Shown here one piece after another: positions 1 through 37,084 of a stretch of 37,084 bases of DNA. A program made the translations under genes and the position numbers. Under the pieces are notes generated by a model. It saw nothing but the letters and a program-made list of their open reading frames with translations, was not told the origin of the DNA and searched no databases. Numbering within the stretch: position 1 is the first letter of the stretch; each line of letters opens with the position of its first letter. Origin of the DNA: Mesoaciditoga lauensis cd-1655R = DSM 25116 (GTDB lineage Bacteria; Thermotogota; Thermotogae; Mesoaciditogales; Mesoaciditogaceae); the NCBI RefSeq assembly GCF_000745455.1, contig NZ_KN050690.1, positions 1-37,084 of the forward strand. The letters run 5' to 3'.

Positions 1-1
1 A

Positions 2-112
2 AGATATTCGTTCTATACGAGATTTAGAAATGAGATGATTTATGCCGGGCTTAGGAATGTTTTCTTTGAAAAGCTGAACGAGTTCAAGATTACTCACAGG
101 CGCTTTAGATAA
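2..112 (+). CDS. 3' end of an unidentified gene (partial)
   Basis: An open frame enters from the left window edge and runs 36 codons to a TAA. The visible peptide is rich in Arg, Phe and Lys and ends in THRRFR. I do not recognise the family, and 36 residues are too few to judge. It lies on the same strand as rpsF, and about 190 bp of non-coding sequence containing the rpsF promoter follows, so it probably ends the preceding transcription unit. It could be a chance frame. Confidence 0.4.
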   Translation, partial: RYSFYTRFRNEMIYAGLRNVFFEKLNEFKITHRRFR

Positions 113-199
113 TATTAACTTTCATTTGTTAATTTGGGGCCCTGTCAGGAAGAGATGATAAATTTTCTAAAAGACCTTAAAATGTAACTCAGAGAACTT

Positions 200-219
200 C
201 GCGTAAAGACGCGTAAAGA
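200..219 (+). repeat. perfect tandem 10-mer upstream of rpsF promoter
   Basis: The 10-mer CGCGTAAAGA occurs twice back to back, followed by a looser third echo (aatataaaga). It ends about 27 bp upstream of the extended -10 of the rpsF promoter, roughly where an activator or the alpha C-terminal domain could bind. Function is unknown. Confidence 0.5.
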
Positions 220-246
220 AAATATAAAGAATTCTTTTGAAAAAGA

Positions 247-255
247 TGTTATAAT
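247..255 (+). promoter_or_regulatory. extended -10 promoter for the rpsF operon
   Basis: TGTTATAAT is a perfect extended -10 (TGn plus TATAAT). No good -35 hexamer lies 16-18 bp upstream, which is typical of extended -10 promoters. It would start transcription near 262, just at the beginning of the hairpin that precedes rpsF. Confidence 0.6.
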
Positions 256-259
256 CACT

Positions 260-295
260 TTGCCCGCTCTGCTATGAAAGTTTGAGCAGGGCCAA
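260..295 (+). ncRNA. candidate S6:S18-binding leader RNA of rpsF
   Basis: The leader can fold as an outer TTG/CAA stem (260-262 with 293-295), an asymmetric bulge CCCG (263-266) containing the trinucleotide CCG, and an inner 7-bp stem CTCTGCT/AGCAGGG (267-273 with 285-291) closed by an 11-nt loop. A bulged CCG between two stems just before rpsF is the hallmark of the known S6:S18 autoregulatory motif, which mimics the 16S rRNA site bound by the two proteins. Both rpsF and rpsR lie downstream in this operon. The fold was made by eye; an alternative GCCCGCTC/GAGCAGGGC pairing is also possible. Confidence 0.45.
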
Positions 296-318
296 TCAAG
301 TCCATGGGAGGTAAGAAA

Positions 319-804
319 ATGAGGATTTACGAGACGATGTTCATCATCGATCCAAATCTCGAAGATGCCGCACGAGATGAGCTGGCAAACAGAGTGAAAT
401 CCTGGATCGAGGAAAAGGTCAAAGGTGAAATAAGAACCTTTGACAGATGGGGAATGCGCCAACTCGCGTACAGAGTTGACAAATTCCTTCAAGGAGATTA
501 CACCGTAGCGGTGTTTAATGCTGACCCACAAAATGTGAAGGCATTGGAAGACATGTACAGAATTACTCCACAGATATTCAGATGGATGGTTTTCAGGAGA
601 GAAGATCTTGAAAAGCATTACAACGCTGAAGCTGAAAAAGTAGAGGAAAGTCCAGAAGTTTCAGAAACGGAAACGGTTGAAGAAGTGAACAGTGAAGCCG
701 TCGTTGCAGAAGAACCAAAAGAAGCTGAAAAAGTGGAAGAAGTTGTAGAAACACAAGAAGAACCTCAAGAGGAACCCAAGAAAGATGAAGGTGAAAACTC
801 TTGA
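319..804 (+). CDS. rpsF: 30S ribosomal protein S6 with acidic C-terminal tail
   Basis: This is small-subunit protein S6, which binds the central domain of 16S rRNA together with S18. The N-terminus MRIYETMFIIDPN and the core motifs RTFDRWGMRQLAYRV are classic S6. The globular domain covers about residues 1-98. After it comes a tail of about 60 residues made almost entirely of Glu, Val, Ala and Pro, making the protein 161 aa against about 95-135 in most bacteria. The ATG at 319 was chosen because GGGAGGT at 306-312 sits at proper spacing; an upstream ATG at 304 overlaps that ribosome-binding site. The stop overlaps the ssb start. The acidic tail resembles the Glu-rich S6 tails of other bacteria, but its role is unknown here. 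Confidence 0.96.
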   Translation: MRIYETMFIIDPNLEDAARDELANRVKSWIEEKVKGEIRTFDRWGMRQLAYRVDKFLQGDYTVAVFNADPQNVKALEDMYRITPQIFRWMVFRREDLEKHYNAEAEKVEESPEVSETETVEEVNSEAVVAEEPKEAEKVEEVVETQEEPQEEPKKDEGENS

Positions 805-1229
805 ACTATAACAAGGTAATTCTTGTTGGAAGGATAACTCACGATCCGGAGCTGAAAGCCACAACAAGTGGAACCGAGATCGTCAATTTTCAGCTTGCCG
901 TTAACAGATATGGAAAAGACAAACAGGCTGATTTCTTCAGAATAGTTTGTTTTGGAAGAAGCGCCGAGTTTGTCAGTACATACGTAAAAAAGGGAACACT
1001 CTTGTTGGTTGAAGGCAGCTTAAGAAACAATGTGTGGGAAGACAGCACTGGACAAAAACGTAGTAACACCGAGATCATAGCCAACAGAGTGGAAATTATG
1101 GAGAAAAAAGGTAGCAATACGTTCGAAGAAGCCCCGAGCACTCCTGATGAGGAACCCGAAGAGGATATTCCCGAAATAAACGAGGGAGAAGAACTCGAAG
1201 GCGACGAGGGCGACGAAATACCTTTTTGA
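801..1229 (+). CDS. ssb: single-stranded DNA-binding protein
   Basis: SSB coats single-stranded DNA during replication, recombination and repair. Residues 1-105 form the OB-fold with the usual start MNYNKVILVGRITHDPEL and FFRIVCFGRSAEFVSTYVKKG. An acidic, flexible linker leads to the C-terminal tip GDEIPF, the conserved peptide that docks partner proteins (DDDIPF-like). The 142-aa length is normal. The start is TTG at 801, overlapping the rpsF stop as TTGA, with GAAGGTG upstream, so translation is probably coupled to rpsF. The placement between rpsF and rpsR is widespread in bacteria. Confidence 0.96.
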   Translation: MNYNKVILVGRITHDPELKATTSGTEIVNFQLAVNRYGKDKQADFFRIVCFGRSAEFVSTYVKKGTLLLVEGSLRNNVWEDSTGQKRSNTEIIANRVEIMEKKGSNTFEEAPSTPDEEPEEDIPEINEGEELEGDEGDEIPF

Positions 1230-1251
1230 TATCTATGGAGGTGTGTGAATA

Positions 1252-1479
1252 ATGGCAGGAAAGCCAAGAATGAGAAAAAAAAGAAAATGCATGTTCTGTT
1301 CAAATAAAGTTACGTATATAGATTATAAAGACCTGAAGGTTTTAAAAAAATACATGAGTGATAAAGGTAAAATCTTACCAAAGAGAGTTACAGGTACGTG
1401 CGCTAAACACCAAAGAATGCTTTCAAAAGCCATAAAGCGCGCAAGACAGATGGCGTTACTACCTTACACCAAGAACTAA
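1252..1479 (+). CDS. rpsR: 30S ribosomal protein S18, zinc-binding type
   Basis: S18 is the partner of S6 on the small-subunit platform. The 75-aa protein carries the family signature [27 protein letters not shown]. Cys13, Cys16, Cys50 and His53 give a C-x2-C...C-x2-H set, so this is the zinc-binding (C+) form of S18, which many genomes replace with a Cys-free paralogue. AGGTGTGTG precedes the ATG. It follows ssb by 22 bp in the S6-SSB-S18 operon and would be co-regulated through the rpsF leader. Confidence 0.97.
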
Positions 1480-1481
1480 AA

Positions 1482-1504
1482 AAGAGGCCGGTTATCGGCC
1501 TCTT
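1482..1504 (+). terminator. intercistronic hairpin between rpsR and rplI
   Basis: A perfect 9-bp stem AAGAGGCCG/CGGCCTCTT closes the 5-nt loop GTTAT directly after the rpsR stop. There is an A-run before the stem but only TT after it, so on the + strand it is at best a weak terminator, attenuator or mRNA stabiliser. In the reverse direction it would have a proper U-tract. It may lower expression of rplI and downstream genes relative to rpsF-ssb-rpsR. Confidence 0.5.
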
Positions 1505-1533
1505 AAAGTATTGAAAGTTTGGGGGCGATTTAT

Positions 1534-1992
1534 GTGAAAGTTTTGCTCTTACAAGACGTAAAAGGGCTTGGAAAAAGTGGAGATATAGTTAAAGCGTCTG
1601 ATGGCTACGCGAGGAATTATCTTATTCCAAAAAAGATGGCCGTGGTTGCCACACCAGATGTCGTAAAAAAAGTCGAATTACAAAGAAAAGCTCAAGAAAA
1701 GAAACGGCAAGAGGAGATCAAAAAGGCCAGTGAGAAATTAAACGAACTTATGAAAGGTGTACTCGTGATCCATGCCAAAGCAGGTAAAGGAGAAAAGCTT
1801 TACGGAGCCGTAACTTCCGCTGATATTGCTAAAAAGATATCAGAGTACCTGGGCGAAGAGTTCGATAGAAAAAATATAGATATGGAACCTATAAAGAGTT
1901 TGGGAACCTTTGATGTCAAAATCAAACTTGGAAACGGTGTATCTGGTAAGATAAAGGTAAAAGTGGAGCGTGAGGAGACAGAGAAAAATTGA
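1534..1992 (+). CDS. rplI: 50S ribosomal protein L9
   Basis: L9 binds 23S rRNA near the L1 stalk with its N-terminal domain and extends away from the ribosome. The N-terminus MKVLLLQDVKGLGKSGDIV followed by DGYARNYLIPKKMA is diagnostic. A Lys/Glu-rich connecting helix spans about residues 48-80, followed by the C-terminal domain with GKLYGAVTSADI-like sequence. The GTG at 1534 was chosen because the G-rich ribosome-binding site (1520-1526) lies about 8 bp upstream. That gives 152 aa, close to the usual 149. The stop overlaps the TTG of the next gene. Confidence 0.96.
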   Translation: MKVLLLQDVKGLGKSGDIVKASDGYARNYLIPKKMAVVATPDVVKKVELQRKAQEKKRQEEIKKASEKLNELMKGVLVIHAKAGKGEKLYGAVTSADIAKKISEYLGEEFDRKNIDMEPIKSLGTFDVKIKLGNGVSGKIKVKVEREETEKN

Positions 1993-2837
1993 AGTTGATG
2001 ATATCCTCAAAAGCCCTCTACTCCACCTGGATGTATTATTCTCCAGACCGCATGCTCATAGATTGTGGAGAAGGAGCGAGCACTTACCTTGGAAACAAGG
2101 CTTTTGCCGTTAAGCGTGTGTTTATAACCCATGGACACGCGGATCATATAGCAGGTTTGTGGGGATTGGTTAATACCAGAAACAACGCAATGGGTGATAA
2201 AGAAAAAGCGCTCGAGATCTACTATCCAAAAGGCGGAAAATCCGTAGAAGAATTCTTAGATTTTATATTGAGGGTTAACAGTGACCTTAAATACAATCTA
2301 ACGATAAAGCCCTTGGAACTCGGTGAAGAAATCGTACTTCATAGGACAGGCTCAGCGCAAAGGGTTATAAGACCGTTTAGAACTCATCATACGGTGAGCG
2401 AAATAAGCTTTGGATACAACATTTACGAAAAGCGGAAAAAGCTCAAAGAAGAGTACAGGTCCCTTTCGCAGAAAGAAATAATGGAGTTGGTTAAAGAAGT
2501 CGGAAGAGAAAAGATAACGCTGGAGTACGAACATAAGATTTTAACGGTGAGCGGGGACGCTACACCTATAAAAGTGGAAAACGCTTGGGAAACCGATGTG
2601 CTTGTCCATGAAGCCACTTTTTTGGATGAAGGTGATAGAAAAGGAAACAACCATTCATCTGTCAAAGAAGTGTTGGAGCTCGCCAAAAAAGCCCATGTAA
2701 AATCCGTCATACTTTATCACATCTCGACGCGTTACGAAAGAAAAGTGAAAAGGTTGATAAACAAGGCCATAGAGGAAGTAAACATAGAGATTCCCGTGAT
2801 GTACGTCCATCCGTCAAGGATTTTTACCATGAATTGA
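1989..2837 (+). CDS. rnz: ribonuclease Z (tRNase Z)
   Basis: This metallo-beta-lactamase-fold endonuclease trims tRNA 3' ends. The zinc motif THGHADHIAGL is at residues 47-57, with more ligands in VSGDATP (Asp), VHEATF, NNHSS and LYHIS. At 282 aa it matches the short bacterial type; the T. maritima enzyme is of this size and is known to cut after an encoded CCA. All three tRNA genes in this window encode CCA, which fits. It starts at TTG overlapping the rplI stop (TTGA), so it is probably translationally coupled. No long flexible arm is obvious. Confidence 0.9.
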   Translation: MKLMISSKALYSTWMYYSPDRMLIDCGEGASTYLGNKAFAVKRVFITHGHADHIAGLWGLVNTRNNAMGDKEKALEIYYPKGGKSVEEFLDFILRVNSDLKYNLTIKPLELGEEIVLHRTGSAQRVIRPFRTHHTVSEISFGYNIYEKRKKLKEEYRSLSQKEIMELVKEVGREKITLEYEHKILTVSGDATPIKVENAWETDVLVHEATFLDEGDRKGNNHSSVKEVLELAKKAHVKSVILYHISTRYERKVKRLINKAIEEVNIEIPVMYVHPSRIFTMN

Positions 2838-2847
2838 GGTGTGAAAA

Positions 2848-3282
2848 ATGGGTTTCCTTGCAATGTGGATCGTGTTGGGTTTGGTTTTGTGTACGGCTGA
2901 AATTTTCATTCCCTCATTTTTCATCTTTTGGTTCGGCTTGGGGGCGTTCGCTGCTGGCATAGTTTCCATTTTCTTCGGTTTTGTAATTCAATTGGTGATT
3001 TTTATAACCGTTTCTGCACTTCTTGTCATCTTCACTAGACCTATCGTGTTGAACATTCTCCTGCGACACGAATCTCCAAAAAAGATAAATATAGACGAAA
3101 TAATAGGGAAAAAAGCAATAGTCATAGAACACATAAACCCTCTTGAAGATACCGGAAAAGTGAAGATAAACGGTGAAATATGGAGGGCAATGACCGTTGA
3201 TGGATCATCTGTTGAAATAGGAAACTACGTGAAAATTGTTAGGGTTGAGGGTACCTTGCTCAAAGTAAAAAAGGAGGGATAA
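2848..3282 (+). CDS. NfeD-like membrane protein
   Basis: This is a short NfeD family protein (144 aa, without the N-terminal protease domain). Two or three hydrophobic helices occupy about residues 3-70 (start MGFLAMWIVLGLVLCTAEIF). A soluble OB-fold-like domain follows at about 85-144 (IGKKAIVIEHINPLEDTGKVKINGEIWRA is typical, as is VEGTLLKVKK at the end). NfeD proteins nearly always sit beside SPFH/stomatin genes and are thought to assist them in membrane microdomains. Here the SPFH gene follows after one base. GAGGTG precedes the ATG. Confidence 0.88.
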   Translation: MGFLAMWIVLGLVLCTAEIFIPSFFIFWFGLGAFAAGIVSIFFGFVIQLVIFITVSALLVIFTRPIVLNILLRHESPKKINIDEIIGKKAIVIEHINPLEDTGKVKINGEIWRAMTVDGSSVEIGNYVKIVRVEGTLLKVKKEG

Positions 3283-3283
3283 T

Positions 3284-4222
3284 ATGAACATAATAGGAAT
3301 GAGCGTAATTGCTTTGGTGATTCTCATCTTCTTACTCATTTTGGCCGCAAAGGGAATAAAAACTGTGCGTCCTTATGAAAAAGGGCTAATAGAAAGGCTG
3401 GGAAAGTTTAGAAGAGAAGTAGATTCTGGCCTCCACCTGATAATTCCATTTTTTGATAGAATGATAAAAGTTGACATGCGGGAGCATGTGATAGATGTTC
3501 CGCCGCAGGAAGTTATAACAAAAGATAACGTTGTTGTAGCTGTAGATGCCGTCATATACTATGAAGTTTCAGACGCTTTTAAAGTGGTATACAACGTTAA
3601 AAATTTTGAATCGGCTGCGATCAAACTGGCACAAACGAATTTGAGAAACGTCATCGGAGAGTTGGAGCTGGATCAAACGCTTACTTCGCGTGAAAGGGTA
3701 AACGCAAAATTGAGAGAAGTGTTGGACGAAGCAACGGATAAATGGGGTGTAAGGATAACCAGAGTTGAGCTTAAAAAGATAGATCCTCCAAAGGACATCA
3801 CCGATGCGATGAGCCAGCAGATGAAAGCCGAACGTACTAAGAGAGCTGCCATATTGGAAGCAGAAGGGATAAAACAATCTAAAATCTTGGAAGCGGAAGG
3901 CCAAAAGAAATCTGCTATTTTGAGAGCTGAAGGGCAGGCTGCGGCCATAGAAAAGATGGCTGACGCTCAGAAGTACAAATTACAAATAGAAGCAGAAGGT
4001 CAAGCGTTAGCCATAATGAAAGTATTTGATGCCATTCATTCAGGAAATCCAACGCCCGATCTTTTAACGGTAAAATATCTTGAGGCTCTTGGAACCATTG
4101 CAAATGGGAAATCAACGAAGATATTCCTGCCTTTTGAAACCTCTGGTGTTCTTTCAAGCCTTGGTGCTATTGGGGAGATGTTCAAAAAAATAGAAAACGA
4201 TAAGGGGGAGGAAAAAGCGTAA
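3284..4222 (+). CDS. SPFH/stomatin family membrane protein (QmcA-like)
   Basis: One N-terminal transmembrane helix (about residues 5-23) is followed by the SPFH/Band 7 domain (about 25-190), starting with the characteristic IKTVRPYEKGLIERLGKF and containing MREHVIDVPPQEVITKDNVVV. A long Ala/Glu/Lys helix follows with the repeated unit LEAEG(I/Q)K. The protein is 312 aa, close to bacterial stomatins and QmcA. These proteins oligomerise and organise membrane proteins or proteases. It is paired with the NfeD gene immediately upstream (1-bp gap, ribosome-binding site AAGGAGGG). Confidence 0.92.
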   Translation: MNIIGMSVIALVILIFLLILAAKGIKTVRPYEKGLIERLGKFRREVDSGLHLIIPFFDRMIKVDMREHVIDVPPQEVITKDNVVVAVDAVIYYEVSDAFKVVYNVKNFESAAIKLAQTNLRNVIGELELDQTLTSRERVNAKLREVLDEATDKWGVRITRVELKKIDPPKDITDAMSQQMKAERTKRAAILEAEGIKQSKILEAEGQKKSAILRAEGQAAAIEKMADAQKYKLQIEAEGQALAIMKVFDAIHSGNPTPDLLTVKYLEALGTIANGKSTKIFLPFETSGVLSSLGAIGEMFKKIENDKGEEKA

Positions 4223-4768
4223 TTGGATGTATTAGAATTCTTAAGAAATAATGGCATAGAATCCCTTTTTATAAGCGTAGCGGGTTTTATCATCGCGTTA
4301 TGGTACATTCGTGGAAGAATAGTTGATAAAAAGAATGTCAGCAAAGGATATCTGAAATATTTTCACGATCTTTTTCCCATGGGGATGATGCTCTTTGGTG
4401 TGTATTCCTCCCATACCGTTGAGCCTCTTTTCGGAGGAAGCGTTATGGTGCTTGCCACCTTCATATACATAGTTAATTACGTTGCCCCAAGCATAGATAA
4501 GTACGACAACGTTCATCGGACCACAATTTTGTCTTTGGGATACACAAGGCAGGAGTATGCGATAAGGTATCTTTTTCCAAAGACGAGAAGAATGTGGTTC
4601 AGTGCTGTGCTTAATTTCTTCGTTTGGCAGTGGACAGCGTTAATGTGGTTTGATGTCTTAAAAGACGAAGGACTAAAAAAAATAAACATGATGTTTTTGA
4701 TTTCATCGCTTGCGTTTATGATCCTCGGAATCGTTATTTCCATTTTGAAAAATTACAAAGAGGAATAA
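4223..4768 (+). CDS. hypothetical integral membrane protein
   Basis: I do not recognise this 181-aa protein. Four or five hydrophobic segments are visible (about residues 10-27, 48-65, 70-90, 122-142 and 152-172), joined by basic loops such as RGRIVDKKN and PKTRRMW. It begins at TTG directly after the stop of the SPFH gene, with GGGGGAGG about 12 bp upstream. It therefore belongs to the nfeD-SPFH transcription unit and may function with it in the membrane. No catalytic motif is seen. Confidence 0.75.
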   Translation: MDVLEFLRNNGIESLFISVAGFIIALWYIRGRIVDKKNVSKGYLKYFHDLFPMGMMLFGVYSSHTVEPLFGGSVMVLATFIYIVNYVAPSIDKYDNVHRTTILSLGYTRQEYAIRYLFPKTRRMWFSAVLNFFVWQWTALMWFDVLKDEGLKKINMMFLISSLAFMILGIVISILKNYKEE

Positions 4769-4777
4769 GGTGATAAA

Positions 4778-5197
4778 ATGGAAGCTAAAACGAAATTGGG
4801 TACTTTTGAAATAGACGAAAAAGAGATCATCCTTTTCAAAAATGGATTGCCAGGATTTGAAAACTTGCGAAGATTTTGCTTGATTTCCCGTGCAGACACA
4901 GAGCCAATAAAGTGGCTTGTTTCTTTGGAAGATGAACGCGTTGCTTTGCCCGTCGTGGATCCCTGGATAATATTAGGTGACTATTCTTTCGAATTGAACA
5001 AAGAAACTCTGGGAAAATTGGAAAACCCAACAAAAGATCGGACATTGGTGATGGTCGTCATAGACCTTCATTCGGAAAACGTGAGCGCTAACATGGCTGC
5101 ACCCATCGTTATAAATCTGGACAAAGGTGTTGGAGAGCAAATCATATTGGAAGATGAAAGATATTCCATTAGGCACCCCTTAAAAGGCGGGAAGTGA
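4778..5197 (+). CDS. fliW: flagellar assembly factor FliW
   Basis: FliW binds flagellin and antagonises the translational repressor CsrA, tying flagellin synthesis to export. The 139-aa sequence has the family start [21 protein letters not shown], then [18 protein letters not shown], with NMAAPIVIN and YSIRHPL at the end. It is followed by csrA with an overlap of a few bases, the standard partner-switch pair. AAGGTGAT precedes the ATG. Confidence 0.95.
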
Positions 5198-5202
5198 TAA
5201 AA

Positions 5203-5427
5203 ATGCTCGTTCTTAGGAGAAAAATTGGAGAGGGGATAATAATCGGAAAGAACGTGATAATTCGTATCCTTGATATAGAACAAGGCGATGTTAAAATCGG
5301 CATAGAAGCACCAAAAGACGTAAAAATTCTAAGGGAAGAACTTTACAAAGAAATCGCGAATACCAACGTTGAGGCGAAGGATTTCAACATATCCCGTGCA
5401 AAAGATCTTTTCAGAAAGGGTGAGTAA
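5203..5427 (+). CDS. csrA: translational regulator CsrA
   Basis: CsrA is a homodimeric RNA-binding protein that recognises GGA motifs near ribosome-binding sites and represses translation, classically of flagellin. The start [15 protein letters not shown] and [19 protein letters not shown] are diagnostic. The ATG at 5203 gives the canonical MLVL N-terminus (74 aa). A GTG at 5194 would add MIK and overlap the fliW stop, which is less likely. It lies directly after fliW, its antagonist. Confidence 0.95.
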
Positions 5428-5428
5428 A

Positions 5429-5719
5429 ATGGATATAACAAATAAATTGGTTGAACATTTGGAAAACCTTGCAAAACTTAAATTGACTGAAAAAGAAGTT
5501 GAAAATCTAAAAAAAGACATGGCAAGCATTTTGGACTACATGAAACTCTTAGACGAAGTTGATGTTGAAGGGTATGAAGCTATGAGAAGCCCCGTGAAGG
5601 AAAATATGAAGCCGAGAGAAGACGTTCCAATTCCTTCTGATCCATCTAAAATATTGAGAGAAGCTCCAAAACTCGAAAAGAATTTGATAAAAGTTTCCTC
5701 TATTCATGCAACAAAATAA
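5429..5719 (+). CDS. gatC: Asp-tRNA(Asn)/Glu-tRNA(Gln) amidotransferase subunit C
   Basis: GatC stabilises the GatA-GatB amidotransferase that makes Gln-tRNA or Asn-tRNA by transamidation. The 96-aa product shows the small helical GatC pattern: LAKLKLTEKEVENLKKDMASILDYM, then LDEVDVEGYEAM, and the Arg/Glu-Asp-Val/Pro extension REDVPIPSDPSKILREAP. The ATG at 5429 lies 1 bp after csrA with AAGGGTGAG upstream. gatA and gatB are not in the window, so the complex is encoded at separate loci. Confidence 0.93.
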   Translation: MDITNKLVEHLENLAKLKLTEKEVENLKKDMASILDYMKLLDEVDVEGYEAMRSPVKENMKPREDVPIPSDPSKILREAPKLEKNLIKVSSIHATK

Positions 5720-6059
5720 CACTTCCCTTGGAAAGTTGGGAGAGGACCTGGCATGCGAGTATCTTAAAAAGTCCCACTACAAGATAATAGAAAGAAATTT
5801 CAGGACGAAATTTGGAGAGATAGACATCATAGCCAAAAGGAAAAAGCAGCTGGTGTTTGTGGAAGTTAAGTACGGATCAAAGGATGCGTATTTGCGCGTT
5901 AACAGAAAAAAATTCGAAAAGATCTCATTCACGGCCCAGATGTTCTTAAGAGAAAAGGGAGATTTTGGCACGAATTCCTACAGAATAGATGTCATCGCGG
6001 TTACAAAGGAAAGAGAAATCTTCCATTTTGAAGACGTGGCAAAAGACTTTTGGAGGTGA
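5706..6059 (+). CDS. YraN family (UPF0102) putative endonuclease
   Basis: This small protein (117 aa) has a restriction-endonuclease-like fold. The family signature is LGKLGEDLACEYLKKSHYKIIERNFRTKFGEIDIIA, followed by LVFVEVKY, giving the E...D-x(n)-E-x-K arrangement of PD-(D/E)xK nucleases (Glu in GEIDII and the EVK triad). The biological role of YraN/UPF0102 is not settled; a link with recombination or repair is suspected. It overlaps the end of gatC by 14 bp. Confidence 0.88.
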   Translation: MQQNNTSLGKLGEDLACEYLKKSHYKIIERNFRTKFGEIDIIAKRKKQLVFVEVKYGSKDAYLRVNRKKFEKISFTAQMFLREKGDFGTNSYRIDVIAVTKEREIFHFEDVAKDFWR

Positions 6060-7165
6060 AAGGTACGCATTTTACAAAGCCAACAGAGGCTGAAATAGAA
6101 GTCTTGAAGGTATGGGAAGGGAAAGGAAAATATTACGCAGAATTGGCTTCCAGCCCATTCTATCCTGATGGGTTTGGAGGCCAAATAGGTGACAGAGGAT
6201 TTATAGGCGAAGCTCAGGTTTTATACGTGCCCAGCGAAAAGGTTGTGGAAATAGATAAGCCTATAGAAAAAGGAACCTTTTTGGCAAAAACAGATATCAA
6301 AAGAAGAGAAGAAATAGCTCGCCAGCACACGGCGCAGCACATATTATCCGCGGCGATGGAAAAATTGTTTGATGCCCAAACTGTGGGGTTTCATATGGGG
6401 GAAGATTCCACGACTGTGGATATCGATTCAGATGTTACCGTAGATTTTGAAAAGGTGATGGAAGTATCAAACGATGTTATTTTAAGCGATTTAGAGGTGA
6501 AAGAAATTATCACTTCCCCTGAGGAAGCCAAAAATTACGACTTGAGAAAGCTCTCAGATAAAGCCATAAAATCTGGTGAAGTGAGAATTATAAAGATCGG
6601 AGAATTCGATCTGAACGCTTGCGGTGGATTCCATGTTTCAAGAACGGGGGAAATTGGAAGTGTTAGAATCACCCATTCGGAACGTGTCAAAGGCAACCTC
6701 ACCAGGATTTGGTTTGTGGCTGGAAAAAGAGCTTTAAACGACTGTTTGGAAAAAGAGAAAGTGCTTAATGAAAGTTCAAGGCTGTTCGATGCCTCTTGGA
6801 GAGACCTCAAAAAGCGAATAGAAAAAACGCTTTCCGAATTGAAAGAGAAGAATTCAAAGCTCAAAAAAACCGCCCAATCGCTCGGTGAATACACGGCAAA
6901 AGAGATAAAACCAAACGATATTTTGAAAGTAGATGAAATCGTTGCATCCTACGTATCACGTTCAAGGCAGGACATTCCTTATCTGTTGATTTTTTCTCCG
7001 AATAACGCAACGGTTTGTATTCCACAAAAAAGCAAAGAAGAAGTGATGAAGTGGGCTCGCAACGAAGGATTTAAAGGTGGTGGAAAAGGGCCGGTATATC
7101 GCTTTGCCTTTGACGACTTCTCAAAATTCAAAAATTCATTTTTGGATTTCGTAAAAGAAAAATGA
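6056..7165 (+). CDS. alanyl-tRNA editing protein, AlaX-long type
   Basis: This trans-editing enzyme should hydrolyse mischarged Ser- or Gly-tRNA(Ala). It matches the editing half of AlaRS: a beta-barrel start with FYPDGFGGQIGDRG, the zinc motif HTAQH (about residues 91-95) and the second half CGGFH (about 188-192). A coiled-coil follows (about 245-285), then a DHHA1-like C-terminal domain ending in GFKGGGKG. At about 369 aa it is the long AlaX form. The start is uncertain: a strong GGAGGTG (6052-6058) lies on top of the in-frame TTG (6050) and GTG (6056), and no ATG, GTG or TTG lies at normal spacing downstream. GTG at 6056 is given because it overlaps the yraN stop as GTGA. Confidence 0.85.
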   Translation: MKGTHFTKPTEAEIEVLKVWEGKGKYYAELASSPFYPDGFGGQIGDRGFIGEAQVLYVPSEKVVEIDKPIEKGTFLAKTDIKRREEIARQHTAQHILSAAMEKLFDAQTVGFHMGEDSTTVDIDSDVTVDFEKVMEVSNDVILSDLEVKEIITSPEEAKNYDLRKLSDKAIKSGEVRIIKIGEFDLNACGGFHVSRTGEIGSVRITHSERVKGNLTRIWFVAGKRALNDCLEKEKVLNESSRLFDASWRDLKKRIEKTLSELKEKNSKLKKTAQSLGEYTAKEIKPNDILKVDEIVASYVSRSRQDIPYLLIFSPNNATVCIPQKSKEEVMKWARNEGFKGGGKGPVYRFAFDDFSKFKNSFLDFVKEK

Positions 7166-7395
7166 TAAGGATTATTTCAAAAGTAACGAGTTACGTTTTA
7201 CAGATATATGCAAGTTCATTAGTTTTATGCATTGCCTTCTTGCTTGGGCGATACTCCATTGAGATAAATCATGTAGAATCTCGTCATGTGGGAATTGATA
7301 CCTGGTTAACCACTTTGATTCCCAATTCAATAGTTTTCGAAGTTGAACACGAATTTATGCATGTGCACAAAATAAGATTTTATTCAAAAAGTTAG
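7162..7395 (+). CDS. hypothetical small membrane protein
   Basis: A 77-codon frame starts with ATG overlapping the alaX stop as ATGA, the coupling style used throughout this window. It encodes a hydrophobic helix at about residues 12-30 (VLQIYASSLVLCIAFLLG) and a polar tail with several His. I do not recognise it, no ribosome-binding site stands out, and it runs into the repeat region. It may be a real coupled gene or a chance frame. Confidence 0.35.
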   Translation: MIRIISKVTSYVLQIYASSLVLCIAFLLGRYSIEINHVESRHVGIDTWLTTLIPNSIVFEVEHEFMHVHKIRFYSKS

Positions 7396-7445
7396 AACAG
7401 AAGTAATTCTGGAAAATGAAGGTTGCTTACGCACATTAAAAGGAA

Positions 7446-7625
7446 TTTTTTGAAGTTTTGTCAAAACTGATTCAGACGTATATCCATACAAGATGCTCAT
7501 AACAAGAGCCCGCTGCATACAAACGTCCTGTTAGATTCGCTTTCTCGGCACATCCTGTGCCTCCAGCTCTGTTATTTCACATCTTGTATGCCGTCTTCAT
7601 ATGTTAAAACAGAAACTTCAAAAAA
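7446..7625. repeat. long nested palindromic repeat, copy D
   Basis: Outer arms TTTTTTGAAGTTTTGTC/AAAAC (7446-7466) and GTTAAAACAGAAACTTCAAA (7603-7625) are inverted. Inside are a perfect 11-bp pair CATACAAGATG/CATCTTGTATG (7485-7495 and 7580-7590) and an ATAACA-GAGC pair. The centre shares TTCGCTTTCTCGGCACATCC with copies A and B. It is the most diverged member of the family, in the same orientation as A and B. Confidence 0.75.
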
Positions 7626-7658
7626 TGGGAGAGAAAGGCAGAAAAAACATGATTAATC

Positions 7659-7832
7659 CGAAACACATTCCGGCACGGATTCACTCTTTTATCCATCTTA
7701 CGACTCAAAAAACGAGGCACGCTCAGACACTCATCCATGAGTGCTTCGCTTTCTCAACACATCCGTGTGTTTCCCAACCTCGTTTTTATGAGTCTTCAGA
7801 TGGAGAGTTCATAAGTGCTGGCAAGTGTTTCG
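7659..7832. repeat. long nested palindromic repeat, copy A
   Basis: The outer arm CGAAACACATTCCGGCAC (7659-7676) pairs with GTGCTGGCAAGTGTTTCG (7815-7832). Inner arms near CTCAAAAAACGAGG and CCTCGTTTTTATGAG flank a core of about 60 bp containing ACACTCATCCATGAGTGC, nearly identical to copies B and C. Relative to B, arm bases differ on both sides so that pairing is kept. It lies 33 bp after copy D. Confidence 0.85.
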
Positions 7833-7925
7833 ATAAAGAGAAGAGGGAGAAGAAAAAAATTCTGTTAGATTCGCTTTTTCACCATAAAAGGCGAAATGTT
7901 GATGAAATCGTTTTTATATAAGTCT

Positions 7926-7970
7926 GCCCCCACTTGTGGGGGAAGTGGCGGCGAAGCCGACGTAGGGGGC
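7926..7970. repeat. GC-rich interrupted palindrome
   Basis: Terminal arms GCCCCC/GGGGGC enclose two smaller hairpins, CCCCACTTGTGGGG and a GGCGGCGAAGCC stem. The shape (C-run, T-G hairpin, GGC...GCC hairpin, G-run) resembles small dispersed palindromes found in many bacterial genomes. Only one copy is seen here. With the downstream cttcttc it might also serve as a terminator between the convergent alaX and murG units. Confidence 0.6.
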
Positions 7971-8044
7971 CTTCTTCATCTTAATGTACGATATTTATTC
8001 ACTGTTTACCACTTTTTCTCACTTCTCACCATTTACTGTTTACT

Positions 8045-8088
8045 CATATGCTTTGACAGAAGCTTCAAAAAAAGGATAGAGAAAAGCC
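8045..8088. repeat. right-end fragment of the palindromic repeat
   Basis: CATATG, ACAGAA, CTTCAAAAAA and AGAGAAA occur in the same order and spacing as at the right end of copy D (7599-7640), so this is probably a degenerate right arm of another copy, ending at the murG stop codon. The T/C/A-rich stretch before it (7990-8044) is low-complexity and similar to sequence right of copy B. Confidence 0.5.
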
Positions 8089-9132
8089 TTACAAGATGTG
8101 TTCTAATATCTTTTCTGCGATGATTTTAGCGGGAGAAGATGAAGGGGAAATTTTTTTCAGCTGTTCTCTCATGAAAGAATTCACTTGAGGTTGGAGGGCT
8201 TTTTGCACCAATTCTTGAAATTGTGAAATACTCGTTTTTTCTTCATCAACCATAAAGGCGGCGGAAATGCTTTCCAAATACTCTGCATTCTTCATTTGAT
8301 GGGAGTTCAACGCCCCTTTCCAGGGTACCAAAATGGATGGCGTTTTAGAAGCGATAAGCTCTGCCAGTGTGCTTGCCCCAGCCCTACAAATGACCAAATT
8401 CACATTTCTCATGAAATACGCCATATCTTGAATGTAATCGAAATGTGTTACGTTTGGCGCTTCCACCTTTTTTTTACCTGTGTGAATGAATTTAACTTCC
8501 CTCAATTTCGTAGAAAGACTTTTTGCGATTTCATCCAAAAAGTCCGATCCTTCACTTCCACCAAATACCAAAACGGTTTTATCTCCGAAACTCTTCTTAA
8601 ATTCTTCATCTCTCGGTAGGAAAAAACTGTCTCTAACTGGCGTACCGCACACGTAAGGATTGTTTAAATCCTTCTTAGATTGTTCAAATGCACAAAAGGA
8701 GATCTCGGTGTAAGGTGAAAGCTTTTTGTTGGCTATTCCCACTTCAAAGTTAGATTCATGAAGAAAAATTGGAATTTTCAAGATATGGGCAGCATAACCC
8801 ACTATGCCTCCCACGTAGCCACCCGTCGTGAAGACGAAATCGGGATGATTTTTTTTCAACACGACAAGAGCTTTAAGGAGCGCTGTGGAGTTGAAATACA
8901 AATAAGAGATACGAGATTTGTCGCTGCCACTGCTTTTCAACGCGATATGTTCAAAGGGAAAATTTTCATTGTATATGTTCTTTTCAGCGCCTCTACCAGT
9001 TCCTACAAATAAAGCACGCAACGGATGAATTTTCTCGATTTCTTTCGCAACGGCAAGGGCAGGATATATGTGTCCGCCGGTTACGCCGGCGGCAAAAATT
9101 CCTCTAACCCTCTCTTTCTGCTGAGTATGCAA
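8089..9132 (-). CDS. murG: MurG, lipid II synthase (GlcNAc transferase)
   Basis: MurG transfers GlcNAc from UDP-GlcNAc to lipid I at the inner face of the membrane, giving lipid II. It is a GT-B fold protein of 347 aa. The N-terminal GVTGGHIYPALAVA is the membrane-associated G loop, GGYVGG is the second, GGSEGS begins the C-terminal domain, and RAGASTLAEL plus NSHQMKNA are the donor site. It starts at TTG, 8 bp after GGGGGTGAT, and overlaps ftsW by 29 bp. It is the last gene of the mur operon; murC and murB are absent here. Confidence 0.95.
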   Translation of the reverse strand: MHTQQKERVRGIFAAGVTGGHIYPALAVAKEIEKIHPLRALFVGTGRGAEKNIYNENFPFEHIALKSSGSDKSRISYLYFNSTALLKALVVLKKNHPDFVFTTGGYVGGIVGYAAHILKIPIFLHESNFEVGIANKKLSPYTEISFCAFEQSKKDLNNPYVCGTPVRDSFFLPRDEEFKKSFGDKTVLVFGGSEGSDFLDEIAKSLSTKLREVKFIHTGKKKVEAPNVTHFDYIQDMAYFMRNVNLVICRAGASTLAELIASKTPSILVPWKGALNSHQMKNAEYLESISAAFMVDEEKTSISQFQELVQKALQPQVNSFMREQLKKISPSSSPAKIIAEKILEHIL

Positions 9133-10201
9133 TGTTTATGATCACCCCCATTCCTCCCATCAAGGAGACTATAGAGCTTCCTCCGTAGCTTACAAAGGGT
9201 AAAGTTACACCCGTGACCGGTAATACCCCAAGCGAAACTCCAGCATTCAAAAGAATTTGAAAAGCCACCAGAAGTCCAAAACCGGTTATGTACGTTCTCG
9301 CAAACATATCGTCTTCAATTTTCAACGCGACATGAATTATCTCCCTTATCAACAGATAGTAGAGTAACAACAGCAAGGATATTCCAAGCAATCCGAATTC
9401 CTCTCCAAAGGTAGCGAATATGAAATCGCTGAATTGAACCGGCATGTAGAATTTGTAAACTCCTCCAGCCGGCCCATTGCCTATTATTCCCCCATGGCTT
9501 ATAGCGGAAAGGGCCATTGAAAGCTGGTAATTTGTGTGCCCCGTGGTTAAAAGGCTTAAAAAGGAGGAAAGTCTCTCTTTTTGGTACGAATGTAAAAATC
9601 CCCCAACGTAAGCTCCCCATACCAAAAGACCACCGAGACCAAATATAGATAGAATATGATACAGTCTTGCCCCCATCACGTAAAGGATAAAGAGCGTTAA
9701 CACGATAAGAAGGGTGGTTGTACTCAAATCCGGCTCTAAAAAGACAAGAAGGTATATGGGGCTCAATTTCACCAAAGGTTCAAACACTCCGCCAACAAAA
9801 GTTCTCATGCGTCCTTCTTCTTGACGAGATACGTAAGAAGAGAGGTATATTATCAAGAATATCTTTGCAAATTCAGAGCTTTGAAAAGAGAAAGGGCCAA
9901 GTGATATCCATCTGTGTGATCCCATAACTCCATGAGAAAAGAAGACAGAGAGGAGAGCCAAAATGGTGAGAACGTAATAGATGCCAGTGTAAGATTCATG
10001 TTTTTTGTAGTTGAAAAAAGATGTAAAAATCATCAGCAAAGTGCCGATAAGGATGGCCGATAACTGGCGTTTGAAATAATAGTCAGGCGATGGAAATGGA
10101 TATTTGTAAGCCGCTATATAACTGGCACTGTACAGGATTATGAGTCCTGTTGCCATTATCGTTGAAAGAAGTATTAAGATCTTAGATATGTCTTTCTCCA
10201 T
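9104..10201 (-). CDS. ftsW: SEDS peptidoglycan glycosyltransferase, FtsW
   Basis: This is a polytopic membrane protein (365 aa, about ten helices) of the SEDS family, which polymerises glycan strands from lipid II together with a class B PBP. Seen motifs: ILYSAS in helix 1, KRQL, SHRWISLGPFSFQSSEFAKI, FLEPDLSTT, and the end LPFVSYGGSSIVSLMGG. Its place between murD and murG argues for the divisional FtsW rather than RodA, though sequence alone does not settle this. It overlaps murD by 20 bp and murG by 29 bp. Confidence 0.92.
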   Translation of the reverse strand: MEKDISKILILLSTIMATGLIILYSASYIAAYKYPFPSPDYYFKRQLSAILIGTLLMIFTSFFNYKKHESYTGIYYVLTILALLSVFFSHGVMGSHRWISLGPFSFQSSEFAKIFLIIYLSSYVSRQEEGRMRTFVGGVFEPLVKLSPIYLLVFLEPDLSTTTLLIVLTLFILYVMGARLYHILSIFGLGGLLVWGAYVGGFLHSYQKERLSSFLSLLTTGHTNYQLSMALSAISHGGIIGNGPAGGVYKFYMPVQFSDFIFATFGEEFGLLGISLLLLLYYLLIREIIHVALKIEDDMFARTYITGFGLLVAFQILLNAGVSLGVLPVTGVTLPFVSYGGSSIVSLMGGMGVIINIAYSAEREG

Positions 10202-11462
10202 TTAAAACGATCCTTTTAAACGCTTCTCCGCGTTCTTTATAATTTTTGAACATGTCAAAAGAAGTTGCCGCGGGGCTAAAAAGCACCACATCGTTTTCTC
10301 TGGCGATTTTTCGTGCCATTTGCACAGCTTCTTGAAGATCATTTGCTTTTTCGTGAGGGAATCCATTTAGCACGCTTTCCATCATAGGAACCATTTCTCC
10401 CATGATTATAGCAAACTTTGCCCTTTTTCTTATTTCGTCCGCCAAATAGGAATAATCTTTCTCTTTTGGCCTTCCTCCTATTATGACTATGGAAGATTTA
10501 AAATTTTTCAAAGCTGCTATCGTGGATTCCGATGTTGTGGATTTAGAATCGTTTATGTAAACCACACCGTTAGATTCCACAACGAACTCCTGCCTGTGAG
10601 CAAGAGGAGAAAAACTATTTATTCCTTCTTCTATCGTTTCAGCTGGCACTTTCAGCAAAGCTGCCATTGTTGCCGCAAAAGCTGCATTGTAAACGTTATG
10701 AAGTCCTTGAAGCCTGGATGAAACAGTGTATTCCCTTCCATCCAACCAAAAGCTCTTGTTTTCCTCATCTATGAAAACATCGCCAAAATCCTTCGAAATT
10801 ACAATTCCGTCGCTGGCAGGAATGAATTTGCTATCGGCGTTGTACAAAAACACGTCCGATGTGGATAATTTCATCTTTGCCGTTACGTATTCATCCATAT
10901 CCTTATGCCAATCTAAATGATTTGGCGAAATGTTCAAAATTGCCCCTATATTCGGATGAAATTCCTCTATTCCCATCAATTGAAAGCTACTCACTTCAAA
11001 GATACAAATGGGAGAACCATCATATTTTATCGATGCAACTCCAATGTTTCCTCCTGTAAAATGCGGAGCCTTTGCACAAGTGAGAATGTGATCGAGTAGA
11101 GAAACTGTCGTTGTTTTCCCATTTGAACCTGTTATGGCTACAACTTGCGGATTAGCAGGATTTACGGCGTACCGCCATGAAAATTCCATTTCTCCCATCA
11201 CTTGTGCACCGTTTGATCTGGCCATCTTTAATATATCGCTTTCCGGCCTAACAGAGGGGCTATAAACGACAACATCCGCCTGGGAAGCTCTGGAAGTGTT
11301 TTTGCCTTCTTCATATTCCACGTTGTAACGTGAAAGTTCTTCTTTATCCTCCTCTGAGATTTGCTTGGCTTCGGAGACGAATACCTCTCCAAGTCTTTTT
11401 TTAGCGATAAACCTCATGATCTCTTTGGTACTTACACCGTATCCTATCAACGAAAAACGCAT
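10182..11462 (-). CDS. murD: UDP-MurNAc-L-Ala--D-Glu ligase
   Basis: MurD is the cytoplasmic Mur ligase that adds D-Glu to UDP-MurNAc-L-Ala. The 426-aa protein has a Rossmann-like UDP domain, the ATP loop TGSNGKTTT (residues 111-119), FEVSSFQL, the NISPNHLDWH motif, the hinge INDSKSTTSES, and SPAATSFDMFKNYKERG near the end, which is typical of MurD. GGGGATG precedes the ATG. It overlaps mraY by 16 bp. Confidence 0.95.
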   Translation of the reverse strand: MRFSLIGYGVSTKEIMRFIAKKRLGEVFVSEAKQISEEDKEELSRYNVEYEEGKNTSRASQADVVVYSPSVRPESDILKMARSNGAQVMGEMEFSWRYAVNPANPQVVAITGSNGKTTTVSLLDHILTCAKAPHFTGGNIGVASIKYDGSPICIFEVSSFQLMGIEEFHPNIGAILNISPNHLDWHKDMDEYVTAKMKLSTSDVFLYNADSKFIPASDGIVISKDFGDVFIDEENKSFWLDGREYTVSSRLQGLHNVYNAAFAATMAALLKVPAETIEEGINSFSPLAHRQEFVVESNGVVYINDSKSTTSESTIAALKNFKSSIVIIGGRPKEKDYSYLADEIRKRAKFAIIMGEMVPMMESVLNGFPHEKANDLQEAVQMARKIARENDVVLFSPAATSFDMFKNYKERGEAFKRIVLNGERHI

Positions 11463-12391
11463 AGCATCCCCACACTTCCACTCATTATCGCAAGTTCTAC
11501 CGCCAAGAATGACAGCGTAACGCGGTTTTCGCTCTGCCCTTTCATTTCGTAATGATGATGAATTGGAGCCATTCTAAACACTCTTCTATGGAAGTATCTC
11601 AAACTTATTATTTGAATAGTATCACATACCAATTCTATAACAAAAATAGAGAAAAGAAGCATCATCCAAAATTCGTATCCGTACAACATTCCCAAAGCCC
11701 CTATGTATCCACCGAGGGCAAGAGAACCAACATCTCCCATGAATATCTTCGCCGGCTTCACGTTGAAAAACAAAAACGCCAAAACAGCGCTCATACTTGT
11801 AAGAGTGGTTGTAAGGGGAAAGCCCTTGTAAAGTGAAAAAACGGCAAGCCCCAGCGCACCTATAAAATAAACCCCTCCCGCAAGTCCATCCAAGCCATCC
11901 GTTATATTTGAAGAATTCGACATGCCAACCAAGAAGGTGATGGTGAATATCGGATAAAACCATCCCATTTCCAATTTTCCTAAAAACGGGATTACGGTGT
12001 AGGTATGAGGAAAAATATTTTGGGAAACCAGATACAAAAATACCGCAGTGGCAATTTGCAAAATCAACTTTTGGTAGCTTTTCAACCCTTCTGATTTTGA
12101 CTTCAAGATTTTCATAACGCCATCGATATAGCCTATAACGAAAAACGAGAATGTTGACAGCACGAGAAAAGCGTTTTCGATGCTCTTGTTAAATACCAGC
12201 GATACCACCATGAACACGCTTACAAAGACGAGTCCCGCCATCGTTGGCGTACCTTCTTTGTAGTTGTGCATCTGAGGCCCGTCACTTCTTACGTGCTGGC
12301 CTATCTTTCTCTTCTTCTGCCACGCGATAAAAAGATGAATTAAAACGAGAGTTAAGACAAAAGATAAAGACGTTTCGTATATCCACTTCAT
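11447..12391 (-). CDS. mraY: phospho-MurNAc-pentapeptide transferase
   Basis: MraY makes lipid I by moving phospho-MurNAc-pentapeptide from UDP to undecaprenyl phosphate. It is an integral membrane enzyme (314 aa, about ten helices) with GPQMHNYKEGTPTMAGL, NITDGLDGLAGG, FMGDVGSLALGG and the terminal APIHHHYEMKG. It starts with ATG overlapping the murF stop as ATGA. The order murF-mraY-murD is the common one. Confidence 0.96.
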   Translation of the reverse strand: MKWIYETSLSFVLTLVLIHLFIAWQKKRKIGQHVRSDGPQMHNYKEGTPTMAGLVFVSVFMVVSLVFNKSIENAFLVLSTFSFFVIGYIDGVMKILKSKSEGLKSYQKLILQIATAVFLYLVSQNIFPHTYTVIPFLGKLEMGWFYPIFTITFLVGMSNSSNITDGLDGLAGGVYFIGALGLAVFSLYKGFPLTTTLTSMSAVLAFLFFNVKPAKIFMGDVGSLALGGYIGALGMLYGYEFWMMLLFSIFVIELVCDTIQIISLRYFHRRVFRMAPIHHHYEMKGQSENRVTLSFLAVELAIMSGSVGMLCVFR

Positions 12392-13594
12392 AAAGCTCCC
12401 TCAATTTCTTCAACGATCTTTCCAAGCGTGTATATTCTTGAACCTTTTACCAAAATGATATCTCCATCCTTGACGACATTGTTCAATCTTTCAAGAGAAT
12501 AACTTTCCCCAAATGGATAAAAAAGTCTCCCTACTGTGAAAATAGCTTTGGGGGAAAATTCATCTTTTATGTGAAGAAGGCGTTTCGAAAGCCCATCCAC
12601 TTCTATCTCTTCCATGGGTGCCAACACCCAGATGACGTTTTTACCTTTCAATTTGAAAGCCACCTGAGCCGCGTTAATCAAAGATTCCAAGCTTGCATTG
12701 TACGTATCGTCTATTATGATGTTTTTGTTCAGATATTTGATGTTCATTCTACCTTTTAAAAAAGAAAAATTTCTGAGATCGTTCAGATCCCAGCTCATTC
12801 CCAACTCATCCATAAGCGTAAGGGCAAATTCGAGATCTTTTATTTGGCCTTCCCCCCAGATACCGTTCAAAGCGTAGTCTTCGCCACTAACTTTTACAAT
12901 CGTTTTCAACTCTTTGTACTTAAATGAATCGACATGTTTTCTAAGCACTCTTCCTTTTTCCATCAAGACTTTTTTCAAATTATCGTTTCCGTCGTAAAGG
13001 ACGAATTTCTCCGTCTGTTTGACGATAGAAGATTTTTCTTTCAGTGGATCTATGTACATCGAATGAGAACTTCCAACGAACGTGATGATCGATATATGAG
13101 GCTTGAAGATCGTCGACAGCTGCTCAACATCTCCTGGGAACCTAGCACCAATTTCAAAAATGGCATATGAAGGATTTTTTTGAGGATCGTTCAAAATGGA
13201 AAGTGATATTCCAACATCCGTGTTGAAGTTCCCAACGCTTTTGCAAACCGCTCCGTGTTTTTCAAGAAGATGAGAAATGATTTCTTTTGTCGTTGTTTTT
13301 CCGCAAGAACCCGTAACGGCTATTCTCAAAGAATCCTTTATTTTTTCAAAGGCAAGGGTTGTTAAAGCTCTTATGGTACTTTGAACTTTTACGTAAGGGG
13401 AAAAAGGGATCTCATGTTCGCTAACCGCATAACCGTTCTTTTCATATACTTCTTCTATAAATTCATGACCGTCTCTTTTAGCTCCTTTTAAAGCAAAAAA
13501 CAGAGAACCTTTGGAACATTCTTTTGAGTTGGAACAAAAGTTTGAAACGTCCACATCTTTTCCCACAAGCTTTCCTCCGGTTATCTTTGCCACC

Positions 13595-13608
<14 letters not shown>
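12388..13608 (-). CDS. murF: UDP-MurNAc-tripeptide--D-Ala-D-Ala ligase
   Basis: MurF completes the UDP-MurNAc-pentapeptide. The 406-aa protein has an N-terminal UDP domain (SNSKECSKGSLFFALKGAKRDGHEF), the ATP loop TGSCGKTTTKE, the MurF-type SVGNFNTDVGISLSIL, the EIGARFPGD motif, and IDDTYNASLESL in the hinge. It is somewhat shorter than E. coli MurF (452 aa). It starts at TTG within the end of murE (14-bp overlap), with GGGAAAG upstream. Confidence 0.94.
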
Positions 13609-16359
<2,751 letters not shown>

Positions 16360-16379
16360 TCAAAACCATTCCTTTAGGA

Positions 16380-16388
16380 ATTATATCA
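16380..16388 (-). promoter_or_regulatory. extended -10 promoter for eno-mur operon
   Basis: On the - strand TGATATAAT gives a perfect extended -10 immediately after the rnfB stop codon, about 40 bp before the eno start. No clear -35 is visible. It would separate eno-mur transcription from the rnf operon upstream. A small ATTCC/GGAAT hairpin lies just downstream. Confidence 0.5.
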
Positions 16389-16667
16389 CGATTTTTCTTC
16401 CATGATTTTCTTTATCTTCTCAGCCACACCACTTCTCTTACCGGGTACACATTTATCGTAAGGGGCACCTTTTTCCACTATTGCATGCGCATATGCGGAA
16501 CATCCAGGATAACCACACATACCACAATTCGCACCTGGCAGAACCTCTATGATTTTTTCGACGCGAGGGTCTTCTTTTACTTCAAATTTCTTTGCCAGGT
16601 ACGCAAGACCAAATCCAGTTACAAATCCTATTCCACCTAAAAGTAGGATAGAATACACGAATACCAT
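16386..16667 (-). CDS. rnfB: Rnf complex subunit B, short form
   Basis: RnfB normally receives electrons from ferredoxin. The 93-aa product has an N-terminal membrane helix (about 3-24) and the first Fe-S domain, PGANCGMCGYPGCSAYA...KCVPG, with Cys48, Cys51, Cys56 and Cys73. It then stops after about 20 residues. The additional ferredoxin-type 4Fe-4S domains that follow in typical RnfB are missing. Only 44 bp separate it from eno and no remnant is visible. The start ATG at 16667 was chosen for AAAGGTG at 8-bp spacing; a GTG at 16676 overlaps the rnfA stop. Confidence 0.88.
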   Translation of the reverse strand: MVFVYSILLLGGIGFVTGFGLAYLAKKFEVKEDPRVEKIIEVLPGANCGMCGYPGCSAYAHAIVEKGAPYDKCVPGKRSGVAEKIKKIMEEKS

Positions 16668-16672
16668 TTTCA

Positions 16673-17257
16673 TCACACCTTTATCATGCCGGTAAATGCC
16701 ATGAAACTCATTGAAAGTATGAAAGCCGTTATGAAAGCGGCCGGCGTTCCGTCAAACGCCGCTGGCAATTCTTCAACATCCAACTTCACTCTCAACGATG
16801 AGAAGAGTATCAACGCCATGGAATATCCAAGAGATGAACCCACCGAGTTGAAAATAGTCTCCATGAGTGTGTAATTATGTTGAACGTTTATAAGGGCCAA
16901 CCCCAAAATAGCGCAATTGGTTGTAATAAGCGGAAGATATATTCCAAGCGCACTGTAGAGGGCAGGATTTGTTTTTTTGATGAATATCTCTATGATCTGC
17001 ACCAAAGCAGCGATCACCAGGATGAATATCAATATTTGAAGGAATTCAACGTGCCACATGATCAAAAGCAAGTTCAAAAACCATGTAACAATGCTGGCCA
17101 CCACCATAACGAATATGACACCCATCGACATGCCAACAGCGGTATCCATGCTTTTCGAAACTCCAAAGAATGGACATAATCCCAAAAACCTTGAGAGCAA
17201 GAAATTGTTTACCAGCATTGCCGCAAAGAGGATCGCGAAGAGTTTAGCTGCTTCCAT
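16673..17257 (-). CDS. rnfA: Rnf complex subunit A
   Basis: RnfA is an integral membrane subunit of the ion-pumping ferredoxin:NAD oxidoreductase. The 194-aa protein has six helices and the conserved NNFLLSRFLGLCPFFGVSK and TTNCAILGLAL motifs, whose Cys residues hold a 2Fe-2S cluster in the membrane shared with RnfE. GGGGTGAT precedes the ATG. It lies 5 bp after rnfE. It is homologous to RnfE and NqrE. Confidence 0.96.
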   Translation of the reverse strand: MEAAKLFAILFAAMLVNNFLLSRFLGLCPFFGVSKSMDTAVGMSMGVIFVMVVASIVTWFLNLLLIMWHVEFLQILIFILVIAALVQIIEIFIKKTNPALYSALGIYLPLITTNCAILGLALINVQHNYTLMETIFNSVGSSLGYSMALILFSSLRVKLDVEELPAAFDGTPAAFITAFILSMSFMAFTGMIKV

Positions 17258-17262
17258 TCAGA

Positions 17263-17898
17263 TCACCCCTTACTCTTTTTAAGTGCCTTTTTTCTCGTAT
17301 TTCCTATATGTTTAAACAAAGCCATGTACAATCCTATAACGAGAAAGGCACCTGGTGGCAGCATCATAACGAACATGCCGTACGTTTTTGGCCATATTCT
17401 TATTCCAAATATCGTTCCCACTGACAAAAGTTCTCTTGTTATTCCCAAAAGTAGAATGGCTCCTATGAAGCCAAATCCCATTCCAACTCCATCTAAAAAA
17501 GATTTCCATATGCCATTCTTCGATGCAAAAGCCTCTGCACGTCCCATTATTATACAGTTAACGACTATAAGTGGGATGTAGAGACCCAAATTTGTCCAGA
17601 GTTGATAAGTATAGCCGTGCATCAAAAGATTTACGATGGTAACAAAAGAAGCAATTACCGAAATATAAGCCGGTATTCTCACTTCGTTAGGTATCAGTTT
17701 TCTCAAAGCTGAGATGAATATGTTGGAAAGGATAAGGACACCCATGGTGGCCAATCCCATTCCCAACGCGTTTTCAGCATTTGTTGACGTTGCTAACGTT
17801 GGGCAAAGCCCCAACACTTGGGAAAAAGTTGGATTTTGTCTTACAAAGCCGGCTGTAAAAGCCGAAAGAGAGGAAGAATCATTCGTTTCACTCATCAT
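17263..17898 (-). CDS. rnfE: Rnf complex subunit E
   Basis: RnfE is the partner membrane subunit of RnfA, inserted in inverted topology. The 211-aa protein has six helices and QNPTFSQVLGLCPTLATSTNAENALGMG and VVNCIIMGRAEAFASK, including the two cluster Cys. The N-terminus is preceded by GGAGG, and the start overlaps the rnfG stop by 4 bp. Confidence 0.96.
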   Translation of the reverse strand: MMSETNDSSSLSAFTAGFVRQNPTFSQVLGLCPTLATSTNAENALGMGLATMGVLILSNIFISALRKLIPNEVRIPAYISVIASFVTIVNLLMHGYTYQLWTNLGLYIPLIVVNCIIMGRAEAFASKNGIWKSFLDGVGMGFGFIGAILLLGITRELLSVGTIFGIRIWPKTYGMFVMMLPPGAFLVIGLYMALFKHIGNTRKKALKKSKG

Positions 17899-18611
17899 CT
17901 CGCCTCCTTTTCAAGAAAGGCATACATCGCATTCAACGTACTGACAACTGCACGAGGCGTTATCGTTGCTCCGGTCATCACATCGCTCGTCACAACCACA
18001 CCTTTCGACTTAAAATAGTTCAATTTATCTTTATAGTCAGGTGGAAGAGGATAAAGGTTGGCGTCTTTGTTAACCTTCACACCGTTTTCAAACCCGCTGT
18101 TTGGAATGGAATAAAACCTCTGTCTTACCTGCGGTTCGTTTATCTTAGCGCCTAGTCCCGGTGTTTCGTTAGAATAGTCTATCACTCTTATGGCATTCTC
18201 ATAAAAGCCATCTTTTTTCTTTTCAAACGCCGCAACCGTCACCACTCTACCGCCGAAGCCTATTCCATATCCAAGCAAAACGTAAACAGGTTTTCCGTTC
18301 TTTGACTTGAAAAGGTAAGCGGGGGACAAAACGTATCCTTTTACCTTTTGATCACTGTATAATATTCCTGAAGGATCAGATTTCCATATTTTTGCTTTCA
18401 ATTGAGACAAGGTTTTCGGAATCTCGTTTTCATCTATCAAGAGCTTGCCCGTATTCGGGTCGGTTAAAACCGCCTTTATGGCCGTCAATTTCGCTTCCAA
18501 ATCCGACTTCGCTATGGGCTGCTTTGTTACAAGATAAACGGCTGAAAGGATTACAGCAATGGCCACCATTAAAACTGTTAAAAGTAATGCTGTTTTCAAA
18601 TATTTACCCAT
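17895..18611 (-). CDS. rnfG: Rnf complex subunit G, flavoprotein
   Basis: RnfG carries covalently bound FMN on the outer face of the membrane. The 238-aa protein has one N-terminal helix (about 7-28) and an FMN-binding domain with GYGIGFGGRVVTV, ETPGLGAKI and, near the end, MTGATITPRAV, whose second Thr is the expected FMN attachment residue (S/TGAT motif). GAGGTGAG precedes the ATG, and it overlaps rnfD by 8 bp. Confidence 0.95.
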   Translation of the reverse strand: MGKYLKTALLLTVLMVAIAVILSAVYLVTKQPIAKSDLEAKLTAIKAVLTDPNTGKLLIDENEIPKTLSQLKAKIWKSDPSGILYSDQKVKGYVLSPAYLFKSKNGKPVYVLLGYGIGFGGRVVTVAAFEKKKDGFYENAIRVIDYSNETPGLGAKINEPQVRQRFYSIPNSGFENGVKVNKDANLYPLPPDYKDKLNYFKSKGVVVTSDVMTGATITPRAVVSTLNAMYAFLEKEAR

Positions 18612-19593
18612 TTTTTCTCACCTCCCCAAAAACTTTGGGTCGGCTAATTTGATCGATAAAGGGTACCAGGGAGTTCATGAGAAGTATTGCAAAATTCACC
18701 CCTTCTGGGTAAGATCCGACATACCGAATCAAAACTGTTATAACTCCACAACCCAGTCCAAATATCCATTTTCCCTTCGATGTGATTGGACTCGTCACGG
18801 GATCAGTAGCCATGAACAGGGCACCCAACATGACTCCGCCTATCAAAATAGCGGTAGTTGGATCCGGGTAAGCACTTGGGTTGATGAACCAATAGATGGC
18901 TGAAATTCCAAAAGTGGTTCCTATGTACGCGATCGGTATTTCATAGGAAACGATGCCTTTCCACCACAAATACAAAAAGCCGGCTATCAAAGCCAGAGCG
19001 CTCATTTCACCCGCAGAACCAGGAATATTTCCAAAAAAAGCGTTTTGCATAAGGTGAGGGAAAACAGAATTTGCTTCCGCCATGCCGTGCATTTTTATAA
19101 CTCCAAGAGGCGTAGCCGTTGTTTGAAGGCTGAATGCTGATTGGGAAAAATGAAACCAATTCACCTTTGGCCAGGCAGTCATGGCAGCTGGAAAAGAAAT
19201 GTACATGAATATCCTGCCAACCAGGGCCGGATTAAAGGGATTGCTACCTATGCCTCCGAAAACTTCCTTTCCTATCATTATAGCCACGAATACGCCTATT
19301 CCCATCATCCACCAGGAAATTCCTGCCGGCACGTTCATTGCAAGCAACAATCCCGTTACCGCCGCGGAACCGTCTGGCAGAAAATCCTTTTTCTTTCTCA
19401 TATATCTCATCGTGAAGAATTCCAACGCTTCTGCCAAAATCATCGAACCTACTTCGATAAGAAGCATGTACCAGCCCCACATCAAAACGGCCAATATGCC
19501 GGCCGGTGCTAAGGCTATAAGAACGTCTATCATTATCTTTCTTGTGGAAATGTTATCGTGAATGTGAGGCGCAGGCCCTAAAGTAAATTTCAT
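18604..19593 (-). CDS. rnfD: Rnf complex subunit D
   Basis: RnfD is a membrane flavoprotein homologous to NqrB. The 329-aa protein has about nine helices. It starts MKFTLGPAPHIHDNISTRKIM, has GKEVFGGIGSNPFNPALVGR, and TTATPLGVIK with the Thr that should bind FMN through phosphoester linkage. FMATDPVTSP and the terminal region are conserved. ATG at 19593 is preferred over GTG at 19599 because of GGGAGG spacing. Confidence 0.95.
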   Translation of the reverse strand: MKFTLGPAPHIHDNISTRKIMIDVLIALAPAGILAVLMWGWYMLLIEVGSMILAEALEFFTMRYMRKKKDFLPDGSAAVTGLLLAMNVPAGISWWMMGIGVFVAIMIGKEVFGGIGSNPFNPALVGRIFMYISFPAAMTAWPKVNWFHFSQSAFSLQTTATPLGVIKMHGMAEANSVFPHLMQNAFFGNIPGSAGEMSALALIAGFLYLWWKGIVSYEIPIAYIGTTFGISAIYWFINPSAYPDPTTAILIGGVMLGALFMATDPVTSPITSKGKWIFGLGCGVITVLIRYVGSYPEGVNFAILLMNSLVPFIDQISRPKVFGEVRKNG

Positions 19594-19595
19594 CT

Positions 19596-20897
19596 TCACC
19601 GCCTCCCCAAAGCTCTGACAACCGTCTTTGCCGTTTTAAACGCTTTTACATGATCTATATTCGATGGACATACGTAAGCACAAGAACCACATTCTATGCA
19701 ATCCATAAGATGATGTTCTGCCATATCGTTGAATTTCTTCTTTTTGAACAGTTTGTAGAGCAAGTAAGGCTCTAAATTCATGGGGCAGGCTCTGACACAT
19801 CTTCCGCATTTTATGCAGTTCATTTCAGTTCCTTTTTTCACAATCTCGATTGGTAATATCGTTATGCCAGATGTCCCCTTCATGATGCCGATTTCTGGAT
19901 CGTTTATGGCTATTCCCATCATTGGCCCACCAAGTATGAGCCTGGAGTCTTCATCCTTAACTCCTACCAGTTTTAACAATTCTGAGATAGGTGTTCCTAT
20001 TCTCACAAAGAAATTCTGAGGTTTTTCAACTCCTTCACCTGTTACGCTTACCCCTCTTTCTATAAGTGGTTCGCCATATTCCAACGCTCTGTACATGGCA
20101 CGTGCTGTGGAAACGTTCTGCACCACCACTCCAACATCCATGGGTAATCCACCAGCGGGTACCTTTCTATGCGTTATTGCGTATATCAGGTGTTTTTCAG
20201 AACCTTGAGGGTATTTTGTTGGAAGTTTGACAACGTTAATGTTATGTTTTGAAGCAACCTCTTTGATACTTCTTATGGCTTTGGGCTTATTTTCTTCTAT
20301 TCCTATGTAAACGTTGTCGACTTGCAATGCTTTTGAAAAAGCCAAAACCCCTTTTACTATTTCTTCCGCGTATTCTTGCATCATTCTATCGTCTATGGTG
20401 AGATATGGTTCGCATTCGGCTCCGTTGATTATCAAAGTATCAACTTTCTTTGTGGGAGAAAGCTTGACATGGGTAGGAAATGTTGCACCACCCATTCCAA
20501 CCAAACCAGCCTCCTGGGCACGTTTTACTATCTCTTCTTTTGTGAATTGATCGTATGGCTTTACGGGATCAAGCTTTTCCCACACATCCTTGCCAGTTCT
20601 TTCTATAACTATTACATCTGCCGGTCTGGATGTAACGGGATGTTTCTTCTTTACAATTTCCTTCACTTTGCCCGTTATTGGTGAGTGCAAAGGAACGGAC
20701 ACGAATCCATCAGCTTGAGCTATCATCTGACCTGTTTTTACTTCCTGGCCAGCTTCAACTATGATTTTTGGAGGTTTTCCCAGATTTTGGCCAACAAACA
20801 GATAAACGATTTCTGGAAGTGGAAGGATTTTTATTGGAGAATCCTTACCGATCTTTTTAGTTGGGGGATGCACTCCTCCTTTGAAGGTCCATACCTG
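19596..20897 (-). CDS. rnfC: Rnf complex subunit C, NADH-binding
   Basis: RnfC is the peripheral subunit that holds FMN and two 4Fe-4S clusters and exchanges electrons with NAD. The protein starts with FKGGVHPPTKK, has a GxGGATFPTHVK nucleotide loop (GMGGATFPTHVKL), and two cluster motifs CIKCGRCVRACP and CIECGSCAYVCP. TTG at 20897 gives the usual short N-terminus (433 aa) and sits 9 bp after AAGGAG; an ATG at 20909 abuts that site. It is first of the six rnf genes and follows pgi closely. Confidence 0.95.
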   Translation of the reverse strand, partial: QVWTFKGGVHPPTKKIGKDSPIKILPLPEIVYLFVGQNLGKPPKIIVEAGQEVKTGQMIAQADGFVSVPLHSPITGKVKEIVKKKHPVTSRPADVIVIERTGKDVWEKLDPVKPYDQFTKEEIVKRAQEAGLVGMGGATFPTHVKLSPTKKVDTLIINGAECEPYLTIDDRMMQEYAEEIVKGVLAFSKALQVDNVYIGIEENKPKAIRSIKEVASKHNINVVKLPTKYPQGSEKHLIYAITHRKVPAGGLPMDVGVVVQNVSTARAMYRALEYGEPLIERGVSVTGEGVEKPQNFFVRIGTPISELLKLVGVKDEDSRLILGGPMMGIAINDPEIGIMKGTSGITILPIEIVKKGTEMNCIKCGRCVRACPMNLEPYLLYKLFKKKKFNDMAEHHLMDCIECGSCAYVCPSNIDHVKAFKTAKTVVRALGRR

Positions 20898-20913
20898 CAA
20901 GTAGATCATCTCC

Positions 20914-22290
20914 TTAAATCACAAAGTATTTCAAATTCTTTTTCAATTCTTCTATGTGTTTCTTCCTATCTTCGTAGCCTTCTCTTTCCATGAGCGCGTA
21001 AGTGTTAAGCTTTCCAAGCTCTACGCCAGGCTGATCAAAAGTGTTTATACCGTAAAGGAATCCCATTGCCGCCACCGTTAATTCGTAATAGAAGAAAAAA
21101 GTGCCTATCTCTTTCGGGGTTATCTCATCAAAAGAAATTGTCAAATTAGGCCTGCCTTTTTCGGTAAGTGCCAGGGCCGTTGCCTCTTGCTCTGAATTTA
21201 TGAGTCTTTTCATCTCTTTTCCGCCCAGGTAGGAGAGCGCCTTTTCATCGTTGTGTACTTTTGAGATTTTCAAATTCCTTCTGAAATGCTCAACTCTCAA
21301 AAAGGTTATTATCTTATCGTTAGGTCCTTCCATGTAAAGTTGAACTTGAGAGTGTTGATCTACGGTGCCAAGGGACTTTATCGGCGTCTGCCCAGTGTTG
21401 ACGATTTCACCGGTTAGATCTTTTTCTTTTCCCAGCGATTCTGCCCATAACTGTCTATACCAATCGGCCATCGTGTAAAGCGCATTGGAATAAGGCATCA
21501 TAACCGAAATGCTTTTTCCTTTTTTAGAATAAAGATAGTGAAGGGCGGCGTTGAAAAGCACGGGATTTTTCAGCGTATCATCCTGGGAAAGAAAAGCTTC
21601 CAACTCTTCTTTTGCGCCATCTATCATCTCATTTATATCTATTCCAGTCATGGCAGCGCTCAACAAGCCTACTGCCGTTAAAACGCTGAATCTTCCCCCA
21701 ACGTTTGGTGGAATGGTAAATGTGGGAATATCATCGTCTATCGAAATTTTCCTTAACGCCCCTTCATTTGGATCGGTAGTGAAGACAAGATGTTTTTTGG
21801 GATCCAAGCCTCTTGATTCCAACAAACCCCTTACAACCAAATAATTTGCCATGGTTTCCGCAGTTGAGCCGGATTTGCTTATCACGTTGAAGAGCGTTTT
21901 TGCGGGATCGACTAAATCCAAAATGGATGCGATATGTTCGGGATCTACGTTATCCATAACGAACAACCTTGGGCGGCCATCTCTTTCTTCTTTACTCAAG
22001 GAGTTCCAGGCCGGATGCAAAAGTGCTCCCTTTATGGCTTGTATTCCCAAAGCGGAGCCGCCTATGCCGACAACCACAAAGTTCTCAAAATGATCATTTT
22101 CTTTCGCAAATTCTACAATCTCTTGCCTTTCTTTCTCTCCGCTTTCCAGAATTTTGGCAAATCCCGGCATGCTTTGTCTAATCGATTCGAGAAAACTATG
22201 AAGCTTTCCAGAGATGCCTTTTATATCTTCTAAAGAAATACCATCTTTAACATTTTCTGCCATGGAATTCGTAAAATCGAACCTTAGCAA
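20914..22290 (-). CDS. pgi: glucose-6-phosphate isomerase
   Basis: This glycolytic enzyme interconverts glucose-6-P and fructose-6-P. The sequence shows VVGIGGSALGIQAI, VISKSGSTAETM, SVLTAVGLLSAAM, LWAESLGKEKD and the active-site LGTVDQHSQVQLYMEGP. TTG at 22290 (458 aa) is preferred because GGGGGTG lies 6 bp upstream and the protein then begins MLRFDFTNS, as in related enzymes. Longer in-frame starts at 22296 and 22311 overlap the ribosome-binding site. It lies between apt and rnfC. Confidence 0.95.
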   Translation of the reverse strand: MLRFDFTNSMAENVKDGISLEDIKGISGKLHSFLESIRQSMPGFAKILESGEKERQEIVEFAKENDHFENFVVVGIGGSALGIQAIKGALLHPAWNSLSKEERDGRPRLFVMDNVDPEHIASILDLVDPAKTLFNVISKSGSTAETMANYLVVRGLLESRGLDPKKHLVFTTDPNEGALRKISIDDDIPTFTIPPNVGGRFSVLTAVGLLSAAMTGIDINEMIDGAKEELEAFLSQDDTLKNPVLFNAALHYLYSKKGKSISVMMPYSNALYTMADWYRQLWAESLGKEKDLTGEIVNTGQTPIKSLGTVDQHSQVQLYMEGPNDKIITFLRVEHFRRNLKISKVHNDEKALSYLGGKEMKRLINSEQEATALALTEKGRPNLTISFDEITPKEIGTFFFYYELTVAAMGFLYGINTFDQPGVELGKLNTYALMEREGYEDRKKHIEELKKNLKYFVI

Positions 22291-22307
22291 GACCATCACC
22301 CCCTCAT

Positions 22308-22820
22308 TCAATAGGTAAGGACACTTTTGATTTCGTATTCTTTCAACTTATCTCTTGGATTCAAAAATGATAACTCGCCAAGAAATACCATTCCCACAAC
22401 TGTCCCACCTAATTTTTCGATCAAGTGCGACATTGCCAAAGCGGTGCCGCCAGTTGCAAGTATATCGTCCACTATTACAACCCTATCGTTGGGATCTATC
22501 GCATCTACGTGCATTTCTATCTTTTCTTTGGCGTACTCCAAAAAATATTCTTCGCCAACGGTGAAGTATGGAAGTTTGCCCGGCTTTCTGATTGGGACAA
22601 ATCCCACGCTTAACTTGTAAGAAATGGGAGCTCCAAATATGAAACCACGCGCTTCCGCTGCAACTATTTTGTTAGGATTGAATTCTTTGGTAAGCTCTGC
22701 CATTTTGTCTATAGCGTAGTTAAACGCCTGCGGATTCTTCAAAAGAGGGGTTATGTCTTTAAACACAACACCTTCGGTTGGGAAGTCTGGTACATCTCTT
22801 ATATAAGACTTTATATCCAT
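22308..22820 (-). CDS. apt: adenine phosphoribosyltransferase
   Basis: Apt salvages adenine with PRPP to AMP. The 170-aa protein has IRDVPDFPTEGVVFKDITPLL, EARGFIFGAPISY, GFVPIRKPGKLP and the PRPP loop VVIVDDILATGGTALA. ATG at 22820 was chosen with AAAGGAGTG upstream; a GTG at 22832 overlaps that site. It probably opens the apt-pgi-rnf unit. Confidence 0.96.
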   Translation of the reverse strand: MDIKSYIRDVPDFPTEGVVFKDITPLLKNPQAFNYAIDKMAELTKEFNPNKIVAAEARGFIFGAPISYKLSVGFVPIRKPGKLPYFTVGEEYFLEYAKEKIEMHVDAIDPNDRVVIVDDILATGGTALAMSHLIEKLGGTVVGMVFLGELSFLNPRDKLKEYEIKSVLTY

Positions 22821-22872
22821 TTCTTTCAGCACTCCTTTGTACTATATGAATTTGGTGAAGAATTTCTTTAAT

Positions 22873-22881
22873 ATCATAACA
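22873..22881 (-). promoter_or_regulatory. extended -10 promoter for apt-pgi-rnf
   Basis: TGTTATGAT on the - strand matches the extended -10 pattern, about 53 bp before the apt start in a 60-bp gap after ecfA2. No good -35 is evident. Confidence 0.4.
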
Positions 22882-22892
22882 CATCTTCGCCT

Positions 22893-23738
22893 TCAACTTT
22901 TAACCGACAAAAACGTTCTCAAAAACGAAAGGGGCTCATCTAATTTTTTGTTGGAAAAGTTCATATTTAAAGTGTTTTTTGTCAACTTGTAAATATCCGG
23001 CAAAAGCAAATCGTACCTTTCAATTTCTTCCAATTTAAGCGGATCTTTGAAATGCTCTTTTGTTACCTCAAAAACGATTTTTCCATTGGAAAGTACTATA
23101 ATCCTATCCGAATTCTTCAGAGCGAATTCCACCGAATGTGTGACAACCACAACGGTTTTTCCCACAGACTGAAGCTTCTTCGCCAACAAGGAAAACCTCT
23201 TCACACTTATCGGATCTAATCCGCTCGTTGGTTCATCAAATATGAGGTATTTTGGATCACATGCTATTATCGACGCTATCGCCACTTTCCTTTTCTCTCC
23301 TCCAGAAAGGGAAAAAGGCGAAGCGAATAGAACCTCTGGATCAAGCCCAACCATTTTTATAGAGCTCACCACAAGCTCTTTAATGCGAGTTTCATCCATA
23401 CCGAAATTCATTGGCCCAAATGAAATTTCTTTTAAAACATTTTCCTCAAAAAATTGATGCTCTGGATATTGAAAAACAATCCCAACCTTTCTTCTTATGT
23501 CAAAAACAGAGTCGCTTTTTTCATTGGTCGATAAACCATCCACTCTCACTTCTCCGATCGTGGGCTTTATCACGCCGTTCATAAGCTGAATCAAAGTCGA
23601 TTTTCCCGATCCCGTTTTTCCTAAAATCGTGAGAAATTCTCCTTCTTTTACCTGTAAATTTATGTTGTCAAGAGCTTTTTTTTCAAAAGGCGTACTCTTG
23701 GCATACACATATTCCACATTTTTAAGCGTTATCGGCAA
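22893..23738 (-). CDS. ECF transporter ATP-binding protein EcfA2-like
   Basis: One of two ATPases powering an energy-coupling-factor vitamin importer. The 281-aa protein has Walker A GKTGSGKST, Q-loop FQYPEHQFFEE (the ECF-type YPEhQ), signature LSGGEKRK, Walker B LIFDEPTSGLD and switch His in VTHSVE. It starts at TTG inside the end of the previous ATPase gene (17-bp overlap). EcfT and S-components are not in the window, so the membrane part is encoded elsewhere. Confidence 0.9.
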   Translation of the reverse strand: MPITLKNVEYVYAKSTPFEKKALDNINLQVKEGEFLTILGKTGSGKSTLIQLMNGVIKPTIGEVRVDGLSTNEKSDSVFDIRRKVGIVFQYPEHQFFEENVLKEISFGPMNFGMDETRIKELVVSSIKMVGLDPEVLFASPFSLSGGEKRKVAIASIIACDPKYLIFDEPTSGLDPISVKRFSLLAKKLQSVGKTVVVVTHSVEFALKNSDRIIVLSNGKIVFEVTKEHFKDPLKLEEIERYDLLLPDIYKLTKNTLNMNFSNKKLDEPLSFLRTFLSVKS

Positions 23739-24525
23739 GGCTCTTCAACCTTTCTTCTAGTTCTTCTTCATTCATAAGACGTTCTATAAATCCATTTTTG
23801 TAAAGCATCATCTGGAATTCCAAAAACTCGGAAATGCCAAACTCCTCTTTCACTTCGTTCAAAATGTCTATAGGTTCTCCATCAAAGATTATCTTTCCGT
23901 TTCGCAAGTAAACAACTCTCTTTGCCATAACTATTTCTTCAAGAATGTGGGTGGAAAACAAAATTGTCTTCCCTTTGGCATTCAAATCTTTCATTATCTT
24001 TAATATCTTCTTTCTTCCGATCGGATCTATCATAGATGTCGGTTCATCCATGATTATGTATTTTGGCCTCATCGCCAACGTTGAAGCTATGCACAAGAGT
24101 TGCTTTTGACCACCCGAAAGATGAAAGGGCTCCCTTTTCTTTTGTTGAATCAATCCCACGAAATTCAGCACTTCATCCACCCTTTTTATCATTTCTTCTC
24201 TGGGGATGCCTATATTTTCCATTCCAAAAGCAACATCTTCTTCAACGGTCGTGCCAACAATCTGACTTTCAGGATTTTGAAATATCATCCCAACCTTTTT
24301 TCGAATCTCCCAAACGTTTTCTTTTTCTGTAGTTTTTAGCCCATCGACAGACGCATAACCGGATGTGGGGATCATAAGGGCGTTTAGCATCTTAAAAAGA
24401 GAAGTTTTACCAGAGCCGTTTAAACCTAAAACGGCCACGAATTCTCCCTCTTTGACGTCCAAATTCACCTTGTTTAAAATCACCTTTGTTCCATCCGAAA
24501 AAGAAAGCTCTCTTACCTTTATCAT
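23722..24525 (-). CDS. ECF transporter ATP-binding protein EcfA1-like
   Basis: Second ATPase of the ECF pair (267 aa). Walker A GLNGSGKTS, Q-loop FQNPESQIVG (typical of EcfA1), signature LSGGQKQLL, Walker B IIMDEPTSMID, and STHILEE with the switch His. It starts with ATG overlapping the methyltransferase stop as ATGA, and overlaps the next ATPase gene. The pair would form the heterodimeric motor shared by several S-components. Confidence 0.9.
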   Translation of the reverse strand: MIKVRELSFSDGTKVILNKVNLDVKEGEFVAVLGLNGSGKTSLFKMLNALMIPTSGYASVDGLKTTEKENVWEIRKKVGMIFQNPESQIVGTTVEEDVAFGMENIGIPREEMIKRVDEVLNFVGLIQQKKREPFHLSGGQKQLLCIASTLAMRPKYIIMDEPTSMIDPIGRKKILKIMKDLNAKGKTILFSTHILEEIVMAKRVVYLRNGKIIFDGEPIDILNEVKEEFGISEFLEFQMMLYKNGFIERLMNEEELEERLKSLADNA

Positions 24526-25118
24526 ACTTCTCGCCTCGAAAGGTAAAGACGAATGCCTCCACTTTTGGCTAAAGTGGAAACATTTTTAAAAGACAATTCC
24601 ATTTCTCTTTCTATGGTTTTTCCACCTTTGTTATGAAATCCGACACAGATAAGGGAACCTTCCCCTTTCAAATGAGACTTAGAATCTTGTATCAATTTCG
24701 TCCATACTTTTTTTCCGGCTGCGATAGGTGGATTTAAAAGGATGAAATCAAATTTCTTTTCATCCCAAATCGAAAACCCGTCTCCTGCCCTAACATCGGC
24801 AACAACATTGTTATTTTTGGCATTTATTTTTGCGTAACGAACCGCCCTTTCATTTACGTCACTCATGTGTATGTTTATATCTGGAAAAATGATTTTTAGC
24901 GAGATCCCAATAAGTCCGTAACCACAACCAAGATCCAAAACATCCCCATAAAGTGGGGTTATGTATTTTAACAGCATCAACGAAGCCCTATCTGGTTTTC
25001 CAAACGAGAAAACCCCACTTACACTGACGAATTTGATACGCTTGTCCTGCAATTTCATCGTGAACTCTTTTTCTACAACATCACTCGTTGGATGTTTGCT
25101 GAAATAATGTTCAGTCAC
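24522..25118 (-). CDS. RsmC-like class I SAM methyltransferase
   Basis: A small methyltransferase of the MTS/RsmC type (198 aa). After TEHYFSKHPTS it shows VSGVFSFGKPDRAS, the SAM loop VLDLGCGYGLIGI, MSDVNERAV and the catalytic-type FILLNPPIAAGK (NPPx motif of N2-guanine or N6-adenine enzymes). The substrate is likely rRNA guanine but is not proven. GTG at 25118 gives the family-type N-terminus; longer frames extend 48 bp further into the upstream gene. Confidence 0.85.
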   Translation of the reverse strand: MTEHYFSKHPTSDVVEKEFTMKLQDKRIKFVSVSGVFSFGKPDRASLMLLKYITPLYGDVLDLGCGYGLIGISLKIIFPDINIHMSDVNERAVRYAKINAKNNNVVADVRAGDGFSIWDEKKFDFILLNPPIAAGKKVWTKLIQDSKSHLKGEGSLICVGFHNKGGKTIEREMELSFKNVSTLAKSGGIRLYLSRREV

Positions 25119-25773
25119 GATATTCACTTCCAATTTCGCAAACGTTTCTAAGCGGACAGCCTTCACATAATGGCTTCGAACGGCAATGTGCTTTGGAGTG
25201 CTGTACTATTAGTGCATGGAATTCACCTAACTCTTCAGCATCCTTGAATGTTTTCACGATTGTCTCTTCTTTAAAAGACTTAAAGGCGCTTTGAGAAAAC
25301 AACCTTGAGAAGAATCTCTTGGTGTAAGTATCAAGAATAAGAACGGGCCTTTTAAAAATGTAAAGCAGTAACGAATCAGCGGTTTCCTTGCCTATGCCGT
25401 TGACTTTCAGGAGAGCTTTTCTAAGTGATGGGGTATCGAGCTTTTCTAACTCTTTGAAATCAAAAGAAAATTCGTTGAAGAATTGCAAAAAATTCCTTAG
25501 TCGTTCAGCTTTTAAACGTGGAAAACCTGAAGGCTTTATCGCTTTTGCAATCTCCTCGTTGGATGCCACGTACATCCTGTAGGGCTCTAAAAGTCCCAAT
25601 TTTTCAAGGTTCTTTATTGAAATTTTCACATTTCTCCACATGGTATTCTGAACTAAAATGGCTCCCACTGCCACCTCAAAGGGAGTAAAGGCAGGCCACC
25701 ACCCTTGTGGGCCATACGTGTTAAAAAGGGTTTCGAAGACGTATCTTACCTCAGAAGAAGTTATCTTTTGCAT
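25111..25773 (-). CDS. HhH-GPD DNA glycosylase, MpgII/MagIII-like
   Basis: A base-excision glycosylase of the endonuclease III superfamily (220 aa). The helix-hairpin-helix is VNGIGKETADSLL (residues 124-136), the catalytic Asp is D148 in LDTY, and a 4Fe-4S loop C-x5-C-x2-C-x5-C (Cys197, 203, 206, 212) closes the protein. The lysine that makes EndoIII a lyase (GRKTA) is replaced by Glu (GKETA), so it should be a monofunctional glycosylase. This GIGKE(S/T)AD pattern and PFEVAVGAILVQNT match methylpurine glycosylases such as T. maritima MpgII and H. pylori MagIII. Alkylated-base substrate is inferred. Confidence 0.85.
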   Translation of the reverse strand: MQKITSSEVRYVFETLFNTYGPQGWWPAFTPFEVAVGAILVQNTMWRNVKISIKNLEKLGLLEPYRMYVASNEEIAKAIKPSGFPRLKAERLRNFLQFFNEFSFDFKELEKLDTPSLRKALLKVNGIGKETADSLLLYIFKRPVLILDTYTKRFFSRLFSQSAFKSFKEETIVKTFKDAEELGEFHALIVQHSKAHCRSKPLCEGCPLRNVCEIGSEYRD

Positions 25774-25776
25774 GCT

Positions 25777-26991
25777 TCACCTGGTAGCTGGAAAAGATGG
25801 TGAAGTTTTTTCCGGAGGAGAAAAAGAGAATTCTTTTTCTTCCGTTATCTTACCATTCAAAGCAATGGCAAGAACGTGATTGCCAGCGGACGGATTCCAT
25901 AAAGCTAACATTTCAGGGAAACTTCCAGTTATGTCCACCGGTACTCCATCAACGTACGCTTTTATCTTTAAAGCATCTAAATCAGTGCCTCCAACAAAAA
26001 ACGGTATTTTTACGTATTTATCAGCGCTTTCAAACTCAGTTGCACTGAAGTTGTGTGGGAATAGCACGACACTTGTAGAATCTTTGGAAAGCACGAGTAC
26101 GTTAGTCGCTATCACCTTTTTTACTCCAAGTGCATCGTAAACGGTACACGTTGCCTGGATCAACTCATCTGTCAGAGAATAAACTGCCAGATGAAAAGTG
26201 TAAGTGTTGTTTTTTGAAGAATAAAGAGATTCGGCCACTTTTCCAACCTTTAGATCAATTTCTTTTATTCCATTCGGCGAATAGGCGTAAACCGTAAAAG
26301 TTGCGCTTTTATCACTTTGCAGAACGTTGGGAAACGATACAAATTGAGCGTAAGGGGGCACTTTTCTTTCGTTAACCACGTTAACGGTAACTTCTTTCGT
26401 GCTCACTAACCCCTGGTTGTTGATGGCAGTTAAGGAGATATAATGCGTTCCTACACTTGAAAAGATCCATTTCAAAGTCTCATTGCTGGAAATAGGAACA
26501 CTTTCGCCATCTATCTCCAATGAAACACTTTTTATACCGCTTTGTAGATCGTAAGCTTTTACACTTAATGGGAATTCAACGCTCTTTGCTACCTTTAAGG
26601 GAGTTTTAACCTCTATAATCGGCGGAGTGGAATCTGCAACGAAAAAACTGTCCGTCTTAGTGGCTATATTTCCAGCTCTATCTTGAGCTAAAACGGTTAT
26701 GTTGTAAGAACCGTAAACGCCCAACCAGCTTGCCACGAAAACACTACTTCCCTCTTTTGACAAGGGAAGCGGAGAGTTATTCAATTCAAATGCCACTTTA
26801 TCCAATCCACTGCCGGTATCTATGATATTCGCTTTGAAGTAGATCATATGCTGTGAAAGCAATGTAGCGGACTTAGTAAAATTGGAAATCAACGGTTTTG
26901 TGCTATCCTTTACCAACACACACGAAGAAAGCGCTAACGATAGCACTATAAGTGATGAAATGAAAAAGAATATCTTATTTCTTTTGCTCAA
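25777..26991 (-). CDS. putative lipoprotein with Ig-like modules
   Basis: Exported protein of 404 aa with a lipoprotein signal: KRNKIFFF, a hydrophobic helix, and the lipobox LALSSC at about residue 23. Several beta-rich Ig-like modules follow with repeated phrases such as IIDTGSGLDKVAFELN and DLQSGIKSVSLEIDG, typical of extracellular Big-type domains. No catalytic motif is seen. TTG at 26991 overlaps the stop of the preceding gene (TTGA), with GGGAGTGGG upstream. It forms a cluster with three other exported proteins, two of them Ig-rich. Confidence 0.8.
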   Translation of the reverse strand: MSKRNKIFFFISSLIVLSLALSSCVLVKDSTKPLISNFTKSATLLSQHMIYFKANIIDTGSGLDKVAFELNNSPLPLSKEGSSVFVASWLGVYGSYNITVLAQDRAGNIATKTDSFFVADSTPPIIEVKTPLKVAKSVEFPLSVKAYDLQSGIKSVSLEIDGESVPISSNETLKWIFSSVGTHYISLTAINNQGLVSTKEVTVNVVNERKVPPYAQFVSFPNVLQSDKSATFTVYAYSPNGIKEIDLKVGKVAESLYSSKNNTYTFHLAVYSLTDELIQATCTVYDALGVKKVIATNVLVLSKDSTSVVLFPHNFSATEFESADKYVKIPFFVGGTDLDALKIKAYVDGVPVDITGSFPEMLALWNPSAGNHVLAIALNGKITEEKEFSFSPPEKTSPSFPATR

Positions 26992-27482
26992 AATGTCAGT
27001 CCCACTCCCAATCTCCATTCATCTATCCCGCTTATCCTTACGCTTGGTTGATAATTGAACCTTCCCTGTATTTCACCAAAGAGTGCAAAAGCATTCAAAA
27101 ACACATCGATTCCAGCTTTGTAGTAAAGCGTTTCAAAGCTTACAGGCCCAAAGCTTGACGTGGAAAAATCATAAGTAGTCAGTATTCCAAGGCCAGCATA
27201 GGGTCTTATTTCACCAGTGGGAAGAGAAAAGAGCAAAGTAGGAAGCAAATTCCATTTCTTTATGCTTCCGATCTTCCCAACGTCAAATGAGGTTCCCATG
27301 CTTCCTTCAACGGTAAGCTCAATTCCCAGTGCACCTATGGACTTAATGGTTATTCCGGCCATGTATTCAGGAGTTGCACCTGAGGTTAGCATTCCCATAT
27401 TCAGATCTACTGCCGCTGTTGCAAAAACACCTACACTCAACATGGCAATTAACACCGCTAAGACTAAAATTATTCTCTCCAT
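26988..27482 (-). CDS. small exported protein, probable outer-membrane beta-barrel
   Basis: A 164-aa protein with a Sec signal (MERIILVLAVLIAMLSVGVFA). The mature part has alternating hydrophobic/polar strands with Gly and aromatic residues and ends in a strand with terminal Phe (WRLGVGLTF), as in outer-membrane barrels. Thermotogota have an outer sheath (toga), so such a location is plausible. The start is unclear: AGGAGGTG lies about 25 bp upstream, with a small CGTT/AACG hairpin between it and the ATG; TTG at 27488 is an alternative. Confidence 0.7.
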   Translation of the reverse strand: MERIILVLAVLIAMLSVGVFATAAVDLNMGMLTSGATPEYMAGITIKSIGALGIELTVEGSMGTSFDVGKIGSIKKWNLLPTLLFSLPTGEIRPYAGLGILTTYDFSTSSFGPVSFETLYYKAGIDVFLNAFALFGEIQGRFNYQPSVRISGIDEWRLGVGLTF

Positions 27483-27582
27483 TTTCAAATCGTTTTTAAC
27501 GACCCTTCACCTCCTCAAAGTTTGGGGATTATTAAAAAATTTCACCGTTTTTTGCTTCTTTCTTTTAAGTTAATTCACCTCA

Positions 27583-28929
27583 TCAATAGAGCGTCAAGAA
27601 CAACGCGATGATCATAACGACAAAAATTCCAATGACCGGCCACCATGGAGTCGGCACAGGTGAATTGTTTACAACGTTCATCTTGTAAGAATAGCTGCTA
27701 CTTAGGTTGTTTATCGGATCTGTTACCGTTACTTTGAGTACATGATTTCCATATTTATCGATAGAAATCATATCTTTCGAAACCGTTTTTCCATCCAATG
27801 CTATCTTCACGGCAGGTTCCGTTTCACAAGCACTTATCACTCCGACTTTAACTTTGAACATAGCTGGAAGTTCCCATGACCATCTTCCTATGGAAGTCTC
27901 TTTATCTGCTGAAAGCTTTAATACTTTTCCGTTCCCATCTATCAACTCAACAAAATCGATCGTTGGAGAATCCGCATCCACACATATTTCCTTGGTCATC
28001 GTCAAGTTAAAGGTGTTACCAGATTCATCTTCCACTTTTACGTTGAGTTCCAACGGGTACTTTCCACTCTTTCGATTATCAAAATCGTAGGAGAAGGTTG
28101 AAACCCACTTTTCATTTTTACGAACAGCTTTCGATCCATTCACCCATACATCTTTAATCTTAGTTACTTTGTTGTTTACGTCCAAAGAAACGGTGAAATT
28201 CTGTTTTCCACCAGAGATCACTTCTGGAGAAATTTGGGCCTGGATTGTCGGGGTAGAGCAACTAAGGACTTTTATGTCTTTTTCACTTGTCATGCTTTCT
28301 CCGGTTACAAGTGTAAGCTGTCCTTCGAACGTATAAGTACCACTTTTAAGGTTCGAATTCTTAAATGAATACTCAAAAAGTTGTGGGGAATCTGTAAATG
28401 GCGATAATGTCACATCAAAAACGTTTTTTCCTTCTTCATAGAGCTTTAACTCTTTCTTTCCAAGTAGAGCGTTCACGACGATGTAAACTCTCACACCGCT
28501 GGATGAATTTGAAGAACATATAGAAGATGGCACGGCGAAAACGGAAAGAGGAGCGTTTTCGTCAAAAACTATCTTTGGGGAAAGGACCATTACAGTCGCA
28601 ACGGAAGTGTCCCATGGATCGGATTTGGTTGTAGCTTTAACGGTAAGATATTCGTACATTCCCTTGAGATCGGGTGTTAATATCAAAGTGGAATTTTCTA
28701 TAGGCTCAATTTTTTTGCCTTTCCAAGCAACGGAATATACGATATCTTTTTCATCAGATGAAAACAGCAATTTTATGTTCCCGTTTTCATCTGGAACGGC
28801 AATGGCAGGAGAAACTTTAAAAGCAGGTCCTATGCCTGTAGAATGGGTAACCCACGGTTGAGCCCATGCCGTTGAAAACAACATGGCTATCAACATAATC
28901 ACCAGAATGGCTGTTGTTTTCACAGACAT
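27583..28929 (-). CDS. exported protein with Ig-like domains and C-terminal membrane anchor
   Basis: A 448-aa protein with an N-terminal signal (MSVKTTAILVIMLIAMLFSTAWA) and beta-sandwich modules with phrases like VKATTKSDPWDTSVATV, SGKYPLELNVKVEDESGN and YGNHVLKVTVTDPINNLSS. A single C-terminal helix follows PTPWWP (VIGIFVVMIIALFLTLY), which should anchor it in the membrane. The ATG lies 1 bp after the upstream giant Ig gene, so the two are co-transcribed and probably coupled. Function unknown; likely a cell-envelope structural or binding protein. Confidence 0.8.
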   Translation of the reverse strand: MSVKTTAILVIMLIAMLFSTAWAQPWVTHSTGIGPAFKVSPAIAVPDENGNIKLLFSSDEKDIVYSVAWKGKKIEPIENSTLILTPDLKGMYEYLTVKATTKSDPWDTSVATVMVLSPKIVFDENAPLSVFAVPSSICSSNSSSGVRVYIVVNALLGKKELKLYEEGKNVFDVTLSPFTDSPQLFEYSFKNSNLKSGTYTFEGQLTLVTGESMTSEKDIKVLSCSTPTIQAQISPEVISGGKQNFTVSLDVNNKVTKIKDVWVNGSKAVRKNEKWVSTFSYDFDNRKSGKYPLELNVKVEDESGNTFNLTMTKEICVDADSPTIDFVELIDGNGKVLKLSADKETSIGRWSWELPAMFKVKVGVISACETEPAVKIALDGKTVSKDMISIDKYGNHVLKVTVTDPINNLSSSYSYKMNVVNNSPVPTPWWPVIGIFVVMIIALFLTLY

Positions 28930-28930
28930 C

Positions 28931-31900
28931 TTACAATCGCCACCATTCTTTGAATTTATTTTCGACCACATTTCCCGCATTATCCGTAACATCTTCAATC
29001 CCCACCTTGTATTTTTCATTACTCTTCACTTTTTTGTTATCGTTGAATTTGTAAACATATATCATATTCCCCTCTATTTTTCCAATACCGATCAATTTTT
29101 CTCCGGATTGGGATATCAACGTGACTTTGGCTTGAGGATCTCCTTTTACATTTTCGCTCATCTTTATCTCAAGAACCCCTTCGTTCAACTTTGCACTTTC
29201 TATGGAAGGAGGAACTGTATCTACCTTCACGCGTCTTAGAATTTGAGAATAGTTTCCGGCCATGTCGTAAGCGACCAATTCAACGAGTACATATTTGTTA
29301 TCTGTATCCTTAAGCTTGTCCGCTAAGTTCAGAGTTTTCTTTCCATTTTCATCGTACGCATCTCTGTAGAGAATTTTACCATCTTCTGATTTTACCGTCA
29401 AAACGGCATATCTCAAATACTCATCGTTTATAGAGATGCTGATTTTGGTGCCCGACGTGGCGTTTATAACAGATGGGATTTCCATTTTTATCGTTGGTTT
29501 CGTGTTGTCAACTATCACCGTGAACCTTCTGTTTATGGTCGTTGCCATGTTATTCGTCACATTGGTAGAAGTAATTTCTATAAAGTGTGTGCCAGAAATC
29601 TTACTACCATTTTCTATGACTTCCTTTTCACAATCCAAATACATCTTGGTAATCGGTTTGATCTTTCCATCTGTAACGGCTTCGTACCACAACGTCGGTT
29701 CATTCTTGAAGAAATAGGCCGAGTTGTCATTCACAAGAACCGCTTTTTTGCCAGATTTGAGATACAGATTCACAGTTGGTGGTTCTGCATCGACAAAAAC
29801 CTTGGTTGGATAAACTGCTTTATTTCCAAAAACATCGCCCGCAGTTATCTTCAAGTTAAACAGACCGCTTTCTTTGTACAAAGGAGTTTTAATCGTGGCT
29901 TCGTACATATCGCTTTCTTTTACTTCTTTCATCCTGATGTTGTTGACGAAGATGTACTTCAACTCACCAATTCCTTCATCCACGATCTTCGCTTTCACTT
30001 TAACTTCTTGACCAGGCCCACTTGTGGCGTTAACGGTTACATCTGAAATCATTGGAGACATTCTGTCAAACTTCAACGTATACGTGGCCGTTTTCTTTGC
30101 ACGCAAACCATTCACTGGATTGACTGCCTCAGCTGTTATGGTGTAATCTCCATCCTTTGTAATCACCGTCGCATCTTGTGAGAGCAAAACACCATCACAC
30201 TGTGAAGTTATCACAGGCTTAACGCCGGAATCCGTCTTGGCAGATACTTGAACGAAAAACGGAACATCCTTCGTCCAGTAAGTGCCACACACTTCGAAAT
30301 TGTTGGGGAACAAAGAGAACGTTATATGAGGAGCGCTGGTATCGATGTACACATTTGCTGACCTGGAAGATTCGTTTCCAAGCCTATCTTTTGCGGTAAC
30401 TTTGACAGTCCAAGAATTGCTTTCCTTCCAGTTTGGAGTTACCAACGTCGCAGCGTATTCTCCACTCTTCGTAAGTTTCGCTTCAACACCATTTATCGTT
30501 ACGCTTTCCAAACCTATTCCACCGTCTTTTGCCTTTACCTTAACGATTATTTTTCGATTTGGTCCGGCTGTAGACGGAGCTGTCACAGAATCGATTGTCG
30601 GCGGAGTATTATCAAAGTTAACGGAATAATCTTTTGAATATTCTTTTTTCTTTCCATTTATTATGTTGGTACTGACAACCGTGATGTTGTTAACTCCTGC
30701 CTTTGTGAATTTCACTTCTATTGGCTGAGAAGTGGCCGTTCCTTCAAACTCAGTTGTGCTATTCACTTTAACGCTAACATATGGTGCTATTCCAGATTCC
30801 GTATTGGAGTACACATCTACCATCATGGGCAATTCTTTGTTCCAGTAAGTGCCGCTATATCGCAAATCACTTTGAGGTTTTACTTCAATTGTCGGAGCAG
30901 CACCGTCCACGAATATCTTTAGGAATTTCTTTATGGTTGTTGAGTTGTTCAACATATCAAGCAACTTGATTTTTATCGAATAGTTATCGTTTTTTCCTTC
31001 TTTCAGTTGGCTTATGTAGAAGGTTCTGGTGTCTCCCTTCCCTAAAACCTTCGCTGGCGATACCTCTATATCTTTCACTCCCGCGCCAGTTCCATCCGTA
31101 GCCGTAATTGTTACCGTTAACGTTGAAGTAGGAGCTATCACTCTGTAACCTTCTGCGTTTTTGCGAGCTTTCGAAACGAATTTAAGGCTTTCCAACGAAG
31201 GAGCTTCACTATCAACCTTGAAAACGAAATTCAACATCGTACTTGTTGTTAGACCGTTGATCGGATCCACAACCGTTGCGGATAGCGAATAAGTACCAGG
31301 TGTTGAAATTTTCGTTGTGAAATGAGAAAGCGATTGTTTTTCTCCATCAACCGTAAAAACAACGTCGCAGCATCTTTCACTTGCAGCAGAGGCGTTTATC
31401 GTTATCGTTAAAGGCGTTGCCTTTTTCCAAAATACGCTTTCATCTTTCTCTTTTTGGACGTAATCGGCATCACTTTCCACGTAAAGTTCTGGTTTTGAAC
31501 CATCAATGAAGAAACTCACGGGCACTGACGACGAATTCCCTGCGTTATCGACTGCCACCACGGGAACCAGCCATTTTTCTGTTTTGTTTGGTGTGTTTAG
31601 ATCAAGAGTAAAGGTGTTTGTTGAAATCCTTGTGGCCTTTTTTCCACCCACTTCAACGTAATTAATTCCACTTAACGTTGAGATCGCTGTGATCTTAAAT
31701 GCCACATCAGTTGATGGGGGCAAACATTCTTGACCCTTGTTGGCTTTCACTTCAATCAGAGGAAGAGTATTGTTTAGTGTATAGCTAAGCGATTCAGAAG
31801 AAAACACTTTTCCAGTTGTGTTCATAACCCCAACGGAAAAAATATGTTTGCCATTTGGGATTCTAGACGTATCAACGTTAAACATCTCTTCATGAATTCC

Positions 31901-32404
31901 CAAAGGTGAAGCTGGATTGGGGTTTTTCCATGTATCATTGGTAACAATAGAGCCGTCCACAAAGTACATTATCTTTTTCACGCCAATTCCACCGTAAACT
32001 TTGACATCAAAAGAGGCCCTTCCTTTAAAAGACCCTTTTTCAACGTTCATCATCGGTGTCATTACGATAACCGGATTGGCGTATTCAGATACCTTAATGG
32101 TTATGGTCTTTGTCGTTGCTACACCTTTTTTGTCAACGATTTTCACCGTGAGCGCTGGAGAGATGCTCGTTTGGCCTGACAAATCAGGAGCGTAAAAAGT
32201 AAAATTAGCAGGGACGGATGTCTGTGTAAAAGTTTCTCCGTTGAATGTGACAATTACTTGTGAAATATTCGCTATATCCGAATCCACAAGCACTGCGAAC
32301 GGAGCTTTTGGAGGGAGCATCTGAGGATTAACCCTCACAGTAACACCCGCAAAAGCCAAAACACCTACCAAGATGAGCGAAATTATAATAAGAACTTTTT
32401 TCAC
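28931..32404 (-). CDS. giant exported Ig-like repeat protein
   Basis: A 1157-aa surface or periplasmic protein with a signal peptide (to about AFAG) and tandem Ig-like modules. Units recur as D(G/T)(S/A)(K/A)P...SGTYWNKELP / CGTYWTKDVP followed by GP(N/G)(R/Q)KI(I/V)VKVKAKDGG-type modules of about 85-100 residues each. The C-terminal module resembles the Big_5 type (AKLNEGVLEIKMSENV...EDVTDNAGNVV) and ends in WWRL. There is no obvious anchor. GTG at 32404 is favoured by GGGGGA spacing over GTG at 32410. It heads the envelope cluster; a toga or adhesion role is conjecture. Confidence 0.85.
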   Translation of the reverse strand: MKKVLIIISLILVGVLAFAGVTVRVNPQMLPPKAPFAVLVDSDIANISQVIVTFNGETFTQTSVPANFTFYAPDLSGQTSISPALTVKIVDKKGVATTKTITIKVSEYANPVIVMTPMMNVEKGSFKGRASFDVKVYGGIGVKKIMYFVDGSIVTNDTWKNPNPASPLGIHEEMFNVDTSRIPNGKHIFSVGVMNTTGKVFSSESLSYTLNNTLPLIEVKANKGQECLPPSTDVAFKITAISTLSGINYVEVGGKKATRISTNTFTLDLNTPNKTEKWLVPVVAVDNAGNSSSVPVSFFIDGSKPELYVESDADYVQKEKDESVFWKKATPLTITINASAASERCCDVVFTVDGEKQSLSHFTTKISTPGTYSLSATVVDPINGLTTSTMLNFVFKVDSEAPSLESLKFVSKARKNAEGYRVIAPTSTLTVTITATDGTGAGVKDIEVSPAKVLGKGDTRTFYISQLKEGKNDNYSIKIKLLDMLNNSTTIKKFLKIFVDGAAPTIEVKPQSDLRYSGTYWNKELPMMVDVYSNTESGIAPYVSVKVNSTTEFEGTATSQPIEVKFTKAGVNNITVVSTNIINGKKKEYSKDYSVNFDNTPPTIDSVTAPSTAGPNRKIIVKVKAKDGGIGLESVTINGVEAKLTKSGEYAATLVTPNWKESNSWTVKVTAKDRLGNESSRSANVYIDTSAPHITFSLFPNNFEVCGTYWTKDVPFFVQVSAKTDSGVKPVITSQCDGVLLSQDATVITKDGDYTITAEAVNPVNGLRAKKTATYTLKFDRMSPMISDVTVNATSGPGQEVKVKAKIVDEGIGELKYIFVNNIRMKEVKESDMYEATIKTPLYKESGLFNLKITAGDVFGNKAVYPTKVFVDAEPPTVNLYLKSGKKAVLVNDNSAYFFKNEPTLWYEAVTDGKIKPITKMYLDCEKEVIENGSKISGTHFIEITSTNVTNNMATTINRRFTVIVDNTKPTIKMEIPSVINATSGTKISISINDEYLRYAVLTVKSEDGKILYRDAYDENGKKTLNLADKLKDTDNKYVLVELVAYDMAGNYSQILRRVKVDTVPPSIESAKLNEGVLEIKMSENVKGDPQAKVTLISQSGEKLIGIGKIEGNMIYVYKFNDNKKVKSNEKYKVGIEDVTDNAGNVVENKFKEWWRL

Positions 32405-32496
32405 TTTCACTCCCCCTCTCGAGATTGAAGAAGTATATTTTAGATTTTCTTTTTATCAGATAGCATAACGCGGCGAGGAATCAGATCTTATTAAAA

Positions 32497-32505
32497 ATCA
32501 TAACA
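32497..32505 (-). promoter_or_regulatory. extended -10 promoter, proximal, for the envelope cluster
   Basis: TGTTATGAT on the - strand, about 90 bp before the giant Ig gene. A second extended -10 lies about 40 bp further upstream. An inverted GCGAGG/CCTCGC pair (32473-32478 and 32506-32511) brackets it and could be an operator or a leader stem. Confidence 0.4.
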
Positions 32506-32536
32506 CCTCGCTTTTTGAAACGAATATTTCTAAATT

Positions 32537-32545
32537 ATTATATCA
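32537..32545 (-). promoter_or_regulatory. extended -10 promoter, distal, for the envelope cluster
   Basis: TGATATAAT on the - strand is a perfect extended -10 in the 177-bp gap after the GGDEF gene. No good -35 is visible. Confidence 0.45.
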
Positions 32546-32581
32546 CTTTTTAAATTGATCTATGCCAGGTAGAAACGAGAA

Positions 32582-33508
32582 TCACTTTATAAATTCTACT
32601 TTTCCACTTTCTTTTGATTTGTACATCGCCGAATCTACCCTTTTTAATATCTTTTCTATGTCGTCAGTGGGTTTTACGTAAGTTATGCCTACTGCCATAT
32701 TAATTTCTCCAATGCAGCTCTTAGCCGAAAAACCTTTTACAATTTCTTCAATTCTGTTGGTAAGCATTTTTTCATCTACAAACTCGCCTACTTCCAAAAC
32801 CACAACAAACTCATCGCCACCGAATCTGGATGTTTGCGGCCTGAACAACATGTCCTCTTCTCTAAAAGCTCTCTTTATCTTTTCAGAAAACTCTTTTATG
32901 ATCCTATCTCCTTCAAGATGGCCACAAATATCGTTTATTTTCTTGAATTTGTTCAAGTCTATGAATATCACAACCATTTTTGTTCCACGAGAAGATTTCG
33001 CAATGGCCCTTTTCAAGTGAAAATACATTTCCCTCTTATTGTAAAGATTGGTAAGGGGATCTCTTACGGAGAGTTCCTTGAGTTTCTTGTTAACTTTCTC
33101 AAGTTTGTCCAACAAGGATATGTCATCAAAAGTTTCAACTGCTCCAACTACGTTACCAGATTTATCATACATTGGAACAGTCTTAACGACTATATGCTTG
33201 AGTTTTCCCTCTTTTGTATGAACCCAGACCTTTTTTTCAACTTTTTCTCTTTTTTCTATGGCTTCCACCAAAGGGCAACGGCCTTCACATAAGTTTGTTC
33301 CCTTATCGTCTAAATGCCGCAAAGGCGTTTCAAAGCACTTTTTTCCGATGATCTCACCTTCGGAAAATCCGGTTATCTCTTCAGCGCCCTTATTCCAGTA
33401 GAGTATTTGCCTCGTCGGCGTCACAAAATAAATTCCCGTCGCCGTGTTGTTTAGAATGTCTTCCATAGTTATTACAGCTATCTCTGAAAAGATCTTTTCT
33501 TTGTTCAA
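32582..33508 (-). CDS. PAS-GGDEF diguanylate cyclase
   Basis: A 308-aa cytoplasmic signalling protein. Residues 12-130 form a PAS domain (NNTATGIYFVTPTRQILYWNKGAEEITGF) with a Cys-bearing loop, C58...RHLDDKGTNLCEGRCPL (Cys74, Cys78), found in a known subset of PAS sensors. A helical linker leads to GGDEF (about 145-308) with DPLTNLYNKR, IDLNKFKKIND and intact RFGGDEF at 230-234, so it should make c-di-GMP. An RxxD (REED, 216-219) precedes the active site at more than the usual distance because of a short insertion. It starts at TTG after GGGAGAAG. No partner effector is nearby. Confidence 0.92.
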   Translation of the reverse strand: MNKEKIFSEIAVITMEDILNNTATGIYFVTPTRQILYWNKGAEEITGFSEGEIIGKKCFETPLRHLDDKGTNLCEGRCPLVEAIEKREKVEKKVWVHTKEGKLKHIVVKTVPMYDKSGNVVGAVETFDDISLLDKLEKVNKKLKELSVRDPLTNLYNKREMYFHLKRAIAKSSRGTKMVVIFIDLNKFKKINDICGHLEGDRIIKEFSEKIKRAFREEDMLFRPQTSRFGGDEFVVVLEVGEFVDEKMLTNRIEEIVKGFSAKSCIGEINMAVGITYVKPTDDIEKILKRVDSAMYKSKESGKVEFIK

Positions 33509-33579
33509 AGCATCTTCTCCCTTTCCTCATTTTAAAAAATATTGAATCTTAAAATTCTTTTTGGTTTCATTTTATGGAT

Positions 33580-33588
33580 ATTGTAACA
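33580..33588 (-). promoter_or_regulatory. extended -10 promoter for the GGDEF gene
   Basis: TGTTACAAT on the - strand, about 75 bp before the TTG start and just downstream, in reading direction, of the left flank of repeat copy B. Confidence 0.4.
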
Positions 33589-33610
33589 TTTTTCGTTTTT
33601 AAAACCATAC

Positions 33611-33925
33611 TCACATTGCGCGTCAATGTTACAAGGTATTTCAAAAAGAGGTTAAATCTCCCCTCGAAGTACTTGTCAGAACGGATTCGCTCTTCTTTCC
33701 ATCTTCCTAATTCAAAATATGAGGCACGCTCAGACACTCGTCCATGAGTGCTTCGCTTTCTCGGCACGTCCTGTGCCTCTCAACCTCATATTTTGAATTC
33801 TCAACCGGCGAGCTCATATGTTCTGACAAGTACTTCGAAAAAAAATTACCACGTCCGCTTGGAAAGCGCTAATAAAATGTCAAAGGATGCTATTATTCAA
33901 AATATGTTATCCACACAAATTCGTG
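33611..33925. repeat. palindromic repeat copy B with conserved flanks
   Basis: The core palindrome is 33664-33838: perfect 19-bp outer arms TCGAAGTACTTGTCAGAAC and its complement (33664-33682, 33820-33838), perfect 14-bp inner arms TTCAAAATATGAGG and its complement (33711-33724, 33784-33797), and a centre with GAGGCAC/GTGCCTC and ACTC/GAGT pairs. The left flank (33611-33663) and right flank (to about 33925) match those of copy C in direct orientation, whereas the interior is reversed relative to C. The following 60 bp are T/C/A-rich low-complexity sequence up to the PLD stop. Confidence 0.9.
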
Positions 33926-33987
33926 GAGAACTTTATAACTTCTCACTATTTACTTCTCCCTGTTTGGTATTCACTACTCACTCCTTA

Positions 33988-36057
33988 TCATTTTTCAATT
34001 TTAAGTGCATACAACTCATACAAGTCTCTGTACTTCACTGAAATGCCGATAACTTTCACTTTTTCTCCATTTGCTGGAACTTTTGCACTTGGAACGTACA
34101 CATACACTTTCCCACTCTTATCGGTAAGATAAAAACTGTTTTTCTTTACGTTTGAAACTGTCCCGCTCAACTCAACGAGTATTTCTGGATATTTTGCCAT
34201 TTCAGAAGCCTTTATCTTTATCGGAGAAATGGGATTTGTATGTCCAACAATCTTCAAACCGACAAGCTCGATCTCAAAAGAGTTGCTGTAAGACGTGAAG
34301 CTCCCTTTAACCTCTACTATGTCTCCAACTTTTATGTTCCCATGTTTTCCATATACTCTCATTCCGTATCCATTGGAATATATATATGCATTGGAAGCAC
34401 TCACAACAGCTGTAACAATTCCTGTGGAAGTTACGGTTTGAGCGTAGTACAATTGAGGACTCTTTCTAAGTTCTCCTAGCGAAGGATTGCTTTTAACCGC
34501 ATTCTTTTCTAAGATAGGAACGTATATATTTGCAGTGTAAAACTCTAAAGGCAACAGTTCGTTGTTACCATTTCGAGTCATTACGATACCTTTCACGTAG
34601 ATTTGCGTTCCACTTGGCAGAGTTGGCAAATTACCTTCCAACGTTGTGAGTTTTACTTCTTCCTTTCCATCATCCAAATAAGCCCCATCTTCAGCAAGCC
34701 TAAAAGTTCCTTTCGTCATCACCACCAGGGAGTTATAATTCTTCAAATCTTCTATCTTTGCATCAAACGGAAGGGGAAGTAAAGCGTGAGAAACGACTTT
34801 TAGAGGCGCAACGACAGATATTTCAAGTTGGCCCTTGTAGGTGTTAACTGATCCAACTATTCTTACCGTATCTCCACGATTCAGTGATGTTACCTCAGAA
34901 ACATGTCCGAGCCATAACATTACTCCCGCGATCTTATTTCCACTGGCATAGGAGACAAAAACGTTCTTCCCAAAAACGGCTTCAACAGTACCAATAGTTC
35001 TAACTAGCTTGTTCATGTAAGTGTAAGGGCTGGCAACTATTTGAGGAAGGAAAGCAGTTTTGATTTCAAGATTCTTTGAAGAAAAGGCAGTAGATTTTGC
35101 CCATAATTCGTCGAATCTTTCTGCTGCCTGGGATATCAAATCTTTGTTTGAAAGAAACACACCGACTTCCCTGTTTTTGTAAAGTGACGTGTACGACACA
35201 TTTTCAGAACCAATGAATAGATACTTATCATCTGCCACCATCATCTTTGCGTGAATGAATGGAGACTTGGAAGTCTTGATTTCCACTCCATATTTTCGCA
35301 ATTCAGAAAGTGCATACATTCCCGTAGCGTATTTTGCACTTGAATATGGCTCTATGAGTTGAATCTTTACTCCTCGTTGTGCGGCAGCTTTTAGCGCATC
35401 GAACATTTCACCTTCTGGAACTTCCTCTTCGCATATTCTTAACACATGCTTGGCGCTTTTTATAAACCAGTCAAAATCAGAAGCGCTGTTGGGACTTAAG
35501 ATGAGATATTCCCTTGGTACCGATCCCGCGGGGACGTCATCCCAATCCGCTTTAAACACATCGTCTAACGCTTTTACAAGAGATTTATCTGTGGTAAGGA
35601 CATTAGCTTCAAAATTTTGAGATATACCACTGTATGTAAGGTTAGACGTACCCAATATGGCTTTTGAATCGTCTGCTATTAAAAACTTGGCATGGTCATA
35701 TGAAAACCTAGCTGGAGCCCATTTGACATTTGCTCCCATCGTTTTCAACGTCTTGTAAGCGTATTCAGCTTGCGCTTCCATGTTGTAAGGGTGCTGAGTG
35801 AGTATCACTTGAACGTTCACGCCTCTTTCTACTGCTTTACCTATGGCACTAAAAACATCTCGAGCGGTCATAACGTAAACTTCAACTTTCAGAGAATGTT
35901 CAGAGCTGTTGATCAAATTCAAAAAGGGGGCCTCACCCGCATCTGGTTCAAAGAAAATCGTGGTTATACCAGTTGCACTTTTAATTACAGGTTGAGCAAA
36001 AGCAATCATCATAAGCATGCTACTCAACAACATAACAACAAGCAAACTTCTTTTCAT
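33988..36057 (-). CDS. exported phospholipase-D-superfamily protein with OB-fold-like modules
   Basis: A 689-aa protein with a Sec signal (MKRSLLVVMLLSSMLMMIAFA). Two HKD motifs are intact, HAKFLIAD with H122 and HAKMMVAD with H269, each followed by the G-(T/S)-x-N sequence (GTSNLTYSG, GSENVSYTS), so one active site can form across the two halves. The remaining 340 residues hold about three or four OB-like beta modules (e.g. IVGSVNTYKGQLEISV, VEVKGSFTSYSNSFEIEL, VKVIGISVKYRDLYELY), suggesting nucleic-acid binding. A secreted nuclease is more likely than a lipase, but this is inference. GGAGGTGG precedes the ATG. The gene is bracketed by repeats B and C. Confidence 0.88.
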   Translation of the reverse strand: MKRSLLVVMLLSSMLMMIAFAQPVIKSATGITTIFFEPDAGEAPFLNLINSSEHSLKVEVYVMTARDVFSAIGKAVERGVNVQVILTQHPYNMEAQAEYAYKTLKTMGANVKWAPARFSYDHAKFLIADDSKAILGTSNLTYSGISQNFEANVLTTDKSLVKALDDVFKADWDDVPAGSVPREYLILSPNSASDFDWFIKSAKHVLRICEEEVPEGEMFDALKAAAQRGVKIQLIEPYSSAKYATGMYALSELRKYGVEIKTSKSPFIHAKMMVADDKYLFIGSENVSYTSLYKNREVGVFLSNKDLISQAAERFDELWAKSTAFSSKNLEIKTAFLPQIVASPYTYMNKLVRTIGTVEAVFGKNVFVSYASGNKIAGVMLWLGHVSEVTSLNRGDTVRIVGSVNTYKGQLEISVVAPLKVVSHALLPLPFDAKIEDLKNYNSLVVMTKGTFRLAEDGAYLDDGKEEVKLTTLEGNLPTLPSGTQIYVKGIVMTRNGNNELLPLEFYTANIYVPILEKNAVKSNPSLGELRKSPQLYYAQTVTSTGIVTAVVSASNAYIYSNGYGMRVYGKHGNIKVGDIVEVKGSFTSYSNSFEIELVGLKIVGHTNPISPIKIKASEMAKYPEILVELSGTVSNVKKNSFYLTDKSGKVYVYVPSAKVPANGEKVKVIGISVKYRDLYELYALKIEK

Positions 36058-36094
36058 TCTTCTCCACCTCCAAATTATTTGAAACGATGTCTTT

Positions 36095-36103
36095 ATTTTA
36101 TCA
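36095..36103 (-). promoter_or_regulatory. extended -10 promoter for the PLD gene
   Basis: TGATAAAAT on the - strand, about 38 bp before the PLD start and only 3 bp from the end of the conserved left flank of repeat copy C. Any -35 contact would fall inside the repeat flank. Confidence 0.4.
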
Positions 36104-36105
36104 CC

Positions 36106-36400
36106 TCACATTGTGCATCAATGTTACAAGGTATTTCAAAAAGGAATTAAATCTCACCCTCGAAGTACTTGTCAGAACATATGAGCTCGCCATCTGAAGA
36201 TTCAAAATATGAGGTTGAGAGGCACAGGACGTGCCGAAAAAGCGAAGCACTCATGGACGAGTGTCTGAGCGTGCCTCATATTTTGAATTGTAAGATGGAA
36301 AGAAGAGCGAATCCGTTCTGACAGAACTTCGAAAAAAATTGCCTTGGCCGCTCGGAAAGTGGGTATTAAATCAAAAAGGATTGCATTCCAATGTGTTGCC
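36106..36400. repeat. palindromic repeat copy C with conserved flanks
   Basis: The core palindrome is 36160-36332. The left outer arm is identical to that of B (36160-36178); the right arm (36315-36332) has one base less. The inner arms TTCAAAATATGAGG/complement are at 36201-36214 and 36274-36287. The centre is the reverse complement of the B centre, while the flanks (36106-36159 and 36333-36400) align with B's in the same direction. The remaining stretch to the tRNA promoter (36401-36508) holds a weak inverted match to the left flank (36448-36470). Confidence 0.9.
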
Positions 36401-36508
36401 CACATGTTCTCATAGAAATTTTTGTAATGTCTCTTGTAATGCTTTCCGTAATGTTCACGCACAACATGAGTTATCACTTCAAAGGAAATTAGTGCTTGAA
36501 ATTGCCTC

Positions 36509-36537
36509 TTGACATATGGTCAATAGTTTGATATCAT
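36509..36537 (+). promoter_or_regulatory. promoter of the tRNA cluster
   Basis: TTGACA at 36509-36514 and TATCAT at 36532-36537 are separated by exactly 17 bp. Transcription would start about 36543, a few bases before the mature tRNA-Leu 5' end. This is the best -35/-10 pair in the window. Confidence 0.75.
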
Positions 36538-36547
36538 AGGTAGTGTT

Positions 36548-36636
36548 GCCGAGGTGGCGGAATTGGCAGACGCAACGGACTTAAAATCCGTTGAGGGTAT
36601 TCCCTCGTGTCGGTTCGAGTCCGATCCTCGGCACCA
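36548..36636 (+). tRNA. tRNA-Leu (anticodon UAA)
   Basis: The acceptor GCCGAGG pairs with CCTCGGC. The anticodon stem ACGGA/TCCGT closes the loop CTTAAAA with anticodon TAA. A long variable arm (GAGGGTATTCCCTC) marks it as class II, TTCGAGT is the T-loop, and CCA is encoded. Length is 89 nt. Confidence 0.97.
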
Positions 36637-36647
36637 ATAAAAGTCGG

Positions 36648-36724
<77 letters not shown>

Positions 36725-36757
36725 GATTTTTTTGTTATGGGACACTTTTTTGTTTTT

Positions 36758-36834
36758 GGCGGCGTAGCTCAGTTGGCTAGAGCATACGGTTCATACCCGT
36801 AGTGTCCTGGGTTCGACTCCCAGCGCCGCCACCA
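36758..36834 (+). tRNA. elongator tRNA-Met (CAU)
   Basis: The acceptor GGCGGCG pairs with CGCCGCC. TAGCTCAGTTGGCTAGAGC is a standard D-arm. The anticodon stem TACGG/CCGTA encloses TTCATAC (CAT). GTTCGAC is the T-loop and CCA is encoded. The stem lacks the initiator GGG/CCC. A lysidine-modified tRNA-Ile cannot be fully excluded, but the arm sequences resemble elongator Met. Confidence 0.92.
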
Positions 36835-36869
36835 TTCTTAAGCCTATAAAGTAAGGATTCAATGATATA

Positions 36870-36896
36870 AAAACTCCGCGCAAAGCGGAGTTTTTT
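36870..36896 (+). terminator. rho-independent terminator after the tRNA cluster
   Basis: The 10-bp stem AAAACTCCGC/GCGGAGTTTT closes the 5-nt loop GCAAA and runs into TTTTTT. It lies 35 bp after tRNA-Met and separates the tRNA unit from the CRISPR array. Confidence 0.9.
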
Positions 36897-36918
36897 AAAT
36901 TCAACACGATGAAACTAT

Positions 36919-37084
36919 GTTTCCATTCCCCATAGGTAATATAAAAGCGGCAAGTTGGTGAATTTAACAGTATCTCATTGTGTGTTTCCATTCCTCATGG
37001 GTAATATAAAAACTTTAACTGGAAGCGAATTGAAACTCTTTATGATAGTGTTTCCATTCCTCATAGGTAATATAAAAACCGCTA
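36919..37084 (-). CRISPR. edge of a CRISPR array (three repeats visible)
   Basis: A 30-bp repeat occurs at 36919-36948, 36984-37013 and 37050-37079, separated by unique spacers of 35 bp (36949-36983) and 36 bp (37014-37049); a further spacer runs off the window. The + strand repeat begins GTTTCCATTCCTCATAGG and ends TAATATAAAAAC. Its complement ends in GGAATGGAAAC, resembling the usual crRNA 5' handle, so the array is probably transcribed on the - strand with its leader to the right. The first repeat has two changes and the second one change, as expected of the old, leader-distal end. No cas genes are in the window, and no spacer matches other sequence here. Confidence 0.95.

Follow-up and report, generated by a model that had tools for sequence, protein, structure and literature searches.

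The rnf operon and its short rnfB

The window, by which we mean the whole stretch of 37,084 nucleotides analyzed here, comes from contig NZ_KN050690.1 of Mesoaciditoga lauensis cd-1655R (assembly GCF_000745455.1). Its minus strand carries, in this order, rnfC, rnfD, rnfG, rnfE, rnfA and rnfB, followed by eno. The rnfCDGEAB set is complete, and all six subunits score above the cut-offs of their own TIGRFAM families. The features are:

19596..20909, minus strand, rnfC (TIGR01945, 558.4 bits, cut-off 245.95)
18604..19599, minus strand, rnfD (TIGR01946, 341.8 bits, cut-off 207.05)
17895..18611, minus strand, rnfG (TIGR01947, 113.4 bits, cut-off 102)
17263..17898, minus strand, rnfE (TIGR01948, 250.6 bits, cut-off 213.4)
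16673..17257, minus strand, rnfA (TIGR01943, 242.8 bits, cut-off 229.3), overlapping the start of rnfB
16386..16676, minus strand, rnfB in a short form of 96 amino acids, start GTG at 16676, stop at 16386
16587..16673, minus strand, N-terminal helix of RnfB (residues 2-30), membrane anchor according to an AlphaFold2 model and the alignment to solved RnfB chains
16398..16568, minus strand, FdI domain of RnfB (residues 37-93), predicted to hold one [4Fe-4S] cluster (C51, C54, C59, C76)
16342..16385, gap of 44 bp between the stop of rnfB and the start of eno, too short for a lost domain
15055..16341, minus strand, eno, the next gene downstream of rnfB

The product of rnfC contains a 4Fe-4S dicluster domain (Fer4_7 at residues 364-418), and rnfC is the only start-to-stop frame of at least 50 amino acids in the window with a CxxCxxCxxxC ferredoxin motif. 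In two related loci eno also follows a short rnfB, directly in L080 and after approximately 600 bp in L081. Past eno, the minus strand carries at 8089-15262 what we take to be a cluster like murG, ftsW, murD, mraY, murF and murE.

The rnfB frame can begin at GTG 16676, which overlaps the stop of rnfA, at ATG 16673 or at ATG 16667, giving a protein of 96, 95 or 93 amino acids. A preliminary description of this DNA had set the gene at 16386-16667; the stop was placed correctly, and the start chosen was the third in frame, with GTG 16676 and ATG 16673 upstream of it. That description had seen in the protein a membrane helix and the first iron-sulfur domain of RnfB, ending about 20 residues after Cys73, which agrees with what was found: Pfam recognizes a single domain, PF04060 (residues 46-78, E = 8.4e-15, DNA 16443-16541), behind the helix of residues 2-30, and the C-terminus lies 20 residues past the last cluster cysteine, which is Cys73 in the 93-residue and Cys76 in the 96-residue numbering. 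C51, C54, C59 and C76 are invariant across 21 aligned short RnfBs, that of Mesoaciditoga included. Pfam finds no second PF04060 in the frame and no Fer4-type match in the 96-residue protein, as the description had said of the ferredoxin-like domains. It was right too that the DNA before eno holds no remnant of them, the gap being exactly 44 bp; a remnant further downstream was considered and rejected, since no frame of the window besides rnfC carries the motif. Two other PF04060 matches in the genome were rejected as second RnfBs, one at the end of a presumably permease-like frame (C3:89668) and one inside a frame that we take to be MobB-like (C2:62675).

The AlphaFold2 model of the protein, built with 21 sequences, has a mean pLDDT of 90.2 and helices at residues 2-30, 37-45, 59-69 and 84-93; the first of these is hydrophobic, and its role as anchor is read from the model and from the alignment to solved RnfB chains. 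The best fold match found by Foldseek among solved structures is the RnfB of Acetobacterium woodii (9eri_B, E = 8e-4). When the short RnfBs are taken together as a profile, its whole length can be aligned to three solved chains, at residues 4-89 in 7zc6_B, 5-90 in 9eri_B and 2-87 in 8ahx_B. The N-terminal approximately 87 residues of classical RnfBs (A. woodii 9eri; Clostridium tetanomorphum 7zc6; 8ahx) match the short family and contain the same shuttle domain, but the classical chains, of 174-333 residues, continue with ferredoxin modules and the RnfB of the window does not. The next Foldseek matches, weak at E = 0.1-0.2, are the N-terminal FeS domains of corrinoid/iron-sulfur proteins (4c1n, 2ycl, 4djd), which are related to the short RnfB by sequence profile as well. 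These belong to a different enzyme, and the match lacks an anchor of the RnfB type.

Against the RnfB family TIGR01944 the protein scores 79.9 bits (cut-off 68.7), with only positions 5-89 of 190 aligned. Along with this score it has the N-terminal helix, the four-cysteine FdI domain and the rnf neighbors of an RnfB; the C-terminal ferredoxin module or modules are missing. We regard such modules as common in RnfB rather than defining, because the published RnfB of Thermotoga maritima is also devoid of them. Like the protein of the window, that RnfB consists of a helix and a single FdI and is encoded last in rnfCDGEAB (PMC7414866, PMC9588780). An RnfB of this build is thus already in print, and the one from Mesoaciditoga is another member.

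Short RnfB in the Thermotogota

The preliminary description had left it to a comparison of RnfB lengths across the phylum whether the short form is typical, and it is. In a search of 103 Thermotogota genomes, with counts made by eye from the result tables, the N-terminal part of RnfB was found in 99, and 83 of these 99 have a short RnfB in frames of 91-136 amino acids. The other 16 all belong to one family, f6, and have frames of 231-240 amino acids with a second FdI. A ferredoxin domain would not fit into frames of these lengths. A short RnfB with one FdI is the rule in the Thermotogota. The locus L062, which we take to be that of T. maritima, gives the same Pfam result as the RnfB of the window, a single FdI; its RnfB has 100 amino acids compared with 96, it comes from another family, and it is in the window that eno follows. 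Among the best 80 of 559 candidates in a scan of contigs from named genomes, the RnfB closest to that of the window comes from Athalassotoga saccharophila (66% identity).

The phylum search found no N-terminal part of RnfB in G004, G012, G030 and G053. G004 is a member of the window's own family; its genome is 96% complete, and neither rnfB nor rnfD was found in it.

Among the rnfB genes of 40 fetched loci, a single one has a ferredoxin motif. It lies in the second rnf operon (L066, on G102:C122) of genome G102, which encodes a classical RnfB of 268 amino acids besides an rnfCDGEA operon and a lone short rnfB. The genome is a draft, 82% complete and in 320 contigs, and in a tree of the Rnf core subunits L066 is placed with other phyla; it may have been transferred or be a contaminant. 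Besides rnfD of the operon, many Thermotogota genomes have another sequence that matches RnfD more weakly (query positions approximately 11-321, approximately 180-230 bits), for example at G067:C1:306600-307466.

rnfB is not always part of the operon. Without L066, the Thermotogota loci L047-L086 number 39, and in 10 of them (L052, L053, L054, L060, L061, L065, L067, L076, L082 and L083) the short rnfB is not beside rnfA and stands amid unrelated genes. In these 10 genomes rnfD is found elsewhere. Fervidobacterium and Thermosipho are probably among the genera with such an unlinked rnfB. The partner loci are L087-L098; including L097 and L098, 12 operons without rnfB were inspected and all 12 end at rnfA. 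The stretches of 12-13 kb around them contain neither an FdI motif nor, besides that in rnfC, a ferredoxin motif. Annotators should be warned that an rnfCDGEA operon seemingly devoid of rnfB occurs in several families of the Thermotogota, the short rnfB sitting elsewhere.

The double-FdI RnfB of the Kosmotogaceae

In all 16 genomes of family f6, which we take as the Kosmotogaceae, the rnfB frame matches PF04060 twice; in L049 and L050 Pfam itself reports two stretches. Ten of the sequences were read (L047-L051, L099-L102 and L107). They are 230-236 amino acids long, the second FdI follows 113-116 residues after the first, and the two copies are 36-51% identical over 45 ungapped positions. No CxxCxxCxxxC motif is present in any of the ten and, by eye, no second membrane helix. 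A model of the protein from Kosmotoga pacifica has a mean pLDDT of 85.5. Helix, first FdI, phylum and operon are those of the short RnfBs; only the second copy of FdI is extra.

In the core tree the ten rows form one clade (SH-aLRT 100) with family f7 as sister (f6 + f7, 99), and each of the two FdI copies is followed by a tail that, by eye, is of the same kind as that in the short RnfBs of f7. Judged by these sequences, the simplest reading is that a short RnfB was duplicated internally once, probably in the ancestor of the Kosmotogaceae. The second copy is more positively charged than the first in eight of the ten sequences, equal in one and less positive in one, the rows being related to each other; we take the more positive second copy as a hint only.

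Short RnfB outside the Thermotogota and its origin

The scan of contigs from named genomes gave 559 confirmed candidates, the best 80 of which were followed up; it is no census. Nine of these 80 loci belong to Thermotogota (eight short, one double-FdI). Of the remaining 71 loci, 67 encode an RnfB with one or more ferredoxin motifs behind FdI, one RnfB (L165) runs off its contig, and three are short, namely L118 from the Anaeroplasmataceae, L123 from the Clostridiales and L146 from the Brevinematales. In 23 of 31 genomes of the Anaeroplasmataceae PF04060 was found, always in frames of 106-129 amino acids; in the other eight none was found. In the Brevinematales 11 of 13 genomes have PF04060 in frames of 99-146 amino acids, the exceptions being G144, with a classical RnfB of 295 amino acids, and G145, where the only match lies in a frame of 758 amino acids. 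The collection of plasmids gave 22 records, in which the best full-length match was 47% identical. Viral copies of RnfB were looked for as well; none of 60 pattern matches was confirmed.

The gene order differs between the groups. In the Anaeroplasmataceae (L118, L200-L203) rnfA is followed by one small gene and then by the short rnfB; in the Brevinematales (L187-L192, L204) the short rnfB comes after rnfA either directly or past one small gene, and in L193/L194, L196/L197 and L206/L195 it is unlinked. Adjoining the short rnfB in the Anaeroplasmataceae and some Brevinematales is a gene for a protein of 65-82 amino acids with several cysteines and, by eye, a hydrophobic N-terminal stretch; where rnfA is in the stretch, this gene sits between rnfA and rnfB. 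Its positions are:

L118:6773-6997, L200:8559-8753, L201:2083-2331, L202:5279-5506, L203:5371-5598, small cysteine protein, Anaeroplasmataceae
L192:7363-7563, L204:2611-2811, L205:2467-2667, small cysteine protein, Brevinematales

Five of the eight proteins were run against Pfam, and no family scored over its cut-off. Our guess is a maturation factor like NqrM. Between rnfC and rnfD, two Brevinematales loci (L187:6459-7978 and L190:2191-3683) have two extra frames, one of them ATPase-like by eye; in L188 and L189 these are absent.

Trees were calculated from the core subunits. The 80-row tree was drawn from L047-L182, leaving out five duplicate or broken loci, 15 loci removed by hand from groups of similar ones, and those with incomplete RnfC, RnfD, RnfE or RnfA; L165, whose contig ends inside rnfB, was kept as a row without group. 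The 63-row tree (RnfC, RnfD, RnfE and RnfA; 1142 columns) has the Thermotogota thinned to 17 rows, and five of its rows are without RnfC. The Rnf core of the Thermotogota, L062 included, is one clade (SH-aLRT 100 with 47 rows; 100/100 with the 17 rows of the 63-row tree). In the latter tree the Anaeroplasmataceae also form a clade (100/100), that of the Brevinematales is weak (70/81), and L123 is placed among Clostridia. Mapped on this unrooted tree, the presence of a ferredoxin part in RnfB requires four changes, and the well-supported branches alone force four.

The simplest reading of the unrooted tree is that the ferredoxin part of RnfB was lost in parallel. The alternative, that the short form is ancestral and that ferredoxin modules were gained on several later occasions, would suit the same four changes, the root of the core tree not being fixed; but RnfBs with ferredoxin modules occur in all parts of the tree, on every side of the short groups, and we consider an ancestral short form unlikely.

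How electrons could enter a short RnfB

Kuhns et al. (2020) gave the RnfB of T. maritima a mass of 10.56 kDa and a single predicted cluster, and noted that the length of RnfB varies strikingly among organisms and that the number of clusters is to be established (PMC7414866). The purified complex was active with ferredoxin from Clostridium pasteurianum and transported Na+ with ferredoxin as donor (PMC7414866). Vitt et al. (2022) proposed that FdI is the shuttle to RnfAE (PMC9588780), and FdI, which in A. woodii carries cluster B8, is described as mobile and as linking the ferredoxin modules to the [2Fe-2S] cluster of RnfA/E (PMC9588780, PMC11889175, PMC12174285). In A. woodii the B8 domain inserts between RnfA and RnfE; variants without the B8 ligands had lost four mol of iron and showed no ferredoxin-dependent NAD+ reduction, and their strains did not grow (PMC11889175). 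Ferredoxin is thought to dock in A. woodii near B1-B2, far from B8 (PMC11889175). It is these clusters, B1 and B2, the presumed docking site, that are missing from the short RnfB.

Very probably, then, the gene of the window encodes a complete and working RnfB with a single FdI, in which soluble ferredoxin reduces the mobile FdI directly and FdI reduces the [2Fe-2S] cluster of RnfA/E. The helix would anchor the protein beside the membrane subunits; soluble reduced ferredoxin, the polyferredoxin part being gone, would dock on FdI itself; reduced FdI would swing to RnfA/E and give its electron to the [2Fe-2S] cluster between the two; and from there, via RnfG and RnfD, the electron would reach RnfC and then NAD+, a flow that would drive the export of Na+. 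For the Mesoaciditoga complex we infer the direct docking, the internal path and the coupling ion. Docking on FdI itself is without structural precedent in the papers cited here. One small frame of the genome (L186) is ferredoxin-like and has a single CxxCxxCxxxC motif.

The charge of FdI lends partial support to this proposal. Over 57 residues the mean net charge is +1.9 in short RnfBs (n = 36, 35 of them Thermotogota that form one clade, and L118) versus −3.4 in ferredoxin-bearing ones (n = 31), and a positive FdI is as expected for the docking of an acidic ferredoxin. Per 100 residues the charge shift in the Thermotogota is 9.1 for FdI versus 1.4 for RnfC. Many Thermotogota of this set are thermophiles. 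The charge of FdI had to be given up as a sign of direct docking in general: it holds in the Thermotogota but fails in the other short groups, with means of −1.4 in the Anaeroplasmataceae (five sequences), −1.8 in the Brevinematales (11) and +1 in the Clostridiales (one). A shortening of the RnfC tail along with RnfB was also considered and is not clear-cut: past the last cysteine motif the median lengths in the two groups are 25 and 24 residues, though tails longer than 27 residues occur in 7 of 31 RnfCs of the ferredoxin type and in 0 of the 49 others.

The preliminary description had allowed two routes into the complex, direct entry or a separate ferredoxin, and that choice of routes holds. 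On the second, a dedicated (multi-)ferredoxin encoded elsewhere would occupy the site of the RnfB C-terminus and feed FdI. Candidates are not lacking: at E ≤ 0.01 Fer4_7 matches the genome 24 times, small frames such as L185 (98 amino acids, two motifs) and L184 (124 amino acids, one motif) being among these matches, and where rnfB itself is unlinked, as in many relatives, the gene of another subunit could be so too. However, the search that the description had called for revealed, besides rnfC, no frame with a ferredoxin motif near rnf, neither in the window nor in 12 of 12 stretches around rnfCDGEA, and L185 adjoins two ATPase-like frames with ferredoxin motifs rather than rnf. Moreover, a ferredoxin from a clostridium suffices for the Rnf complex of T. 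maritima to work (PMC7414866), although more than six proteins were present when it was first prepared. Because that complex accepts a foreign soluble ferredoxin, we prefer direct entry; a dedicated extra subunit seems to us improbable.

Very improbable is that the short RnfB receives its electrons no longer from free ferredoxin but by direct contact from another enzyme, either pyruvate:ferredoxin oxidoreductase or a hydrogenase. The genome does contain genes (L183) that, by their sequence, we presume to encode subunits of a 2-oxoacid oxidoreductase, but the T. maritima complex is active with free ferredoxin from C. pasteurianum (PMC7414866). Finally, that rnfB was merely cut short at 16386 by a sequencing or assembly error, as a 65-contig draft might suggest, can be dismissed, since the alignment (query 4-96) with an rnfB of 91% identity from an independent genome of the same genus (G005) extends through the final residue, the match lies in frames of 94-135 amino acids in 9 of the 10 genomes of the family, that of Mesoaciditoga among them, 83 of the 99 genomes of the phylum with an RnfB have a short frame as well, and the gap to eno is too small for the missing domains.

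Comparison with known systems

Electrons from ferredoxin enter an ancient Na+ pump at RnfB, where long ferredoxin chains are seen in recent structures. The lineages without such a chain, in at least one of which the enzyme is known to work, indicate the minimum needed and offer a simple system for studying the step from ferredoxin to the shuttle. On balance we lean toward a wider view, in which the ferredoxin-accepting part of RnfB would be a dispensable antenna and the bare shuttle a second, recurrent design of Rnf, reached at least four times (in the Thermotogota, the Anaeroplasmataceae, most of the Brevinematales searched and at least one member of the Clostridiales). The Kosmotogaceae would have rebuilt the entrance by duplication of the shuttle, one FdI perhaps docking ferredoxin and passing the electron on to the other. 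The recurrent loss and the duplication of FdI are somewhat more interesting than the protein of the window itself.

In the open-licence literature consulted we found in print neither a double-FdI RnfB nor an unlinked rnfB nor a short RnfB outside the Thermotogota, and we saw nothing on a short RnfB in PMC4014512. By description only, the short RnfB may be likened to NqrF, which also has a single helix and a small flexible iron-sulfur domain (PMC12174285); unlike RnfB, NqrF carries a [2Fe-2S] cluster and an FAD/NADH module.
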